A DNA stretch of 64,000 bases from Nocardioidaceae bacterium (GTDB lineage Bacteria; Actinomycetota; Actinomycetes; Propionibacteriales; Nocardioidaceae): contig CP076053.1 in the NCBI GenBank assembly GCA_018672315.1, positions 1,351,827 to 1,415,826 on the forward strand, written 5' to 3'. How positions within the stretch are numbered: the first letter of the stretch is position 1; every line of letters begins with the position of its first letter. The position numbers were made by a program, and so were the translations under genes. The notes below the pieces were generated by a model. It was given only the letters and a program-made list of their open reading frames with translations, was not told the origin of the DNA and did not search any database. Shown here in pieces: positions 1-64,000 of the stretch.

Positions 1-2
1 CC

Positions 3-158
3 ATGGGCAGCATGGGAGACGACATCAAGGGCAAGGCCAAGGAGACCGAGGGCAAGGTCACGGGCGACAAGTCGCGCGAGACCGAAGGCAAGGTCGACCA
101 GGCCAAGTCCGACCTCAAGGACGGCGTCAAGAAGGTCAAGGACGCGTTCAAGAACTGA
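3..158 (+). CDS. CsbD family stress-response peptide
   Basis: A 51-residue, highly charged protein whose body is built from repeated K-x-K-x-x-E-x-x-G-K-V segments (KGKAKETEGKV, then ETEGKVDQAK), the hallmark of the CsbD family. CsbD proteins are small general-stress proteins of unknown biochemistry; Bacillus CsbD is under SigB control. A second in-frame ATG at 12 would give 48 residues, closer to the usual MGDDIKGK-type N-terminus. The upstream region lies outside the window, so the start cannot be settled. Two hairpins follow the stop. No transmembrane segment or cysteine is seen. Confidence 0.85.
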   Translation: MGSMGDDIKGKAKETEGKVTGDKSRETEGKVDQAKSDLKDGVKKVKDAFKN

Positions 159-166
159 GACTCACG

Positions 167-226
167 AGGTGCCGCCTCGCGCGGCACCTGCTCGAGGGGC
201 CGTGGCGCAGGTGCGCGACGGCCCCT
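167..226. terminator. Double hairpin between convergent genes
   Basis: Two perfect 9-bp stems lie back to back: 167-175 pairs with 181-189 (AGGTGCCGC, 5-nt loop) and 195-203 pairs with 218-226 (AGGGGCCGT, 14-nt loop). They sit between the stop of the CsbD gene and the 3' end of the P450 gene on the other strand, so they can serve both. No long U-tract follows, as is common in actinobacteria. Confidence 0.6.
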
Positions 227-238
227 TCGTGTGTCCGC

Positions 239-1585
239 TCAGGCCGGCTCACCCAGCGTCACCGGCAGGTGCGACCAGCCGCGGAGGATGCGGGTGGGTC
301 GCCGCCGACGACCGGGTGCCAGCTCGAGGTCGGGGTAACGGTCGAACAGCACCTTCAGGCCGACCTCGCCCTCCATGCGTGCCAGCGCCGCACCGAGGCA
401 GTAGTGGCGGCCCGAGGAGAAGGCCACGTGGTCCTTGGCGTTCTCCCGACGTACGTCGAAGGTGCCGGGGTCGTCGAAGACCTGCGGGTCGCGATTGGCG
501 CCGGCCAGGGCGGTGGTGACGAACCAGCCGGCCGGCACGGTGTGGCCGGCGATCTCGGTGTCGCGTACGCAGAGCCGCCCCGTCAGCAGCACCGGCGGGT
601 CGATGCGCAGCATCTCGTCGACGGCGTTGCCCCACAGCGCCGGGTCCTCGCGCAGCGCCTGCAGCTGCTCGGGGTGCTCACGCAGCAGCACGGCGCCGTT
701 GCCGAGCAGGTTGACCGTGGTCTCGAAGCCGGCGGCGAGCACGAGGCCGGCGGTGGACTTCAGCTCGGTGTCGGTGAGCCCGACACCCTCCTCCTGCGCA
801 ACGGCGAGCTGGCTGAGCAGGTCCTCGCCGGGGTGAGCCGCCAGCTGGGCGAGGTGCTCGCCGAGCCACGCGTCGAACTCCGCGAGCGACCGCTCGACCC
901 GACGCAGCTCGCCCCACGACAGCCCGAGGTCGAGGCTGGGCGCGGCCCCCTGACCGAAGTCGAGCACGCGGTGCCGGTCGGACTCGGGGACCCCGAGGAT
1001 CTCGGCGATCATCGTGACGGGCAGCTGGGAGCAGTACGCCTCGACCAGCTCGACGGTCTCGCCCGCCCGCGCCCGGGCCTCGAGGTCGTCGAGCAGCTGG
1101 TGGGCGATCTGCTCGGCGCGCTCGCGCAGCTTCTCGACCGCCTTGACCGTGAAGACCCGGGTGACGAGCTTGCGGTAGCGGGTGTGGTCCGGCGGTTCGG
1201 TCACCAGCAGCGACGGCGGGATCAGCGGCCCCAGGAGGCGGTCGTCCTCGGCCCAGCGTGACACCTTCGCGAGCAGCCCGTTGCCGTCGGTGGGGAACCC
1301 GGTGACGAAGTCGGCCGAGGTCAGCACCTCCTTGCACGCCGCGAGGTCGGTGGTGACGAAGCCGAACATGCCCTGGTGCAGCGTGCCCTTGGCGCGCACC
1401 TGCTCGAAGACGTCGAGCACGGCCCAGTGGTCCTCGCTCTTGCCGGCGAGGATCATCTGCCCCTGCAGGTCGCCGTTGCGGGCGGACCGCGCGACCAACG
1501 TACGCGGGATCGCGTGGTTCACGCCCCAGCGCACCGGCTGGCGTACGCGGTCGACGACACGGGCGGCGGGATCGAGCAGAGCCAT
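239..1585 (-). CDS. Cytochrome P450
   Basis: A 448-residue soluble bacterial class I P450, a heme-thiolate monooxygenase needing external ferredoxin/reductase. The heme loop F-S-S-G-R-H-Y-C-L-G places the cysteine ligand at Cys396. The I-helix oxygen-activation motif A-G-F-E-T-T is at 285-290 and the K-helix ExxR is E324-R327. Length is normal for the family. No ferredoxin or reductase gene is adjacent, so redox partners must come from elsewhere, and no neighbouring biosynthetic genes indicate the substrate. The ATG at 1585 is preceded by TACGAT at 7 nt, consistent with a leaderless transcript, and is divergent from the GNAT gene. The CYP subfamily cannot be assigned by eye. Confidence 0.93.
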   Translation of the reverse strand: MALLDPAARVVDRVRQPVRWGVNHAIPRTLVARSARNGDLQGQMILAGKSEDHWAVLDVFEQVRAKGTLHQGMFGFVTTDLAACKEVLTSADFVTGFPTDGNGLLAKVSRWAEDDRLLGPLIPPSLLVTEPPDHTRYRKLVTRVFTVKAVEKLRERAEQIAHQLLDDLEARARAGETVELVEAYCSQLPVTMIAEILGVPESDRHRVLDFGQGAAPSLDLGLSWGELRRVERSLAEFDAWLGEHLAQLAAHPGEDLLSQLAVAQEEGVGLTDTELKSTAGLVLAAGFETTVNLLGNGAVLLREHPEQLQALREDPALWGNAVDEMLRIDPPVLLTGRLCVRDTEIAGHTVPAGWFVTTALAGANRDPQVFDDPGTFDVRRENAKDHVAFSSGRHYCLGAALARMEGEVGLKVLFDRYPDLELAPGRRRRPTRILRGWSHLPVTLGEPA

Positions 1586-1592
1586 GGACCCG

Positions 1593-1598
1593 ATCGTA
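1593..1598 (-). promoter_or_regulatory. Putative -10 element of a leaderless P450 transcript
   Basis: On the minus strand TACGAT ends 7 nt before the ATG of the P450 gene and there is no Shine-Dalgarno, placing the likely transcription start at the start codon. The divergent GNAT gene has CACACT (1609-1614) 6 nt before its ATG. Confidence 0.45.
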
Positions 1599-1620
1599 GG
1601 AGACCGGACACACTGACGGT

Positions 1621-2130
1621 ATGTCAGTGAGCGAGCACACGGACGTACGCCTGGCGCGGCCCGCGACCGACGACGTCGAGGCGCTCGCCGAGCTGCTGGC
1701 GGCGTTCGACGACGAGTTCGGCACCGCCCACGACGACCAGCCGGTGCTGGCCGCGCGGTTCCGGCGGATCCTCACCGGGGACGCCGCGTTCGCCCTCCTC
1801 GCGCACGGTGTCGGCGGTGCCGCGCGGGCGGCCCCGGTCGGCTTCGCGCTCGTGACGCTGCGCCCCGCTATCTGGTTCGACGGCCCCGTGGCGACCCTCG
1901 ACGAGCTGTACGTCGCGCCCGAGGAGCGGGGTGCCGGCCACGGCACCGGACTGCTCGCCGCGGTCCGCGCGGAGCTGCGCCACCGCGGCTGCCCCGAGCT
2001 GCACGTCAACGTCGACGAGGTCGACGCCGGTGCGCGGCGCTTCTACGAGCGCCACGGGCTGGTCAACGTCGAGCGTGAGGAGGACGGCCGGATGCTCCTG
2101 TTCGTCGGCCCCGTCGGGGAGCCCGAGTAG
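1621..2130 (+). CDS. GNAT family N-acetyltransferase
   Basis: A 169-residue acetyl-CoA-dependent acyltransferase of the GNAT fold. The acetyl-CoA pyrophosphate loop is visible as E-E-R-G-A-G-H-G-T-G-L (about 101-111) following the beta-4 segment TLDELYVAP, and the C-terminal A-R-R-F-Y-E-R-H-G-L motif (about 137-146) is the usual GNAT ending. The acceptor is unknown; it could be a small molecule or a protein amine. The gene is monocistronic, divergent from the P450 and convergent with the pirin gene. CACACT lies 6 nt before the ATG, again without a ribosome binding site. Confidence 0.88.
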   Translation: MSVSEHTDVRLARPATDDVEALAELLAAFDDEFGTAHDDQPVLAARFRRILTGDAAFALLAHGVGGAARAAPVGFALVTLRPAIWFDGPVATLDELYVAPEERGAGHGTGLLAAVRAELRHRGCPELHVNVDEVDAGARRFYERHGLVNVEREEDGRMLLFVGPVGEPE

Positions 2131-2153
2131 CGCGGGGAGCTCGGGGCTCGCGG

Positions 2154-3122
2154 CTAGAAGCCCCGGCCGAGCCGCCCCCGCGCCTTCAGGCGTACGCCGG
2201 GCAGCTCCGGCGCCGGGATGCGCTGCGGGGTGTCCTCGCCGCCCACGTACCCCTCGACCGCACCGAACCGGTCCCCCTCGGCCTGCCAGGCCTCCCGGAA
2301 CGCGACGACCTCGTCGTGGCTGCGTCCCACGAAGTTCCACCAGAGCACGATCTCCTCGGTGAACGGTTCGCCCCCGAGCAGCATCAGGCGCGCGCCGCCC
2401 TCGCCGGCGACCAGCGTCAGCGCGTCGCGGCCCGTGTCGAGCACCGCCAGGGCACCGCGACCGACGTCGACACCCTCGACGGTCACCGACCCGACGTCGA
2501 GGAGCACCCCGTGCTCGTACGCGGGGTCGACCGGTGCCCGCCACGTCGTGCCCGGGGCCAGTCGGACCTCCGCCCCCAGCAGCGGCGTGGGGAAGGTGAC
2601 CGGGGAGGACTGCCCGGCGAGCTCGCCCACCATCACCCGCAGCTCCACGCCGCCCTCGGGCCCGGCGGGATGCGTGGGCGAGGGGCGGTGGTGCTGGAAG
2701 TCCCGGGGCGCGTCGGCCGCGTGCTCGGGCAGCACGACCCACAGCTGCACGCCGTGCAGAGCGGTGGTCTCGGCCGTGGAGACCTCGGAGTGGCAGATGC
2801 CGGCGCCGGCGGTCATCAGGTTCATCTCGCCGGGGCGTACGCACGCGACGACGCCGGCGGAGTCGCGGTGCTCGATCTCGCCCTCGAAGAGCCACGACAC
2901 GGTCGCGAGGCCGGTGTGCGGGTGGGGGGCGACGTCCATGCCTCCGGTCTCGGCGACGTCGTCGGGCCCGTAGTGGTCGGCGAAGCACCACGCCCCGACG
3001 AAGGAGCGTTGCCGGGCGGGCAGCGTACGCCGCACCGTCATCGCCCGCTGGCCGCCCAGCGGCACGTCGCGGGGCTCGAGAAGCTGGACGTCGGGGGCCT
3101 GGGCGGTGCCGGTCGCGCTCAT
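2154..3122 (-). CDS. Pirin family protein
   Basis: A 322-residue bicupin of the pirin family (metal-binding, some members quercetin dioxygenases or redox-sensing co-regulators). The N-terminal cupin has the diagnostic metal-site segment DVAPHPHTGLATVSWLFEGEIEHRDS and the E-x-x-x-C-H-S-E run GAGICHSEVS; the C-terminal half carries the pirin_C pattern LLGGEPFTEEIVLWWNFVGRSHDEV. I chose ATG 3122 (MSATGTAQ) over a longer frame because CACGAT lies 6 nt upstream and the extra residues do not resemble pirin. It is convergent with the GNAT gene, leaving a 23-bp GC-rich gap, and divergent from the membrane protein at 3158. Confidence 0.92.
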   Translation of the reverse strand: MSATGTAQAPDVQLLEPRDVPLGGQRAMTVRRTLPARQRSFVGAWCFADHYGPDDVAETGGMDVAPHPHTGLATVSWLFEGEIEHRDSAGVVACVRPGEMNLMTAGAGICHSEVSTAETTALHGVQLWVVLPEHAADAPRDFQHHRPSPTHPAGPEGGVELRVMVGELAGQSSPVTFPTPLLGAEVRLAPGTTWRAPVDPAYEHGVLLDVGSVTVEGVDVGRGALAVLDTGRDALTLVAGEGGARLMLLGGEPFTEEIVLWWNFVGRSHDEVVAFREAWQAEGDRFGAVEGYVGGEDTPQRIPAPELPGVRLKARGRLGRGF

Positions 3123-3145
3123 GGCCCCATCGTGCCGCGCCCACC

Positions 3146-3151
3146 TACGCT
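3146..3151 (+). promoter_or_regulatory. Putative leaderless -10 (TACGCT)
   Basis: TACGCT ends 6 nt before ATG 3158, with no Shine-Dalgarno. The mirror-image element ATCGTG at 3129-3134 serves the divergent pirin gene. Confidence 0.4.
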
Positions 3152-3157
3152 GGGGCC

Positions 3158-4087
3158 ATGACGAGCTCGGATACCGGTAGCACGGAGACATCCGCGCCGC
3201 GCCGGGCGCCCCGGGCCGGGTACCTGTGGGCCTTCGGACTCGCCTCGCTGCACGCCGCCCTCACGGCGCTGCTGCTGCTCGGGGGCGGGGCGTACCTGGA
3301 CTACCTGCCGGGCCCGTTGAGCGGCCCGCTGCTGCAGCCGTGGTTCGGCGACGCCGTCGGGGTGCTGCTGCTGGTCGCTGTGTTGACCTGGGCCCGCTGG
3401 TGGAGGATCACCGGCCTGACCCGCCTCACGGCCCGCCGGGACGGGTGGACGGCGCTGCCGCTCGTGGCGCTTGTCGTGCTCGGCGCGGTGGTCGGGGGCG
3501 TGCAGGCCGGCCAGGCGTGGGCCCTGGTCGGCATCACGGAGCGCTCCGCGGCCGACGTCGCGTCGTACGCCGTGCTGCTGCTCCTGATCGCCGTCGCCTC
3601 GGTGCTGCTCGCTCTCGCCCTGGTGCCCCGGCTGCTCGGAGCGGGCGAGGGGCCGGGGCAGGGACGCCCCCAGGCCGAGGTGGTGGTGATGACCGGCGTG
3701 GTGATCGCCCTCGCGGGGCTCGGCGGCGAGGCGGTCTACGCCGTGGTCGGCCCGGGCTACCTCTCGCCGCCCGTGGTCGACCTGGACCTCGTCGACCTGG
3801 CCCAGCGTCTGCTCGTCGACGGTCTGCTGGTGCTCCCGTTCGTGGCGGTCGCCCTGCGGACCGGTGCGCCGTGGCTGCTCGCCCCCGTGCTGCTGGTCCG
3901 GTTGGTGACCGTCGGCCCGGAGGGTGCGTGGTTCTGGGCGTACGCCGCGCTCGGCGCCGCGTACGCGACCTGGCTCGCCATGACCGCCGACCGCGCGTCC
4001 GGCGCGTCCGGGTCGTCCGGGTCGTCCGGCGCGTCCGGGTCGTCCGGGTCGTCCGACACCCGCGACGAGGTGCCGCGGCAGGCCTGA
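3158..4087 (+). CDS. Polytopic membrane protein with Ser/Gly-rich tail, unknown function
   Basis: I do not recognise the family. The 309-residue product has about seven to eight hydrophobic segments (for example 22-45, 70-88, 105-130, 145-170, 185-205 and three more before residue 275) and a cytoplasm-like N-terminus rich in S, T and R. The last 30 residues are a low-complexity tail of A-S-G-S-S-G-S-S repeats encoded by near-perfect DNA repeats. There is no protease or transporter motif that I can see. It lies 8 bp upstream of an NAD(P)-binding protein gene and then a CPBP protease gene, probably one transcript. Confidence 0.75.
   Translation: MTSSDTGSTETSAPRRAPRAGYLWAFGLASLHAALTALLLLGGGAYLDYLPGPLSGPLLQPWFGDAVGVLLLVAVLTWARWWRITGLTRLTARRDGWTALPLVALVVLGAVVGGVQAGQAWALVGITERSAADVASYAVLLLLIAVASVLLALALVPRLLGAGEGPGQGRPQAEVVVMTGVVIALAGLGGEAVYAVVGPGYLSPPVVDLDLVDLAQRLLVDGLLVLPFVAVALRTGAPWLLAPVLLVRLVTVGPEGAWFWAYAALGAAYATWLAMTADRASGASGSSGSSGASGSSGSSDTRDEVPRQA
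3994..4055 (+). repeat. In-frame GCGTCCGGGTCGTCC-type tandem repeat
   Basis: Units of GCGTCCGG and GGTCGTCC alternate with almost no drift and encode the A-S-G-S-S-G-S-S tail of the membrane protein. The near identity at DNA level suggests recent slippage-driven expansion. Confidence 0.75.
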
Positions 4088-4104
4088 CCGGGTACATGGA
4101 CCCC

Positions 4105-5013
4105 ATGTCACTCACCGTGCTGGTCACCGGGGCCACCGGATTCGTCGGAGGCCACCTCGTCCCGGCGCTGCTCGAGCGCGGCCACGAGGTGCGGGCCATG
4201 ACCCGCCGCCCCGAGGCGTACGACGGCCCCGGCTCCCCGGTCCACGGCGACGTCGAGGACCCGGCGTCGCTCGAGAAGGCCCTCGACGGCGTCGATGTCG
4301 CCTACTACTTCGTGCACTCGCTGGACTCCGCGGACTTCGCGGAGAAGGACGCCGCCGCCGCGCGGGCGTTCGGCAAGGCGGCCGCCTCGTGCGGCGTACG
4401 CCAGATCGTCTACCTCGGCGGACTCGGCGCCGACGGGGACCCCGACGCGCTGTCGCCGCACCTGCGCTCACGGCGGGATTGCGAGGCGATCCTCGCCGAG
4501 GGCGGCGTGCCGGTCACCGTGCTGCGCGCGGCGATCGTCATCGGCCACGGGGGCATCTCCTGGGAGCTGACCCGGCAGCTGGTCAAGAACCTCCCTCTCA
4601 TGGTCGCCCCGAAGTGGGTCAGCACGCGCAGCCAGCCGGTCGCCCTGACCGACGTCATCCGCTACCTCGTCGGCGTGCTCGACAACGACGAGGCCAAGGG
4701 CAAGGTGCTGCAGATCGGCGGCACCGACGTGCTCACCTACCGGCAGATGATGGAGCGCGCCTCGCACCTGCTGAACGGGCGCAAGGCGCGCATCGTGCAG
4801 GTGCCGCTGCTGACGCCGAGGCTGTCCTCGTACTGGCTCAGCCTCGTCACCGACGTCGACGTGATCACCGCCCGTCACCTCATCGACTCCATGGACAACG
4901 AGGTGGTCGTGACCGACGACACGATCCTCTCGATCGTCCCGGGGGAACCCCTCGGGTACGACGAATCCGTCAGGCAAGCACTCCGAGCACGGGAGGAGGC
5001 CGGCGCTGCATGA
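4105..5013 (+). CDS. NAD(P)-binding (atypical SDR / NmrA-like) protein
   Basis: A 302-residue protein with an N-terminal Rossmann fold: V-T-G-A-T-G-F-V-G-G-H-L (about 6-17) is the TGxxGxxG dinucleotide site of atypical short-chain dehydrogenases. Next come R-R-P-E-A and H-G-D-V-E-D-P-A-S-L, typical of NmrA/YwnB-like members, and V-Y-L-G-G-L-G near 105. The classical Y-x-x-x-K pair is not evident, so it may sense or bind cofactor rather than reduce a substrate. An alternative ATG at 4096 adds three residues. Its TGA overlaps the ATG of the CPBP protease gene (ATGA at 5010-5013), indicating translational coupling. Confidence 0.85.
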   Translation: MSLTVLVTGATGFVGGHLVPALLERGHEVRAMTRRPEAYDGPGSPVHGDVEDPASLEKALDGVDVAYYFVHSLDSADFAEKDAAAARAFGKAAASCGVRQIVYLGGLGADGDPDALSPHLRSRRDCEAILAEGGVPVTVLRAAIVIGHGGISWELTRQLVKNLPLMVAPKWVSTRSQPVALTDVIRYLVGVLDNDEAKGKVLQIGGTDVLTYRQMMERASHLLNGRKARIVQVPLLTPRLSSYWLSLVTDVDVITARHLIDSMDNEVVVTDDTILSIVPGEPLGYDESVRQALRAREEAGAA

Positions 5014-5867
5014 GCTCCGGCAACGACCCCAGCCGCACGGCCGGGACCGAGGCAGGTCCCTACCGAGGAGGCGCCGACCACCCGACGGACGGTTTCGACG
5101 ACGAGCGGTCGGAGGCCGTGGTCTCGTTCTCCGACAAGATCCTCGACCGGGTCTCCGGCACCTGGCTGGGCACCCTGCTCAACGAGAACCTCGTGCAGCG
5201 GGTCGACCGCGACCACCGTCAGACCGACCGCATGTTCCTGCGCCGGCGCATCGTCGCCGCCATCACGCTCGTCATCGGCTCCGCCGTGCTGGCGATGTCG
5301 ATGGCGACCGAGCCCGGTGACCCACGCTTCATCTGGCTGACGGTGCTGCTCGCGCTGGTGTGGACCGGTGGCGCCTTCGCCTCCGGGCCGCTCCACGCCG
5401 GCTACATCATGCGCAACGAGAAGCTCGAGCGTCCGGTGCTGCAGCCGTTCCTGCTCGGACTCATCGCCGCCGCGGTGTTCGTCGCGGGTGCCCTGCTCGT
5501 GGCGCAGGTTCCGTTCCTGACCGACGCTGTCAACTCGGTGCTCGTGCACGCACGCAACAACCCGCTGTGGGTCATCGTCTTCATCACGCTGCTGAACGGG
5601 CTCTGCGAGGAGCTCTTCTTCCGAGGAGCGCTGTTCGCCGCGATCGGTGTGAAGCACCCGGTGGCGATCTCGACCGTGGTCTACGGCCTCGCCACCGTCG
5701 CCACGCTCAACGTGATGCTCGTCTTCGCGGCCCTGATCCTGGGCTTCGTGGTCGGCCTGCAGCGACGGGTGACCGGTGGTGTGCAGGCCTCGATGATCAC
5801 CCACGTGACGTGGTCGATGACGATGCTGCTGGTGCTGCCGCCCTTGTTCGACGCGCTGGCCGCCTGA
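5010..5867 (+). CDS. CPBP family intramembrane metalloprotease-like protein
   Basis: A 285-residue membrane protein. About 90 soluble N-terminal residues precede six hydrophobic segments. Motif 1 of the CPBP (CAAX protease and bacteriocin-processing) family is intact as C-E-E-L-F-F-R-G with Glu200, Glu201 and Arg205. The late histidine is seen in ASMITHVTWS (His265). The usual motif 2 histidine (FxxxH) is replaced: the corresponding stretch reads V-V-Y-G-L-A-T-V with Thr. Activity is therefore uncertain. Substrates of CPBP proteins in actinobacteria are mostly unknown. The gene is coupled to the preceding NAD(P)-binding gene and ends at the 17-bp repeat array. Confidence 0.87.
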   Translation: MSSGNDPSRTAGTEAGPYRGGADHPTDGFDDERSEAVVSFSDKILDRVSGTWLGTLLNENLVQRVDRDHRQTDRMFLRRRIVAAITLVIGSAVLAMSMATEPGDPRFIWLTVLLALVWTGGAFASGPLHAGYIMRNEKLERPVLQPFLLGLIAAAVFVAGALLVAQVPFLTDAVNSVLVHARNNPLWVIVFITLLNGLCEELFFRGALFAAIGVKHPVAISTVVYGLATVATLNVMLVFAALILGFVVGLQRRVTGGVQASMITHVTWSMTMLLVLPPLFDALAA

Positions 5868-5871
5868 CGCC

Positions 5872-5990
5872 GAGGGGTCATTTCCCGCGAGGGGTCACTT
5901 CCCGCGAGGGGTCACTTCCCGCGAGGGGTCACTTCCCGCGAGGGGTCACTTCCCGCGAGGGGTCACTTCCCGCGAGAGGTCGATTCTCGC
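5872..5990 (+). repeat. Seven tandem 17-bp repeats (left arm)
   Basis: Exactly seven contiguous units of GAGGGGTCACTTCCCGC: units 2-6 are identical, unit 1 has one change and unit 7 is GAGAGGTCGATTCTCGC. The array overlaps the last codons and stop of the minus-strand DUF559-like gene; the TGA stop is supplied by the repeat itself. A related array in the opposite orientation lies at 7045-7112, so the gene is bracketed by inverted arrays. Confidence 0.95.
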
Positions 5991-6937
5991 TCGGCTCTCT
6001 CCCGTGCCTGGCGACGCTGGTGGAAGGTGCGTACGAGGATCTGCTCGACGTTGCGGTCGCGCCCGAAGACGTGCCGACGCCGGAGCACCACGAGGAGCCA
6101 CCCGAGCTCCTCGATCAGCGAACGACGCCAGTCGTCGTGCTCGGCGCGGTCCGGCCCGTGCCAGCGCTCGCCGTCGTACTCGACGCCGATCATGAGGTCC
6201 TCGTCCGCCAGGTCGAGGTAGAAGACATGCCCGTCCACCTCGACCGGCACCTGGAGCTGAGGCGGGGGCAGTCCAGGCGTCGTCAGCCACACGTAGCGTC
6301 CCGCGGACTCTCCGTACGACTCCGCACGCCCGTCGGCCCAGCGCACCAGGCTGCGGGCCTGCACGATCCCGCGAGCTCCGCGGAAGCGCGCGAGCTCGGC
6401 GACCATCTCGGCGTTCACCAGAGATGTGTGCCGGAGCAGGGCGTCCAGTGTCGCCAGCGCGCGCTGCGGGTGTTGCAGCCGCGCCACGTCCATGGCCGTA
6501 CGCACCAGCGAGGTGACGCGTACGCCCTCGATCTCGATCACGTCGCCCGGCTCGAGGTCCCGGGTGCCACTGGCGACGTCGGACCGCCGGAGCCGACGGC
6601 CGCGGCGTGCGTCGAAGACGGTCGGAGGCTCGAGGGAGATGTGCTCACCCGGCGCCAGGGCCGCGTCTCCTGCGAACAGCCAGGCCGCCGAACCGTCCGT
6701 CGTCACAGAGGTCGAAGGGACCACCAGACGCAGCGCCGCCAACCGCAGCGACAGGGTGTCAGCGACGTCGGATGTCGCGTACGCGCCGCGCAGGATGCGC
6801 CGCACCAGACCAGCCTCGAGCAGCGCACGCAGGTCGTGGTCGCCCACGCCGCAGTCGCGCGCCATGGCGCGGGTCCAGGGGTCGCCGCGATCCAGGTCGC
6901 CGGGCACGCGGAGGTCTGACAGGAAAGGTGTCGACAT
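5963..6937 (-). CDS. AbiEi-like wing plus DUF559/Vsr-like endonuclease domain protein
   Basis: The 324-residue protein has an N-terminal winged-helix-like part ([20 protein letters not shown], about 30-50) seen in AbiEi-type antitoxin and related actinobacterial proteins. Its C-terminal domain resembles DUF559, a PD-(D/E)xK/Vsr-like nuclease fold: the strand [17 protein letters not shown] supplies Asp and Glu and is followed by [11 protein letters not shown]. Such genes are numerous in Nocardioides; their function is undetermined. The start ATG 6937 (MSTPFLSD) matches the family N-terminus better than the longer frame. The C-terminal residues and stop are encoded by repeat units, so tail length may vary between strains. 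Confidence 0.8.
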
Positions 6938-7044
6938 GCGGACACCCTCGGGACCAACCGGTTCGCGGTCGCGCGAGTCGTACGCCGGCGGTGGAGAACC
7001 CCCACCAGGCGGCGTCCGGGAGGACAACCGGCCCACTCACGCCC

Positions 7045-7112
7045 GCGAGAACTGACCTCTCGCGGAAAATGCCCCCTCGCGAGAACTGCCCTCTCGCGAG
7101 AAGTGACCCCTC
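7045..7112 (-). repeat. Four tandem 17-bp repeats (right arm, inverted)
   Basis: Four contiguous 17-bp units read on the plus strand as GCGAGAACTGACCTCTC, GCGGAAAATGCCCCCTC, GCGAGAACTGCCCTCTC and GCGAGAAGTGACCCCTC. The last is the reverse complement, with one change, of the left-array unit. The units are more diverged here than in the left array. They lie in the roughly 180-bp gap between the DUF559-like gene start and the DUF5709 gene stop; nothing else recognisable is in that gap. Confidence 0.9.
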
Positions 7113-7116
7113 GGCG

Positions 7117-7632
7117 TCAGGCGGAGCCGCGGGGCTTCTGGTGGTCGTGCTCGTCGCCGGGCTCGGGGATCACACGGACGGCGTCCTGCTCGGCGGGCAC
7201 GTCGTCCCCACCACGGGCGGGGTCACGCTCGGTGGCGAAGCGGTCGTCCATGCGGCCGGCGGCGGAGATCTCGTCGTTGTCGGCGTTGATCTGACCCGCG
7301 GGCTCGTCGCCGAGCTGGCTGGCGCGGTCGGCCGGGCCGCCGTCCTCGTCGCGGGCGGGCTCGGCGTACGGGTCCGGCTCGGGCACGCGCTGGCGCTCAC
7401 GCTGGTCGATGGTCTCGCCCTGCCGCGCCTCCTCGGGGGTGGTGCCGAAACCCTGGCCGGGCGAGTAGCTCTCCGAGGGGACGATGCCTTCCTCCAGCAC
7501 GTCCTCGGCGCCGCCCTGCACGAGCGTGTCCTCGGGCTGCAGCTGGTCCTCCGCGTCGACGGAGTAGGCGCCGGAGAACTGCTCGGTGTCGTTGACGTCG
7601 TGTGTGGACTCGGTGTTCGTGGGCTCACTCAT
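7117..7632 (-). CDS. DUF5709 family protein
   Basis: An acidic 171-residue hydrophilic protein. It contains the conserved DUF5709 core: D-Q-L-Q-P-E-D-T-L followed by [29 protein letters not shown] and an E-P-D-P-Y run, with a late E-x-x-A-x-R-I-I-P-like ending. The function is unknown; the family is restricted to actinobacteria and looks largely unstructured. I placed the start at ATG 7632 (MSEPTNTES) because GGAAAGGATG precedes it and the longer frame is Arg-rich. It is divergent from the sulfurtransferase gene. Confidence 0.88.
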
Positions 7633-7755
7633 GCCCCGCATCCTTTCCGGGCTCGCCACGCGCCAACCACGCCGACGCGGGGCCGTCCTGCGGTCCACGT
7701 CTCACCACGCGACCGTCGCCGTGACCGGTCATCACCGAGCGGGCACCATGGGGTC

Positions 7756-8682
7756 ATGACCGTCGAGACCGAGACCAACGACAAGTTCGCCGCGTACGCA
7801 CACCCCGAGGTGCTCGTGAGCACCGACTGGCTGGCCGAGCAGATCGACGCCGGTCGCGTCGGCACCGCCGACCTGGTGCTGCTCGAGTCCGACGAGGACG
7901 TGCTGCTCTACGACTCCGGCCACATCCCCGGGGCGGTGAAGATCGACTGGCACACCGAGCTCAACGACCCCGTGACGCGCGACTACGTGGACGGCGAGGG
8001 CTTCGCCGCGCTGATGAGCGCCAAGGGCGTGCACCGCGACTCCACCGTGGTCATCTACGGGGACAAGTCCAACTGGTGGGCCGCGTACGCCCTGTGGGTC
8101 TTCAAGCTGTTCGGTCACGCCGACGTACGTCTCCTGGACGGCGGTCGCGCGGCCTGGACCGCCGAGGACCGCGCGATGACCCGCGACAAGCCCACCCCCG
8201 AAGCGACCGACTACCCGGTCGTGGAGCGCCACGACGGCGACATCCGCGCGTACAAGGACGACGTGCTCGGCTTCCTCGGACACGGCCCGCTGATCGACGT
8301 ACGCAGCCCCGCGGAGTACACGGGCGAGCGCACCCACATGCCCGACTACCCCGAGGAGGGCGCCCTGCGTGGCGGCCACATCCCGTCCGCGCACTCGGTG
8401 CCGTGGGCCCGGGCCGCGGCCGAGGACGGCCGCTTCAGGTCCCGCGAGGAGCTCGAGGCGATCTACGAGGGCGAGAAGGGTCTCGCAAGCACCGACCAGG
8501 TGATCGCGTACTGCCGCATCGGCGAGCGCTCGAGCCACACCTGGTTCGTGCTGACCTACCTGCTGGGCTACGACGGCGTCCGCAACTACGACGGTTCCTG
8601 GACCGAGTGGGGCAACGCCGTCCGCGTCCCGATCGTCACCGGCGAGGAGCCCGGGGAGGTCCCCGCGGGCTTCGGTCGATGA
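7756..8682 (+). CDS. Thiosulfate/3-mercaptopyruvate sulfurtransferase (rhodanese)
   Basis: The 308-residue protein has two rhodanese domains in tandem. The first (about 18-140) is inactive by position, and the second (about 160-290) carries the active-site loop A-Y-C-R-I-G-E-R-S with catalytic Cys253. The CRIGERS loop is typical of thiosulfate sulfurtransferases of the actinobacterial CysA/SseA type. It transfers sulfane sulfur via a cysteine persulfide. The stop overlaps the start of the SufE-like gene (ATGA), so the two are coupled and may pass sulfur between them. CACCAT 6 nt before the ATG and no Shine-Dalgarno suggest a leaderless message. Confidence 0.92.
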
Positions 8683-9131
8683 GCGGGCAGCAGCCCCTTC
8701 CCGCGGCGCTGCAGGAGATCGCCGACGACTTCGGCGCGATGCCACCCGGTGAGCGGCTCTCGCTGCTGCTGGAGTTCTCCGACGAGCTGCCCGACCTGCC
8801 CGAGCGGTACGCCGACCACCCCGAGCTGCTCGAGCCGGTGCCGGAGTGCCAGTCGCCGATCTTCGTCGTCGTCGAGGTCGACGGTGAGGGTCCGGAGGCG
8901 CGGGTCGACCTGTTCTTCTCCGCGCCGGCGGAGGCTCCGACGACGCGTGGGTTCGCGGGCATCCTGCACGAGGGACTCGACGGCCGTACCGCCGCCGAGG
9001 TGGTCGGCACTCCCCCGGACCTGCCGCTGCGGCTCAACATCACCGACCAGGTCAGCCCGCTGCGCCTCAACGGCATGGCGGGCATGCTCACCCGGATCAC
9101 GCGTCAGGTGACGCAGAAGGCAGGGCTGTAA
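8679..9131 (+). CDS. SufE family sulfur-acceptor protein
   Basis: A 150-residue SufE-fold protein. Cys57 in the conserved context V-P-E-C-Q-S-P is the persulfide-accepting cysteine of SufE/CsdE. The segments [12 protein letters not shown] and [10 protein letters not shown] are also typical. SufE proteins accept sulfur from a cysteine desulfurase; here the partner is a rhodanese overlapping by 4 bp and no desulfurase is adjacent. This rhodanese-SufE pairing recurs in actinobacteria (recollection), and the overlap supports joint work in sulfur trafficking. Confidence 0.9.
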
Positions 9132-9160
9132 GGGACGTCGGTGGGCAGAGTGACACCACG

Positions 9161-10498
9161 ATGAGTTCTGATGTCGCCTTCCTCCTCTTCGGTGCCTGCC
9201 TGCTGCTGGCGGTCGTGCTGCCCACGGCACTGACGCGCGTGGCCGTGTCGGCGCCGTTGGTGCTGATGGGACTCGGCATCGTGCTGGGCCTGAGCCCGAT
9301 CACCGAGGGCATCACGATCGACCCCTTCACCAACCAGCAGGCGATCGAGCACGTCACCGAGCTGACGGTGATCGTGGCCCTGATGGGTGTCGGTCTGGCG
9401 ATCGAGAGGCCGCTGTCGCTGCGCGACAAGGGCTCCCTGCGACGCTGGTCGGGCACCTGGCGCCTGCTCGCGATCGGCATGCCGCTCTCGATCGCCCTCG
9501 TCGCCCTGTCGGCCTGGTGGCTGGCCGGCGTCCCGATCGCGCTGGCGCTGCTGCTGGGCGCCGCGCTGGCGCCGACGGATCCGGTGCTCGCCTCCGACGT
9601 GCAGATCGGCGGACCGGTGGTGGACTCCGAGTCCGGTGTCGACCCGCGCCAGGTGGACGACGACGAGGTGCGCTTCTCGCTCACCTCCGAGGCGGGTCTG
9701 AACGACGGTCTCGCGTTCCCGTTCGTCTACATCGCGCTGCTCGCCGCCGGCGCGGTGCACACCGTCGACTCCTGGCAGGCCGCGCTGGGCTGGGGCTCCT
9801 ACTACGTGCTGGTCAAGGTGGCCATCGGCGTGGTCGTCGGGCTCGCGGTCGGGCGGGTCCTGGCGAGGTTCGCGTACGGGTCCCGCATCAAGGCGCTGCG
9901 CCTGGCCGACCGGGGTGAGCCGCTGCTGGTGCTCGCAGCGCTGCTGACCGCGTACGGGCTGACCGAGGTGCTGCAGGGCTACGGCTTCCTCGCGGTGTTC
10001 CTGTGCGCGATGGCGATGCGCTCGGCCGAGCGTCGCGCCGCCTACAACCGTGCGATGCACCAGGTGATCGAGCGGGTCGAGGTGGTACTGACGCTCGCGG
10101 TGCTGCTGTTCTTCGGCATCGCGGTCAGCCGCGGCCTGCTGAGCGCGTTGACCTGGCAGGGCGCCCTGGTGGCGGTGCTGCTGGTGCTGGTGATCCGCCC
10201 GCTGACGGCCTACCTGTCGCTGCGCATCGCCCCCGCACCCGCCGACTGTCGGCACGCAACCACGGAGGGCGAGCGCTGGACCATCGCGTTCTTCGGGGTC
10301 CGTGGCGTGGGCACGATCTACTACCTGGCGTACGCGACGGGCTTCCTCGGCGTCGAGACCGTCGAGCTGTGGTCGATCGCGGGCCTCGCGATCGTGCTGT
10401 CGGTGACGCTGCACGGCATCACCGCGACGCCCGTGCTGGGCAAGGTCGACGCCCACCGGCGTCAGCACCGCCGGGGACACCAGGAGACGAGCGTCTGA
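9161..10498 (+). CDS. Cation:proton antiporter (CPA1/NhaP type)
   Basis: A 445-residue polytopic membrane protein with about 12-13 hydrophobic segments. Two CPA1 signatures are visible: A-L-A-P-T-D-P-V-L-A-S-D near 140-151 and S-E-A-G-L-N-D-G-L-A-F-P near 173-184, the latter carrying the Asn-Asp pair of electroneutral Na+/H+ exchangers. It probably exports Na+ (or K+) in exchange for protons in pH and salt homeostasis. The C-terminus is short, so no large cytoplasmic regulatory tail is present. It is followed by a 178-bp gap without a gene. Confidence 0.92.
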   Translation: MSSDVAFLLFGACLLLAVVLPTALTRVAVSAPLVLMGLGIVLGLSPITEGITIDPFTNQQAIEHVTELTVIVALMGVGLAIERPLSLRDKGSLRRWSGTWRLLAIGMPLSIALVALSAWWLAGVPIALALLLGAALAPTDPVLASDVQIGGPVVDSESGVDPRQVDDDEVRFSLTSEAGLNDGLAFPFVYIALLAAGAVHTVDSWQAALGWGSYYVLVKVAIGVVVGLAVGRVLARFAYGSRIKALRLADRGEPLLVLAALLTAYGLTEVLQGYGFLAVFLCAMAMRSAERRAAYNRAMHQVIERVEVVLTLAVLLFFGIAVSRGLLSALTWQGALVAVLLVLVIRPLTAYLSLRIAPAPADCRHATTEGERWTIAFFGVRGVGTIYYLAYATGFLGVETVELWSIAGLAIVLSVTLHGITATPVLGKVDAHRRQHRRGHQETSV

Positions 10499-10676
10499 GA
10501 CGGCTGAGGGGACCATGAGGTGAGCACGGCCGCCGTTGACGGGGGAGACAACGGCGACCGGCGTGACAGACGTTATCCAGTGGGACGCATGTGCATCGTG
10601 CGCCGCGCCGGGACGGGCGTGTGGTCTGCGTCGCCGACGTCGATCGGGCTGTCTACCGGGCTGCGCACCGGGCCGC

Positions 10677-11624
10677 CTACCGGATGGTGACCTGACGGTT
10701 GGCCAGGCCGGCCCGCGCGGAGCGCTCCGACGCGGTGAGCGGGGCGTTCTCGGCCATCAGCTCCTCCAGCCGCGTACGCAGCGTGGTCGCGGGCTCGGCG
10801 AGCACGTCCGCGCCGGTGCCCAGCGGCAGGTCCCACACCGGGGCGAGGACGCCGTGCGCGCGGAACATGCCGACCAGGCGTCCACCCTCGACCAGGCGGT
10901 CCTCGTCCGCGGCGTGAAGACGGGCGAGCGCGTCGAGCAACGCGTCCTCGTCATCGCCCATCACCCACCGCAGGTGCTCCTTGGACCCGACGTCGGTCCA
11001 GTAGGCGGCGCCGTGGTCGGGCAGGCGCCGGGTCGGCCAGATGACGTCGTCCGCAGCCTCGATCGCCGCCGCCACGCCGGGGTCGGGCTCGTCCTCGGCC
11101 ACCCAGAACGCGAACCCGTCGTGCACCGTGACCTCGAGCGGCTCGTCGGCGAGGAGGTCGCCGAGGCGGGGCCCGACCCCCGGAGAGGCGGGCACCTCGA
11201 CCACGGAGCCGGGGGCGGCCTCGAGCGCCGCGAGCAGCGCGACGGCGAGGTCGCGGGAGACGTCGCCCGAGTCCCGCTGCACCTGCAGGCCCAGCATCAC
11301 CTCGCCGTCCTCCCGCACGAGCGCGGGGGCGCCGCCGGGCAGCAGCGTCGCGAGCGTGACCGTACGGTCGGCGTGCTCGCCGACCAGGCGCAGCGGCGCC
11401 GTCGCCGCGGGGACCAGCTCACGCAGCGCGACGAGCTCGGCCTCGGCCGCCATGCCGGCGAAGGGCCGGGCGACGTACGGGGCCGCGCCGCTCGACGCAC
11501 CGTGACAGTTCTTGAAGCGCTTGCCCGACCCGCACGGGCACGGCTGCCTGGGGCCGACCTCGCCGGGCGCGAGGGTCCCGGCGCCGGCGCCGGTCGAGGG
11601 CTTGGTGCGGTTCTTCTTCGCCAT
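10677..11624 (-). CDS. DUF5926 family protein with SEC-C zinc motif
   Basis: A 315-residue protein starting with a basic leader (MAKKNRTK) and a SEC-C-type zinc-binding motif P-C-P-C-G-S-G-K-R-F-K-N-C-H (about 28-41). The remainder matches the actinobacterial DUF5926 pattern, with acidic segments and W-V-A-E-D-E-P-D and W-P-T-R-R-L-P. The SEC-C motif resembles that of SecA, but here no ATPase is present; the role is unknown. TACGCT lies 7 nt before the ATG, suggesting a leaderless transcript. Confidence 0.88.
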   Translation of the reverse strand: MAKKNRTKPSTGAGAGTLAPGEVGPRQPCPCGSGKRFKNCHGASSGAAPYVARPFAGMAAEAELVALRELVPAATAPLRLVGEHADRTVTLATLLPGGAPALVREDGEVMLGLQVQRDSGDVSRDLAVALLAALEAAPGSVVEVPASPGVGPRLGDLLADEPLEVTVHDGFAFWVAEDEPDPGVAAAIEAADDVIWPTRRLPDHGAAYWTDVGSKEHLRWVMGDDEDALLDALARLHAADEDRLVEGGRLVGMFRAHGVLAPVWDLPLGTGADVLAEPATTLRTRLEELMAENAPLTASERSARAGLANRQVTIR

Positions 11625-11631
11625 GGCGCGC

Positions 11632-11637
11632 AGCGTA
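11632..11637 (-). promoter_or_regulatory. Putative leaderless -10 (TACGCT)
   Basis: On the minus strand TACGCT ends 7 nt before ATG 11624, with no ribosome binding site between. Confidence 0.45.
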
Positions 11638-11666
11638 CGCGGGGCGGCCGCCGGGAAGGCCGCTGG

Positions 11667-12131
11667 TCAGCCGGGAGCGATGAGGGCGTGCACCGTGGCT
11701 CGCTCGGCGGTCAGCTCGGTCCACCAGCGCTTGGTCAGCGAGTCGACGATCGCCATGCCGCGGCCGGACTGTGCCGACGGCGGTGCGTCCACCCGGTGCG
11801 GCACGAGCGCGGAGCCACCGTCGGTCACCGAGACGACCAGGCCGTCGGGGCTCAGGCTCCAGCAGAGCGTCAGCACGCCGCCCTGCACCGGTTGGGCGTG
11901 GCGGATCGCGTTGCCCACGAGCTCGGAGACGACGAGCTCGGCGCAGTCGACGAGGTCCTCGAAGTCGGGAACCCGCGTGCCGGCCCCGTGGCGCGTGAGC
12001 CACAGCCGCAGCTGGCGGCGCGCGACCGCCGCCGAGGAGGGGTGGAACGGCACGCGCAGGTGGCCTTCGACCTGTCGCGTGGCGTCGAGACGTGTGTCGA
12101 CGACCGACGGGCGTACCTTCTGCGGATTCAT
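11667..12131 (-). CDS. ATP-binding anti-sigma-type protein (HATPase_c_2)
   Basis: A 154-residue GHKL-fold protein of the RsbW/SpoIIAB-like HATPase_c_2 family. The N box is E-L-V-V-S-E-L-V-G-N-A-I-R-H (about 68-81), G1 is S-V-T-D-G-G and G2 is Q-S-G-R-G-M-A-I-V. Such proteins bind ATP and phosphorylate STAS partners or sequester sigma factors; no STAS or sigma gene is adjacent, so its partner is unknown. ATG 12131 was chosen because AGGAGG precedes it at 5-6 nt; a longer GTG start falls inside that ribosome binding site. Confidence 0.85.
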   Translation of the reverse strand: MNPQKVRPSVVDTRLDATRQVEGHLRVPFHPSSAAVARRQLRLWLTRHGAGTRVPDFEDLVDCAELVVSELVGNAIRHAQPVQGGVLTLCWSLSPDGLVVSVTDGGSALVPHRVDAPPSAQSGRGMAIVDSLTKRWWTELTAERATVHALIAPG

Positions 12132-12188
12132 CGACACCTCCTCAGCGTCAAGTCAACGGGTTGATCGGCGTGTCTGCACAAGAAACAA

Positions 12189-13028
12189 CTAGCCGCTGGG
12201 TAAAGAGTCACGGCCTCGCAGCATGTCGCCCGGCTTGTCCGTGATGACCGCCTCAACCCCCAGCGAGGCACACCATTCCAGGTCGGCGAGCTCGTTCACC
12301 GTCCAGACGTGCATGCGGCGCGCCCCCGTACGGCAGGCGTCACGCAGCGAGGCGTCACGCCGCAGCAGCTTGATGTCCGGGGCGGCGATCCACCCTCTGT
12401 CGTCGACACCCTGCGCGAGTACCCACGTGCGCCGCTTGTCCATGCAGTAGACGATCGGGATCCGCGGCTCCTGCCGGCGGACCCGCGTCAGCGCCACCCA
12501 CGAGAAGCTCAGCACCCGGGCGCGTTCGCCGGTGTGCCACCCGAACTCGCGCAGCAGGTCCACCACCCGCTTCTCGACCAGCCCCGCGTACCTGGTCGGG
12601 TGCTTGGTCTCGATGGCGACCTCGATGCGCCGGGGCTGGCTCGCGATGGTCTCGAGCAGCGTGCGCAGCGGCAGCACCGTGTCCCAGGAGCGGTCGCGCT
12701 CCTCGGCCTCGTCGTCGAAGTCGCGCCAGGGGTTCTTCCAGCTCGCCACGTCGATGGCGTCGAGCTCCTCCAGCGTCATCGTGCTGATGACGCCACGGTG
12801 GCTCGCGGTGCGTCGCAGGTCCCGGTCGTGCGCACAGACGAGGTGCCCGTCCGCGGTCAGGCGTACGTCGCACTCGACCGCCTCGGCACCTGCCTCGAGT
12901 GCGCGCACGTATGCCCCCAGCGTGTGCTCGGCCTCCGTCGCGCTGTCGCCGCGGTGGGCGACGATCTGCGGCTGCGACGGAGGGGGCACGCACCCATGCA
13001 ACCGCACGTCGTGGGCGATTGCACGCAC
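12189..13028 (-). CDS. Glycerophosphodiester phosphodiesterase
   Basis: A 279-residue GDPD TIM barrel. The catalytic motif H-R-G-D near 25-28, E-A-V-E-C-D-V-R-L-T (metal-binding Glu and Asp) and H-D-R-D-L near 67-71 are in place, as are the late barrel strands I-E-T-K-H-P, V-W-T-V-N-E and A-V-I-T-D-K-P-G. It hydrolyses glycerophosphodiesters to glycerol-3-phosphate and an alcohol. There is no signal peptide, so it is probably cytosolic. The start codon is uncertain: GTG at 13028 gives a 20-residue leader before the conserved region, and a later GTG is possible. Confidence 0.9.
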   Translation of the reverse strand: MRAIAHDVRLHGCVPPPSQPQIVAHRGDSATEAEHTLGAYVRALEAGAEAVECDVRLTADGHLVCAHDRDLRRTASHRGVISTMTLEELDAIDVASWKNPWRDFDDEAEERDRSWDTVLPLRTLLETIASQPRRIEVAIETKHPTRYAGLVEKRVVDLLREFGWHTGERARVLSFSWVALTRVRRQEPRIPIVYCMDKRRTWVLAQGVDDRGWIAAPDIKLLRRDASLRDACRTGARRMHVWTVNELADLEWCASLGVEAVITDKPGDMLRGRDSLPSG

Positions 13029-13066
13029 CTGGGGGCCGGGACCGCCCCCTCAGGGGTGGGGTCGGC

Positions 13067-13801
13067 TCACATGTCGCGGTAGCGCCGCGCCTGGTCGAGG
13101 GCGTCCTGCATCGCACTGGCCGGAACCGGTCGGGCGGTGGCTGCCTGCCACCGTCCGTCGGCGCTGCCGTCGTAGGGCAGCCCGTACGCGGCCGTGTCCC
13201 GCTGGAACCGCCACCCCTCGGCCAGGGGCCCCGCGTCGAGGGCGTCGTACCCCAGGCGGTCGAGCACCTCGGTGGCGGCGCGCTTGGCGTCCTCGTCGTC
13301 GCCGGCGATCGCGAGCACGGAGCGCTCGGGGCTGCCGGAAGGGCGCGCCAGCGCCCCGAGGTGCCCGAAGAAGATGTTGTTGAACGCCTTCACCACGTGG
13401 GCGGTGGGGAACGCCTCCGCGACCATCTCGCTGGTCGTCGTGGACTCCTCCTCCAGCGCCGTCACGCGCCCGTCGCGCTCGGGGTAGTAGTTCAGGGTGT
13501 CGAGGACGACCGTGCCGTCCAGCGTCCCCTCCGGCACCGCCGCCACGACGTCGTCCAGGGCGTTCAGCGGCACGGTCAGCACGACCACGTCGGCGGCCGC
13601 CGCCTCGGCCGTCGTGCCGGCGCGCGCGTGCTCGCCGAGGTCGGCGGCGAGATCCGCCAGCGTCTCCGGGCCACGGCTGTTGGACAGCACCACGTCCAGT
13701 CCGGCGTCGACCGCCAGGCGCGCCACGGTGCCGCCGATGTTGCCCGCACCGATGAACCCGATGGTCGTCTCGGTCGCCTCAGGTGTCGTCTCACGCGTCA
13801 T
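13067..13801 (-). CDS. NADPH-dependent F420 reductase-like / NADP oxidoreductase
   Basis: A 244-residue Rossmann protein: G-F-I-G-A-G-N-I-G-G-T (about 14-24) is the NADP site, S-N-S-R-G-P-E-T follows beta-2 and binds the 2'-phosphate, and V-V-L-D-T-L-N-Y-Y-P with A-F-N-N-I is characteristic of the F420H2:NADP oxidoreductase (Fno) family and its F420-independent relatives such as NADP-dependent ferric reductase-like proteins. Whether the cofactor partner is F420 cannot be read from sequence alone. It is divergent from the GH3 gene. Confidence 0.85.
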   Translation of the reverse strand: MTRETTPEATETTIGFIGAGNIGGTVARLAVDAGLDVVLSNSRGPETLADLAADLGEHARAGTTAEAAAADVVVLTVPLNALDDVVAAVPEGTLDGTVVLDTLNYYPERDGRVTALEEESTTTSEMVAEAFPTAHVVKAFNNIFFGHLGALARPSGSPERSVLAIAGDDEDAKRAATEVLDRLGYDALDAGPLAEGWRFQRDTAAYGLPYDGSADGRWQAATARPVPASAMQDALDQARRYRDM

Positions 13802-13860
13802 GCTGGGGTCAACCCGCGGGGCACGGCGCGTGTTCCCGCCGCGAGCGGAGGTGCAGTCCG

Positions 13861-16302
13861 ATGAACGACGTCCCGCAGTCCCCGGTGGAGCTCTCGACGG
13901 TGCCGCTGGCGGAGAAGGTGCGCCTGCTGACCGGCGCCAGCACCTTCACGCTGCACGGCCACGACGGTCTGGGGCTGCGACCGATGGCGTTCTCCGACGG
14001 TCCGACCGGTGTGCGCGGACTGCAGTTCAGCGGCGGACCCGAGGTGACGCTGCTGCCGAACGCGACCGTGCTGGCCTCGTCCTGGGACGAGGACGCCGCC
14101 GAGGAGGTCGGCCGGATCCTGGCCGAGGAGGCGCTCGCCCAGGGCGTGCACGTCGTGCTCGGACCGACCATCAACCTGCACCGCTCGCCGCTCGGCGGGC
14201 GCTTGTTCGAGGCCTACTCCGAGGATCCACTGCTCTCGGGGCGCCTGGCTGCGGCGTACGTGCGCGGGATGCAGGCCGCGGGCGTCGGCGCCTGCCTGAA
14301 GCACCTCGTGGCCAACGAGTCCGAGACCCAGCGCAACACCGTCAGCTCGGTCGTGGACGAGGCGACCCTGCGAGAGATCTACCTGCTGCCCTTCGAGATC
14401 GCCGTCGCCGACGCCGACCCGTGGTCGGTGATGTCGGCGTACAACCGCGTGAACGGCATCCCCGCCACCGAGCAGCACCACGTGCAGGTCGAGGTGCTCC
14501 GGGACGACTGGGGCTGGACCGGGCTGGTGATGTCGGACTGGTTCGCGACCACCTCTGCCGCCCCCGCGGCGAACGGCGGCCTCGACCTGGTGATGCCCGG
14601 GCCGGACGGGCCCTGGGGCGATGCGCTGGTGCGGGCCGTGGAGTCCGGCGAGGTCGCGGAGTCGACCGTCGACGAGCACGTACGCCGCCTGCTGCTGCTC
14701 GCGGACCGGGTCGGGGCCCGGGGCGCTCCTCGCGAGGCGCCGGCTGACCTGCCGACGCCGGACTCCACGGTGCGCCGCGAACAGATGACGCGTCTCGCCG
14801 CGGCCGGCCTCACCGTGCTGACCAACCGCGGCGGGGTGCTGCCACTGCGGTCGACGGACGCCGTGGCGCTGGTCGGCCGCCACGCCGTCGAGACGATCTG
14901 CATGGGAGGAGGCTCCTCGAAGGTCAACCCGCCGCATCAGGTGAGCATCGTCGAGGGCCTGCGTACGCGGCTGGCCTCCGGCCCGGCCGTGGTCGACGGG
15001 GTGGCCGTGCGTCGGCGCCCGACGATGGCGCGGCAGGACGTGCTGTGCGCACCCGGCGGCAGCGACGCGTCGGTGGTGTGGGAGCTGCTCGACGCCGACG
15101 GCGAGGTGCTGGAGACCCGCCGCACCGAGGAGGCCGAGACCGTCGTCGGGTGGGACGACGACCTGCCTCGGCCGTGCGTCGGGATCCGCGTACGCGCCGA
15201 GGTGCTGCTCGACGGCGGGGTCGAGGTCGGCGGGCTCGGCGTGGGCGACTGGACGCTGCGGCTCGCCGGCGAGGAGCGGTCGTACGCGGCGCGCGTGGAC
15301 GGTGACGGCTTCGGCGAGGAGATGCTGAAGCTGCCCGGGGAGACGTTCCGTGTCGACCTGCGCGGCGAGGGACCGCACCACCTGGAGGGCACGGTGCGCC
15401 TGCTGGACGCTGACGACCAGGGGGCGATGGCCGGGGTGGCACGGCTGCAGATCGCGGCGACCACCGCGGTGCGGCCGACCGAGGATGTCCTTGAGGAGGC
15501 CCGGCGCGCTGCCCGGGCGTGCGAGGTGGCGGTGGTGGTCGTCGGTCTGACGGAGGAGCAGGAGACCGAGGCCGTCGACAAGAGCACTCTCGCGCTGCCG
15601 GGGGACCAGGACGACCTCGTCCGTGCCGTCGCGGCGGTCGCCCCGCGGACGGTCGTGGTCGTGAACGCCGCGACGCCGGTGCTCATGCCGTGGCTCGATG
15701 AGGTCGACGCGGTGCTCTGGGCGGGACTTCCCGGTCAGGAGGGCGGACACGCGGTCGCAGCCGCCCTGCTGGGCGAGGTCGAGCCGGCGGGTCGACTGGT
15801 GACGACGTTCCCACGGGCCGACGGCGGGTCGGTCGCCTGGAGCGTGACGCCGGTCGACGGTGAGCTGACCTACGACGAGGGGCCGTGGATCGGCTACCGG
15901 GGTCACTGGGCGGGACGGGCGCCAAAGCCGCTGTTCTGGGCGGGGCACGGCCTCGGGTACGGCGCCTGGGAGTACGCCGACGCCGAGGTGACCATCGACG
16001 GCACCGGCCCGGGCGCCCTGGACGTGGCGGTGACGCTGCGCAACCTCGGTGAGCGGGAGAGTCGCGAGGTCGTGCAGCTCTACTGGGACCCGGCGGCCGA
16101 CGACCAACCCGTACGCCTCGTCGGTTGGACCGCGGCAACGGTGGACTCCGGAGCCGAGCGACGGGTGCGGGTCTGTGCGGACGCGCGGATGATGCGCCGA
16201 TGGGACACCGCGGCCGGTCGATGGGAGCAGATGCCGCTGGACGGCACCGTGCTGTTGGCCCGGGGTCTCGGGGACGTCAGGGCACGGCTCGACCTCGGCT
16301 GA
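13861..16302 (+). CDS. Glycoside hydrolase family 3 (beta-glucosidase-like)
   Basis: An 813-residue GH3 enzyme without a signal peptide. The N-terminal GH3 barrel has K-H-L-V-A-N-E-S-E (about 143-151), V-M-S-A-Y-N-R-V-N-G, and the nucleophile Asp in V-M-S-D-W (about Asp226). A GH3_C domain follows in two parts separated by an insertion of roughly 150 residues that resembles a PA14-like beta domain (around residues 390-550). A fibronectin III-like C-terminus (A-V-T-L-R-N-L-G-E-R-E-S-R-E-V-V-Q-L-Y) ends the protein. ATG 13861 has GGAGGTG upstream. The probable role is cytosolic hydrolysis of beta-linked oligosaccharides or glycosides; the sugar specificity is unknown. Confidence 0.92.
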   Translation: MNDVPQSPVELSTVPLAEKVRLLTGASTFTLHGHDGLGLRPMAFSDGPTGVRGLQFSGGPEVTLLPNATVLASSWDEDAAEEVGRILAEEALAQGVHVVLGPTINLHRSPLGGRLFEAYSEDPLLSGRLAAAYVRGMQAAGVGACLKHLVANESETQRNTVSSVVDEATLREIYLLPFEIAVADADPWSVMSAYNRVNGIPATEQHHVQVEVLRDDWGWTGLVMSDWFATTSAAPAANGGLDLVMPGPDGPWGDALVRAVESGEVAESTVDEHVRRLLLLADRVGARGAPREAPADLPTPDSTVRREQMTRLAAAGLTVLTNRGGVLPLRSTDAVALVGRHAVETICMGGGSSKVNPPHQVSIVEGLRTRLASGPAVVDGVAVRRRPTMARQDVLCAPGGSDASVVWELLDADGEVLETRRTEEAETVVGWDDDLPRPCVGIRVRAEVLLDGGVEVGGLGVGDWTLRLAGEERSYAARVDGDGFGEEMLKLPGETFRVDLRGEGPHHLEGTVRLLDADDQGAMAGVARLQIAATTAVRPTEDVLEEARRAARACEVAVVVVGLTEEQETEAVDKSTLALPGDQDDLVRAVAAVAPRTVVVVNAATPVLMPWLDEVDAVLWAGLPGQEGGHAVAAALLGEVEPAGRLVTTFPRADGGSVAWSVTPVDGELTYDEGPWIGYRGHWAGRAPKPLFWAGHGLGYGAWEYADAEVTIDGTGPGALDVAVTLRNLGERESREVVQLYWDPAADDQPVRLVGWTAATVDSGAERRVRVCADARMMRRWDTAAGRWEQMPLDGTVLLARGLGDVRARLDLG

Positions 16303-16305
16303 GCC

Positions 16306-16333
16306 GATCGCTGCCGGCCCTCAGGCAGCGATC
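16306..16333. terminator. Bidirectional hairpin after GH3 gene
   Basis: GATCGCTGCC at 16306-16315 pairs perfectly with GGCAGCGATC at 16324-16333 around an 8-nt loop. It lies immediately after the GH3 stop and its right arm falls in the last codons of the convergent HNH gene. Confidence 0.6.
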
Positions 16334-17649
16334 AGCCCGGCCAGTTGTGTCTCCGCGGGGCTGCGGCGGGGTGAGGGTGCCCGCGCGGGTGGGCGGTGCA
16401 CCGGGGTGGGGCTGAACCAGGTGTGGCCGGTCGGCCCGCGCACGGTGGTGCCGGTGGCGTCTGGTCGGTGTGACCAGCCGTCGAGTTCCTTGACGAGGTT
16501 GCAGCGTGCGCAGAGGCCCTGCCCGTTGGCGTAGGTGGTCTGCCCGCCGTCGCTGACGGCGGTGGCGTGGTCGAGGTGGCGTACGGGGGCGTCGCACCAC
16601 GGCGTACGGCAGGTCTGGTCGCGCAGCACCAGGAGCCGGCGCAGCACGCCGCGGAACTCGCGGGCGCGGGAGTCGGTGGCGGCGAGCTGTCCGGTCACGG
16701 GGTCGGTGAACAGCCGGCGCAGCCAGACCCGGTCGGCACCGCGCACGAGACGACGCCCCAGCCACGCGGGCAGGGGCCCGTAGCCGTCGAGATGCGCAGC
16801 GGACTCGCTGCCGTCGATCGCGTCATCCGGGTCGACGCCTACGCCCTCCGCGCTGTCGGTGGGCGGCGCCAGCAGCGCCTGCTGGTCCATGACGAGGTGG
16901 AGCGCGATCGGCGTGCCGGTGGCCGGCTCTGCCCCGGTCACGCGCGAGACGAGCAGATCGGCCATGAGCTGACCGCAACTGCGTTCGTCCCCTTGCGCCC
17001 GCGCGGCGTCGGCTGCCTGCTGCAAGGCTGCGTGACAGGCCACGCCGTCCTTCACCGGGAGGAAGCCGGTCACGTAGGTCATCGTGTCGGGAGCCGGTCG
17101 CACGCTGACGCAGCGGTCGGACTCGGCACCGCGGACGCGTCGAAGGCTGGACGTCGGATCGAGGCGGTAGCCGATCGCGCGCGCAGCGGCGCCGGCGCGG
17201 CGGTCGCCGAGGTCGGGCAGCTGATGGGCGAGCTCGGCGTCGACCTGGCGTCGATGCACCGGCGTGAGCACGGCGGTCTCCTTGACCACGATCGTGGCGC
17301 GCCACTCGCTGACCTCGCCGCGCTCGAGGGCTCGCAGGGAGTGAGGCATCTCGTCGACCAGCGCACGGGCGAGCCCGAGCAGCCGGGATCCCTTGTGCGG
17401 TGACTCGCGGCGAGCGAGGGCGATCTCAGACGCCAGACCCCGCCCCCGCTGGGCTGCCGGGACGCCACCGGCCTCCTCACGTCGGCAGCGCTTCTCGTGC
17501 AGTGTCGCGCTCGCCCGTGCCTGCAGGGCGGCGAGTGCGGACTTCGCGCGTTCGGCGGAGCCGATCAGCTCGAGGAGCGCGGACTCGTCGAGGGCCTCGA
17601 CCTCGTGCGTCGACAGCAGCGAGGGCAGCACCGCAGGCAGGTCGGACAC
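16321..17649 (-). CDS. DUF222 / 13E12-type HNH endonuclease
   Basis: The 442-residue protein combines the DUF222 (13E12 repeat family) helical region with a C-terminal HNH nuclease. The HNH part reads C-R-T-P-W-C-D-A-P-V-R-H-L-D-H, then G-Q-T-T-Y-A-N-G-Q-G-L-C-A-R-C-N-L-V-K, supplying the Cys pairs and the His-Asn-type catalytic core (about 340-385). These proteins are abundant and often duplicated in actinobacteria; in Mycobacterium some 13E12 members are DNA-damage inducible. A good match to the actinobacterial SOS box lies 55 bp upstream of the GTG start. No flanking direct repeats that would show recent transposition were found. Confidence 0.9.
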   Translation of the reverse strand: MSDLPAVLPSLLSTHEVEALDESALLELIGSAERAKSALAALQARASATLHEKRCRREEAGGVPAAQRGRGLASEIALARRESPHKGSRLLGLARALVDEMPHSLRALERGEVSEWRATIVVKETAVLTPVHRRQVDAELAHQLPDLGDRRAGAAARAIGYRLDPTSSLRRVRGAESDRCVSVRPAPDTMTYVTGFLPVKDGVACHAALQQAADAARAQGDERSCGQLMADLLVSRVTGAEPATGTPIALHLVMDQQALLAPPTDSAEGVGVDPDDAIDGSESAAHLDGYGPLPAWLGRRLVRGADRVWLRRLFTDPVTGQLAATDSRAREFRGVLRRLLVLRDQTCRTPWCDAPVRHLDHATAVSDGGQTTYANGQGLCARCNLVKELDGWSHRPDATGTTVRGPTGHTWFSPTPVHRPPARAPSPRRSPAETQLAGLIAA

Positions 17650-17703
17650 GGGGACCGTGGTCGGCCCCGTCCGTCCGTCTGTCTCGCGCTCGATGTGCCT
17701 GAG

Positions 17704-17719
17704 TCGAACATACGTGCGA
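17704..17719. promoter_or_regulatory. Candidate SOS (LexA) box
   Basis: TCGAACATACGTGCGA matches the actinobacterial LexA operator TCGAAC-N4-GTTCGA with a single mismatch (GTGCGA for GTTCGA). It is upstream of the DUF222-HNH gene transcribed on the minus strand, at a plausible promoter distance from its start at 17649. The assignment is by consensus from memory. Confidence 0.55.
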
Positions 17720-17771
17720 CCACCGACAGTTCGGCGACGGCGGTGAAACCGATGCCTCGAGGCAGACCCGA

Positions 17772-18962
17772 CTACCGGCGCGTACGCAGAAACTTGCCGA
17801 AGTGCGGCACGGTGAACGCGACCGTCCCCCGCTCCGCGGAGTAGACGAGGCCCTTCTTGATCAGCCCGTCCCTCGCCGGCGACAGCGACTGGGGCTTGCG
17901 CGCCAGGTGCTTGGCGATCTCTGCCGTGCTCACCGGTCCGTCGCCGACCGCCTCACCCAGGTCGGCCATCGCGCGCATGTAGTCGCGCTCCGCGGGGGTC
18001 GCGCGGTCGTACCGCACCCCGAAGAAACCCCCGGCGAGCTCGGCCTCGGCCTCCGGCGAACCCTCCCGGACGTCGTCGACGGTGATCGGGTCGGCGAGGG
18101 CTGCGTCCCAGACGACCTTGCCGTACGCCTGCACGAAGTAGGGGTAACCGTCGGTCAGCCGGTACAGCTCGTCGAGCGCGTCCGGCTCGAAGCCCACCCC
18201 CTCGGACTCCGCCGGGATCAGCAACGCCCGGTCGGCCATCTCCCGCGGCAGGGCGTCGACGCGCACGTAGCGGAAGAGGCGCTCGGCGTACGACTTGCTC
18301 GCCGCCAACGCCGCCGGCAGGTGCGGCAGACCCGCGCCCACGACGATGAACGGCGACCCCTGCTGGCTGATCTCGTGGCACGCCCCGCACAGGGCGGCGA
18401 GCTCCTCGGTGGCGACGTCCTGCATCTCGTCGATGAAGACGGCCAGCCCGACACCGAGGTCGCGGCCCAGCTCCCCGATGTCGGTGAGCAGCTCGATCAG
18501 GTCGAGCTCGAGGTCACCGGAGTCGGCGCGCCCCTTCGCCGCCGCCACGTCGGTGGGCGGGGTCCAGCGGATTCCCTTGCGGTCCTTCAGCTCCGTGCGC
18601 AGCGCGAAGGACTTCAGCACCCCGGCGACCTCGTCGATGCGCTCAGGATCGCGGTGGCGGTGGGCGACCTCCCGGATGGCGGCGTGCAGTGCCTGGGCGA
18701 GCGGCAGCCGGAGCGACTGGTCGGGGCGCGCCTCGACCTTGCCGGTGCCCCAGAGCCGCTGCACGGCCTGACCACGCAGGGCGTTGAGCAGCACGGTCTT
18801 CCCCACGCCGCGCAGACCGAAGACGACCATCGACCGCTCGGGACGGCCCGATGCGACGCGTTCGAGCGTGACCTCGAACTGCTGCAGCTGCAGGTCACGA
18901 CCCGCCAGCTCGGGCGGGCGTTGACCGGCGCCGGGGGCGTACGGGTTCCTCACGGGGTCCAC
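17772..18962 (-). CDS. AAA ATPase with C-terminal winged helix (ORC1/Cdc6-like architecture)
   Basis: A 396-residue protein. Walker A is G-L-R-G-V-G-K-T (about 49-56), Walker B is A-V-F-I-D-E-M-Q-D (about 183-191), and sensor-1-like I-V-V-G-A-G-L follows. A C-terminal winged helix is suggested by S-T-A-E-I-A-K-H-L-A-R-K-P-Q-S-L-S and G-L-I-K-K-G-L-V. This layout fits the AAA_16/ORC-like STAND-type ATPases found singly in actinobacteria, with roles in DNA or signalling but none established. It has a GTG start preceded at 6 nt by TACCGT. A CTAG-rich stretch lies between it and the small membrane gene at 19058. Confidence 0.8.
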   Translation of the reverse strand: MDPVRNPYAPGAGQRPPELAGRDLQLQQFEVTLERVASGRPERSMVVFGLRGVGKTVLLNALRGQAVQRLWGTGKVEARPDQSLRLPLAQALHAAIREVAHRHRDPERIDEVAGVLKSFALRTELKDRKGIRWTPPTDVAAAKGRADSGDLELDLIELLTDIGELGRDLGVGLAVFIDEMQDVATEELAALCGACHEISQQGSPFIVVGAGLPHLPAALAASKSYAERLFRYVRVDALPREMADRALLIPAESEGVGFEPDALDELYRLTDGYPYFVQAYGKVVWDAALADPITVDDVREGSPEAEAELAGGFFGVRYDRATPAERDYMRAMADLGEAVGDGPVSTAEIAKHLARKPQSLSPARDGLIKKGLVYSAERGTVAFTVPHFGKFLRTRR

Positions 18963-18983
18963 GATCGGACGGTATCGCGCTGT

Positions 18984-19019
18984 CTAGGCTCCTTGCTAGA
19001 TTGCGCTAGCGGCACCTAG
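18984..19019. repeat. Phased CTAG cluster in divergent promoter
   Basis: Four CTAG tetramers begin at 18984, 18996, 19006 and 19016, spaced 12, 10 and 10 bp. CTAG is rare in high-GC actinobacterial DNA. The third lies in the palindrome CGCTAGCG. Two further CTAGs (19300 and 19312, 12 bp apart) flank the stop of the small membrane gene and another precedes fpg at 19363. Confidence 0.55.
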
Positions 19020-19057
19020 CGCGTGTCGCGCTGGCGCCGAGCCGTAGCGTTCGCCCC

Positions 19058-19303
19058 ATGCGTCGTCGTTGGATCCGGTCCCCGCTCCCCCTGGCCCTGC
19101 TCGTCACCCTGATCAGCATCGCCATCGGTCTCGTGATCCTGTTCGTCACGGGCAGCTTCGACGCGCTCGAGCCGGGCGAGACGCGGCCCACCAGCGCCGA
19201 GGTCATGGTGCGGCTGCTGTCGCTCGCCACGGCGGAGCTCTTCGTCCTCTGGGGCGTCTTCTGGCTCGTCCGTCGCTCGCGAGCGAAGTCTGACCGCGTC
19301 TAG
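19058..19303 (+). CDS. Small two-TM membrane protein, unknown
   Basis: An 81-residue protein beginning with a basic MRRRW leader, then a hydrophobic helix (about 9-32), a short acidic loop (FDALEPGETRPTSAE) and a second helix (about 50-70) ending in R-R-S-R-A-K. I do not recognise a family. TAGCGT stands 7 nt before the ATG, suggesting a leaderless message. It is divergent from the AAA ATPase and precedes the Fpg/Nei gene by 72 bp. Its stop codon is itself within a CTAG. Confidence 0.65.
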   Translation: MRRRWIRSPLPLALLVTLISIAIGLVILFVTGSFDALEPGETRPTSAEVMVRLLSLATAELFVLWGVFWLVRRSRAKSDRV

Positions 19304-19363
19304 CATTCGCGCTAGAGAGCTCCATACTGGGCGAGAGGCACGCGTCGCGCCACCCCTGCGGCC

Positions 19364-19369
19364 TAGGAT
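19364..19369 (+). promoter_or_regulatory. Putative leaderless -10 (TAGGAT)
   Basis: A near-ideal actinobacterial -10, TAGGAT, ends 6 nt before the GTG start of the Fpg/Nei gene. There is no Shine-Dalgarno. Confidence 0.5.
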
Positions 19370-19375
19370 GACGGC

Positions 19376-20248
19376 GTGCCGGAGCTGCCCGAGGTCGAAG
19401 CGCTCGTGCTCGACCTGCGTGGCCGCCTCGCCGGACGCTCCGTCGCGCGCGTCGACGTCGCCGCCTTCAGTGCACTGAAGACCTTCGACCCGCCCCTCAG
19501 CGCGGTGTCGGGCCGGCCGATCGACGGGGTCGAGCGCCACGGCAAGTTCCTGGCGATCTCCTGCTCGGGCACCTGGCTCGTGCTGCACCTGGCCCGCGCC
19601 GGCTGGGTGCGCTGGCGCGACGAGGTGCCGGCCACGCCACCCAAGCCGTCGAACAAGTCGCCGATGGCGCTGCGCATCGTGCTCGACGACGGCTCCGGGC
19701 TCGACGTCACCGAGGCGGGCACGAAGAAGAGCCTGGCGCTCTACGTCGTACGCGACCCGGCCGAGGTCGAGGGCGTCGCCCGCCTCGGGCCGGACCCGCT
19801 CACCGACGACTTCACCGCCGAGACCCTCGCCGGCATCCTCGCCGGCGCCGGCCGGGCACAGGTCAAGGGCGTGCTGCGACATCAGAGCAACGTCGCGGGC
19901 ATCGGCAACGCCTACTCCGACGAGATCCTGCACGCCGCCCGCATGTCGCCGTTCAAGCCGGCCAGCGCGATCGCCGAGGACCCCGACGCGCTCGCCACGC
20001 TGTACGACGCCGTCCGCACCACCCTGCGTACGCACGTCGACCGGGCCTCGGGAACCCCGGCGACCGAGCTGAAGAGCGAGAAGAAGGCGAACCTCGCCGT
20101 GCACGCCCGCACCGGCCAACCGTGCCCGGTCTGCGGCGACACCGTGCGCGAGGTCAGCTTCGCGGACTCCTCGCTGCAGTACTGCGCGACCTGTCAGACC
20201 GACGGCAAGCCGCTGGCCGACCGGCGCACCTCGAAGTTCCTGAAGTAG
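19376..20248 (+). CDS. Fpg/Nei family DNA glycosylase
   Basis: A 290-residue bifunctional DNA glycosylase/AP lyase. GTG initiates P-E-L-P-E-V-E, so after Met removal Pro1 is the Schiff-base nucleophile and Glu2 the catalytic acid. The H2TH region is seen at Q-S-N-V-A-G-I-G-N-A-Y-S-D-E-I-L. The C-terminal zinc finger is C-P-V-C-G then C-A-T-C-Q, followed by the Q-T-D-G-K-P-L-A-D-R end. It removes oxidised bases in base excision repair. The divergence of the region around residues 70-100 (PATPPKPSNKSPMALR) fits the second actinobacterial Fpg-like clade rather than canonical MutM, so substrate preference is uncertain. Confidence 0.92.
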   Translation: MPELPEVEALVLDLRGRLAGRSVARVDVAAFSALKTFDPPLSAVSGRPIDGVERHGKFLAISCSGTWLVLHLARAGWVRWRDEVPATPPKPSNKSPMALRIVLDDGSGLDVTEAGTKKSLALYVVRDPAEVEGVARLGPDPLTDDFTAETLAGILAGAGRAQVKGVLRHQSNVAGIGNAYSDEILHAARMSPFKPASAIAEDPDALATLYDAVRTTLRTHVDRASGTPATELKSEKKANLAVHARTGQPCPVCGDTVREVSFADSSLQYCATCQTDGKPLADRRTSKFLK

Positions 20249-20324
20249 GTCCCGCCCGACCAGACCGCCTCCTGCGGCCGGAGCGGCCAGGCGTGACGCG
20301 GTGGCACCGGGGGATGCTGCAGGC

Positions 20325-20597
20325 ATGATCGGATTTCTCGTCGCAGGCCTCGTCATCGGCGTCCTCGCCCGCTTCTTCAAGCCCGGGCGTCAGCGTCTGT
20401 CGATCCTCGCCACCCTCGGCCTCGGCCTCGTCGGGTCGCTCATCGGCGGCACCATCGCCTGGCTGATCGGCTCCGGCAGCATCTGGGAGCTCAACGTGCT
20501 CGGCTTCATCCTCGCGGTGGTCGCCGCGGTGATGCTGATCGGCACTGCTGAGGCGGTCACGAACAAGGACCAGGCACACGGACGTCCCTGGAGCTGA
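20325..20597 (+). CDS. GlsB/YeaQ/YmgE family stress membrane protein
   Basis: A 90-residue protein with three hydrophobic segments separated by glycine-rich turns: I-G-F-L-V-A-G-L-V-I-G-V-L-A-R-F at the start, then L-G-L-V-G-S-L-I-G-G-T and a third helix near 60-80. This is the transglycosylase-associated/GlsB-YeaQ family, small stress-linked inner-membrane proteins of unknown mechanism. ATG 20325 was chosen because it starts exactly at the family's conserved N-terminus. Its last 41 bp overlap, on the opposite strand, the 3' end of aat. Confidence 0.87.
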   Translation: MIGFLVAGLVIGVLARFFKPGRQRLSILATLGLGLVGSLIGGTIAWLIGSGSIWELNVLGFILAVVAAVMLIGTAEAVTNKDQAHGRPWS

Positions 20598-21306
20598 GCA
20601 CCGACTCCGAGCCCGCCCCGGCGAAGGCCGCGGGCAGGGGTAGGTCCAGGGCGCGGGCGAGCCGGTCAAGGTAGTCCTCGCGGCTGACCTCGACCACGCC
20701 GAGGGTCGCGAGGTGGTCCGTCCGCCACTGCACGTCCAGCAGGCGGCGCTCCGCGTGCTCGTCGTCGAGCCGCGTCACCAGCCCCCACAGGGCGACCTTG
20801 GAGGCGTCGCGTACGCGATGGAACATCGACTCCCCCGCGAAGAGGCCGCCGACCGCGATGCCGTAGAGCCCGCCTACCAGCTCGTCGTGCTGCCACACCT
20901 CCACCGAGTGCGCCCAGCCGAGCCGGTGGAGCTCGTTGTACGCCTCCTCGATGTCGGGGTCGATCCACGCCCCGTCCCGCGGCGGGTCGGCGCAGGCCCG
21001 CACCACCTGCGCGAAGGCCGTGTCGACCCGCACCTCCATGTCGCGCGCCGACTGGCGCAGCGAGCGGCGTACGGGGAAGTCCCCGACCGGCAGGACGCCG
21101 CGGTGCACCGGCGACCACCACGCCATCTCCGAGAAGTCACCCTCGTCGAGCCGCATGGGGAACAGCCCCGCCCGGTACGCGGCGAGGAGGGTCCCGGGGG
21201 CCAGGTCCGCGCCCAGTGCGACGACGTCGCCGGCACGGCGTCCGTGAGCGGTGCCCCGCAGGTCGGGGAGAGCCCACCGCGACGGCTCGGGTTCGACCGG
21301 TGCCAT
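20557..21306 (-). CDS. aat: Leucyl/phenylalanyl-tRNA--protein transferase
   Basis: A 249-residue Aat. It transfers Leu or Phe from aminoacyl-tRNA to N-terminal Arg/Lys of proteins, creating N-degrons for ClpS/ClpAP. Diagnostic motifs are A-Y-R-A-G-L-F-P-M (about 43-51), W-W-S-P-V-H-R-G-V-L-P, A-W-I-D-P-D-I-E-E-A-Y, L-V-G-G-L-Y-G-I-A-V-G-G-L-F-A-G-E-S-M-F-H and L-D-V-Q-W-R-T-D-H-L-A-T-L-G. The start ATG 21306 has GGAAGGA upstream. The C-terminus extends beyond the usual domain by about 25 residues, which produces the overlap with the convergent GlsB gene. Confidence 0.95.
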   Translation of the reverse strand: MAPVEPEPSRWALPDLRGTAHGRRAGDVVALGADLAPGTLLAAYRAGLFPMRLDEGDFSEMAWWSPVHRGVLPVGDFPVRRSLRQSARDMEVRVDTAFAQVVRACADPPRDGAWIDPDIEEAYNELHRLGWAHSVEVWQHDELVGGLYGIAVGGLFAGESMFHRVRDASKVALWGLVTRLDDEHAERRLLDVQWRTDHLATLGVVEVSREDYLDRLARALDLPLPAAFAGAGSESVLSSRDVRVPGPCS

Positions 21307-21435
21307 GGGTCTCGTCCTTCCCGCTGCGTGCCCGTGCACTCCCACGGGAAGCCTCCGCCGTACCGCTAGATTCGCAGACGAGCCCGGCACGTCCGCCAGG
21401 GACCGTCGAGACACGCAGCCACCTGGAGGAACCCG

Positions 21436-22146
21436 ATGGGCCGGATCCGCAACTTCGCGAAGGGCAAGGTCGTCGACGCCGCCCGCGATCGTGCTGCGGA
21501 GGGTGCGAGCGAGCATGCACCCGGCATGAGCGCGAAGGTCGTGCACCAGGCCCTGGAGCGTGCGCTCCACGGCGTGGGCCCCCTCCCCGCCGCGACGAAG
21601 GCCGCCGACGAGCAGCTGCGAGACCACGACGGCGACGTCGAGAAGGCCATCGACGCCTGGACCCGCAACCACATCGCGCTCGCCGGCGCTCAGGGCCTGC
21701 TGACCAACCTCGGCGGCCTCGTGACCTCGCTCGCGTCCATCCCCGCCAACCTCGTCGGCATCACGGTCGTCCAGTCGCGCATGGTCGCGGGCATCGCGCA
21801 CCTGCGCGGCTACGACGTCGAGGACCCGCGCGTCCGCGACGCCGTGCTCGCCACCCTGCTGGGCGAGGACCGCGTACGCCAGCTCGTGCGCCGTCGCCGC
21901 GTCCCCGCACCTCCGATGGCGCTGGCCACCGCCCCCGAGCACGACAGCACGCTCGCCCCGGTGATCGCCGCCGAGGTCGCGAGCGAGCTCGTCACCCGCG
22001 TCGCGGGACGGCGCCTCGCCACCCAGGTCGGGCGTCGCGTGCCGGTGCTGGGCGGGGCGGTCGCCGCGGGCACCGACGCCTGGTCCACGCGCGGGTTGGC
22101 GACGTACGCCTCACGCGAGCTGCGCAAGCGGCCCGCCGCCCGCTGA
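21436..22146 (+). CDS. EcsC family protein
   Basis: A 236-residue protein with the EcsC-like layout: an N-terminal helical region, A-I-D-A-W-T-R-N-H-I-A-L-A-G-A-Q-G-L-L-T-N-L-G-G, then a hydrophobic stretch (S-I-P-A-N-L-V-G-I-T-V-V-Q-S-R-M-V-A-G-I-A) and the G-Y-D-V-E-D-P-R-V-R-D-A-V-L motif, ending in a glycine-rich segment. EcsC is named for the third gene of the Bacillus ecs ABC transporter locus; its biochemistry is unknown. Here no transporter is adjacent. The ATG has AGGAGG-like AGGAACCC upstream. It is convergent with the sulfotransferase-like cluster. Confidence 0.82.
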   Translation: MGRIRNFAKGKVVDAARDRAAEGASEHAPGMSAKVVHQALERALHGVGPLPAATKAADEQLRDHDGDVEKAIDAWTRNHIALAGAQGLLTNLGGLVTSLASIPANLVGITVVQSRMVAGIAHLRGYDVEDPRVRDAVLATLLGEDRVRQLVRRRRVPAPPMALATAPEHDSTLAPVIAAEVASELVTRVAGRRLATQVGRRVPVLGGAVAAGTDAWSTRGLATYASRELRKRPAAR

Positions 22147-22156
22147 CGGGCGCCGA

Positions 22157-23320
22157 CTAGCGCCGCAGCCGGTCCCGCAGGCGCCGCGCCACCGCCAGCG
22201 TCAGGGTCTCGCGGCGGCCCGGCGGCGCGGCCGGGCCCGGCGGCGCGGGCGCACCCGCAGGCCCGGGCCGACCCTCCTCCGCCGCGATCTCGGTCATCGC
22301 CGTGAGGGCGTCGAGCGCGACGTCGAGCTGGTCCTCCACCGACACCTCGTCGGGATCCACCCACGCCTCGGCATCCGGCCCCGGACGCGGCACGAGCTCG
22401 TCGAGGTCGCCGTAGACCCGGTAGCCCGACGCCCCGAGCTCGCGCACCCACTCCCTGGCCAGGTCGGTGGCCCAGGCGTGCTGGTCCGGTGGCATCGCCG
22501 CCCTCGTCATGCCCTCGCGCTGGGCAAGGTTGTGGTGCACGAGCTGCTGGCGGACGAGCCGCCGGTAGGGCCGACCCGGCAGGTCGACCTCGCCGAGGCG
22601 CTCGTTGAGGTCGCGCAGCACCCGGATCTCGGCGACACCGATCGAGGAGTTCGATGCCTGGCTGTCCCTCGGCGCCCACGCGGGGTCGACCCCGAGCGCG
22701 CGGCACCACCGCAACCACAGCGAGTCCTCGCCGTCACGGGACTGCGGCACCAGCACCAGGTGGACCCGCTCCGGCGGCAGCGAGGCGCCCCACCGGGCCA
22801 GCACCTCCGGCACGTGCTGGACCCGCCAGAACCACAGCTCGCGCGGGTCCTCGTGCTCGGCCTCGCGGATCTGCTGCAGGAACGTGGCGAAGCTGCGCTG
22901 ACGACGGTGCTTGATGCCTTCCTGCCACTCCGCGGGCACCTGACGCCCCAGGTCCCGCGCCGTGTAGACCAGGTGCACCTCGTCGCCGCCCTCACCGAGG
23001 TCCCTCATGGCGCGGGCGACGTGCTCGGCCCGTGCGCCGGCGAGGATCTCGTGGCTGATGACCAGCGTCGCGTCACGGTCGGTCGCCCGGACGCGGCGCA
23101 TCAGCCGCTCCTCCCAGGCCCCCACGAAGTGACGGCGCTGACCGCCCCACGGTTCCTCGATCAGGTCCAGCGCGGCACCGAAGTGCGTCGGCATCTCCTC
23201 GTCGACGACGTAGTGCACGCCGTGCTCGGCGAGCGCTCCGGCATTGAGCCGCATGCGGTCCTGGAGGTAGGTGGTGCCGGTCTTCGGCGCCCCCACGTGG
23301 ATGTAGACCCGGCGTGACAT
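22157..23320 (-). CDS. Sulfotransferase-like protein (paralog 1)
   Basis: A 387-residue protein with the 5'-phosphosulfate-binding loop of PAPS-dependent sulfotransferases near its N-terminus: H-V-G-A-P-K-T-G-T-T-Y-L-Q (about 8-20). Further family-wide landmarks shared with its two neighbours are V-I-S-H-E-I-L-A-G-A, V-Y-T-A-R-D-L-x-R-Q-V-P-A-E-W-Q-E, W-F-W-R-V-Q and N-S-S-I-G-V-A-E. The tail is Pro/Ala-rich and ends in a basic amphipathic stretch. It would transfer sulfate to an unknown acceptor, possibly a cell-surface sugar or lipid. It lies 33 bp after paralog 2 in the same orientation; GATACT 7 nt upstream may provide a separate start. Confidence 0.75.
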   Translation of the reverse strand: MSRRVYIHVGAPKTGTTYLQDRMRLNAGALAEHGVHYVVDEEMPTHFGAALDLIEEPWGGQRRHFVGAWEERLMRRVRATDRDATLVISHEILAGARAEHVARAMRDLGEGGDEVHLVYTARDLGRQVPAEWQEGIKHRRQRSFATFLQQIREAEHEDPRELWFWRVQHVPEVLARWGASLPPERVHLVLVPQSRDGEDSLWLRWCRALGVDPAWAPRDSQASNSSIGVAEIRVLRDLNERLGEVDLPGRPYRRLVRQQLVHHNLAQREGMTRAAMPPDQHAWATDLAREWVRELGASGYRVYGDLDELVPRPGPDAEAWVDPDEVSVEDQLDVALDALTAMTEIAAEEGRPGPAGAPAPPGPAAPPGRRETLTLAVARRLRDRLRR

Positions 23321-23353
23321 GGCCGTGAGTATCCCGCAGCCCCGACCCGTCGG

Positions 23354-24607
23354 TCAGTCGCGGCGTCCCCGGGCGCGCCGGTACACCCGGTGCAGGCGGC
23401 GTCCCGTCTCGCTGCGCTGGGCAGCACCGACGACGGCCTGGCGTACGCGGAAGCCCGGGGTCTCGTACGCCTCGGCGAGCTCACGACCCAGCCGCTCGGT
23501 CTCCTCGGCGAACTCCCGCTCCTGGCGCTGCAGCTTGCCGTGCAGGTGCTCCTCGATGCCGCGCAGCCGCACGGTCTCGGCCAGCAGCGCGGCGATCGAG
23601 GCGACGGCAGCGTCCGCGACGTACGCCTCGTTGGGACGGTCGGGGTTGCCGTGCGCCGGCAGCTCCTCGGGGTCCGCCGGGACGAGCTCGGCGAGGTCGC
23701 CGACCACGTCGACGTCGCGCTGCTGCAGCAGCCGCTGCCACTGCCGGGCGAGGTCGGCCGCCCAGACGTGGTCGGACTCGGGAAGTCCCAGGCGCGGTGA
23801 GTCACGCCGCGTGGAGAGCGTGCGGTGCGCCAGCAGCTCGCGGACGTAGTCGCGGTACATCGGCGCCGGGGTGTCGGCGTTGACCGCCTCGTTGACCCGG
23901 CGCAGCAGGGCCGCCTCGGCCGCTCCCAGGGAGGCGTTGGACCGCTGGGCGCTGAGGTCCAGACCCGTGTCGTCGAGGCCGATCACGTCGCGGACGCGCT
24001 GCCACAGCAGCTCCCGCGGTGCGTCGGGCTGCGGCACGGTGACCAGGTGGACCCGGCCGGGGGGCAGGGCGTACCCCCAGCGGTCGAGCACGTCCGGCAC
24101 GTCCTGCACGGCCCAGAACCACTGGGCCACGTCGTCGTCCAGCGCGTTCTCGCGGATGCGCTCGAGGAACTCCGCGTACCCCATCGTGCGGCGGTGCTTG
24201 ACGTTCTCCTGCCACTCCGCGGGCAGCTGGCGTACGAGGTCCCGGGCCGTGTACAGCACGTGCACCTCGCTGCTGCCGCCCTCGAGCCCGTCGAGGCTCT
24301 CCAGCACGCGACGCACCTGCGTGCGCGAGGCCCGCGCGAGGATCTCGTGGCTGATGACGACCGTGCCCTCACGCTCCAGCGTCGCCGCGGCGAGCCGGTC
24401 CCACGCCCCCACGGCCTCCCGCTCGAGGCCGCCCCAGTCGAGCTGCATCAGGTCCAGCGAGGCCAGGAAGTGGGCGTCGAACCGGTCCGCGACGTAGTGC
24501 ACGCCCTGGGCAGTCAGCTGCTCGGCGTGCCGGAACAGCACGTCCTGCACGTAGGAGGTGCCCGTCTTCGGCGCCCCGATGTGCAGCACCACACGCCTCA
24601 CGCTCAT
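23354..24607 (-). CDS. Sulfotransferase-like protein (paralog 2)
   Basis: The 417-residue paralog has H-I-G-A-P-K-T-G-T-S-Y-V-Q (about 8-20), V-I-S-H-E-I-L-A-R-A, Y-T-A-R-D-L-V-R-Q-L-P-A-E-W-Q-E-N and a W-F-W-A-V-Q segment aligned with paralogs 1 and 3. Residues about 345-385 (E-E-H-L-H-G-K-L-Q-R-Q-E-R-E-F-A-E-E-T-E-R-L) look like a coiled coil absent from the others. Its ATG overlaps the stop of the degenerate member by 4 bp, so translation is coupled. The acceptor is unknown. Confidence 0.75.
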   Translation of the reverse strand: MSVRRVVLHIGAPKTGTSYVQDVLFRHAEQLTAQGVHYVADRFDAHFLASLDLMQLDWGGLEREAVGAWDRLAAATLEREGTVVISHEILARASRTQVRRVLESLDGLEGGSSEVHVLYTARDLVRQLPAEWQENVKHRRTMGYAEFLERIRENALDDDVAQWFWAVQDVPDVLDRWGYALPPGRVHLVTVPQPDAPRELLWQRVRDVIGLDDTGLDLSAQRSNASLGAAEAALLRRVNEAVNADTPAPMYRDYVRELLAHRTLSTRRDSPRLGLPESDHVWAADLARQWQRLLQQRDVDVVGDLAELVPADPEELPAHGNPDRPNEAYVADAAVASIAALLAETVRLRGIEEHLHGKLQRQEREFAEETERLGRELAEAYETPGFRVRQAVVGAAQRSETGRRLHRVYRRARGRRD

Positions 24608-25824
24608 GCCGACTCCCGTCCGTGCAGTCCTCGGGCGACGGCGAGGCATCCCGTCACCGCCGCCTCGAGCACCGCGTGCTCGTCGGGCCCCTCGGGGAGG
24701 CCGAGCGCCTCCCGGGGGCCGTGGTCCTCGAGGTCGCCCACGATGACGCAGCCGCTCTCGGCCAGCCTCGCCTGGGACTCCCGGGCCATGTCCTGCAGCC
24801 ACCCACGCAGCTGGGCCGGGGGCGCCGGCACGACGTCTGCACCGCTCGGGCGGTGGCCCTGCGTGCGCGTCTCCACGGCCAGCAGGCGGCGCAGCGTACG
24901 ACGCGCCTCGTTGCGCCCCTCCTCGTCGGTGGCGACGCCGAGCGCGGTGTTGACGTTGCGGACGACCTCCACGCACGCAGCACCGAGGTCGAGGTGTCCG
25001 ACGTCCTGCGGCTCGAGGTCGACCTCGAGCACCTGGTCGAGCAGCTGGGCCGCACGCGCGGAGCTGGGGGCGACGACGACGAAGACCCGGTCGGCGCCGA
25101 GGCGGTCGACCCACTTCTCGGCCAGCGACGCCGGGTCGGCGTACACCGGGAGCTGGTCGTCGCTGTGCCACTTGGCCCAGAACCGTCCCCACTTCACCTC
25201 CGCGCCGCGCAGCACGCGGTGGGCCCACACCTCGGCGGCCATCACGTCGACGGGGAGCACCACGACGACCGCGGCCTCGAGCGGACCGGCGTCGTCGTAC
25301 GCGCGCTGCCGCAGCTGACCGCGCAGCGAGTCGACGGTCTGCGGGGCACCGGTGATCTTGACCGCGCGCCGCCACGGCTGCTTCGTGCCGTGGTCGCGGA
25401 CGGCCGGGACGCCGTCGTGCCGCAGCAGCAGCGAGACCAGCACGCCCGAGGCGACACGGACGAGCTCCGCCGGTGGCAGCTCGTCCATCGGCACCGGGCG
25501 CGGACCCGAGGACCCCTCCACGGGCGCACCCGGCAGCGGCAGCTCCGGCAGCCCGCGACCGGGCCCCGAGACGGCCATGACGGTGTCGGCGAGCGCCGCG
25601 AAGTCGGCCGCGGTGCCCGAGCCCACGCTGTGCTCGGCGCGCTCGGCGAGACGGCGCAGCAGCTCGAGCTGCGCGGCGCCGGGCAACGGCACGCCGTACG
25701 CAGGAGGCGCCGCGGAGGGCACCTCGCCGGCGCTCCAGGTGTCCCACGGCGTCGACCCGCCGGCCCGCAGGTGGTGGACCCACGACCAGGCGGCGGCCTG
25801 GAAGTCCGGCAGCGGCCGGGTCAC
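24604..25824 (-). CDS. Degenerate sulfotransferase-family protein without PAPS loop
   Basis: The 406-residue protein is sandwiched between active-looking paralogs with 4-bp overlaps on both sides. It lacks the N-terminal GAPKTGT loop. Local alignment by eye still links it to them: W-A-K-W-H-S-D-D-Q-L-P-V-Y-A-D-P-A-S-L-A-E-K-W-V-D-R-L-G-A-D-R-V-F-V-V-V-A-P matches W-F-W-R-V-Q-H-V-P-E-V-L-A-R-W...R-V-H-L-V-L-V-P, and D-L-G-A-A-C-V-E-V-V-R-N-V-N-T-A-L matches S-I-G-V-A-E-I-R-V-L-R-D-L-N-E-R-L. It is probably a non-catalytic partner. A separate origin cannot be ruled out without a profile search. Confidence 0.6.
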   Translation of the reverse strand: MTRPLPDFQAAAWSWVHHLRAGGSTPWDTWSAGEVPSAAPPAYGVPLPGAAQLELLRRLAERAEHSVGSGTAADFAALADTVMAVSGPGRGLPELPLPGAPVEGSSGPRPVPMDELPPAELVRVASGVLVSLLLRHDGVPAVRDHGTKQPWRRAVKITGAPQTVDSLRGQLRQRAYDDAGPLEAAVVVVLPVDVMAAEVWAHRVLRGAEVKWGRFWAKWHSDDQLPVYADPASLAEKWVDRLGADRVFVVVAPSSARAAQLLDQVLEVDLEPQDVGHLDLGAACVEVVRNVNTALGVATDEEGRNEARRTLRRLLAVETRTQGHRPSGADVVPAPPAQLRGWLQDMARESQARLAESGCVIVGDLEDHGPREALGLPEGPDEHAVLEAAVTGCLAVARGLHGRESA

Positions 25825-27038
25825 GGACCCTCACCGGGAGTCGGGGTGCCCTGCACGCGGCGCAGCGCGCGCTTGCTCCGTCGCGCCACGCGACGTGCCA
25901 GGGCCGCCGCCCGCGGGTGGCTGACGGGCCGGGCCTGCGGGTCGTGCTGCGCGGCTCGCTGCAGCACCGCCACCAGGGCGTCCATGGCGGCGTCGGCGAC
26001 GTCGCCCTGCTTCGGCTTGTCGACCGGTCGGGTGCGCTCGCCGGGTCGCGGCGCCGGGACACGCAGCTCGTCGAGGTCCCCCACCACGGGGATGCCCTGC
26101 TCCTGGACCCAGCCGATCCACTCCTCGGCCAGCGGTGCGGCCCAGGAGTGCACGGTCGCGTCGATCGCGGCCTTGTCGCTGCCCGGTCGCTGCGCGAGGG
26201 TCTCGTGCACGACGAGCTGGCGGACGAGCACCCGGTAGGCCTCGTTGCGGAAGTCGACGGCCTTCAGCCGCTTGTTGAGCCGTCGCAGCATCGCGGTCTC
26301 CGCGGTGCCGATCGAGGTGTTGGCGCCGCCCGCCGGCTCCGGGGCCCAGGAGGGGTCGATGCCCATGGCCGTGCAGTAGCGGTGGAAGAGCTCGTCGGGC
26401 CCCGCCCCCGAGCGCGGCACCGTCACCAGGTGCAGCCGCTCGGTCGGGACCGCGACCCCCCAGCGGGTCAGCACGCCGCGCACGTCCTGGGCACGCCAGA
26501 ACCAGATCTTCGCCCCCGGCCCCTTGCGGGCGGAACCGATGACCGTCGTGAACTTCGCGAACGAGCGCTTGCGCCGGTGCTTCACGCCCTCCTGCCACTC
26601 GGCGGGGATCTGCCGGGCGAGGTCGCGCGCCGCGTACACGACGTGCACCTCGTTGGTCTCCTCCCCGGTGCAGCCGGCTGCCTCGAGTTGGGCCACGGCC
26701 TGCCTGACCTGGGCCTTGCTCGCCCCGGCCAGCAGCTCGTGCGACACGATGACCGTCGCGCCGTCGGGTGCTGCGGCGACGTCGGCGACGAGCTCGTCCC
26801 ACGAGCCGCGCACCTGCTCGCGCTGACCGCCCCAGTCCATGTCGATGAGGTCGAGCGCGGCGCTGAAGTGGTCACCGCCGTCCAGCACGGGGTACGTCAC
26901 ACCGTGGGCGGCCAGACGCGCGGCGTTGGCGGCCAGGCGCTCCTGGAGGTACGTCGTGCCGGTCTTCGGGGCACCGACGTGCACCACGACCCGGCACCGC
27001 GGTCGGTGAGGGGATCCGGGGTCGGTCACGGGGGTCAT
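25821..27038 (-). CDS. Sulfotransferase-like protein (paralog 3)
   Basis: The 405-residue first gene of the four-gene run. H-V-G-A-P-K-T-G-T-T-Y-L-Q lies at about 19-31, followed by V-I-V-S-H-E-L-L-A-G-A, Y-A-A-R-D-L-A-R-Q-I-P-A-E-W-Q-E, W-F-W-R-A-Q-D-V and T-S-I-G-T-A-E. Overall it is closest to paralog 1. The C-terminus is Arg/Ala-rich. ATG 27038 starts 29 bp after the HMG-CoA lyase stop, with no evident terminator between, so read-through from the leucine operon is possible. The 3' stop overlaps the next start by 4 bp. Confidence 0.75.
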   Translation of the reverse strand: MTPVTDPGSPHRPRCRVVVHVGAPKTGTTYLQERLAANAARLAAHGVTYPVLDGGDHFSAALDLIDMDWGGQREQVRGSWDELVADVAAAPDGATVIVSHELLAGASKAQVRQAVAQLEAAGCTGEETNEVHVVYAARDLARQIPAEWQEGVKHRRKRSFAKFTTVIGSARKGPGAKIWFWRAQDVRGVLTRWGVAVPTERLHLVTVPRSGAGPDELFHRYCTAMGIDPSWAPEPAGGANTSIGTAETAMLRRLNKRLKAVDFRNEAYRVLVRQLVVHETLAQRPGSDKAAIDATVHSWAAPLAEEWIGWVQEQGIPVVGDLDELRVPAPRPGERTRPVDKPKQGDVADAAMDALVAVLQRAAQHDPQARPVSHPRAAALARRVARRSKRALRRVQGTPTPGEGP

Positions 27039-27067
27039 CTTGGCACCTGTCGAGGGCGGTGGCAGGT

Positions 27068-28006
27068 TCAGACGGCCGCGACGACGCGCGAGGGGCTCGG
27101 CCGGCCCAGCTGCTCCGCCATCCAGCGCGACGTGCCCGCCAGGGCCTTCAGGTCCACACCGGTGCCGACGCCGAGGCCGTGCAGCATCCAGACCAGGTCC
27201 TCGGTCGCCAGGTTGCCGGTGGCGGACTCGGCGTACGGGCAGCCGCCGAGCCCGCCGGCGCTCGCGTCGAAGACCGTGACCCCCTCGACGAGGGCGGCGT
27301 ACGCGTTGGCCAGGGCCTGGCCGTAGGTGTCGTGGAAGTGCACGGCGATCTGCGCCAGGTCGACGTCGCACTCGACGAGCTCGCGCAGCACCGCCCGCAC
27401 GTGGCCCGGCGTGCCGACCCCGATCGTGTCGCCGAGGGAGACCTCGGCGACACCGAGGCGCAGCAGGCGCTGGGCGGCGCGGGTGACGTCCTCGACCGGC
27501 ACGGCGCCCTCCCACGGGTCGCCGAAGCACATCGAGAGGTATCCGCGGACGCGTACGCCCTCCTCGCGCGCCCGGCGGACGACCGGCTCGAACATCGCGA
27601 ACTGCTCCTCGTAGGTGCAGTTGAGGTTGCGGCGGGCGAACGTCTGGGTCGCGGAGGCGAAGACGGCGATCTCCCGGACACCCGCGGCCAGGGCCCGGTC
27701 GAGACCCTTCTCGTTGGGCACGAGCACCGGGAGGTGCTCGGGTCGGGTCGTCATCGGACCACCGTCGGTGCGCAGCACCTCGAGCAGCTCGGTCGCGTCC
27801 GCGAGCTGCGGCACCCACCGCGGGTGCACGAAGCTGGTCGTCTCCACGGTGGGCAGGCCGGCCGCGAGGAGGCGGCGCACGAACTCGGCCTTGACCTGCA
27901 CGTCGAGCACCGTCGACTCGTTCTGCAGGCCGTCCCGGGGGCCGACCTCGACGATGCGGACGCGGTCCGGCAGGCCGGGGCGGGTCACGACGGTGGGCTG
28001 GCGCAT
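27068..28006 (-). CDS. mvaB: Hydroxymethylglutaryl-CoA lyase
   Basis: A 312-residue HMG-CoA lyase that cleaves HMG-CoA to acetoacetate and acetyl-CoA, the last step of leucine breakdown. The signature A-S-A-G-G-L-G-G-C-P-Y-A (catalytic Cys) is followed by T-G-N-L-A-T-E-D. The N-terminal V-E-V-G-P-R-D-G-L-Q-N-E contains the metal-binding Asp and Arg, and H-F-H-D-T-Y-G-Q supplies the metal-binding histidines. ATG 28006 was preferred to an upstream TTG. It sits 30 bp after the biotin carboxylase gene, completing an operon with the two carboxylase subunits. Confidence 0.95.
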   Translation of the reverse strand: MRQPTVVTRPGLPDRVRIVEVGPRDGLQNESTVLDVQVKAEFVRRLLAAGLPTVETTSFVHPRWVPQLADATELLEVLRTDGGPMTTRPEHLPVLVPNEKGLDRALAAGVREIAVFASATQTFARRNLNCTYEEQFAMFEPVVRRAREEGVRVRGYLSMCFGDPWEGAVPVEDVTRAAQRLLRLGVAEVSLGDTIGVGTPGHVRAVLRELVECDVDLAQIAVHFHDTYGQALANAYAALVEGVTVFDASAGGLGGCPYAESATGNLATEDLVWMLHGLGVGTGVDLKALAGTSRWMAEQLGRPSPSRVVAAV

Positions 28007-28036
28007 GGGGTCATGCAAGCACGTGACCCCAGGCGG

Positions 28037-29913
28037 TCACACCCCCTCCACGGTGGCGACCTCGGCGCCCAGGGACACGCGGTCGCCCACCGCGACGTCG
28101 ACCCGTCGCACCTCACCGTCGAAGGGAGCCCTCAGCGCCAGCTCCATCTTCATGGCCTCCATGACCACCAGCACCTGACCCTCGACCACCGCGTCGCCGG
28201 GCGCGACGTGCACGTCCAGCACCGTGCCCGGCATCGGCGCGGTGAGAGTGCCGTCGCCGACGGCGGCGGCGGAGTCCCGGAAGGGGTCGGGACGCTCGAA
28301 GACGTGGCGATGACCCCGGTGCACGACCTCGGTGCGGAGAGGCGTCCGCCGAAGGAAGCAGGTGGACGGCTCGCCCTCGTGTGAGACCTGCAGCCGGGTC
28401 AGGCCCTCCCCGGGATCGACCGCGGACGACAGCTGCGTCACGGCCGGGTCGACCGCGGTGGCGACCAGGTCGGTGCGCACCACGGCAGCCGGCGCACCGG
28501 ACCGCCACCCGTCGGGCGCGAACGGCTCGCCATGACCCGCTTCGGGTCGCGTCGTGAGGGCGGCCACCGCGGCCGCGACCGCGGAGGACGGCGGCTCGAG
28601 CTCGACCTGGTCCAACCAGGCGGTCTCGACGTGGGCCCCACGCACCTCGGGGGTGGTGGTGAGCCAGCGGAGGAAGCCGGTGTTGGTGGTCAGACCCGTG
28701 ATCGCCGTCGCGTCGAGGGCGCCGGTCAGGCGGTCGAGGGCGGCGTCGCGGTGGGGGGCGTACGCCACCACCTTGCCGAGCATCGGGTCGAACCCGGTGC
28801 CGACGGTCTGACCCGACTCGAGGGCGTGGTCCACCCGGACTCCCCGGTGATGAGCCGGGTCGGGCCACACCACCCCGGTCGCCGTGCCGGCCTGCGGAAG
28901 GAAGCCCGCGTACGCGTCCTCGGCGTAGATGCGCACCTCGACCGCGTGACCGACGGTCGTGACGTCGTCCTGGGCGTAGCCGAGACGCTCACCGGCGGCC
29001 ACGCGCAGCTGCTCCGCGACCAGGTCGACCCGCTCGCCGCGGACCCGCGAGACCTCCTCGGTGACCGGGTGCTCGACCTGCAGGCGGGTGTTCATCTCGA
29101 GGAAGAACACCTCGCCGGTGGCGTCGTCGAGGAGGAACTCGACGGTGCCGGCTCCGACGTACCCGACGTGTCCGGCCAGCGCGACGGCGCTGTCGCGGAC
29201 GGTCCGGCGCACCTCGTCGGTGAGGCGGGGGGCGGGTGCCTCCTCGAGCACTTTCTGGTGGCGGCGCTGGGCGGAGCACTCGCGGTCCCCCAGGTGCACG
29301 ACGGTGCCGTGGGTGTCGGCGAGCACCTGCACCTCGAGGTGGCGGCCGTGCTCGACGTACCGCTCGATGAGCATGGTGTCATCGCCGAAGGCGCTCGCGG
29401 CCTCGCGCTTCGCGGCGGCGACCGCCTCGTCGAGCTCGGCGGCCGATCGCACCACGCGCATGCCCTTGCCGCCGCCGCCCGCGGCGGCCTTGACGAGCAC
29501 GGGGAAGCCCGCGTCGGTCTCGGGCTCGCCCTGCGGCACGACGGGCACTCCCGCCTCGACGGCGAGGTCGCGGGCGCGGTCCTTGCGTCCCATCTGGTCC
29601 ATGACCTCGGCGCTCGGACCCACGAGGGTGATGCCGGCGGCGTCCAGGGCGCGGGCGAACGCGGCGTTCTCGGACAGGAAGCCGTAGCCGGGATGGACGT
29701 ACGCCGCGCCGTGCTCGCGTGCCGCGGCCACGACGGCCTCGACGTCGAGGTAGCTCGGCACCACGGCGACGGCGTCGGCCTCGCGGGCGTGCATCGCGCC
29801 CGCGTCGGCCTCGGTCACCAGTGCGACGGTGCGTACGCCCAGGTCACGGCAGGTGCGGATCACCCGGCGGGCGATCTCGCCGCGGTTCGCGATGAGGACG
29901 GAGGACACGCCCA

Positions 29914-29914
<1 letters not shown>
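28037..29914 (-). CDS. Methylcrotonyl-CoA carboxylase-type alpha subunit (biotin carboxylase plus BCCP)
   Basis: A 625-residue biotin-dependent carboxylase alpha subunit. It opens with I-A-N-R-G-E-I-A-R-R-V, has the ATP-grasp glycine loop K-A-A-A-G-G-G-G-K-G-M-R-V, E-M-N-T-R-L-Q-V-E-H-P-V-T-E and, near the C-terminus, the biotinyl site V-M-E-A-M-K-M-E. It carboxylates biotin with ATP and bicarbonate. The neighbours (carboxyltransferase and HMG-CoA lyase) argue for 3-methylcrotonyl-CoA as substrate. Its ATG overlaps the preceding stop by one base (TGATG). No acyl-CoA dehydrogenase or methylglutaconyl-CoA hydratase is next to it. Confidence 0.93.
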
Positions 29915-31482
<1,568 letters not shown>

Positions 31483-31489
31483 GCGGGCC

Positions 31490-31495
31490 AACCTA
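31490..31495 (-). promoter_or_regulatory. Leaderless promoter -10 (TAGGTT) of leucine operon
   Basis: On the minus strand TAGGTT ends 7 nt before GTG 31482; no Shine-Dalgarno intervenes. The divergent S9 peptidase gene has CAGGCT (31535-31540) 7 nt before its ATG. Confidence 0.5.
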
Positions 31496-31547
31496 GCCGG
31501 GTCCGCCTCCGGAGTGGTCGCAGTGTGTCGGTGCCAGGCTGGGTGAC

Positions 31548-33539
31548 ATGACGACCATCCCGTACGGCGCCTGGCCCTCCCCGATCTCCGCCGCGTCGCT
31601 CGCCTCTGGCTCCTCCACGGCCTCCGACCCGCGCGTGGTGGACGGTGACCTCCTCTGGCAGGAGAGTCGCGACGGCGGTCGTGTCGTCCTGGTGCGCAGG
31701 TCGCTGGGCATCGCCGGCGCCGCCGAGGAGCCGGTCTCGCCGCCGTGGATGTCGGTGCGGTCGAGGGTGCACGAGTACGGCGGTGGCGCCTGGGCTGCCG
31801 CGGACGGGGTCGTCGTGGCGGTCGACTTCTCCACCCAGCGGCTCTGGCGCCTCGACGGCGACGACCCCGTGGCATTGACGCCCGAGGTGCCCGGGTCGTC
31901 CGGCGCGGCGCTGCGCTGGGGTGCGCCGGAGGTCGACGTACGCCGTGGCTGCTGCATCGTCGTGCGCGAGGACCACCGGGGGCCGGGCGAGCCGGTCAAC
32001 AGCCTCGTCCGGGTCCCGCTGGAGGTGGCGGCGTCCGGGCCGGACGACGGTGTCGTGCTCGTGGCCGGCAGGGAGCGCTCGCTGCCCCGTCCCGACAGCG
32101 ACGACGCCGGGGATCCCGCACGTCCTGACTTCGTCGCCGACCCCGTGCTCAGCCCCGACGGCAGCCGTCTGGCCTGGGTGCAGTGGTCGCACCCGCACAT
32201 GCCGTGGGAGGCGGGCGAGGTCTGGGTCGCTGAGCTCGACGCCGCCGGCGACCTCGTCAGGCCGCGGGCGGTGCTCGGCGGGACCGGGCGTGCCGCCTCG
32301 TCCCCGACCTGGGTCGACGGGACCCACCTCGCCGCGTACGCCGAGATCGGCCCCGTCGCCCGACCCTGGCTGGTCGACGTCACCGATGACGACGCCGAGC
32401 CGGTCGCCCTGGCTCCGCAGGATCCCGCGGGACCCGAGCACGGCGTCCCGGCCTGGCAGCTGCGCATGCGGACGCTCGTCCGGCTCGACGACGGCCGTCT
32501 CGCGGGCGTGCACACCGTCGAGGGGCGTACGGGCCTGGTGCTCCTCGACCCGGACGGCGCCGACCCCGTGCCGCTCGCGGCCGACGCGCTGCTGCGACCC
32601 ACCGGTCTCGGTGCCCATCCCGAGGGAGTGATCTGCCACGGGTCGGTGCCCGGGCTCGGGTCCGGCACGTTCGTCGTCCCCCTCGACGGCAGCGACCCCC
32701 GCCCGATCCACGTCGCGACCCCGGCGCCGGATCCCGCGTACGCGGCCCCGCCCGAGGCCATCACCTGGACCGGTCACGGCGGCGACACCGCCCACGGCTT
32801 CCTGCACCGCCCGACCCACCCCGACGTCGTGGGACCCGCGAGTGAGCTGCCGCCGCTGGTCGTGATGGCGCACGGCGGACCGACCAGCGCGACGGTCGCC
32901 GTCGCCCGGGGCGTGACCGCCTTCTTCACCTCTCGTGGCATCGCGGTGCTCGACGTCGACTACGCCGGGTCGACGGGCTACGGCCGTGCCTACCGTGAGC
33001 GTCTGGCGGGCACCTGGGGCGAGGCCGACATCGTCGACGTCGTAACCGGGGCCCGGCACCTCGCCGACACCGGCGTCGTCGACCCCGACCGGATGGCGGT
33101 GCGCGGTGGCTCCGCGGGCGGCTTCGTCGTGCTGGCGGCGCTGGCCTTCCATGACGTCTTCAGCGCGGGGGTGAGTTTGTACGGCGTCTCCGACCTCTCA
33201 CTCCTCGCGCAGGAGACGCACAAGTTCGAGTCCCGCTACCCCGACGGGCTGGTCGGGCCGTGGCCGGCGGCGAAGGAGACGTACGACGCCCGCTCGCCGC
33301 TGTTCCACCCCGAGGGCATCACCGCCTCGCTGCTCCTGCTGCAGGGACTCGACGACGAGGTCGTGCCGCCCAACCAGTCCTCGCTGCTCGCCGAGGCCGT
33401 CCGCGAGGGCGGTGGCGACGTCGAGCTCGTCGAGTTCGCCAGAGAGGGGCACGGGTTCCGCGACCCGGCGGCGGTCGAGCGGGCGTGGCAGCTGGAGCTG
33501 GACTTCTACGGGCGCCGGTGGGGGTTCAGCCCCGCCTGA
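31548..33539 (+). CDS. S9 family prolyl oligopeptidase-like serine peptidase
   Basis: A 663-residue protein with an N-terminal beta-propeller (to about residue 410) and a C-terminal alpha/beta hydrolase. The nucleophile lies in R-G-G-S-A-G-G-F (Ser522), an oxyanion element is M-A-H-G-G-P-T, the catalytic Asp is in [10 protein letters not shown] and the His in R-E-G-H-G-F-R. It belongs to the acylaminoacyl-peptidase/dipeptidyl-peptidase branch. There is no signal peptide, so it probably trims peptides in the cytosol. It is divergent from the leucine operon and is followed by a hairpin. Confidence 0.92.
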
Positions 33540-33583
33540 GTCGACGCTCCGGATGATTCGTTTCACCGTTGCATGGGCGCGAG

Positions 33584-33601
33584 GACGCGCTGGAGCGCGT
33601 C
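33584..33601. terminator. Hairpin between convergent S9 peptidase and lipoprotein genes
   Basis: GACGCGCT and AGCGCGTC (33584-33591 and 33594-33601) form a perfect 8-bp stem with a 2-nt loop. The core ACGCGCTGGAGCGCGT is 15/16 identical to the core of the larger hairpin at 34369-34408 on the other side of the lipoprotein gene. Confidence 0.6.
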
Positions 33602-33630
33602 GAGACGGTGTCACGACTCGGTGCGCGGAC

Positions 33631-34326
33631 TCAGTCCATCCGCTGGAGCTGCGCGACCAGGACGGCGAACTCGTCGCGGGGCGGAGTGTCGGGAGGCAGC
33701 CAGCGGGAGAAGTCGCGGCGCGGCACCCTCGCACCGGTGAAGGATCCGTCCGCGCGCTCGACCATGAGCCCCTGCGGGGGCAGCGAGACGTTCCCGCCGC
33801 GCTCGCCGACGACGATGACGCAGGCACCGATCGGGATCGCGGACGACTTCTCCTCGAGCGTCAGCTGCACGCGGTCTCCCGAGAAGAAGCGGTGGGACGG
33901 TCCGAAGCGGATCGCCATGTCATCGATGCCGGCAGGCGTCGAGGCGTACGACTCGATCACCGCCACCTGCATGACTGCCGCCGCGTCATCACGGCCGCGT
34001 ACGGCCGTGCGCCAGCCGGTGACCTCGTCGAGCACCGCGAGATCGAATGCGTCGACCATGTCGGGCAGCGACGCGAAGGGCGCGTAGTCGAGGATGCCGT
34101 CGTAGAGGATCCCCGGGTCGACCGCCGGACTCTGCCGGCCGGCATCGCGCAGCACGTCAGGCGCGCAGCGGGACTCCTGGGTGCCGGCCTGCGACGCAGC
34201 CGCCGGGGTCACAGTTAGCACGCTCGGTCGACCGTCTCGATCCGGCTCCTCCGCCACTTGTCCCGTGCATGCACTCGCCAGCGCCGCCACCATGATGACG
34301 CCGGCGAGGGCGTGACTGGTTCTCAT
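33631..34326 (-). CDS. Putative lipoprotein, unknown function
   Basis: The 231-residue product begins with a lipoprotein signal: MRTSHALAGVIMVAALASAC with lipobox L-A-S-A-C and the lipidated Cys at about residue 20. The mature part has no family I recognise. It has two or three more cysteines (R-C-A-P near 55 and A-C-V-I-V-V near 165) and a Q-L-T-L-E-E-K segment that could be part of a small beta domain. It is the only gene between two hairpins that share the same 16-bp core. ATG 34326 was chosen because the signal peptide starts there. Confidence 0.7.
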   Translation of the reverse strand: MRTSHALAGVIMVAALASACTGQVAEEPDRDGRPSVLTVTPAAASQAGTQESRCAPDVLRDAGRQSPAVDPGILYDGILDYAPFASLPDMVDAFDLAVLDEVTGWRTAVRGRDDAAAVMQVAVIESYASTPAGIDDMAIRFGPSHRFFSGDRVQLTLEEKSSAIPIGACVIVVGERGGNVSLPPQGLMVERADGSFTGARVPRRDFSRWLPPDTPPRDEFAVLVAQLQRMD

Positions 34327-34368
34327 GCGTCTGAGACGCGCGCGGCCGCCCGCTGGTTCCACTCGTAA

Positions 34369-34408
34369 GTGAAGCCGTCGACGCGCTCGAGCGCGTGCTG
34401 GGCTTCAC
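34369..34408 (-). terminator. Large two-tier hairpin downstream of dienelactone hydrolase gene
   Basis: GTGAAGCC (34369-34376) pairs with GGCTTCAC (34401-34408). Inside, after a symmetric 4x4 internal loop, ACGCGCTCGAGCGCGT (34381-34396) is a perfect 16-bp palindrome. It lies between the stop of the hydrolase (34418) and the start of the lipoprotein (34326), so it may end the first transcript or sit in the leader of the second. Confidence 0.6.
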
Positions 34409-34417
34409 GCGCCTAGA

Positions 34418-35170
34418 TCAACCCGTCGTGGTCAACCGCTCCTTCAGGAACGCCAGCACCTCGTCGACGCCTCGCTGCTGACGGTGCTCGGTGAGCGTGG
34501 AGTGCTTCTTGCCCTCGAACTCGACCGCACGGAAGTTCTCGCCGAGCTCGCGACGCAGTGTCGCGAAGCGTGATCCGGTGGACGGATCGCCGGAGTACTG
34601 CAGTCCCAGCACCGGGCAGCCGGCGGCCGCACGCTGCTTGACCCGCTCCAGGTCGTCCGGCGACAGGTTCAGGTCGGCCGCGCGTTTCTTCCCGACCGGG
34701 AACGGCGTCGACGGCTGCGCCAGCACCGGCGCGGCGACCGCGTCGTCGACCATCATCGCGAGGGCGAAGCCTCCTGTGAAGCACATGCCGAGCGCCCCGA
34801 CCCCCGGTCCGCCGAGTTCGCCGTGCAGGTCACGGGCCAGTGCCCGCAGCCAGCCCGCGATCGGCGTGGTGACGCCGGTGGCGAGCTTGGTGAACTCCGA
34901 GCTCACGCAGACCTGGGCGAAGGACTTCGCGTACGTCTTCGGTGACGCCGGCGCCCCGGGGTCTCCGAAGAGCTGGGGCATGACCACGGTGAAACCTGCG
35001 TCGACGACCGTCTCGCCGAACCCGATCACCTCGGGCGTCATGCCGGGGATCTCGTGGATCACGATCACGCCCGGGCCCGAACCCCGGCGGTAGACGCCGT
35101 GGGTCTTCCCGTCGGCGGAGAAGGAGCTCCTGGTCCAGGCGTCGAGGGTCCCGGTCGGTGCCGTCGTCAT
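34418..35170 (-). CDS. Dienelactone hydrolase family protein
   Basis: A 250-residue alpha/beta hydrolase of the DLH family. The catalytic triad can be placed: Cys in G-A-L-G-M-C-F-T-G-G-F-A (about Cys125), an acidic residue after the beta-strand V-L-G-L-Q-Y-S-G-D, and His in K-K-H-S-T-L-T. Glu in V-I-H-E-I-P-G is the residue that activates the Cys in DLH. The family hydrolyses dienelactones or other esters; with no aromatic-degradation genes nearby the substrate is unknown. A strong GGGGGAGGG ribosome binding site precedes ATG 35170. Confidence 0.9.
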   Translation of the reverse strand: MTTAPTGTLDAWTRSSFSADGKTHGVYRRGSGPGVIVIHEIPGMTPEVIGFGETVVDAGFTVVMPQLFGDPGAPASPKTYAKSFAQVCVSSEFTKLATGVTTPIAGWLRALARDLHGELGGPGVGALGMCFTGGFALAMMVDDAVAAPVLAQPSTPFPVGKKRAADLNLSPDDLERVKQRAAAGCPVLGLQYSGDPSTGSRFATLRRELGENFRAVEFEGKKHSTLTEHRQQRGVDEVLAFLKERLTTTG

Positions 35171-35202
35171 GCCTCGACCCTCCCCCTCCGCCCGTGGGTG
35201 AA

Positions 35203-36267
35203 TCAGCCGCGCGGTTGGACGGTCACGACTTCGACCTTGGCGCTGACGCCGTCGAGGGTGAAGGCGAAGCTCTGGCCGGCGGGATCCATGAACACTCGCG
35301 TCAGGCTCAGCCGCGTCGTGCCGCCCGGGGACAGCGTCCGCTCGTCTGTGTCGTCACACCGCTCCGGCACCACCCTCAGACCGACACCGGGCAGCGCCCG
35401 AAGAGCGCAGCGCGACACCGTCTGCGGAGCCTCGGAGGTGTTGCGGATCGTGGCCACGATGCGACTGGGTTGACCGCGAACCAGCCCGTCGCGAACCATG
35501 ATGCGACCGACGAGAGGGCGCGCGGTGCCGTCTTCGTCGAGACCCTCGTTGACGACCCAGTCGATCGCCAGCTCACCACAGGTGCCGGTGGTCCCCAGCT
35601 CGTCGGCGATCTGGGTGCCCGCCCCGCCGGTGGCGACCGAGAACCGAGTGATCGTGCCTCGCGCCGCGTCGATCACTCCGCAGTCCTCCGCGGACACCAT
35701 GAACGTCGGTCCACCGTCAGGACCGAGCCTGAACGGTCCGCCGGGAACCGTCACCGTGTCGCGCACGGGTGGGGTCCCGTCGCTGGCGGGCCCGACCGCG
35801 GCGCGCACGCGTACGGGGTCGGTGAGCTGGCAGACGCGGTCCCGGTCGGTGAGCAGCCGCACGACTCGCCCGCGCCGGTTGCCCGGGAGGCTCAGGTCGT
35901 CGCCGACACGCAGCTCCAGCTCGCCGACCTGGCACGCACGCAAGTCCCTGCCATCGATGCTGTCGCCTGCGGACGGCGTCGCGTCCGCAGGCTGCGACGG
36001 CGGCGCCGGGGCTGCCGGGGAGGTCGTCCGTGTGGACTCGTCGAGGAGCTGCGCACCGACGATCGGGACGGCCGCGGCGAGCGCCACCACGGCACCCACT
36101 GCGAACCACCGCCGCGCCGGGCCACGCCGTCCGACAGAGGTGCGGCCGGCTCTCGGGGCAGGTGCGGCGTGGGCGGGCTGCTGGTCGTACGCGTCGCGCA
36201 GCCGGGCCACGAAGGCCTGGTCGCCGCGGTCGCCGCGGTCGCCGTCGTCGTGCGGGGTGCCGTTCAT
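35203..36267 (-). CDS. Single-pass membrane protein, probable anti-sigma partner
   Basis: A 354-residue protein with about 50 cytoplasmic residues (D-Q-A-F-V-A-R-L-R-D-A-Y-D-Q-Q), one transmembrane helix (A-V-G-A-V-V-A-L-A-A-A-V-P-I-V-G-A, about 55-75), a Pro/Thr/Ser linker and a 230-residue extracytoplasmic domain with several cysteines (near 109, 145, 196, 230 and 285). I do not recognise the outer domain. Its ATG overlaps the stop of the SigE-family sigma factor by 4 bp and AGGAGGAGG precedes it, so it is very likely the regulator of that sigma factor, though no zinc-binding anti-sigma motif is seen. Confidence 0.75.
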   Translation of the reverse strand: MNGTPHDDGDRGDRGDQAFVARLRDAYDQQPAHAAPAPRAGRTSVGRRGPARRWFAVGAVVALAAAVPIVGAQLLDESTRTTSPAAPAPPSQPADATPSAGDSIDGRDLRACQVGELELRVGDDLSLPGNRRGRVVRLLTDRDRVCQLTDPVRVRAAVGPASDGTPPVRDTVTVPGGPFRLGPDGGPTFMVSAEDCGVIDAARGTITRFSVATGGAGTQIADELGTTGTCGELAIDWVVNEGLDEDGTARPLVGRIMVRDGLVRGQPSRIVATIRNTSEAPQTVSRCALRALPGVGLRVVPERCDDTDERTLSPGGTTRLSLTRVFMDPAGQSFAFTLDGVSAKVEVVTVQPRG

Positions 36268-36740
36268 CGGGCCTCCTCCTGGTCGTTGCGGAAAGAGGGG
36301 TCGAGATCGCGCCGCAGGGCACGGAGCCCGTCGTACGCGGACCGCTTGACGGTGCCCTCACCGCAGCGCATGAGCTCGGCGGTCTCGGCGACCGAGAGGT
36401 CCTCGAGGTGGCGCAGCACGACGGCCTGCCGCTGTCGCGGGGGCAGCTTCGCCAGCGCCTGCTGCAGGGCGAGGCGGTCCTCGGGCACGTCGTGCCTCGC
36501 GGGCTGCTCGGGCACCTCGCCGGTCCGTTCGCGACGCCACCGTGCCCGCCGCCGCTCGCTGATGTGGGCGTGGGTGAGGGTGCGCCGGGCGTACGCGTAG
36601 GGGTCGTCGACGTCGGCGTCGACCTTGGACCAGCGGCTGTAGATCTTCTCCAGCGTCACCTGGAGGAGGTCCTCCGCGTCCTGCCGGTTGCCGCACAGGG
36701 CGTACGCCACGTTGAAGAGCCGCTGGTGGCATCCGGCCAC
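36264..36740 (-). CDS. SigE-family (ECF-like) RNA polymerase sigma factor
   Basis: A sigma-70 family protein of the actinobacterial SigE family. Region 2 is read in R-L-F-N-V-A-Y-A-L-C-G-N-R-Q-D-A-E-D-L-L-Q-V-T-L-E-K-I-Y-S-R-W, and region 4 in L-P-P-R-Q-R-Q-A-V-V-L-R-H-L-E-D-L-S-V-A-E-T-A-E-L-M-R-C-G-E-G-T-V-K. The only in-frame start is GTG 36740, which trims the first residues of region 2. The neighbouring frame offers GTG 36766 with a good GGAGGAG and reads M-D-E-R-S before hitting TAG, as if one base were missing (see findings). It is followed by the membrane partner with a 4-bp overlap. Confidence 0.8.
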   Translation of the reverse strand: MAGCHQRLFNVAYALCGNRQDAEDLLQVTLEKIYSRWSKVDADVDDPYAYARRTLTHAHISERRRARWRRERTGEVPEQPARHDVPEDRLALQQALAKLPPRQRQAVVLRHLEDLSVAETAELMRCGEGTVKRSAYDGLRALRRDLDPSFRNDQEEAR

Positions 36741-37012
36741 GAAGTCGGCTACGACCGCTCGTCCACGGGTCTCCTCCCGGCCCGGCTGCCCTGGGTGTCC
36801 AGGATGCTCGAGGTACTCACATCATCAGGGACGCCAGCGACGGAGGAATCGGTTGTGTCCGTCTCGCAGATCGAGATGCCGCGCTCTCGCTCATCGACAC
36901 CCCCTTGGGCTCAGGGTCACCGCACCCGCGCGGGCTGTCGTCGACGAGGTCACCCGGGTGGGAGAGCTCGAGGACCGCCGCCGCGACACCACCCGTGAGG
37001 AGCGCTTCCTCG

Positions 37013-37041
37013 CTCACGGGCTCACGGGCTCACGGGCTCAC
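37013..37041 (+). repeat. CTCACGGG tandem repeat
   Basis: Three perfect copies of the 8-mer CTCACGGG followed by a partial fourth, in non-coding DNA. Confidence 0.85.
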
Positions 37042-37104
37042 CTCGATGATCGTGTACGCACCCGACCTCCGGGATCGCCGCTCGCCGAGCGCATGCCGAT
37101 TGCA

Positions 37105-37165
37105 CTTCCCAGTGACGCACGGGCTCCCTCACGGGGCCGCTGACCGCCCGCACGTCACTGGGAAG
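37105..37165. repeat. 13-bp perfect inverted repeat with 35-bp spacer
   Basis: CTTCCCAGTGACG (37105-37117) and CGTCACTGGGAAG (37153-37165) are perfect inverted copies. The structure starts 12 bp beyond the stop of the minus-strand metalloprotease-like gene, so a terminator or RNA-stabilising role is simplest; the long spacer is unusual. Confidence 0.7.
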
Positions 37166-37177
37166 CAGTCTGGTGGG

Positions 37178-38779
37178 TCAGTCGAGGTCGTAGCCCCCGT
37201 CGGGCAGCTGGTAGGTCTCCGGCTTCGAGATGCGACCGTCGCTGGTGAGGGTGAAGAACGAGACGCAGTCGGTGGCGCCGAGGGTCGCCTCGAGCCAGTA
37301 CGCGTTGTCGTCGTCGTCATCGCCCATCCCGGCCAGCACCCGGGTCTCCGGGTCGAGCGCGGCCGGCCAGGTCTGCGGGCACTGCCCGATCGACCCCTTC
37401 GCCCAGATCATGCGCGCGTCCGGCTCGGTCGCCGGCAGGTCTCCCTGCACCAGCCACGCGAGGAACGCGCGGTCGAACCAGAGCCAGTCCACCACCGGGG
37501 CGTCCGGACGTACGACGGGCTCGGGCTGGGGCTGGGGCTCGGGCTCGGGCTGGGGTTGCGGCTCGGGCTGGGGTTGCGGCTCGGGCTCAGGCTGCGGCTG
37601 CGGCTCGGGCTGCGGCTCGGGGACCGGTGCGGGCGGGGGCGGCTGCGGGGTCGGTGCGGGAGGCTCGGGCGTGGGCTCCGGCGTCGGTTCCGGCGTCGGT
37701 TCCGGCGTGGGCTCCGGCGTGGGCTCCGGCGTGGGCTCGGGCGTGGGCTCCGGCGTGGGCTCGGGCTCGGGCTCGCGCACCCCACCGCGCTTCTCCACCA
37801 CCGGCGGCGTCGGCCGCCCCGACGAGCCGACGAGCTGCAACCGGAAGCACTGTTCCCCGGGACCGTCGAGCGACTCCCAACGTCCGGCCCGCGGGTCGAG
37901 GTTCGCGACCAGGCGGGTGAACCTGGTGCGGGCGTCACAGGTCTCCGTCGCCTGCGCCCAGACCAGCACCCGCGCGCCGTCGGCGACGCCTGTCGGCGGG
38001 GTCCAGCTCGCGGTGACCGGTTCGCCGTCGCCGCCGGACCAGGTCACGGCGCCGAGGGTGGTGGGGGTCGCCTCGAAGGTGCAGGCGCGCGGGGCCGGGC
38101 TGAAGCGGCCCCCGTACGTGCGGGCCACCCGTCGCCCCTCGGCACCCTGCACCCAGCGGCAGGCGTACCGACCCCACGCCAGCAGGTCGCCCCGGCCACC
38201 GCGCACGGACATCACCGACGCCGGGCGCGGACGGTGGCCGAGCCCGAGCACGTGGCCGAGCTGGTGGGTGATGATGCGACCCAGGGCCTCGCGGTCGGCC
38301 CAGGTCGTGACGTCCCAGCGGGGCAGCGCGACGAACGCGCGCGGCGTACGCCCCACCGTCGACAGCGGCGCGGTGCGCGAGGTCAGACCCATCCTCAGCA
38401 TCGCCCGCGAGCCGCGTGCCTCCACGAAGCGCACGTCGGCGCCCGAGGAGTTCCACGCGGCGACCGCGGCGCGCACCGACCACGCGTACGCCTCGGGCAG
38501 GCCGCTCGTGTACGTCACGCGCCGCGCCCGCCATGGTCGCGCCGACCCCGGCCGGCCGACCATGTCGTCGTCGAGCAGCACGTCGGACAGGGGCGAGGTC
38601 TGTCGACCGAGCACGAGGTCGGCCGCGGCCACGATGGCCTCGGGCGAGCTCCCCACCGTCGGGCTGTCGCCGTCAGCGACCACGCCGTCGGCGACGGCGG
38701 CCGTCATGACCGTGCCGGCCAGGGTCATGACGAGGGCGGTGAGGAGCACCAGCAGCAGGCGCACGGTCCGGGAGATCAC
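37178..38779 (-). CDS. Matrixin-like protein with Gln in place of catalytic Glu, Pro-rich linker
   Basis: The 533-residue exported protein has a signal-like N-terminus ([18 protein letters not shown]). Residues about 85-200 form a metzincin-type domain, but the zinc motif reads [11 protein letters not shown] (172-182): the three histidines are kept and the catalytic Glu is Gln173. A Met-turn candidate S-V-M is at 188-190. A fibronectin-like stretch, a long T-P-E-P and Q-P-E-P linker and a C-terminal domain of about 110 residues with two Cys follow. GTG 38779 overlaps the upstream partner's stop (GTGA). It is probably a binding protein or pseudoprotease. Confidence 0.75.
37516..37776 (-). repeat. 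In-frame repeats encoding TPEP/QPEP linker
   Basis: On the coding (minus) strand, repeated 12-bp CCCGAGCCCACG-type units encode roughly eight T-P-E-P repeats, followed by diverged [10 protein letters not shown] units. The result is a rigid, extended linker of some 85 residues, of the kind that carries secreted domains through the cell wall. Confidence 0.85.
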
Positions 38780-39513
38780 GACGACCGCCCGCCCAACCGG
38801 CACCACCGGGGTCCGAGTCGGAAGTCGCCGCCGTAGCGCGCGACGACGTTGTCGCCGACGGCCGGACCGATCCAGCGGCACGCGTACCGCCCGGCGACCG
38901 GACGCGGGGTGCAGGACGTCTCCAAGGCTGCCTCCATGAGTCCGCAGGTCAGACCCTCGGAGTGGCGCAGGCCGAGCACGTGCCCGATCTCGTGCGCCAC
39001 GACCCGGCCGTACACCTGCCTCTGCTGCCACCCGACGAGCGGGACCCGGTCGATGGTGATCCGGTTGGGGGCCGCGAGCTGGCGGCCGACGGTCGCCCGT
39101 GCCGCGGCGCCGGCCACGTCCGCGACGACGATGCGCAGGGCCGCGGTGTCGGCCGGGGCCCGCACCAGCCGTACGCCGGTGGCGGTGCGGTTCCAGGCGC
39201 GTACGCCGTGCCGCACGCTCCAGCGGTAGCGCGGCGGCACGTCCGCGTGCCAGGTGACGACTCCGCCGGGCCAGGCGCGGCCGTCGGCGAGGTCGGGGCG
39301 GCGTACGCCGGAGGAACCGACGACGACCGACGCCACGGCCACCCCGGCGGTCTCGCCGAGACCCTCACCGTTCATCGGCACGACCGGGCCAGGGCCGATC
39401 GGCGCCACCCACAGCAGCGCCGCGCTCAGGACGCCCGCGACCCGCGACGCCGTGAGGCGACGACTCGGTCGCGGGCGCGCTACGCGGCGCTGCGGACGGG
39501 AGGGAGCTGACAC
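38776..39513 (-). CDS. Matrixin-family zinc metalloprotease (putative)
   Basis: The 245-residue protein has an intact metzincin zinc motif [11 protein letters not shown] (174-184) and a downstream Met in G-L-M-E (Met193). The N-terminus is basic then hydrophobic ([13 protein letters not shown]), suggesting export. The region [21 protein letters not shown] matches the same position of the downstream Gln-variant gene, as does R-Y-A-C-R-W, so the two are tandem duplicates. The GTG start has GGAGG directly abutting it, which is poor spacing, so the start is uncertain. Confidence 0.82.
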
Positions 39514-39581
39514 CCTCCGATGACATCCCCGATCCGCGCGAAACGGGCGGGAAGCGGCAAGTCTTTACGTGCCGGGGCCCG

Positions 39582-41609
39582 TCACCAGATGGCGACCCGC
39601 TGGTCCTCCTCCAGCCACAGGCCGTCGCCCGGTCGGGTCTCGAAGATCTGGTGGAACTCCTCGACGTTGCGCACGATGTTGGCGCGGAACTCCGGCGGCG
39701 AGTGGGGGTCGACGGTCAGGTACTGCAGGTCGAGCTCGCGGCGCCGCTTGGTGCGCCACACGTGGGCCCAGCTGAGCATGAGGTCGCGGACACCGTCGGT
39801 GACCTCCTCAGGCGTCAGGTCGGTGTCCTCGCAGGCGATGCGGTAGGCCTTGATGGCGATCGTGAGTCCACCGAGGTCGCCGATGTTCTCGCCGACGGTC
39901 AACGACCCGTTGACCTTCTCGCCGGGCAGGTTGCGGGGCTCGAGACCGTCGTACTGGCTGATCAGGGCCTTCGACTTCTCGCCGAAGCGCTCCTTGTCGG
40001 CGGGCGTCCACCAGTCCTCGAGGTTGCCGTCGCCGTCGTACTGCGCGCCCTGGTCGTCGAAGCCGTGACCGATCTCGTGACCGATGACCGCCCCGATGCC
40101 GCCGTAGTTCTCCGCGTCGGGCACCTCGGCGTCGAAGAACGGCCGCTGCAGAATGCCGGCGGGGAAGCAGATCTCGTTGGTGCCGGGGTTGTAGTAGGCG
40201 TTGACGGTCTGCGGCAGCATGAACCACTCCGCGCGGTCCACCGGCGAGCCGACCTTGCGCAGCTCCCGGTCGGTCGCGAACGCCGACGCGGCGCGAGCGT
40301 TCGCGAGCAGGTCGCCGCGGTCGACCTCGAGGGCGGAGTAGTCGCGGAACTCCTCGGGGTAGCCGATCTTCGGCGTGAACTTGTCGAGCTTGTCGAAGGC
40401 GCGGGTCTTGGTGTCCTCGCTCATCCAGTCGAGGTCGGTGATCGAGCGCCGGTACGCCTCGAGGAGGTTCGCCACCAGCTCGTCCATCCGCTCCTTCGCC
40501 ACGGGTGGGAAGTGACGGGCGACGTACCGCTTGCCGACGGCCTCACCGATCGCACCCTCGACGAAGGAGACGCCGCGCTTCCACCGCGCCCGCATCTGCG
40601 GGGTGCCCGCGAGCGTCCGACCGTAGAAGTCGAAGTTCGTCTCCACGAACTCCTCGGGCAGGTAGGCGGCCATCGACCGCACCAGGCGGATGCGCAGCCA
40701 GTCACGCCAGTCCGCGACGTCGACCTCCTCCAGCGCGCTCGAGAGGTGCTCGAGGTAGGACGGCTGACGCACCACGACCTCACGGAGCGTCTCGTGCTCG
40801 CCCGACTGGTAGCCGCGCAGGCCGTCGACGTACGCCGCGAAGTCGAAGGCCGGGCACAGCGCCACCAGCTCGTCGCGGCTGCGCAGGTTGTAGGTCTTCT
40901 GGATGTCGCGGGTCTCCGCCCGCTCCCAGTGGCCCGACGCCAGCCGCGTCTCCACCGCGAGGACGGCGGCCGCGCGCTGGGCCGGCGTACGCCCGTCGGA
41001 GGCGGACTCGTCGAGCCCGGCGAGGGCGAACATCGAGGTCAGGTACGCCTCGTACTTCTCCCTGGTTTCCGCGAACTTCTCCTCGCGGTAGTAGGACTCG
41101 TCGGGCAGCCCGAGGCCGCCCTGGCCGATGTGGAACAGGTAGCGGTCTGAGTCCTTCGCGTCGGTGTTGACGTAGGAGCCGAACAGCCCGCCGGAGCCGA
41201 CCCGCTCGGCCCGTCCCAGCACGCCCGACAGGGACGCGACGTCCGTCACCTCGTCGGCCCACGTCAGCAGGTCGCGCAGCGGGGTGGTGCCGAGTGCGGC
41301 GATGCGATCGGTGTCCATGAAGGAGGCGTACAGGTCGGCGATCTTGCGGTCCTCGTCATCCACGTCATCCGCGCCCCGCCCCTGGTCCACCGCGGCGGTG
41401 ATGTCGTCGACGAGCTGCTTGACCTGCTGCTCCGCGCGGTCGCTCAGCGTGACGAACGGCCCCCACGACGACCGGTCCTCGGGGATCTCGGCGGTGGCGA
41501 GCCAGGACCCGTTGACATGGCCGAAGAGGTCGTCCTGGGGGCGTACGTCGTGGTCGAACCCGTCGCGGGCGTCGTCGAGCATGGAGCTGCGAGAGCTGGT
41601 GGAGGTCAT
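39582..41609 (-). CDS. M13 family (neprilysin-like) zinc metallopeptidase
   Basis: A 675-residue M13 peptidase. The zinc motif H-E-I-G-H (511-515) is followed by G-F-D-D-Q-G-A-Q-Y-D-G-D-G, and the third ligand and its helper occur in G-E-N-I-G-D-L-G-G-L. The substrate-binding N-A-Y-Y-N-P element and the late W-R-T-K-R-R-R-E and D-P-H-S-P-P-E-F-R-A-N motifs are also typical. There is no signal peptide or N-terminal anchor, so unlike neprilysin it is predicted to be cytosolic, as are mycobacterial homologues such as Zmp1. TAGGTT lies 6 nt before the ATG, with no ribosome binding site. Confidence 0.94.
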   Translation of the reverse strand: MTSTSSRSSMLDDARDGFDHDVRPQDDLFGHVNGSWLATAEIPEDRSSWGPFVTLSDRAEQQVKQLVDDITAAVDQGRGADDVDDEDRKIADLYASFMDTDRIAALGTTPLRDLLTWADEVTDVASLSGVLGRAERVGSGGLFGSYVNTDAKDSDRYLFHIGQGGLGLPDESYYREEKFAETREKYEAYLTSMFALAGLDESASDGRTPAQRAAAVLAVETRLASGHWERAETRDIQKTYNLRSRDELVALCPAFDFAAYVDGLRGYQSGEHETLREVVVRQPSYLEHLSSALEEVDVADWRDWLRIRLVRSMAAYLPEEFVETNFDFYGRTLAGTPQMRARWKRGVSFVEGAIGEAVGKRYVARHFPPVAKERMDELVANLLEAYRRSITDLDWMSEDTKTRAFDKLDKFTPKIGYPEEFRDYSALEVDRGDLLANARAASAFATDRELRKVGSPVDRAEWFMLPQTVNAYYNPGTNEICFPAGILQRPFFDAEVPDAENYGGIGAVIGHEIGHGFDDQGAQYDGDGNLEDWWTPADKERFGEKSKALISQYDGLEPRNLPGEKVNGSLTVGENIGDLGGLTIAIKAYRIACEDTDLTPEEVTDGVRDLMLSWAHVWRTKRRRELDLQYLTVDPHSPPEFRANIVRNVEEFHQIFETRPGDGLWLEEDQRVAIW

Positions 41610-41615
41610 GCCCCG

Positions 41616-41621
41616 AACCTA
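41616..41621 (-). promoter_or_regulatory. Putative leaderless -10 (TAGGTT) of M13 peptidase gene
   Basis: On the minus strand TAGGTT ends 6 nt before ATG 41609, among the clearest leaderless arrangements in the window. Confidence 0.5.
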
Positions 41622-41650
41622 TCCACCCGCGACAGTGCGACCTCGGCGGC

Positions 41651-42625
41651 TCAGACCTCCAGGATGCTCTTGCCCAACGTCTTCCGCTCGTCCATCTCCA
41701 CCAGCGCCTCGCCGAACTGCTCGAGCGTGTAGGTCGACCCGATCGGGGGGTCGATGACACCGGACTCCATCATCGGCACGAGGTCGTCCCACTGGCTGCG
41801 CATGTAGCCCTCGCGCACCATCGCGTACGCCCCCCACCCGACGCCGCGCACGTCGACGTTGTTGAGGAGCAGCCGGTTGACCTTGACCTGCGGGATGTCA
41901 CCGCCGGTGAACCCGACCACCAGCAGGCGGCCCTGCGGTGCCAGCGAGCGCAGCGAGTCGGTGAAGAGGTCCCCGCCGACCACGTCGAGCAGCACGTCGA
42001 CGCCGCGGCCGTCGGTCAGCTCCTTGACCCGGTCACGGAAGCCGTCGATCAGCAGGGCCTCGTCGGCGCCGGCCTCGCGCGCGAAGTCGGCCTTGTCCTG
42101 GGTCGAGGTCAGCGCGAGCACCCGGGCGCCCATGCCCTTGGCGACCTGGATCGTCGCGGTGCCGACACCGCCGGAGGCGCCGTTGACCAGCACGGTCTCG
42201 CCCTCGGCGAGGCCGGCGCGCTCCTTGAGCGCGAAGTGGGCGGTGAGGTAGTTCATCGGGATCGCCGCACCCTGGGCGAAGCTCATGGCGTCGGGCAGCG
42301 GGAACACGTTCTCGACCCCGGTCGCGACGACCTCCGCGGCCGCCCCGTTGCCGAGCACACCCGCGACGCGGTCGCCGGGGCTGAAGCCGGAGCCGTCCGG
42401 CGCGGAGCGTACGACGCCGGCGTAGTCCACCCCGAGGGTGAACGGCAGCTCGGGCTTCATCTGGTACTCGCCCTTGGTCAGCAGCAGGTCCGGCCAGCTG
42501 ACACCGACCGCCTTCGCCTCGACCAGCACCTGCGGACCGAACGGCCCGTCCTCGCCCGGCTCCTCGATGTCGGCGACCTCGAGGGCTCGGGGCCCGTCCA
42601 GGCTCGTGACACGTACGGCTCGCAT
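41651..42625 (-). CDS. NADPH:quinone oxidoreductase-type MDR protein
   Basis: A 324-residue medium-chain dehydrogenase/reductase of the zinc-free quinone oxidoreductase group. The N-terminal GroES-like domain has T-L-G-V-D-Y-A-G-V-V; the Rossmann loop is V-N-G-A-S-G-G-V-G-T-A (about 145-155), and no structural-zinc cysteines are present. A conserved Y-L-T-A-H-F-A-L and G-R-L-L-V-V-G-F-T-G-G fit the same group. It probably reduces quinones or enones. The start ATG overlaps the stop of the preceding small acidic gene by one base (TGATG), indicating coupling. Confidence 0.9.
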   Translation of the reverse strand: MRAVRVTSLDGPRALEVADIEEPGEDGPFGPQVLVEAKAVGVSWPDLLLTKGEYQMKPELPFTLGVDYAGVVRSAPDGSGFSPGDRVAGVLGNGAAAEVVATGVENVFPLPDAMSFAQGAAIPMNYLTAHFALKERAGLAEGETVLVNGASGGVGTATIQVAKGMGARVLALTSTQDKADFAREAGADEALLIDGFRDRVKELTDGRGVDVLLDVVGGDLFTDSLRSLAPQGRLLVVGFTGGDIPQVKVNRLLLNNVDVRGVGWGAYAMVREGYMRSQWDDLVPMMESGVIDPPIGSTYTLEQFGEALVEMDERKTLGKSILEV

Positions 42626-42789
42626 CAGGCGGAGCCCCCCTCGTCCTGCTCGTCGTCGTCCTTCGGACCCTTGGCCAGCGGGTTGTCCTCGCTGGGCACC
42701 AGGTCCTCGGGGAGCTGGTCGTCCCCGATCAGGTCGCCGGACTCCTCCGACCCCGCCGAACCCTGCGACTCACTGCTCTGTTCGCTCAT
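42625..42789 (-). CDS. Small acidic protein, conserved actinobacterial type
   Basis: A 54-residue, strongly acidic protein without hydrophobic segments. The core D-D-Q-L-P-E-D-L-V-P-S-E-D-N-P-L-A resembles a short motif I recall from small uncharacterised actinobacterial proteins, flanked by Ser/Glu-rich and Asp/Glu-rich low-complexity ends. It precedes the quinone oxidoreductase gene with a TGATG junction, so it is probably translated from the same message. The codon bias matches the surroundings, and the frame is uninterrupted from ATG 42789. The function is unknown. Confidence 0.7.
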   Translation of the reverse strand: MSEQSSESQGSAGSEESGDLIGDDQLPEDLVPSEDNPLAKGPKDDDEQDEGGSA

Positions 42790-42838
42790 GGCGCATCCCT
42801 ACCCACCGGCGCCCGGGCGTCACCCGGGCGCGACGTGC

Positions 42839-43531
42839 TCACTCGGAGTCGGACTCGGACGACGGCGCCGCCGAGGGCATCAGCACCGCGTCGATGAGGT
42901 ACACCGTGGCGTTGGCCGTCTGCACCCCTCCGCAGATCACCGTTGCCTCGCTGTCCGTTCCCTCGTTGACCACCAGGGTGTCGTCGACGCTCGAGACCGT
43001 GAGCGGAGCGCCGTTCACGGTCTCCTGCTCGCCCTCGATGTCCGAGGGCGAGGTCCGGCCGGGCAGCACGTGGTAGGTCAGGATGTTGGTCAGGCGCGTG
43101 GACTGCCGCGGCTTCGCGAGCTGGTTCACCGTGCGGGGCGGCAGCGCGCTGAAAGCGTCGTCGACCGGCGCGAAGACGGTGAACTCGTCCTGGTTCAAGG
43201 TGTCCACCAGGTTGACCTGCGGGTTCAGCTGACCAGACACCGCTGCGGTCAGGGTGGTGAGCAGCACGTTGCTGGCCGCGGCTGCGGCGACGGGCTCGGC
43301 GGCCATGCCCTCGAAGGACCCAGGGCCGTCCGGCACGGCCTTGGCGTAGTCGGCGCAGCCGGCCCCGACGAGCTCGGCCGCCGCGTCGGCGCTGCCGGAC
43401 GCGCTGGGCTCGGCACCGGCCCCGCCCGCGGCGCTGTCGTCGCCGCCGCAGGCGGCGGTCAGTGCCAACGCCGACAGCACGGCGATCGCGGACGTCGTCT
43501 TCGTGACGGCGCGCATGGTGGTCTCGCGCAT
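42839..43531 (-). CDS. Fasciclin (FAS1) domain lipoprotein
   Basis: A 230-residue secreted lipoprotein: a basic N-terminus, hydrophobic helix and lipobox L-T-A-A-C (Cys about 28), then a Gly/Ala/Ser spacer and a FAS1 adhesion domain. FAS1 H1 and H2 boxes are visible as [15 protein letters not shown] and [12 protein letters not shown], ending with [12 protein letters not shown]. It resembles the MPT70/MPT83 family of mycobacterial surface proteins. AGGAG lies 8 nt before ATG 43531. Role: probably cell-surface adhesion or matrix contact. Confidence 0.92.
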
Positions 43532-43624
43532 GGTGGTGTCTCCTGGGTCGAACGGTGCGTCCGGGTCAGTCTTGCGGATCGAGCGCACCGCCGTGCCACC
43601 CCCTGCGCCGCGTCGTGCGCGGGC

Positions 43625-44218
43625 TCAGCCGTGCAGCACCTGCGAGGCGATCCAAGCGAGGTCGGCCGCCGCGTCCTCGGGCGAGGAGCTCGGCTGCATC
43701 ACGTGGCTGAGCACGAGGCGTACGACGGTCTCGACCCCGATGCGGGTCTCCCGCTCGCTCAGCGGCAGCGCGAAGCGCGGCACGTGCGCGGTGACCGCCT
43801 CGGTGGCCGCGACCAGCAGCGGCTCGGACTGGGTCGTCAGCAGCGGGAGGAGCTCGTCGGCGTCCTTGCCGTGCGTCGCCGAGAGCGTGTAGCGCAGCAG
43901 CGGGTTGTGCGCGGCGGCCCGGAAGACCTGCTCGGCCGTGCGCCGGATCGCGTCGACCAGGTCGTCGCCCTGCCCGAGCTCCGCGTCGACCAGCGCGAGG
44001 AAGCTGGCGAGCTCGCGCATCACCAGCGCCTCGGCGAGGTCCTGCTTGCCTCCGACGGTGTTGTAGACGGTCTGCCGGCTGACGCCGACGCGGTCGGCGA
44101 GCTTCGCCATCGTCACCGCCCCCCACCCGTGCTCGATGAGGAACTGGGCCGCCTCGTCGAGCAGCCGGTCGTAGACCACCGGGGCGGGCGGCCGGCGCAA
44201 GGAGGACATGACGCCCAT
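43625..44218 (-). CDS. TetR family regulator, probable AlkX-type repressor of alkB
   Basis: A 197-residue TetR protein. The helix-turn-helix reads V-T-M-A-K-L-A-D-R-V-G-V-S-R-Q-T-V-Y-N-T-V-G-G-K (about 35-58). The location, third in the alkB-rubredoxin/ferredoxin/TetR order and 53 bp after the ferredoxin, matches the alkane-responsive AlkX/AlkU regulators of Dietzia, Rhodococcus and Gordonia, which repress alkB until fatty acids accumulate. A second ATG at 44209 is possible. A likely binding site, GTCCAACGTTGGAC, overlaps the alkB promoter. Confidence 0.85.
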   Translation of the reverse strand: MGVMSSLRRPPAPVVYDRLLDEAAQFLIEHGWGAVTMAKLADRVGVSRQTVYNTVGGKQDLAEALVMRELASFLALVDAELGQGDDLVDAIRRTAEQVFRAAAHNPLLRYTLSATHGKDADELLPLLTTQSEPLLVAATEAVTAHVPRFALPLSERETRIGVETVVRLVLSHVMQPSSSPEDAAADLAWIASQVLHG

Positions 44219-44271
44219 CGTAGGTCGCACCGACGACAGGCCGACCGCCGTCATCCCTGCAGACGCAGCGG

Positions 44272-44463
44272 TCATCCCTGCAGACGCAGTGCCTGCACCG
44301 GACAGGACTCCACGGCGGCGGCGACCTCCTCGCGCTTGGCCTCCGGCGGGCTCTCCTCGTGAATGATCAGCATGCCGTCGTCGTCCACCTCGAAGACCTC
44401 GTGGGCCATCGACTCGCACATGCCCAGTCCCTGGCACACGTCACGATCGACCTCGATCTTCAT
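44272..44463 (-). CDS. Small 3Fe-4S-type ferredoxin
   Basis: A 63-residue ferredoxin with one cluster: C-Q-G-L-G-M-C (Cys10 and Cys16) and a later C-P-V (about Cys55). This C-x5-C...CP spacing is that of single-cluster [3Fe-4S] ferredoxins that serve P450s and other oxygenases. ATG 44463 overlaps the alkB stop by 4 bp (ATGA), so it is co-translated with the hydroxylase. It may supply electrons to AlkB's rubredoxin or to a P450 such as the one at 239-1585; this is inference. Confidence 0.9.
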   Translation of the reverse strand: MKIEVDRDVCQGLGMCESMAHEVFEVDDDGMLIIHEESPPEAKREEVAAAVESCPVQALRLQG

Positions 44464-46061
44464 CGCGCGCCCTCCTTCTGCTGACCGGCCTGCTGCTCCT
44501 TGAGCTGCTCGCGCTGCGCGTCGATCGTCTCCGCGGACGCGGCGCGCTCGGCCTCGCTGCGCACGCTCTGACCGACCGGGCGGTGCGTCTCGGGGTCCAC
44601 GGGGGTGAAGTCGACCTTGTCGCGGACACCGCAGTCCGGGCAGAACCAGTCCTCGGGGATGTCGTTCCACGCCGTGCCGGCGGGGAAGCCCTCGCGCTCC
44701 TCCCCGGCAGCGACCTCGTAGACGTACGCGCAGTTGGGGCAGCGGGCGGCGAGCACCTCGATGTCGGCGGCGGACTGCTCGGCCGCACCGGTGAGCTGCT
44801 CGGCCTCGGGGCCGAGGTCCCGGCTGCCGGCCGGGACGCTGCCGTCGGTGGCGTGGGTGCCGTACTTCGCGAGGATGCGCTCACGCTTGCTCGGCTGGAT
44901 GTTGGCGCGGGTGACGTCGCCCTCGAAGTGGTCCAGCACCCGTCGGTCCATCACCCGACGCCACAGCGGCGGGAACAGCGCCAGCAGGATCATGCCGGCG
45001 TACCCCGTGGGCAGCACCGGGGACTCCTCGAAGTCCCGCAGCGCCTGGTAGCGGCGCGTGGGGTTCGCGTGGTGGTCGGAGTGGCGCTGCAGGTGGTAGA
45101 GCAGCACGTTGGTCGCGATGTTGTTGGAGTTCCAGGAGTGGCTGGGGTCGCAGCGCTCGTAGCGGCGGCGGCCCTCGGGGCCGACCTTCTGCCGCAGCAT
45201 GCCGTAGTGCTCCATGTAGTTCACGACCTCGAGCAGGCTGAAGCCGACGACCGCCTGCACCAGCAGGAACGGGATCGTGATCCAGCCGAAGGCCGCGATG
45301 ATGCCGCCCCACAGCACGGCCGTCATCAGCCACGCGTTCAGCACGTCGTTGCCGAGGTGGAAGGGGTGGGTGTCCTTGCGGGCGTACCGCTTCTTCTCGA
45401 TGCTCCAGGCGCTGGTCAACGAGCCCGACACGGTGCGGGGCCAGAAGGCGTAGAAGGTCTCACCCAGGCGCGAGGAGGCGGGGTCCTCGGGGGTGGCGAC
45501 GCGTACGTGGTGGCCGCGGTTGTGCTCGATGTAGAAGTGGCCGTACGCGACCTGCGCCAGCGCGATCTTCGCGAGCCAGCGCTCGTGGCTCTCCTTCTTG
45601 TGCCCGAGCTCGTGCGCGGTGTTGATGCCGATGCCACCGACGCAGCCGATCGAGACCGCGATGCCGAGCTTGGCGTACCAGGGCAGCGAGTCGTTGAGAC
45701 CGATCAGCGCGAAGGCGCCGATGAAGCCGACGTATTGGATCGGAAGGTAGGCGTAGGTCACCCAGCGGTAGTACTTGTCGTTCTCGAGCGACTCGATGAC
45801 GTCGTCGGGCGGGTTCGACCGGTCGAGGCCGACGACGAGGTCGATGGCCGGGACGATGCCGAGGATGACGACGGGGCCGATCCAGAACCAGGCCGTCCAG
45901 CCGGTGAGGGCCCACATGCCCACGGCGACGCCGGCCAGGGACGGCACGACGAGGCCGATCAGCCACAGGTAGCGCTTCTTGTCCTTCCAACGCTCATGGG
46001 ACTCCGCACTGATCGTGGAGTTCGCGATGTCTTCGGCGGGAAGCCGGTCTGCAACGGACAC
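44460..46061 (-). CDS. alkB: Alkane 1-monooxygenase fused to rubredoxin
   Basis: A 533-residue fusion. The AlkB part has six membrane segments and the diiron histidine boxes H-E-L-G-H (150-154), E-H-N-R-G-H-H (179-185), N-Y-M-E-H-Y-G (281-287) and L-Q-R-H-S-D-H-H (324-331). A linker of about 40 residues leads to a rubredoxin with C-P-N-C (441-444) and C-P-D-C (474-477). It hydroxylates the terminal carbon of n-alkanes; the fused rubredoxin delivers electrons. Such fusions are known in Dietzia, Prauserella and Nocardioides. I chose GTG 46061 (MSVADRL) because GAGAGAGGT precedes it; the longer TTG start lies in the operator. Confidence 0.97.
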   Translation of the reverse strand: MSVADRLPAEDIANSTISAESHERWKDKKRYLWLIGLVVPSLAGVAVGMWALTGWTAWFWIGPVVILGIVPAIDLVVGLDRSNPPDDVIESLENDKYYRWVTYAYLPIQYVGFIGAFALIGLNDSLPWYAKLGIAVSIGCVGGIGINTAHELGHKKESHERWLAKIALAQVAYGHFYIEHNRGHHVRVATPEDPASSRLGETFYAFWPRTVSGSLTSAWSIEKKRYARKDTHPFHLGNDVLNAWLMTAVLWGGIIAAFGWITIPFLLVQAVVGFSLLEVVNYMEHYGMLRQKVGPEGRRRYERCDPSHSWNSNNIATNVLLYHLQRHSDHHANPTRRYQALRDFEESPVLPTGYAGMILLALFPPLWRRVMDRRVLDHFEGDVTRANIQPSKRERILAKYGTHATDGSVPAGSRDLGPEAEQLTGAAEQSAADIEVLAARCPNCAYVYEVAAGEEREGFPAGTAWNDIPEDWFCPDCGVRDKVDFTPVDPETHRPVGQSVRSEAERAASAETIDAQREQLKEQQAGQQKEGAR

Positions 46062-46079
46062 AGGAGTGACCTCTCTCTC

Positions 46080-46093
46080 GTCCAACGTTGGAC
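46080..46093. promoter_or_regulatory. Operator palindrome at the alkB transcription start
   Basis: GTCCAACGTTGGAC is a perfect 14-bp palindrome covering the expected transcription start of alkB. A related half-site GTCCAAC (46109-46115) lies between the -35 and -10. It is the best candidate target for the TetR protein encoded at the end of the operon. Confidence 0.65.
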
Positions 46094-46096
46094 ATC

Positions 46097-46125
46097 ACGG
46101 TAGGCAATGTCCAACTTCTTGACAA
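46097..46125 (-). promoter_or_regulatory. alkB promoter
   Basis: On the minus strand TTGTCA (46125-46120) and TACCGT (46102-46097) are separated by exactly 17 bp, giving a -35/-10 pair about 35-40 bp upstream of GTG 46061. Confidence 0.5.
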
Positions 46126-46137
46126 GAGATTCGCAGA

Positions 46138-46149
46138 TGTAAATTTACA
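46138..46149. promoter_or_regulatory. TGTAAATTTACA palindrome upstream of alkB
   Basis: A perfect 12-bp AT-rich palindrome about 50 bp upstream of the presumed alkB start, in otherwise GC-rich DNA. The position suits an activator or a second regulator. Confidence 0.45.
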
Positions 46150-46188
46150 AACCGAGTGATCCTGTCGCGACACGGCGTCCGGGGCGGC

Positions 46189-47364
46189 TCATGAGCCTCC
46201 TCCACCGGGCACGACACGCAGCACCTTGTCGTTCGACCCGTTGGAGGTCGTCACGAGCAGGGCGCCGTTCTTCGTGGTCTGCACCGAGCGCAGCCGACCG
46301 TCCTGCTGCAGCGCGGCCGGGCTCCTGGTCCAGCGCAGTTCGCCGTCGCGGTCGAACTTCATGAAGACCAGCCGGCTGGACTTGAGTCCGGCGACCGCCA
46401 GGGTGCCGTTGAGCCGACCCCACCGCTTGCCGCGGACCCAGTCGGCTCCCGAGACCGCCAGCGTCGGCACCCCGGAGCTCCAGCGCGCGCCGATCTGGCG
46501 ACCCGGCAGCGACCGGTCGGTCATCGGGACGCCCTCGTCGTAGCCCGGGCCGGGGTCCCAGCCGTAGTTGCCGCCCTTGCGCAGCAGGTTGACCTCGTCG
46601 TCGCGGTCCGGTCCGTGCTCGGCCGACCACAGGGTGCCGTCGCGGCGCTGCGCCAGGCCCTGGAGGTTGCGGTGCCCATAGGTCCAGACGTAGCGCCGGT
46701 TCTCGTTGCGGGCGTTGACCCAGGGGTTCTTCGCGTACGGCTGGCCCGTGCGCGGGTTCAGGCGCAGCGTCTTGCCCCCGAGGGACCGCTTGTCCTGCGG
46801 GGTCGAGCTCAGTGCGGCGTCACCGGTGCCGACGAGCATCGAGCCGTCGCGAAGGATCTCCAGGCGACAGCCGCCGTGCCGGCCCGAGCTGGTCGGGAAA
46901 CCGTCGATGACGACACCGGTCTCACGAGCCCTGGTGTAGTCCTCGTTCATGCGCCAGGCCGTGACGCGGACGTCGGTGCGCGAGCCGTCGGTCCAGCCCC
47001 GGCACGTGTAGAAGCGGTCGTTGCGCCCGAAGCGCTTGTCCAGCGCCACCGACATCAGGCCCGTCTCGCCCGAGGCCCACGCGTTGCCCGGTCGACCGAC
47101 CTCCCGTGCCGTGCCTCCCCGCACCACCATCAGCCGGGTGCTCTCGCGCTCGGTGACCAGCAGCGGCCCACCGGGCAGCACCGCCACGTCCCAGGGCACA
47201 GACAGCCCCGAGGCGACCGTGCGTACCCGCAGGTCGGGCACGCCTGCCTCGGGGCCGGTGTCGGTGTCGTCCCCGCACGCGGCGAGGCCGGCGGCCAGCG
47301 TCACGAGCGACGCGGCGGCGGCGAGCAGGCGGAAGGGACGGCGTACGCGGGGCTGCTCGGTCAC
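46189..47364 (-). CDS. PQQ-dependent sugar dehydrogenase-type lipoprotein
   Basis: A 391-residue lipoprotein: signal peptide with lipobox L-A-A-C (Cys about 29), then a six-bladed propeller of the soluble glucose/sorbosone dehydrogenase family. Seen are S-V-P-W-D-V-A-V-L-P, Y-G-H-R-N-L-Q-G-L-A, E-H-G-P-D-R-D-D-E-V-N-L-L and N-Y-G-W-D. These proteins oxidise aldose sugars with PQQ; many actinobacterial members lack a PQQ pathway and their substrates are unknown. GTG 47364 was chosen because GGAGGTCACC precedes it and the signal peptide follows directly. Confidence 0.88.
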   Translation of the reverse strand: MTEQPRVRRPFRLLAAAASLVTLAAGLAACGDDTDTGPEAGVPDLRVRTVASGLSVPWDVAVLPGGPLLVTERESTRLMVVRGGTAREVGRPGNAWASGETGLMSVALDKRFGRNDRFYTCRGWTDGSRTDVRVTAWRMNEDYTRARETGVVIDGFPTSSGRHGGCRLEILRDGSMLVGTGDAALSSTPQDKRSLGGKTLRLNPRTGQPYAKNPWVNARNENRRYVWTYGHRNLQGLAQRRDGTLWSAEHGPDRDDEVNLLRKGGNYGWDPGPGYDEGVPMTDRSLPGRQIGARWSSGVPTLAVSGADWVRGKRWGRLNGTLAVAGLKSSRLVFMKFDRDGELRWTRSPAALQQDGRLRSVQTTKNGALLVTTSNGSNDKVLRVVPGGGGS

Positions 47365-47431
47365 GGTGACCTCCGGGGCGCGGGCGGATCGGCTGCACCC
47401 CACTGTAGGAACGCCCCTCCAACAGCCGTGG

Positions 47432-48010
47432 CTAGCTCGGGTGGCTGCCGGCCGTCGACGGGCTGCGGTGGAAGAGGAACGGCGCGCCACCCCGTGGTGT
47501 CATCGGGATGCCGAGGGTGAGGCCGAGGAGGAGCCCGTCGCCGACCGGCCGGAAGTGGTCGCTCACCCCGCGCCACGGCCAGCGGTCGGTGTGGCGGTAG
47601 CGGACCACCAGCGCCGGCCGGTCGTCGATCTCGGAGTCCTCGAAGGTGGCCACCAGCTCCATCGAGCGCACCAGGCCGCGGCGTCTGCGCACCAGGTTCG
47701 CCCCGTGCAGCTCGTCCGGCCGCTCGACGTGGTCGGCGTGAGGCTCGTGGAACGCCTTGCCCCACCAGCCCTGCATGCCCGTGGCCGCGAAGAAGGCCGG
47801 CCGGGGTGCACGCATCCGCCACGGGCCGATGAACTCCGCCCGGTGGTCGCCCAGGAGCAGGGTCAGGTCGCCGGAGGGAGCCTCGCGCCACGCCTGCTGG
47901 GCGGCGGGGACGGAGCGGACGTCGAAGTCGGGGGTGGGCACCTCGCCACGGTGCCACGCGGTCGACGGACGCACACGCTCGACGATGTCGAGGTGGTCCG
48001 AACGGATCAC
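47432..48010 (-). CDS. Lipocalin-like / DUF4334-like protein, putative
   Basis: A 192-residue soluble protein. The string G-M-Q-G-W-W-G-K-A-F-H and a later beta-rich segment R-P-A-L-V-V-R-Y-R-H...S-D-H-F-R-P-V-G-D-G-L-L-L-G resemble the W-Y-G-K-R-F and D-H-F-R-x-V-D-D-x-x-L-L-G patterns of GXWXG/DUF4334 proteins; this is a by-eye match. GTG 48010 was chosen because it overlaps the upstream stop (GTGA); a start at ATG 48046 would invade that gene by 40 bp. It is third in a coupled operon with a GT-C-like membrane protein and a photolyase-like protein. Confidence 0.6.
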   Translation of the reverse strand: MIRSDHLDIVERVRPSTAWHRGEVPTPDFDVRSVPAAQQAWREAPSGDLTLLLGDHRAEFIGPWRMRAPRPAFFAATGMQGWWGKAFHEPHADHVERPDELHGANLVRRRRGLVRSMELVATFEDSEIDDRPALVVRYRHTDRWPWRGVSDHFRPVGDGLLLGLTLGIPMTPRGGAPFLFHRSPSTAGSHPS

Positions 48011-49143
48011 GCCCACGGCGATCCCGGCAGACCGCTGGAGGTCCATGCCAGCGCGATGACCAGCAACGTCGTCAGGATCAACGCCTGCTGCGTACGGCTG
48101 CGCGCCGCGATCACGTCACCGAGCGGCATCCACGCACCGACCACCACCAGGGACAGCGCGCCCGCCGCTGCCAGACCGGGTGCGGTCAGGCCGAGCAGGA
48201 GCAGCGCCACGGCGGCGTGCACCGCCAGCTCGACAGGCTGCCGGTCGGCCACGGAGAGCACCAGACCGACCGCGAGGGCGGCGACGAGCGCGGCCACGAG
48301 CACGACCGCCGGGGAGTCGAGCAGCGCCGAGACCTGCTCACGGAGCAGACGGACGCCTCCCTCGGTCTCCGCGCGCGACCTCAGCACCGTCACGACCGCG
48401 TCGACCGACCCCCGCCGGTCGGCGAGCCAGGCGGCGTACGCGACCGGCGGCGTCGCAGCCAGGGTCAGGGCCCACGCGCCGGAGGCTCGTGCCATCCGGC
48501 CGCGTGCGAGTGCAGCGACGGCACCGGTGACGAGCGCGGCGGAGGCGGCGACCCCGACCGGATCCGTCAGAGCCGCCGCGCCGGCGAGGGCCCCGGCGAG
48601 CACCGGACGGCCGGCCGACCAGGCGAGCAGGCTGCCGAACGACAGCGCGGCGAGCACGGCGTACGGACCGCTCGTCCACAGCGACGCGCCCACCGGAAGG
48701 GCCGCCCAGAGCCACGTGGTCGCGACGGCGGCCCGGTTGCCGTAGGTCGCGCGCACCATCAGGCACAGCACCGCGGCCGCCGCGAACGAGGCCGTCACCG
48801 AGACCGCCAGCGACAGCTCCTCGAGGCTCGCCGCCGACGGTTCGGCGCCGGTGAGGACGCCGACGAGACGGACCAGCGCCGGCTGGAGGGGCCACACCGC
48901 CGTGTCGGAGAACGCACCGCCGTCCACGGTGCGGACCACCCCGCCGTACCCCTGGGCGGCGACCCTCCCGATCACGCCGTCGTCCGCGCTCAGCAGCGGA
49001 TCGAGCAACCCCTGCGGGGTGTCGGCGTCGGCCGGACGCAGCCGCAGCACGGCCACCAGCACCAGCATCCGCACCACGAGGAATCCCGTCAGCGCGGGCA
49101 GGAGCACGGCCGAGGCGCTCGCGCGGGTGGTCGTGCGGCTCAC
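48007..49143 (-). CDS. GT-C / PIG-V-like integral membrane protein
   Basis: A 378-residue polytopic protein with about nine hydrophobic segments. The layout, an acidic loop D-D-G-V-I-G-R-V-A-A-Q-G-Y after the first helix, then D-T-A-V-W-P-L-Q-P-A-L-V-R and T-D-P-V-G-V-A after about six helices, parallels PIG-V-like mannosyltransferases (WDxxWYxxIAxxGY; FPLxPALxR; TRPxG). The usual Trp-Asp of the first motif is not kept exactly. It may transfer a mannose from a polyprenol donor to a cell-surface glycan. Its GTG start overlaps the photolyase-like stop and its stop overlaps the next GTG. Confidence 0.65.
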   Translation of the reverse strand: MSRTTTRASASAVLLPALTGFLVVRMLVLVAVLRLRPADADTPQGLLDPLLSADDGVIGRVAAQGYGGVVRTVDGGAFSDTAVWPLQPALVRLVGVLTGAEPSAASLEELSLAVSVTASFAAAAVLCLMVRATYGNRAAVATTWLWAALPVGASLWTSGPYAVLAALSFGSLLAWSAGRPVLAGALAGAAALTDPVGVAASAALVTGAVAALARGRMARASGAWALTLAATPPVAYAAWLADRRGSVDAVVTVLRSRAETEGGVRLLREQVSALLDSPAVVLVAALVAALAVGLVLSVADRQPVELAVHAAVALLLLGLTAPGLAAAGALSLVVVGAWMPLGDVIAARSRTQQALILTTLLVIALAWTSSGLPGSPWA

Positions 49144-50420
49144 CTGCTGGTCTTGCGCCGCCAGGCGCTGAAGGACTGGATCGCCCCACCGTGCGGGCGG
49201 GACAGCCACGGCCACGGGTGGCGTACGGCGATGTCGAGTCGCGCGGCGCGCGTCCGGAAGCCCGGGACGGGGGCGTACGTCACCGCCAGCGGCCGGTCGG
49301 CGAGCACGTCGACGGGATCGCCGAGGTGCACGGTCAGGTCGCGCTCCTCGCCGAGCTCGGCGAGCGTCTCCGCGAGGAAGACCAGTCGCTTCGACGACAA
49401 CCGCAGCCGCTGCAGCAGGGCGGCGTCGAAGACGAACACGACGGGCAGGTCGGGGTGCGCGGTGAGCGCGGGGTCCTCGTCGCCGAGGGACTCCGCCGTG
49501 AGCCACACGACCTGGGGGTCGCCGACGTCCTGGTCGGTCTCGGGCCTCTTGGGGCCGGCGGTGGCGGACGGGTCGGGGTCGGAGCCGAGCCTCGGGTCCT
49601 TCTCGACCTTCGGGAAGGTGCCGGAGTCGACGTCGGGCCAGTCCTGGATCGGGCAGTCGTGCTTGAGGGTGCAGGTGTCGCAGAGACCGGGGGCGCGCTT
49701 CTCGACCTGCCAGCGGGAGAAGCCGTACGGCGTGCTGCTGCCGGCCCCGACGGCCCACTGCCAGCCGGACCGGTTGGCCGCGCGGGACCCGTCGAGCAGG
49801 TGGGTGAAGAAGGCGTCCTCACCGTGGCGCCACCCCCAGCCCTCGCGCACGGTCCAGTGGCTCGCGAGCCACATGCGCGTCTGGTTGACCAGCCACCCGT
49901 CGGTCTCGAGCTCACCGACCACGAGGTCGAGGCAGGCCATCTCGCGGCTCCAGGGCGCGGTGCGGGCGGTCGGGTCGTCCATCGCCCCGGGGCGGGGCTC
50001 GTACGACGGCGCGGCGTAGCGCAAGGACTCCCTCGTCGCGCGCCCGAGGCGGGCGTACAGGTGGCGCGACCACTCCTGCCACATCAGCTCGTCGCGGAAC
50101 TTCTTCACGTCCCTGGACGGACCGCCACCGACGTGCTCCCAGACCCGTGGCAGGGTCAGCAGACCGTGGCGGATGTAGGGCGAGAGCGCCGAGGCACCGC
50201 GCCGGTCCTCGGGCCACACCTCGTTGCGCTGCCGCGCGTAGCCCGAGACGTCGTACGTCGCGAGCGCCGCGTCGGCGGAGGACTGTCCGCCCCTGAACCG
50301 TCCGCTCGCCACGACCCCGTCGGCACCCTCCGCGGTCAGGTCACCGAGGTGCTCGGCGACCCAGGTCTTGGCGCCGTCGGCGTCGTGCGCCGGGGGAAGG
50401 GGGAGGTCGGTCTGGCTCAC
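49140..50420 (-). CDS. Photolyase/cryptochrome-family FAD protein with permuted domain order
   Basis: The 426-residue protein has an N-terminal helical FAD-binding domain of the photolyase type: A-L-S-P-Y-I-R-H-G-L-L-T (78-89), D-E-L-M-W-Q-E-W-S-R-H-L-Y (110-122), T-R-M-W-L-A-S-H-W (181-189) and A-N-R-S-G-W-Q-W (215-223). Cys163, Cys247, Cys250 and Cys256 resemble the four ligands of the iron-sulfur photolyases. Only then, at about 300-390, comes an alpha/beta domain (V-V-W-L-T-A-E-S-L-G-D-E-D-P-A-L...V-F-V-F-D-A-A-L-L...R-L-V-F-L-A-E-T-L) resembling the normally N-terminal photolyase domain. GTG 50420 has TAGCGT 7 nt upstream. It might be a DNA repair enzyme or light sensor. Confidence 0.8.
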   Translation of the reverse strand: MSQTDLPLPPAHDADGAKTWVAEHLGDLTAEGADGVVASGRFRGGQSSADAALATYDVSGYARQRNEVWPEDRRGASALSPYIRHGLLTLPRVWEHVGGGPSRDVKKFRDELMWQEWSRHLYARLGRATRESLRYAAPSYEPRPGAMDDPTARTAPWSREMACLDLVVGELETDGWLVNQTRMWLASHWTVREGWGWRHGEDAFFTHLLDGSRAANRSGWQWAVGAGSSTPYGFSRWQVEKRAPGLCDTCTLKHDCPIQDWPDVDSGTFPKVEKDPRLGSDPDPSATAGPKRPETDQDVGDPQVVWLTAESLGDEDPALTAHPDLPVVFVFDAALLQRLRLSSKRLVFLAETLAELGEERDLTVHLGDPVDVLADRPLAVTYAPVPGFRTRAARLDIAVRHPWPWLSRPHGGAIQSFSAWRRKTSR

Positions 50421-50427
50421 GGCGGCC

Positions 50428-50433
50428 ACGCTA
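50428..50433 (-). promoter_or_regulatory. Putative leaderless -10 (TAGCGT) of photolyase-like operon
   Basis: On the minus strand TAGCGT ends 7 nt before GTG 50420. This decides the start over upstream TTG and GTG codons. Confidence 0.45.
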
Positions 50434-50493
50434 GCCAGGGGGACTGACAAGCGGAGGTAAGAATCGGCCGGTGCCCGACACGTACCGAGTGTG

Positions 50494-51084
50494 ATGACAC
50501 CCGACGAGACAGCTCGCCTCGGCGACCTGTTCGACGCCCACGCCCCGCGCCTGCTGGGGTACGCCCGTCGCCTCGTGGAACCCGCCGACGCCGAGGACCT
50601 GGTGTCCGAGGCGTTCTGCGTGGCAGCGAGGCGGCTCGACGCCGTCCCCGCGGACCCGGACCGGGCCCGGCCCTGGCTCTACGCCGTGGTCAGGAAGCTC
50701 GCGGCCAATCACCGTCGCACGGCCGGACGCCACCGCGACCTGTGGCAGCAGCTGCTGCGGGAGACCTGGCAGCCGGGCGGGCACCATGCCGCTCCCGATG
50801 CCGCGACCGACGCCGCGATCGCCCGCGAAGCGGCCATCAGCGCACTCGGCGCGCTCCGCGAGGGCGACCGGGAGCTGTTGCTGCTGCTCGCCTGGGACGG
50901 TCTCGAGGTCGCCGAGGCGGCGGTCGTGCTCGGGGTGCGTCCCGCGACCCTGCACGTCCGTCTGCACCGTGCCCGGGCCCGCCTGGCGGAGGCGGAGAGG
51001 TCGCTCGAGCTCGACCACCCGCCCCCTCGCGTGCAGCCCGCACCCCGCCTCGCGACCCCCTCGATCTCCAGGAGCCACCCATGA
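50494..51084 (+). CDS. ECF-type RNA polymerase sigma factor
   Basis: A 196-residue sigma factor. Region 2: L-F-D-A-H-A-P-R-L-L-G-Y-A-R-R-L-V-E-P-A-D-A-E-D-L-V-S-E-A-F (about 10-39), R-P-W-L-Y-A-V-V-R-K-L-A-A-N-H-R-R; region 4: L-R-E-G-D-R-E-L-L-L-L-L-A-W-D-G-L-E-V-A-E-A-A-V-V-L-G-V-R-P-A-T-L-H-V-R-L-H-R-A-R. ATG 50494 or the adjacent GTG 50491 can start. It overlaps the next gene (ATGA at 51081), which encodes a single-pass membrane protein, repeating the sigma/membrane-partner pattern of 35-37 kb. Confidence 0.87.
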   Translation: MTPDETARLGDLFDAHAPRLLGYARRLVEPADAEDLVSEAFCVAARRLDAVPADPDRARPWLYAVVRKLAANHRRTAGRHRDLWQQLLRETWQPGGHHAAPDAATDAAIAREAAISALGALREGDRELLLLLAWDGLEVAEAAVVLGVRPATLHVRLHRARARLAEAERSLELDHPPPRVQPAPRLATPSISRSHP

Positions 51085-52010
51085 CCGCCACCCTCGACCA
51101 CCTCCGCGCGGCCCGGCCCGACCACGAGACCCTCCGCGACCTGTACGCCGACCCCACCGCCGCGCGGGCCGCGACGCTTCGACGGGCCCACCGGTCGACA
51201 CCGTCCGCGCCTGCTCCCGCCGCGCGACGCACGAGGCGCGCGACGGTCTCCCGGCGACTCACGGCCGTCGCCCTGGTGATCGGTGCCGGTCTCGGGACCC
51301 AGACGCTGCTCGCGCCGGCGCAGGCCGACCTCAGTGCTCTCGCCGCACGTGTCGAGCAGCAGCCGGGCGACGTGCTGCGGCCGGGCGAGTGGCTGAGGGT
51401 CGACTCCCGGTCGGTGCAGCAGAACGGGCTGCTGGACGGCAACCGGGACCGGTACGCGCGCTCGTACACCCTGTGGACGTCGTGGCAGGGCCGCGTCGTC
51501 CTCGACGAGGCACGCCCCGGAGGCGCGCGCGAGGTCTCCGACCTGGGCCTGCCGGAGGCCGGCTACGGCACCCCCACCCCCGCCTTCATCGCCGACCTGC
51601 CGGGCTCACCCACGGAGCTCCGCGACCGCCTGGACCGCACCGTCAGCGGCTCGAACAGCCACGACGAGGCCGTCTACGTCGCCCTCACCGACCTGCTGCG
51701 CTCGGGTCTGCTCCCTGCAGAGTTGCTCGGCACCGTCCTCACCGTGCTCGACACCGTGCCGGGCACGTCTGCCGAGGAGGTCACCGAGGACGGCCGCGAG
51801 CTGGTGCGGCTGACGTACGACCGCTGGGCCCCGGTCCCCTCGGTCTGGCGCGAGCAGGTGCTGCTCGACGCGACCACCGGTCGCGTGGTCGGTGAGCACG
51901 AGGGGTGGCCGGGCGGCGGCACCTATGCGAGCGAGGTGCTCGACGAGGCCGTCGTCGACGGCCTGCCCGAGCGCGTCCGCACCGCGCTGGCTCAGCAGCG
52001 CGAGGGCTAG
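51081..52010 (+). CDS. CU044_5270 family single-pass membrane protein
   Basis: A 309-residue protein with about 60 basic cytoplasmic residues, one membrane helix (L-T-A-V-A-L-V-I-G-A-G-L-G-T-Q, about 60-75) and a large outer domain. The features W-L-R-V-D-S-R-S-V-Q-Q, A-V-Y-V-A-L-T-D-L-L-R-S-G-L-L-P and R-E-Q-V-L-L-D-A-T-T-G-R-V-V-G match the CU044_5270 family, which typically follows ECF sigma genes in actinobacteria and is presumed to regulate them or sense envelope state. It is coupled to the sigma gene by a 4-bp overlap. A terminator-like hairpin follows. Confidence 0.85.
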   Translation: MTATLDHLRAARPDHETLRDLYADPTAARAATLRRAHRSTPSAPAPAARRTRRATVSRRLTAVALVIGAGLGTQTLLAPAQADLSALAARVEQQPGDVLRPGEWLRVDSRSVQQNGLLDGNRDRYARSYTLWTSWQGRVVLDEARPGGAREVSDLGLPEAGYGTPTPAFIADLPGSPTELRDRLDRTVSGSNSHDEAVYVALTDLLRSGLLPAELLGTVLTVLDTVPGTSAEEVTEDGRELVRLTYDRWAPVPSVWREQVLLDATTGRVVGEHEGWPGGGTYASEVLDEAVVDGLPERVRTALAQQREG

Positions 52011-52035
52011 ACCGACGCCCGTCGCGGTCACGATC

Positions 52036-52073
52036 GGGTCTCCGTGCGACCGACACAGGTCGTGCGGAGGCCC
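52036..52073 (+). terminator. Hairpin after sigma/CU044_5270 operon
   Basis: Two 16-nt arms (52036-52051 and 52058-52073) pair along their whole length with three G-U wobbles around a 6-nt loop (GACACA). It separates the sigma operon from the glutamate-type transporter operon. Confidence 0.65.
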
Positions 52074-52102
52074 TGCTCCTGTACGTGACCTGTGACACCC
52101 CG

Positions 52103-52108
52103 TAGGTT
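52103..52108 (+). promoter_or_regulatory. Putative leaderless -10 (TAGGTT) of ABC transporter operon
   Basis: TAGGTT ends 8 nt before ATG 52117; there is no Shine-Dalgarno in between, so transcription probably starts at or beside the start codon. Confidence 0.5.
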
Positions 52109-52116
52109 CTCCGCTC

Positions 52117-52860
52117 ATGAGCGGTAAGCCCCTGGTGGTCATGGACCACGTCGACAAGTGGTTCGGCGACCTGCACGTGCTCAAGGACATCGAGCTCTCG
52201 ATCGCCGAGGGCGAGGTCGTCGTGGTGATCGGGCCGTCCGGGTCCGGCAAGTCGACACTGTGTCGCACGATCAACCGCCTGGAGACGATCGACAAGGGGT
52301 CGATCACCCTCGACGGTGAGGCCCTGCCCGAGGAGGGCAAGGCCCTGGCCCAGCACCGTGCCGAGGTCGGCATGGTGTTCCAGAGCTTCAACCTCTTCGC
52401 CCACAAGACGATTCTGGAGAACGTCACGCTCGGCCCGATCAAGGTGCGGGGCAAGAGCAAGGAGGACGCCGAGAAGCGTGCTCGTGAGCTGCTCGACCGG
52501 GTCGGTGTGGGCAACCAGGCCGACAAGTTCCCCGCCCAGCTCTCCGGCGGCCAGCAGCAGCGCGTCGCCATCGCCCGTGCGCTGGCGATGGAGCCGAAGG
52601 TGATGCTCTTCGACGAGCCGACCTCCGCGCTGGACCCCGAGATGATCAACGAGGTCCTCGAGACCATGGTCGACCTCGCCGAGCGCGGCATGACGATGGT
52701 CGTGGTCACCCACGAGATGGGATTCGCGCGCACGGCCGCCCACCGGGTCGTCTTCATGTCCGAGGGCGCGATCGTCGAGGAGAACACCCCCGAGGAGTTC
52801 TTCACCAACCCGCAGTCCAGCCGTGCGCAGGACTTCCTGTCCAAGATCCTCAACCACTGA
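52117..52860 (+). CDS. gluA: Glutamate-type amino acid ABC transporter ATP-binding protein
   Basis: A 247-residue ABC ATPase of the polar amino acid uptake (PAAT) family. Walker A is G-P-S-G-S-G-K-S-T (about 39-47), the signature is L-S-G-G-Q-Q-Q-R and Walker B is [12 protein letters not shown]. The order ATPase, binding protein, permease, permease is that of Corynebacterium gluABCD. It energises import of glutamate or a related acidic amino acid. The transcript appears leaderless; the next gene has its own AGAGGAG site. Confidence 0.92.
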
Positions 52861-52885
52861 TCCTTCCCCAGAAAGAGGAGACACC

Positions 52886-53782
52886 GTGAGAATCCGTCAC
52901 CTAGGGACCGCCGTCGCCGCGGTCGCACTCGCCCTGTCCGCCGCAGCGTGCGGTGACGCGGGCGGCGGCACGTCCACCGAACCGGAGAACGACTACGCCA
53001 TCGCCGAGAACCCGTCGTTCCCCGAGGGGTCCCGCATGGCGGAGCTGGCCGAGAGCGGCACCATCAGGATCGGCGTGAAGGTCGACCAGCCGGGCATCGG
53101 GTTCCAGCCTGCGGGCGCGGACCGACCGATCGGCTTCGACCCCGAGATGGGCAAGATCATGGCCGCCTCGCTGGGCCTGGAGCCCGGCGACATCCAGTTC
53201 GTGCAGACCGTGTCCGATCAGCGTGAGCCGTTCCTGCAGTCAGGCGAGGTCGACCTGGTCATCGCGTCGTACTCGATCACCGACGACCGTCGCGAGGTCG
53301 TCGGCCAGGCCGGGCCCTACTACCTGACCGGCCAGCAGCTCCTCGTCCCGAGCGACTCCGACATCTCATCCCTGGCAGACGTCGAGGGCACCGAGGTCTG
53401 CTCGGTCACCGGGTCCACCTCGCTGAGCAACATCGAGGAGGAGGGTGCGACCCCCCGTGGCTTCAGCACCTACTCCGAGTGCGTGGACCAGGTCCTCAAC
53501 GGCGCCCTGCCGGCGATGACGACCGACGGCGCGATCCTGCTGGGTTACGCCGCCGACAACCCGGATGACCTGAAGGTGGTCGTCGAGCCGTTCTCCGAGG
53601 AGCGATACGGCATCGGGTACCCGCAGGAGAACCCCGAGATGTGCCAGTGGATCAACGACACCCTCACGCAGGCCTACGACAGCGGCGAGTGGGCGACGGC
53701 CTTCGAGTCGACGCTCGGTCAGTCCGGCGTGGAGACCCCGCAGCCGCCCCAGCTCGACGACTGCAGCGAGAACCAGGGCTGA
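52886..53782 (+). CDS. gluB: Glutamate-type ABC transporter substrate-binding lipoprotein
   Basis: A 298-residue lipoprotein: signal with lipobox L-S-A-A-A-C (Cys about 20), then a periplasmic-binding-protein type 2 fold. A-E-S-G-T-I-R-I-G-V-K-V-D-Q-P-G-I-G-F, G-F-D-P-E-M-G-K and E-V-D-L-V-I-A-S-Y-S-I-T-D-D-R are typical of GluB/GlnH proteins; the Ser/Arg pattern (T-D-D-R-R-E-V-V) binds the alpha-carboxylate. It is anchored outside the membrane and hands its ligand to the two permeases. GTG 52886 has AGAGGAG upstream. A strong hairpin follows. Confidence 0.92.
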   Translation: MRIRHLGTAVAAVALALSAAACGDAGGGTSTEPENDYAIAENPSFPEGSRMAELAESGTIRIGVKVDQPGIGFQPAGADRPIGFDPEMGKIMAASLGLEPGDIQFVQTVSDQREPFLQSGEVDLVIASYSITDDRREVVGQAGPYYLTGQQLLVPSDSDISSLADVEGTEVCSVTGSTSLSNIEEEGATPRGFSTYSECVDQVLNGALPAMTTDGAILLGYAADNPDDLKVVVEPFSEERYGIGYPQENPEMCQWINDTLTQAYDSGEWATAFESTLGQSGVETPQPPQLDDCSENQG

Positions 53783-53796
53783 GCACAGCCTGACCC

Positions 53797-53835
53797 GGTC
53801 GACGGGCGCCCCGGGAGACCGGGCGCCCGTCGACC
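53797..53835 (+). terminator. 15-bp perfect hairpin inside the gluB-gluC gap
   Basis: GGTCGACGGGCGCCC (53797-53811) pairs perfectly with 53821-53835 around a 9-nt loop. It lies between the binding-protein and the permease genes of one operon, where such structures attenuate transcription or stabilise the upstream mRNA, giving more binding protein than permease. Confidence 0.75.
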
Positions 53836-53857
53836 GCACACCCGCGGAGGAGACCGT

Positions 53858-54514
53858 GTGATCGCCGTCATCGAGGAGTTCGGCCCGTCCATCGCGAGGG
53901 GTTTCTGGCTCACCATTCAGCTGGCTGCCCTCTCCGGGTTCGGCTCGCTCCTGTTCGGGACGCTCCTCGCAGCGATGCGCGTGGGCCCCGTGCCGGCCCT
54001 GTCCTCGTTCGCGTCATGGTTCGTCACCTTGGTGCGCAACACCCCCCTGCTCGTCGTCTGCATCATCGTCTTCAGCGGACTGCCGGCGATCGGGCTGCTG
54101 AACCAGACCGGCTTCCTGGTCAAAGCCTTCGTCGCGGTGACGGTGTACACCTCACCGTTCGTCTGCGAGGCATTGCGCTCCGGCATCAACTCGGTGCCCC
54201 TCGGTCAGGCTGAGGCGGCGCGCGCGATCGGTCTCGGCTTCCGCGGGACCATGTCGCAGGTCGTTCTCCCCCAGGCCTACCGGGCGTCGATCCCGCCGAT
54301 GGTGAGCGTGCTGATCGCGATGACCAAGAACACCTCGGTCGTCGGCCTGTTCGGCCTGGCCGAGGCGTACGCAAGGCTCCAGGGCCTGCTCAACGACAAC
54401 GCCGACCAACGCATCCAGATCTTCCTGGTCATCTCTCTCGGCTACGTCGTCATCGTGGAGCTGATCAGTGCCGTGGGATACCTCGCCGAGCGGAAAGTGG
54501 GTACCTCCCGATGA
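53858..54514 (+). CDS. gluC: Glutamate-type ABC transporter permease (first)
   Basis: A 218-residue permease with five to six membrane helices. The ATPase-contact EAA loop reads E-A-A-R-A-I-G-L-G-F-R-G-T-M-S-Q-V-V-L-P-Q-A (about 111-132), as in HisM/GlnP-type subunits, and V-R-N-T-P-L-L-V marks the N-terminal consensus of PAAT permeases. GTG 53858 has GGAGGAG upstream. Its stop overlaps the second permease's ATG by 4 bp. Confidence 0.92.
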   Translation: MIAVIEEFGPSIARGFWLTIQLAALSGFGSLLFGTLLAAMRVGPVPALSSFASWFVTLVRNTPLLVVCIIVFSGLPAIGLLNQTGFLVKAFVAVTVYTSPFVCEALRSGINSVPLGQAEAARAIGLGFRGTMSQVVLPQAYRASIPPMVSVLIAMTKNTSVVGLFGLAEAYARLQGLLNDNADQRIQIFLVISLGYVVIVELISAVGYLAERKVGTSR

Positions 54515-55377
54515 GCGCAGGCTCCAGCGTCCTCTTCGACCTGCCCGGACCGAAGGCCCGTCGACGGCACCGCATCGCCAGCATCGCGAGCATCGCGGTC
54601 GGGGTCGCCGTGCTCGCCTACGTCATCTACCTCATGGTCGAGAACGAGCAGTTCACGGCCGACCAGCTCGAGGTCTTCGTCACCCCGAGCTTCGTCTCCG
54701 CCATCATCACAGGGATCGGCCAGACCTTGTCCGCGGCCGTGTTCGCGATCGTGCTGGCGACGCTGATCGGTCTCGCCTTCGGTCTCGGCAAGACGTCCGA
54801 GCGCGCGTTCGTCCGCTGGCCGTCCTGGCTCTTCGTCGAGTTCTTCCGTGCCGTGCCGGTGCTGGTCCTCATCTACTTCATCTTCCAGACCTTCGGGGCA
54901 GGCGACGGCGGCATCGGCAACTTCTGGTCCCTCGTCGCCGGTCTCATGCTCTACAACGGCGCGGTGCTGGCGGAGGTGCTGCGCGCCGGCCTCAACGCGG
55001 TACCCAAGGGCCAGGCCGAGGCCGCGTACGCGATAGGCATGCGCAAGACGCAGGTCATGCGGGAGGTGATGGTGCCTCAGGCCGTCCGGATCATGCTGCC
55101 GGCGATCATCAGCCAGCTGGTCGTGGCGCTGAAGGACACCAGCCTGGGGTATGCGATCAACGCCAACGGCGTGAGCTACGTGTTCAAGCAGATCCAGAAC
55201 CAGTTCGGCAACCCGCTGTGGGTCGGCCTGATCCTCGCCGCGATCTACATCCTGCTCAACATCGTGGTCGCGAGGATCGCCACCTGGGCCTCCGACAAGC
55301 TCGTCGGCGACCAGACCCAGGGCAGCAGCGGCGACGAGGCCGAGAAGAAGACGCAGGCCGCGAACGCCGGCGCCTGA
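54511..55377 (+). CDS. gluD: Glutamate-type ABC transporter permease (second)
   Basis: A 288-residue permease with five to six helices, an EAA loop E-A-A-Y-A-I-G-M-R-K-T-Q-V-M-R-E-V-M-V-P-Q-A (about 170-191) and F-F-R-A-V-P-V-L-V-L-I. It has a longer N-terminus than the first permease and a charged C-terminal tail (D-E-A-E-K-K-T-Q-A-A). It completes the transporter; coupling with gluC should keep the two permeases equimolar. A perfect hairpin terminator follows. Confidence 0.92.
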   Translation: MSAGSSVLFDLPGPKARRRHRIASIASIAVGVAVLAYVIYLMVENEQFTADQLEVFVTPSFVSAIITGIGQTLSAAVFAIVLATLIGLAFGLGKTSERAFVRWPSWLFVEFFRAVPVLVLIYFIFQTFGAGDGGIGNFWSLVAGLMLYNGAVLAEVLRAGLNAVPKGQAEAAYAIGMRKTQVMREVMVPQAVRIMLPAIISQLVVALKDTSLGYAINANGVSYVFKQIQNQFGNPLWVGLILAAIYILLNIVVARIATWASDKLVGDQTQGSSGDEAEKKTQAANAGA

Positions 55378-55410
55378 GCCACCCCCTTCGCACCGGCCCC
55401 GCACACACGA

Positions 55411-55441
55411 CCGGCCCACCGTGGATCGCACGGTGGGCCGG
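55411..55441. terminator. Perfect 13-bp hairpin between gluD and dps
   Basis: CCGGCCCACCGTG (55411-55423) pairs with CACGGTGGGCCGG (55429-55441) around a 5-nt loop; outer CACACGA/TCGCGTGTG bases can extend the stem imperfectly. It separates convergent genes and is likely bidirectional. Confidence 0.75.
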
Positions 55442-55463
55442 AGTCGCGTGTGGAGTGGCGCGC

Positions 55464-56006
55464 TCAGACCTGCGAGGCGGCGCCCTTCTCGGTGTCGGCG
55501 CCGTCCGTACGCAACGCCCCTCCCTGGGTCTCCAGGTGCGCCCGGATGAACCAGTGGAACAGCTCGAGCTTCTGGATCTGGCCGATGATCATGTCCTCGC
55601 TGACCGGGTCGATCTCGGCCGCGGTGGCGCGGGCCTTGCGGTAGTCCTCGAGGACGCCGGTGTAGACGACGTCGAGCGCGGCGAGGTGCTCCTGGGTGCT
55701 GGCGCGGCGCAGCGAGTAGTCGTCCCAGGTGCGCTCGGACACGAGTGATCCCGGTGTGCCCTTCGGGGAGCCGCCCAGCGTCGCGATGCGCTCGGCGAGG
55801 TCGTCGGCGTGCCCGCGCACCTCGTCGACCTGCGGGTCGAGCATCTCGTGGACGGCGATGAAGTGGGGGCCGACGACGTTCCAGTGCACGTGCTTGAGCA
55901 CGAGGTGCAGGTCGTTGACGGCGTGCAGCCTCGACTGCAGCGCCTCGACGAGGGTGACGGCGTCGGACTCGGAGATCCCGGGCGTGGTGAAGTGCAGATC
56001 AGTCAT
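55464..56006 (-). CDS. dps: Dps family DNA-protection / mini-ferritin protein
   Basis: A 180-residue four-helix ferritin-like protein. The ferroxidase region includes L-K-H-V-H-W-N-V-V-G-P-H-F-I-A-V-H-E-M-L-D (about 41-61) and D-E-V-R-G-H-A-D-D-L-A-E-R-I, the two Dps signatures that bind iron at the dimer interface. Dps forms dodecamers, oxidises Fe2+ with H2O2 and protects DNA in starvation and oxidative stress. I chose ATG 56006 (MTDLHF). The C-terminus is charged. It is convergent with gluD and follows the phosphotransferase gene. Confidence 0.94.
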   Translation of the reverse strand: MTDLHFTTPGISESDAVTLVEALQSRLHAVNDLHLVLKHVHWNVVGPHFIAVHEMLDPQVDEVRGHADDLAERIATLGGSPKGTPGSLVSERTWDDYSLRRASTQEHLAALDVVYTGVLEDYRKARATAAEIDPVSEDMIIGQIQKLELFHWFIRAHLETQGGALRTDGADTEKGAASQV

Positions 56007-56035
56007 GGACAACTGATCCCCGGGGGTCCCGAGAT

Positions 56036-56914
56036 CTATTCGTGATGTGACGCGGCAGCCGTCTCGCGCATCAGGCGCCGCATGCGGTCGTGCCCGCGTC
56101 GCTGCACGGCCGGGAGGCCGAGCCGTGAACCGCGCTCGATCTCGCGCAGCGCCAGAAGACTCCCCCGGCTGACCACCGCCTGCTCCTCGCGGTCGGTCAG
56201 CTCGCGGCCGTAGCCGCGCAGGAAGGCCTGCCGCGTCTTCGGACGGCGCTGCCACGGGCCGTGGGCGAGGAGGGCGAAGTCCACCGAGGCGGGCGCCCAC
56301 CCCGAGGCGCCGAAGTCCAGCACCCGCAGCGTGCCGTGGGGACCCAGCAGCCAGTTGCGTGGGCGGTAGTCACCGTGGGTGGGCACCGCCCGCGTCTCCG
56401 GCTCCTCGACGAGCATCGCGGCGCGACGCTCGACGAAGTCCCGCTCCTCCTGCGACACGTGGTCCCGGGCCGCTACGAGCAGGCGCTGCGCCTGCGCGGC
56501 GGCGCCGGGTGAACCCTCGCGGTGGCGTTCGGGCATGGTCTGGTGCAGCATCCGCAGCAGCCGACCCGCCCGCCGGTAGACCGGGAAGCCGGCCAGCACG
56601 GGCTCCTCCCCGGGCAGCTCGGTCAGGACGATCGCCGAGAGGTCCTCGTCGTGGGCGAGCAGTCGGGCTGCGCGGCCCTGCATCTTCGGGATCCACCGCT
56701 CGTACGCACGCACCTCGGCCCGCCACGCCTGCGGGCGGGGCTCCACCTTCACGACGACCCGCCCCCATCGCGTCGTGTCCAGGCGCCACAGCCGACGCCC
56801 GCTGGCCTCACCCGCGTCGGTGGCACCGGGACGTTCGAGCAGCGTGTACGCCCCGGCCTGCTCGCGCAGCCAGGCGTGCACGTCCGGCCCCACGCTGGAC
56901 TCCCTCACCGACAT
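56036..56914 (-). CDS. Aminoglycoside phosphotransferase (APH) family kinase-like protein
   Basis: A 292-residue APH-fold protein. The catalytic loop is [11 protein letters not shown] (about 195-205) and the metal-binding Asp is in L-R-V-L-D-F-G-A (about 212-219). A Lys for ATP alignment is in V-V-V-K-V-E. Despite the family name, most genomic members phosphorylate unknown small molecules and nothing here indicates antibiotic resistance. A GGATGGAGAG ribosome binding site lies at ATG 56914. It is divergent from zwf. Confidence 0.85.
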
Positions 56915-56988
56915 CTCTCCATCCTCGCGGTAGCCGCCAACACGATCACACGTCGTTATGGCCGGCGCCCGCAGGGCACGGTGGAATC

Positions 56989-58437
56989 GTGAGCAACACC
57001 GGATCCGACCTCCGTCCCCACGTCATGGTGCTCTTCGGCGCCACCGGCGATCTCGCCGAACGCAAGCTCTTCCCAGGCCTCTACCACCTCGCCGCCGCCG
57101 GGCGTCTTCCCGACGCCTGGGCCGTCGTCGGCTCCGGGCGCCACAGCCCCGGCACCGACGAGGAGTTCCGCGACCAGCTGCGCGAGGCCCTCACCGAGAC
57201 CATCGACGACGTCGACGCCCAGCTTCTCGACGACGTCCTGTCCAAGGTCTCCTTCCAGACCTCGAACTCCGACGACGGCTCCGAGCTCGCCGAGCGTGTC
57301 GCCGCGGTCGAGCGCCAGCTGGCGGGGGACGGCGACGTGTCCGACGTACGCCGCCTCGTCTACCTCTCGGTCCCCCCGGGCGCGATGGAGCCCATGATCG
57401 GCATGCTCGGTCGCGAGGACCTCGTCGACCGCGCCCGCCTGGTCATCGAGAAGCCGTTCGGCACCGACCTGGAGTCCGCCCGCAGCCTCGACGCCGCGCT
57501 GAAGGAGGTCATCGACGAGGAGCACATCTTCCGCATCGACCACTTCCTCGGCAAGGAGGCCGTGCAGAACATCCTGGCGCTGCGGTTCGCCAACGGCCTG
57601 CTCGAGCCCGCCTGGAACAACCAGCACGTCGCCAGCGTGCAGATCGACGTGCCGGAAGCGATCGGCATCGAGGGCCGCGGCTCGTTCTACGAGTCCACCG
57701 GCTGCCTGCGCGACATGATCTCCACCCACCTGTGCCAGCTGCTCGGCTTCGTCGCCCTGGAGGACCCGGGCTCCCTGGAGGCCGGCTGCGTGCGCGACGC
57801 GAAGGCCGCCGTCTTCGACGCCCTGCGACCCCTGGACCGGGACCGCGTGGTCTTCGGCCAGTACGACGGCTACACCGACGAGGAGGACGTCGACGACGAC
57901 TCCGACGTCGAGACCTTCGTGGCCATCGAGGCCTACGTCGACAACGACCGCTGGTCCGGTGTGCCGTTCTACCTGCGCACGGGCAAGGCGCTGAAGGAGA
58001 AGCGCCGCACCATCACCCTGCGCTTCAAGGAGCCCGACTCCGGCCTGTTCCCGGACCTGCCGGGTCGCAACGACCTGGTGCTCGAGCTCTCCGACGAGGC
58101 ACAGATCGTCGCCGCGCTGCGCGCCAAGCGGCCCGGACCCGAGCTCGCGCTCACCAGCGCCGACCTCGAGTTCTTCATGGCCGAGCAGCACCCCGACGAC
58201 GACCCGCTCGAGGCGTACGAGCGGCTCCTGCTCGACGTGATGCGCGGGGAGCAGACCTTCTTCACCCGCTCCGACGAGGTCGAGCGGCTGTGGGAGGTCT
58301 GCCAGCCGGTCATGGACGACCGGCCGCAGGTGCACGCGTACGCCCAGGGCTCGTGGGGTCCCGAGCCCGCCCTGGAGCTGCCCGAGGGCGGCTGGTGGGT
58401 CGGCACCGCCGACGACGACAAGGTCGAGCCTGCCTGA
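56989..58437 (+). CDS. zwf: Glucose-6-phosphate 1-dehydrogenase
   Basis: A 482-residue G6PD. The NADP site is [11 protein letters not shown] (about 14-24), and the active-site motif R-I-D-H-F-L-G-K-E (about 182-190) contains the catalytic His and Lys. E-K-P-F-G-T-D-L and [11 protein letters not shown] complete the family pattern. It oxidises glucose-6-phosphate to 6-phosphogluconolactone, producing NADPH. GTG 56989 has CACGGT 6 nt upstream. Its stop overlaps the GH15 start (TGATG). It is a stand-alone zwf: no opcA, pgl or tal follows, unlike the usual actinobacterial pentose phosphate cluster. Confidence 0.96.
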
Positions 58438-60311
58438 TGGGACGGTCCGACGCGCGGCAGGAGGGCAACGCCGCACCCGACTTCCCCGCGATCGCCGACC
58501 ACGGGCTCATCGGGGACCTCCGCACCGCCGCGCTCGTCTCGACCGAGGCGACCATCGGCTGGTTCTGCCCCGGCCGCTTCGACGAGCCGAGCGTCTTCGC
58601 CTCGATCCTCGATCCCGAGGTCGGCGGCTCCTGGACGTTGGCACCCACCGGGTCGTTGGCCACGACGCAGCAGTTCTACCTGCCCGACACCAACGTCCTC
58701 GTCACGCGCTTCCACACCGAGGAGGGCGTGGCCGAGGTCCACGACTTCATGCCGATCCGGCGGGCGCACGACCACGAGCACCGGCAGCGGCTGGTGCGTC
58801 TGGTGCGGTGCGTCCGCGGCGAGGTCACCGTCCGCACCAGGCTGGAGGCACGACCGGCGTACGGGTCGACCGGGGTCGAGGCCACCGCGACCGACGACGG
58901 TCTGCTGCTCAGCGGCGACGGCGTACGCCTCGGCCTGGTCTCCACCGCCGACCTGGAGGTCGAGGACGGGTCGGTGACCTCCGGCGCGCAGCTCAGCAGC
59001 GGCGAGAGCGCCCTGTGGGTGCTGCAGGTGCTCGACGGGGACGAGCAGCCCGACGCCCGCGACTGCGCCTCGACCGACGAGCTCCTCGACGCCACGGCCC
59101 GCTACTGGCGCGACTGGCTGAGCCAGTCGACCTACACGGGCCGGTGGCGCGAGATGGTCGACCGCTCCGCGCTGACGCTGAAGCTGCTCACCCATGAGCC
59201 GACCGGCGCGATCATCGCCGCCCCCACCACCTCGCTGCCCGAGGACATCGGCGGCGAGCGCAACTGGGACTACCGCTTCGTGTGGATCCGCGACGCCGCC
59301 TTCAGCATGTACGGCCTGATGCGCCTCGGCTTCACCGACGAGGCCGGCGCCTTCGTCCAGTGGCTGACCCAGCGTCTCGCCGAGCAGCCCGCACGTCGCG
59401 GCGACGAGGAGCGTCACGACGACGACGGGCACGACCTCGGGCCATTGAGGGTGCTCTACGACATCGACGGCAACGTGCCCGACGCCGAGCGCGAGCTCGA
59501 TGGCCTGCGCGGCTACCGCGACTCCCGTCCGGTGCGCGTCGGCAACGCCGCGGTGGAGCAGCTGCAGCTCGACATCTACGGCGAGCTGATCGACTCGGTC
59601 TACCTCTACAACAAGTACGGCACGGGCCTCGACCACGCGACCTGGTCGGACCTCACGAGCGTGCTCGAGTGGGTGATGGAGAACTGGGACCAGCCCGACG
59701 CCGGCATGTGGGAGATCCGCGACGACCCCCAGCTGCACACGTCCTCACGTCTCATGGTGTGGGTCGCCATCGAACGCATGATGCGCGTCGCCCGGCAGCG
59801 CGGTCTCCCCGGTGACCTGCAGAAGTGGGGTGCGGTGCGCGACACCGTCTACCACCGCATCATGGAGGAGTGCTGGGACGACGAGGTCGGTGCGTTCATG
59901 CAGTTCGAGGGGTCGAGCGCGGTGGACGCCGGGGCGCTGCTCATGCCGCTGCTGAAGTTCGTCGCCCCCGACGACCCGCGGTTCGTCGCCACGGTGCAGG
60001 TCATCGAGGAGCGGCTCGTCTCCGACAGCCTGGTCTTCCGCTACGACCCCGACGAGACCTCCGACGGTCTGGACGGGGACGAGGGCACCTTCAGCATGTG
60101 CTCGTTCTGGTACGTCGAGGCGCTCACCCGCCTCGGCCGGCACGACGAGGCGCGCCTGGCACTGGAGAAGATGTTCACCTACGCCAACCACCTCGGCCTC
60201 TACGCCGAGCAGGTCGGGCTCACCGGACGCCAGCAGGGCAACTTCCCCCAGGCGTTCACCCACCTGAGCCTCATCAGCTCGGCCCTGAACCTCGACCGGA
60301 CGCTGGGGTGA
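58437..60311 (+). CDS. Glycoside hydrolase family 15 protein (glucoamylase/trehalase-like)
   Basis: A 624-residue GH15 protein: an N-terminal beta-sandwich (to about 230) and an (alpha/alpha)6 catalytic domain. Typical motifs are T-I-G-W-F-C-P-G-R-F-D (near 40-50), N-W-D-Y-R-F-V-W-I-R-D-A (about 272-283), D-A-G-M-W-E-I-R-D (first catalytic Glu region, about 420-428) and A-E-Q-V-G (second catalytic Glu, near 590). Actinobacterial members include trehalases (as in Mycobacterium) and glucoamylases. Co-translation with zwf (one-base overlap) suggests the released glucose feeds the pentose phosphate route. Confidence 0.9.
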   Translation: MGRSDARQEGNAAPDFPAIADHGLIGDLRTAALVSTEATIGWFCPGRFDEPSVFASILDPEVGGSWTLAPTGSLATTQQFYLPDTNVLVTRFHTEEGVAEVHDFMPIRRAHDHEHRQRLVRLVRCVRGEVTVRTRLEARPAYGSTGVEATATDDGLLLSGDGVRLGLVSTADLEVEDGSVTSGAQLSSGESALWVLQVLDGDEQPDARDCASTDELLDATARYWRDWLSQSTYTGRWREMVDRSALTLKLLTHEPTGAIIAAPTTSLPEDIGGERNWDYRFVWIRDAAFSMYGLMRLGFTDEAGAFVQWLTQRLAEQPARRGDEERHDDDGHDLGPLRVLYDIDGNVPDAERELDGLRGYRDSRPVRVGNAAVEQLQLDIYGELIDSVYLYNKYGTGLDHATWSDLTSVLEWVMENWDQPDAGMWEIRDDPQLHTSSRLMVWVAIERMMRVARQRGLPGDLQKWGAVRDTVYHRIMEECWDDEVGAFMQFEGSSAVDAGALLMPLLKFVAPDDPRFVATVQVIEERLVSDSLVFRYDPDETSDGLDGDEGTFSMCSFWYVEALTRLGRHDEARLALEKMFTYANHLGLYAEQVGLTGRQQGNFPQAFTHLSLISSALNLDRTLG

Positions 60312-60351
60312 CTGACGGACTGACGGGCTGCCAGGACCCAGCCGCGACGTC

Positions 60352-60774
60352 TCAGCCGCGACGAGGTGCGGCGAACACCGCCCACACCTCGGTGCCACCC
60401 TCACGGACGACCCCCCAGTCGACGCTGACCTGCTCGACCATCCACAGGCCTCGGCCGCCGGGCGAGTCGGCGCTCGGGAGCGTCGCGTCGAGTCGGGGGG
60501 CGACCCCGGCATCGGTCACGGAGATGCGTACGCGGTCCGCGGCGAGGGTCCAGGAGACCTCGATGCAGCCGTCCGCGTACGCCTGCCCGTGCCGCACCGC
60601 GTTGCTCAGCAGCTCACCGAGCGCCAACGCGGCCATCGCGGCGGCGTGACGGACCACACGACCGTCCTCCAGGACGTGCTCGAAGGCGTTCCGGGTCTCG
60701 GTGCAGGCGGCGTGGGTGGCCCGCGGCCGGGCGTGGTGCACGGTCTGCTCGGTGCGCTCGCGCTCGATCGTCAT
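60352..60774 (-). CDS. Anti-sigma-factor-type ATPase (RsbW/HATPase_c_2)
   Basis: A 140-residue GHKL ATPase. The N box is L-A-L-G-E-L-L-S-N-A-V-R-H-G (about 50-63), G1 is S-V-T-D-A-G (about 85-90) and G2 is G-G-R-G-L-W-M-V. It belongs to the RsbW/SpoIIAB-like group that binds a sigma factor or phosphorylates a STAS protein. The STAS gene immediately upstream overlaps by 4 bp (ATGA), forming the classic antagonist/anti-sigma pair. No sigma-B-like gene is in the window, so the final target is unknown. Partner phosphatase and sensor genes are divergent at 61292. Confidence 0.87.
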   Translation of the reverse strand: MTIERERTEQTVHHARPRATHAACTETRNAFEHVLEDGRVVRHAAAMAALALGELLSNAVRHGQAYADGCIEVSWTLAADRVRISVTDAGVAPRLDATLPSADSPGGRGLWMVEQVSVDWGVVREGGTEVWAVFAAPRRG

Positions 60775-61154
60775 GAGCTCTCGCTCCCGTCGCTCGGGTC
60801 ACCGACCCCTTCGGCGGGGGCCGCCGTCTCGTCGTACGGGAGCCCGCAGATCTCCAGGATGCGGGCCGCGATGCTGCCCGCCGCGGCGACGAAGCGCACC
60901 TGCGTACCGATGTCGTCGCCGTGCCGTTTCGCCGCTGCCAGGGCCGCGATGGCCACGCTCAGCAGGTACTCCACCTCGGTCAGCTCGACCGACACGGTCA
61001 CCGGCTCAGGGGTGCGTTCCTCCCCGCCCCCGGCTGCCTCCATGAACGCGAACAGCTCGTCGCGGAAGCGGGGCGTCGAGAGCTCGTCGAGAGTCCCTGC
61101 CACCGAGAAGGTTCGCGAGGCGGGATCCGGGGTAGCCGCATATGGTCGGTCCAC
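60771..61154 (-). CDS. STAS domain anti-anti-sigma factor
   Basis: A 127-residue STAS-like protein. The core S-V-E-L-T-E-V-E-Y-L-L-S-V-A-I-A-A-L aligns with the RsbV/SpoIIAA D-x-x-x-x-x-F-L-D-S-S-G-L segment; a Ser remains at the phosphorylation position but the usual Asp-Ser-Ser-Gly is altered, so regulation by phosphorylation is plausible rather than proven. The C-terminus is acidic. GTG 61154 has TACCCT 7 nt upstream. It is first in the STAS-HATPase pair and divergent from the PP2C/B12 pair. Confidence 0.75.
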   Translation of the reverse strand: MDRPYAATPDPASRTFSVAGTLDELSTPRFRDELFAFMEAAGGGEERTPEPVTVSVELTEVEYLLSVAIAALAAAKRHGDDIGTQVRFVAAAGSIAARILEICGLPYDETAAPAEGVGDPSDGSESS

Positions 61155-61160
61155 GATCGA

Positions 61161-61173
61161 CAGGGTAACCCTG
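61161..61173. promoter_or_regulatory. CAGGGT-A-ACCCTG palindrome over the STAS promoter
   Basis: A perfect 6-bp inverted repeat about a single base (61161-61173) overlaps the -10 element TACCCT (61162-61167, minus strand) that lies 7 nt before GTG 61154. It could be an operator controlling the STAS-HATPase pair. Confidence 0.45.
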
Positions 61174-61291
61174 CCCTGTCGCGATCTGTACCTCTGAACC
61201 CGAGCGCGCTACGCTGAGACGGCAAGCGCGTCGTTTCTGCACGCTCAGTGCACGACCGACGTGAACCACCACGGGTCTGGGAGGTGTTCCC

Positions 61292-62665
61292 GTGACCAGT
61301 CCGTTCTTCGTCTCCTCGAAGACCTCCGGCGACGCGGCCGGCGAACGCTACGCCGCCCACCGGCTCGCCGACCTGTGCGTACGCCACATCGAAGCCGTGC
61401 AGCACCCGCAGAAGGCCGTCGAGGCCGTCGTCTGCGAGCTCGTCGAGCACGGTCTCGCCGTCGCCCACATCGCGGTGCACCCGGGCACGTCCTGGATCGC
61501 CGCGGCGGCGACCACCGACGTCGTGCCGCTGGACGCCGAGCTCTGCTCGGTCGGCCGCCCCCAGGCGCAGGCGCTGCACGAGATCATCCAGCTGGGCACG
61601 ACCCAGCGCTGGGTCCTGCCCCCGCACACGGCGGACCGCATCCGGCTGCTCTCGCTCGTCTTCGGCGACACCGAGCTCGTCGAGCGCATCGAGGAGGCGG
61701 CGAGCAAGGAGCTGCTGTTCTTCCCGCTCCGCGCCCGCGGCCGCGGCTACGGCCTGCTGTCGGTGGCCTTCCGCGGGTCCGCGGAGCTGCGCTCGGAGGC
61801 TGTCGGCGACCTGGAGCTGCTCGTCGACCGGGTGGCGATGTCGCTCGACACGTGCGCGCTGCTCTCCGAGGGCCGCTACCTCGCCTCGACGATGCGCGAG
61901 GCCCTGATCCCCCCGATGCCCCAGCTCGCGCGCGCCGAGCTCGGCCTGTGGAGCCGTGTCGCCGACGCCGGCCTGGGCCTCGGCGGCGACTGCGTCGCCG
62001 TGACCGGCGACGAGGACGACCTCTCGGTCGTCGTCGCCGACGCGATGGGCAAGGGCGTCGAGGCGGCCGTGACCGCGAAGCGCCTCCACGCGGCCTTCCG
62101 CACCGCGGCCCGTGTGGACCGCCGCCCGTCGTGGGTCCTCGACATCGTCAACCAGGTCGCCTCCGACGAGCCCGAGGAGTACGCCGGCTTCTTCACCACC
62201 GCCGCCTGCGTACGCAGCCGCCCGCAGCCCGAGGGCAGCCTGCTGGTCGACGTGGCCACCGCGGGCCACTGCCCGCCCCTGGTGCTCCGGGCCGACGGCA
62301 TCGTCGAGACGATGCAGGCGCGAGGGCCCGTGCTCGGTCTGTATCCCGACCCGGAGTTCACCGCCGACACGGTGACGCTGGAGCCCGGCGACTCCCTGCT
62401 CATCTACACCGACGGCATCACCGAGGCGCAGAGCGCCGACGACGTCTTCGGCGAGGAGCGGCTGACCGAGGAGCTCGTCCCCCTGGCCGGGCTCCGGGCG
62501 CAGGCCATGGCCGAGCGCCTCGGCCTGCTCGTCGACGACTTCGCCGACCGGCTGCGTGACCAGGACGACCGCACGGTCATGGTGGTGCGCTGTCCCGTGC
62601 GACCGGTCGAGACGGCTGCCGCCCACCTCGACGAGCCGCGCTCCCTCGACTCCCGGGCCTCATGA
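61292..62665 (+). CDS. PP2C-type (SpoIIE/RsbU) phosphatase with GAF-like sensor domain
   Basis: A 457-residue protein. Residues about 25-195 look like a GAF domain (C-V-R-H-I-E-A-V-Q-H-P-Q-K-A-V...K-E-L-L-F-F-P-L-R-A-R-G-R-G-Y-G-L-L-S-V-A-F). The SpoIIE-type PP2C domain follows: G-G-D-C-V-A-V-T, V-V-A-D-A-M-G-K-G-V-E-A-A (metal Asp), A-G-H-C-P-P-L-V and Y-T-D-G-I-T-E-A. Such enzymes dephosphorylate STAS proteins to release sigma factors. GGGAGGTG precedes GTG 61292. Its stop overlaps the B12-binding gene's start by 4 bp, tying the phosphatase to a cobalamin sensor. Confidence 0.9.
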   Translation: MTSPFFVSSKTSGDAAGERYAAHRLADLCVRHIEAVQHPQKAVEAVVCELVEHGLAVAHIAVHPGTSWIAAAATTDVVPLDAELCSVGRPQAQALHEIIQLGTTQRWVLPPHTADRIRLLSLVFGDTELVERIEEAASKELLFFPLRARGRGYGLLSVAFRGSAELRSEAVGDLELLVDRVAMSLDTCALLSEGRYLASTMREALIPPMPQLARAELGLWSRVADAGLGLGGDCVAVTGDEDDLSVVVADAMGKGVEAAVTAKRLHAAFRTAARVDRRPSWVLDIVNQVASDEPEEYAGFFTTAACVRSRPQPEGSLLVDVATAGHCPPLVLRADGIVETMQARGPVLGLYPDPEFTADTVTLEPGDSLLIYTDGITEAQSADDVFGEERLTEELVPLAGLRAQAMAERLGLLVDDFADRLRDQDDRTVMVVRCPVRPVETAAAHLDEPRSLDSRAS

Positions 62666-63669
62666 CCGGGACGGTCACCGAGCTCGCGACCCCCGAGGTC
62701 CGGGACTACTGGAAGCACGTCGAGGCCGACGACCTGTCCGGCGCCCTCGGTGCCGCGGTGTCCCTCATCGAGCAGGGATGGAGCGTCACCGACATCGTGG
62801 AGCGGCTCCTCACCCCCACCCAGCACCACGTCGGCCAGCTGTGGGCGGACGACGCCTGGTCGGTCTCGCGGGAGCACGCCGCCACCGCGCTCAACGAGGC
62901 GGTGCTGCGTCGGGTCGGCACGATCCGCCGCACCTCGCAGACCAAGCCGGCAGGGGCCGAGGTGCTGGTCGTCTGCGCAGAGTCCGAGTGGCACGCCCTG
63001 CCCGGGCTCGCGGTCACGGTGCTGCTGAACGACCAGGACGTGCCCGCGGTCTTCCTCGGCGCCGACCTGCACGTGCCGGCGGTCCACCACGAGACGGTGC
63101 GCCTCAACACCCGCGCCGTCGTCGTCAGCGCCTCGCTCGCCTCCTCGCTGCCGTACGTGCAGCGGCTGGTCGAGGTCGTGCGCTCGGCGCGCGTCCCGGT
63201 CGTGGTCGGCGGGTCCGCCTTCGACCCCGACGGTCTGCGTGCGGCGGCGCTCGGCGCCACGGCGCACGCCGAGCGCGGAGGAGCCCTGCCCGACGTCATC
63301 CGCGCCCTGCCGGCGCGCGTCGCCCCCCTGGTGCTCGTACGCTCCGCCGCCCGCGAGGAGGCCGAGCAGCTCACCGCACGCCGACGCGACATCGCCGCCG
63401 CCGCCATGACGGCCCTGACGCTGACCTCCGAGCGCGACTGGCGCGACTTCGTCGACGACCAGCTGCCACACGTGCTGGGCGCCCTCGAGGCGGCCCTGAT
63501 CGTCAACGACCCGGGTGCGGTGTCCCAGGCCTGGGACTGGCTCGAGCAGGTGCTCGAGCGGCGCGGCGGACACGGCGTCGTCGAGGCCGTCCGCAGCGCG
63601 GTGACCCAGGCCGTGCGCGAGTTCCCCCTCGCGAGCCGCATGCTCGCCGACGTCGCACCACCGCGCTGA
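62662..63669 (+). CDS. Cobalamin-binding regulator with W-x9-EH photoreceptor motif
   Basis: A 335-residue protein. Residues 10-90 form a B12-binding_2-like helical cap, with V-G-Q-L-W (57-61) and the exact W-x9-E-H signature (Trp61, Glu71, His72) of CarH-type B12 photoreceptors. Residues 98-215 are a B12-binding Rossmann domain: E-W-H-A-L-P-G (109-115, cf. E/D-x-H-x-x-G but one residue longer), S-A-S-L-A-S-S and V-V-V-G-G-S-A-F (181-187). There is no MerR DNA-binding domain; instead an about 100-residue helical C-terminus follows. Coupled to a PP2C phosphatase, it probably senses light or cobalamin for a partner-switching cascade. Confidence 0.82.
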   Translation: MTGTVTELATPEVRDYWKHVEADDLSGALGAAVSLIEQGWSVTDIVERLLTPTQHHVGQLWADDAWSVSREHAATALNEAVLRRVGTIRRTSQTKPAGAEVLVVCAESEWHALPGLAVTVLLNDQDVPAVFLGADLHVPAVHHETVRLNTRAVVVSASLASSLPYVQRLVEVVRSARVPVVVGGSAFDPDGLRAAALGATAHAERGGALPDVIRALPARVAPLVLVRSAAREEAEQLTARRRDIAAAAMTALTLTSERDWRDFVDDQLPHVLGALEAALIVNDPGAVSQAWDWLEQVLERRGGHGVVEAVRSAVTQAVREFPLASRMLADVAPPR

Positions 63670-63674
63670 GGCCC

Positions 63675-64000
63675 GTGGACTCCGCCGGTCCCGGCGAGCA
63701 GCTCGCCCGCGACGTCGACGCGTGGGGCAGACGCCTCGACGACAGCGAGACCTTCCAGCAGGTGGTGCGTCTGGGGCTGCTCGGCTTCGGCGCCGTGCAC
63801 CTGCTGGTGGCGCTCATCGCCGTCCGCATCGCCCTGGGCAGCAGTGCCGGCTCCGGCAGGGCGACCAGCGACGGCGCGCTGAGCCAGCTGGCAGGCGCAC
63901 CCTTCGGCCGCATCCTGCTGATCGTGATCGCCGTCGGGTTCGTCGCCCTGGTCGTGGCGAGGCTGCTGGAGGCGGCGTACTCGCACCGCGACGAGACCGG
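63675..64000 (+). CDS. DUF1206 family membrane protein (partial, runs off window)
   Basis: The first 108 residues of a membrane protein. The opening Q-Q-V-V-R-L-G-L-L-G-F-G-A-V-H-L-L-V-A-L-I-A-V-R-I-A-L-G and then G-A-L-S-Q-L-A-G-A-P-F-G-R-I-L-L fit one DUF1206 repeat (of usually three, two helices each). The function is unknown. GTG 63675 starts 5 bp after the cobalamin-binding gene's stop, so it may be part of that operon. The 3' end lies outside the window. Confidence 0.8.
   Translation, partial: MDSAGPGEQLARDVDAWGRRLDDSETFQQVVRLGLLGFGAVHLLVALIAVRIALGSSAGSGRATSDGALSQLAGAPFGRILLIVIAVGFVALVVARLLEAAYSHRDET

What the first reader, a model, noticed from the sequence alone, without database searches (positions are those of the whole stretch)
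60352..63669. Cobalamin-photoreceptor-like protein wired to a PP2C/STAS/HATPase partner-switching module
Seen directly: a B12-binding protein (62662-63669) overlapping by 4 bp a SpoIIE-type phosphatase gene, divergent from a STAS-HATPase pair that also overlaps by 4 bp. The B12 protein carries W-x9-E-H (Trp61, Glu71, His72), the cap-domain signature described for CarH-type adenosylcobalamin photoreceptors, followed by a B12-binding Rossmann fold. Unlike CarH/LitR it has no MerR DNA-binding domain; it has a helical C-terminal domain instead. Inference: light-triggered or cobalamin-dependent change in the B12 protein controls the phosphatase, which dephosphorylates the STAS protein and frees a sigma factor from the HATPase. 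That would be a B12/light input to an RsbU-V-W-type cascade. The E-W-H-A-L-P-G loop is one residue longer than canonical ExHxxG, so axial His ligation is not certain.
Basis: partly seen in the sequence, partly recalled or inferred. Interest (0 to 1): 0.82.

Follow-up and report, generated by a model that had tools for sequence, protein, structure and literature searches.

The report
Vitamin-B12 light sensor beside stress-switch genes
This actinobacterium carries a vitamin-B12-based light sensor of the recently described photocobilin family, locked in one operon with a phosphatase that drives an RsbU-V-W-type regulatory switch, an arrangement kept across many actinobacteria but not yet tested in the laboratory.

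Summary
It is a standalone photocobilin: a CarH-like adenosylcobalamin domain plus a C-terminal bilin-type globin. It matches crystallised SasPcob over its full length (E 5.5e-27; fold TM 0.80-0.82). Trp61, Glu71 and His72 even carry the same numbers, and the 'odd' EWHALP loop is the one whose His is the cobalt ligand in that crystal.

The upstream gene is a GAF-linker-PP2C phosphatase with all catalytic aspartates. In 76 of 81 homologous loci from more than ten actinobacterial genera it sits directly upstream, usually overlapping (49 by exactly 4 bp). The STAS/HATPase pair is homologous to pairs beside photocobilin loci in Nocardioides.

New here: a photocobilin clade in which the biliverdin-binding Asp270 is replaced (Gln267 in the window) although PP2C is retained, and, in the same genome, a bacteriophytochrome-PP2C fusion beside heme oxygenase with a STAS/HATPase pair of the same rare subfamily. 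Zhang et al. 2024 already suggested a SpoIIE/STAS link for SasPcob from association networks. Chromophore binding, light response, phosphatase interaction and sigma-factor target remain inferred.

The parts
62662..63669 (+). Standalone photocobilin (335 aa): cap helices with Trp61/Glu71/His72, cobalamin Rossmann domain with axial His111, C-terminal five-helix globin with Trp293 (= SasPcob Trp296) and Gln267 (in place of SasPcob Asp270)
   Evidence: SasPcob 8J2W E 5.5e-27; pLDDT 93; TM 0.80-0.82 to 8J2W/8J2Y
61292..62665 (+). RsbU-type phosphatase (457 aa): GAF-like N-terminal domain, long helical linker (168-205), SpoIIE/PP2C domain with GGD233, D250, D374G, D425D426
   Evidence: these residues invariant in 40 homologues; SpoIIE in 40/40, GAF detected in up to 28 of 40, not itself in the window protein; best match RsbU domain of Rv1364c, 3ke6
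62662..62665 (+). 4-bp overlap of phosphatase stop and photocobilin start (translational coupling)
   Evidence: same 4-bp overlap in 49 of 76 homologous pairs
60771..61154 (-). STAS protein (127 aa) of a divergent 'LxS/LPS' subfamily; candidate phosphoserine Ser66, without the usual Asp before and Gly after it
   Evidence: (best matches are the STAS genes of the Nocardioides photocobilin loci)
60352..60774 (-). RsbW-like HATPase (140 aa), candidate STAS kinase / anti-sigma factor, with N-box ELLSNAVRHG; overlaps STAS by 4 bp
   Evidence: HATPase_c_2; weak RsbW/RsbA matches
61155..61291 (.). Divergent intergenic region between the two operons; holds an 8-bp inverted repeat at 61158-61165 / 61174-61181 next to the STAS start
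   Evidence: function not tested

Best explanation
This is a light-input module for a partner switch. The photocobilin binds adenosylcobalamin and is probably a head-to-tail dimer in the dark. Green light (and red light, if a bilin sits in the globin) breaks the Co-C bond and loosens the dimer. The changed photocobilin acts in trans on the co-translated GAF-linker-PP2C phosphatase, most likely by stabilising or releasing its helical linker and so changing phosphatase-domain dimerisation. The phosphatase then removes phosphate from Ser66 of the STAS protein, which in turn binds the HATPase and frees the HATPase's target, probably a SigB/F/G-type sigma factor encoded elsewhere. Shown by sequence and structure comparison: photocobilin identity, intact PP2C and HATPase motifs, conserved operon. 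Inferred: chromophore loading, light response, direction of the effect, physical contact, and the sigma target. My bet is that light activates the phosphatase, but the direction is uncertain.
For: Full-length sequence match to crystallised photocobilins and fold match TM 0.80-0.82 over the whole chain. Trp61, Glu71, His72 and axial His111 invariant in 84/84 homologues. PP2C directly upstream in 76/81 loci, 59 with overlapping ORFs. STAS genes nearby in 58 loci, and STAS-HATPase-PP2C-photocobilin operons in Nocardioides. The window STAS and HATPase have their best matches among those genes. PP2C catalytic Asp residues invariant, closest fold RsbU of Rv1364c. The genome has a cobalamin adenosyltransferase, a heme oxygenase and two SigB/F/G factors over the cut-off. 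A parallel module in the same genome joins a bacteriophytochrome directly to PP2C beside a STAS/HATPase pair of the same subfamily. Published: AbDPcob light-activates its cyclase more than 10-fold, and standalone photocobilins act in trans on an enzyme (PMC10979010); RsbU-type phosphatases are switched through linker dimerisation by a partner protein (PMC12143880).
Against: Nothing has been measured. Gln267 replaces the main biliverdin contact Asp270, so red-light sensing may be absent. The STAS lacks the usual Asp-Ser-(Ser/Thr)-Gly context (Leu-Ser-Val-Ala). No sigma factor gene is adjacent. The STAS-HATPase pair is divergent, not in the phosphatase operon, and short HATPase genes were detected near only 11 homologous loci. 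For SasPcob without biliverdin the direction of the effect was reversed (PMC10979010).
Confidence: 0.66

Rival explanations
1. The photocobilin is a cobalamin-status or redox sensor rather than a light sensor: AdoCbl occupancy, or its redox state, sets the phosphatase, and light is incidental (as proposed for AerR-type proteins).
For: AbDPcob cyclase activity also differs between apo and AdoCbl-bound dark protein (PMC10979010). AerR-like proteins have been linked to redox control (title and abstract of PMC10734443). Whether the organism lives in light is not known.
Against: Trp61/Glu71/His72, which hold the photolabile adenosyl group at the dimer interface, are invariant in 84/84. The bilin-type globin is retained. 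The sister module in the same genome uses a true bacteriophytochrome for the same output type.
Confidence: 0.2
2. The photocobilin controls the phosphatase, but the adjacent STAS/HATPase pair is not its target: the PP2C acts on another STAS protein (for example the bacteriophytochrome-linked one) or on a target outside sigma-factor control.
For: STAS/HATPase genes are divergent here and absent or different beside many homologous PP2C-photocobilin pairs. Actinobacterial genomes hold many STAS and HATPase paralogues (general knowledge). No adjacent sigma gene.
Against: The window STAS and HATPase belong to the same subfamily as the pairs that are co-operonic with PP2C-photocobilin in Nocardioides. 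Only two copies of this STAS subfamily were found in the genome.
Confidence: 0.25
3. Decayed or moonlighting photocobilin: the clade lost bilin binding and acts as a constitutive structural subunit of the phosphatase.
For: Asp270 replaced by Gln267 and by other residues throughout the clade.
Against: All cobalamin-site residues remain invariant; Trp293 is kept in 83/84; AbDPcob, with His at that position, is still light-active (PMC10979010).
Confidence: 0.06

Closest known systems
SasPcob, standalone photocobilin of Saccharothrix syringae (PDB 8J2W/8J2X; Zhang et al. 2024, PMC10979010)
   Same: Same length and domain order, same Trp61/Glu71/His72 numbering, same EWHALP axial-His loop, globin with conserved Trp; association networks place SasPcob with SpoIIE and STAS proteins
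   Different: About 28% identity; main biliverdin contact Asp270 is Gln267 here; belongs to a separate clade
AbDPcob, photocobilin-diguanylate cyclase (PDB 8J2Y)
   Same: Same photocobilin fold; it too lacks Asp270 (His instead)
   Different: Its output is a fused GGDEF domain; here the output is a separate, co-translated PP2C
CarH/LitR
   Same: Cobalamin domain, W-x9-EH cap signature, axial His
   Different: No MerR DNA-binding domain; extra globin domain; output presumably by protein-protein contact
RsbU/RsbP-RsbV-RsbW partner switch (Bacillus SigB) and Rv1364c
   Same: PP2C with regulatory N-terminal domain and helical linker, STAS substrate with Ser, RsbW-like HATPase
   Different: Sensor is a photocobilin in trans; STAS phosphosite context is non-canonical; no adjacent sigma gene
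Bacteriophytochrome-SpoIIE/PPM phosphatases (an effector class listed in PMC9587094)
   Same: Light sensor driving the same kind of phosphatase; one is present in this genome beside a STAS/HATPase pair of the same subfamily
   Different: Phytochrome fused to the phosphatase instead of a separate AdoCbl photocobilin

Membership tests
Photocobilin | CarH-like B12 domain with W-x9-EH and E/D-x-H motifs | tested here: met
   Trp61, Glu71, His72, Glu109-x-His111; invariant or nearly so in homologues
Photocobilin | C-terminal five-helix globin (photoglobin) domain packed on the B12 domain | tested here: met
   Predicted helices 229-330; full-length fold match TM 0.80-0.82 to 8J2W/8J2Y
Photocobilin | No Cys for covalent bilin attachment in the globin | tested here: met
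   The only Cys of the protein is Cys105, in the Rossmann domain
Photocobilin | Asp270 biliverdin contact (SasPcob; not required by the family, since AbDPcob has His) | tested here: not met
   Gln267 in the window; Asp in 46 of 84 homologues
Photocobilin | Binds AdoCbl and biliverdin; light-driven Co-C cleavage | not testable with these tools
   Needs purified protein
CarH/LitR | N-terminal MerR DNA-binding domain | tested here: not met
   No MerR match; NCBIfam CarH model matches only the cobalamin part, 48.8 bits against a cut-off of 400
RsbU-type PP2C | SpoIIE/PP2C domain with metal-binding aspartates and a helical linker to an N-terminal regulatory domain | tested here: met
   Pfam SpoIIE 7.5e-37; D233, D250, D374, D425/D426 invariant; helix 168-205
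RsbV/SpoIIAA-type STAS | Phosphorylatable Ser in a D-S-(S/T)-G context | tested here: inconclusive
   Ser66 kept, Asp and Gly not; same Ser without Asp in the Nocardioides photocobilin loci
RsbW-type anti-sigma kinase | GHKL/HATPase fold with N-box | tested here: met
   HATPase_c_2 3.1e-15; ELLSNAVRHG seen directly. Kinase and anti-sigma activity not tested
SigB-type partner switch | Cognate sigma factor encoded with the module | tested here: not met
   No sigma gene adjacent; two SigB/F/G factors over the cut-off elsewhere in the genome

The most novel reading that the evidence does not exclude
One cell runs two light inputs of different chemistry into paralogous, possibly cross-talking partner switches: an AdoCbl photocobilin that works a separate PP2C in trans, and a biliverdin phytochrome fused to PP2C beside heme oxygenase, with STAS/HATPase pairs of one rare subfamily. 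The window photocobilin would belong to a clade that gave up the Asp-based bilin site while keeping phosphatase control.
Probability: 0.35. Interest if true: 0.7.

Novelty: new variant of a known kind. Interest (0 to 1): 0.52.

Why it matters
The natural partners of standalone photocobilins are an open question: Zhang et al. call their function 'less clear'. A phosphatase gene sitting directly upstream and usually overlapping in 76 of 81 loci makes the PP2C the obvious partner and gives a small, testable two-protein system. It would put vitamin B12 light sensing at the head of an RsbU-V-W-type stress switch in actinobacteria, and could supply a green-light-controlled protein phosphatase for optogenetics.

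Tried and rejected
1) Asp270/Gln267 against heme oxygenase. Within the Nocardioidaceae clade, Gln and a heme oxygenase gene go together (7 of 8 against 1 of 9, Fisher p 0.003). The tree offers only two independent contrasts, and over all loci there is no pattern (Micromonospora keep Asp270 without a PF01126 gene), so I do not claim it. 2) Heme oxygenase beside STAS/HATPase as a general rule: true in the window's genome, not in the other genomes checked. 3) SasPcob His137 (salt bridge to biliverdin): two alignments disagree (Ala140, a His), left open. 4) A profile of the odd STAS subfamily scored photocobilin-locus members highest, but those were its training members; I rely on the single-sequence searches. 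5) The idea that the His loop is aberrant was rejected from the SasPcob alignment. 6) The photoglobin paper (Schneider 2022, PMC8717448) is not held, and supplements of PMC10979010 could not be read, so I could not check whether their figures already show this operon. 7) Plasmid collection: only partial matches to the B12 half.
Full report
WHAT IS THERE. The window is G000:C1:1351827-1415826 of a 3.6 Mb one-contig genome; its family is almost certainly Nocardioidaceae, because the 'same family' genome G023 contains a locus that the named collection lists as Nocardioides jiangsuensis.

THE B12 PROTEIN IS A PHOTOCOBILIN. Against all PDB sequences it matches the photocobilins SasPcob (8J2W/8J2X, E 5.5e-27, residues 24-323) and AbDPcob (8J2Y, 2e-16), then CarH over the cobalamin half only. 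A confident AlphaFold2 model (pLDDT 93, pTM 0.91) matches these photocobilins over the whole chain (TM 0.80-0.82). So the 'helical C-terminal domain' is the bilin-type globin. Zhang et al. 2024 (PMC10979010) report Trp61, Glu71 and His72 around the adenosyl group, His108 as axial ligand, and Asp270 and Trp296 around biliverdin. The window has Trp61, Glu71, His72, His111 and Trp293 in those places, but Gln267 for Asp270.

CONSERVATION. A scan of GTDB species genomes found 282 relatives, of which the best 80 loci were kept. Genes were predicted with a simple codon model. Among 81 evaluable standalone photocobilins the gene directly upstream on the same strand is a SpoIIE/PP2C gene in 76; 49 overlap by exactly 4 bp and 59 overlap at all. 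Genera include Nocardioides, Micromonospora, Dactylosporangium, Asanoa, Actinoplanes, Mycolicibacterium, Actinokineospora, Amycolatopsis, Kribbella, Streptacidiphilus and Sphaerisporangium. The sample is biased to close relatives of this protein and rich in Micromonospora. The exceptions are three Nocardioides and two uncultured actinobacterial loci; the GGDEF-fused photocobilin L045, set aside in the count, also has no PP2C beside it. Trp61, Glu71, His72 and the axial His are invariant in 84/84. The tree splits the family into a clade that keeps Asp270 (47 rows including SasPcob, with two exceptions) and one that lacks it (36 rows including the window); the PP2C neighbour is kept in both. Asp270 cannot be a family requirement, since AbDPcob has His there and is still light-active (PMC10979010).

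THE PHOSPHATASE. The model (pLDDT 90) shows an alpha/beta N-terminal domain (GAF is detected in up to 28 of 40 homologues, not in the window protein itself), a 38-residue helix, and a PP2C domain whose best fold match is the RsbU domain of Rv1364c (3ke6). Asp233, Asp250, Asp374 and Asp425/426 are invariant in 40 homologues. This is the layout in which a bound partner activates RsbU by making the linker dimerise (PMC12143880).

STAS AND HATPASE. The window STAS keeps a Ser (Ser66) at the place of the RsbV/SpoIIAA phosphoserine (position of that phosphoserine from general knowledge) but has Leu-Ser-Val-Ala where the usual motif is Asp-Ser-(Ser/Thr)-Gly. Its best matches in all fetched loci are the STAS genes beside photocobilins of Nocardioides, which share the missing Asp ('LPS'); the HATPase likewise matches those pairs best. 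In four of these loci the order STAS-HATPase-PP2C-photocobilin is one co-directional run (L055, L056, L057, L075). STAS genes lie near 58 of the loci and a short HATPase near 11 (the HATPase profile is not sensitive).

A SECOND LIGHT MODULE IN THE SAME GENOME. The only canonical heme oxygenase gene found, at about 2,945,780-2,946,454, is followed by a HATPase (2,946,544-2,946,957), a STAS (2,947,041-2,947,370) and a 766-aa PAS-GAF-PHY-PP2C bacteriophytochrome phosphatase (2,947,581-2,949,881), with the N-terminal Cys of biliverdin-binding phytochromes seen directly (SSCENEPIHIPG). Its STAS is of the same rare subfamily: a search with it finds only itself and the window STAS in this genome, and hits in only one of the 57 other relatives, but in 8 of 15 Nocardioidaceae genomes that hold photocobilins. 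This supports light as the input and supplies biliverdin in the cell. It is evidence by analogy.

SUPPORTING GENOME CONTENT. A PduO-type cobalamin adenosyltransferase and two SigB/F/G sigma factors over the curated cut-off are present; neither sigma gene is near the module. Which sigma factor, if any, is the output is unknown.

NOVELTY. Zhang et al. already wrote that SasPcob potentially interacts with STAS, SpoIIE and PP2C proteins, from network analysis. What this work adds: quantified, near-universal gene coupling in this part of the family; a photocobilin clade in which the biliverdin Asp is replaced; a distinct STAS subfamily tied to it; and the paired phytochrome-PP2C module. The chemistry and output classes are known; the combination is a variant, not a new kind of system.

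WHAT REMAINS INFERRED. Chromophore binding, light response, direction of the effect, physical contact between photocobilin and PP2C, Ser66 phosphorylation, and the sigma-factor end point.

Noticed in passing
L134:7781-11882 (G000:C1:2945780-2949881): Second light module in the same genome: heme oxygenase, HATPase, STAS and a bacteriophytochrome (PAS-GAF-PHY) fused to PP2C, with a STAS of the same rare subfamily as the window's.
   Followed up: yes
L006:973-1866 (G000:C1 about 1500896-1501789): A 297-aa MerR-type protein with a cobalamin-like domain, a W-x9-EH signature and a GARHELG loop: a probable CarH/LitR-type regulator, so a third candidate light input in this genome.
   Followed up: no
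window:61158-61181: 8-bp perfect inverted repeat (CGACAGGG/CCCTGTCG, 8-nt loop) just upstream of the STAS start in the divergent intergenic region; possible operator or leader structure.
   Followed up: no
L103:8985-13103 and L126:9143-13243: In two Mycolicibacterium loci the photocobilin is followed by a ~1370-aa hybrid protein (PAS/GAF, kinase, receiver, PP2C and HATPase by sequence) and then a STAS gene.
   Followed up: no
L061:9107-9985 and similar Micromonospora loci: Micromonospora photocobilin operons continue into a STAS gene and a small single-domain response regulator.
   Followed up: no
L083, L097, L076 (Nocardioides): A photocobilin subclade without a PP2C neighbour; in L083/L097 it lies next to a zinc alcohol dehydrogenase and a metallo-beta-lactamase-fold hydrolase.
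   Followed up: partly
Genomes of L061, L074, L080, L089, L093, L101 (Micromonospora): Photocobilins keep the biliverdin Asp270, yet no PF01126 heme oxygenase was found in these genomes; the source or nature of the globin ligand there is unclear.
   Followed up: partly
L007:6502-16048 (just past the window end): Downstream of the photocobilin: a 283-aa membrane protein resembling DUF1206 (by eye), a membrane histidine kinase (501 aa), and then what looks like the cell-wall cluster of FHA, PP2C (PstP-like), FtsW/RodA, PBP and Ser/Thr kinase genes.
   Followed up: no
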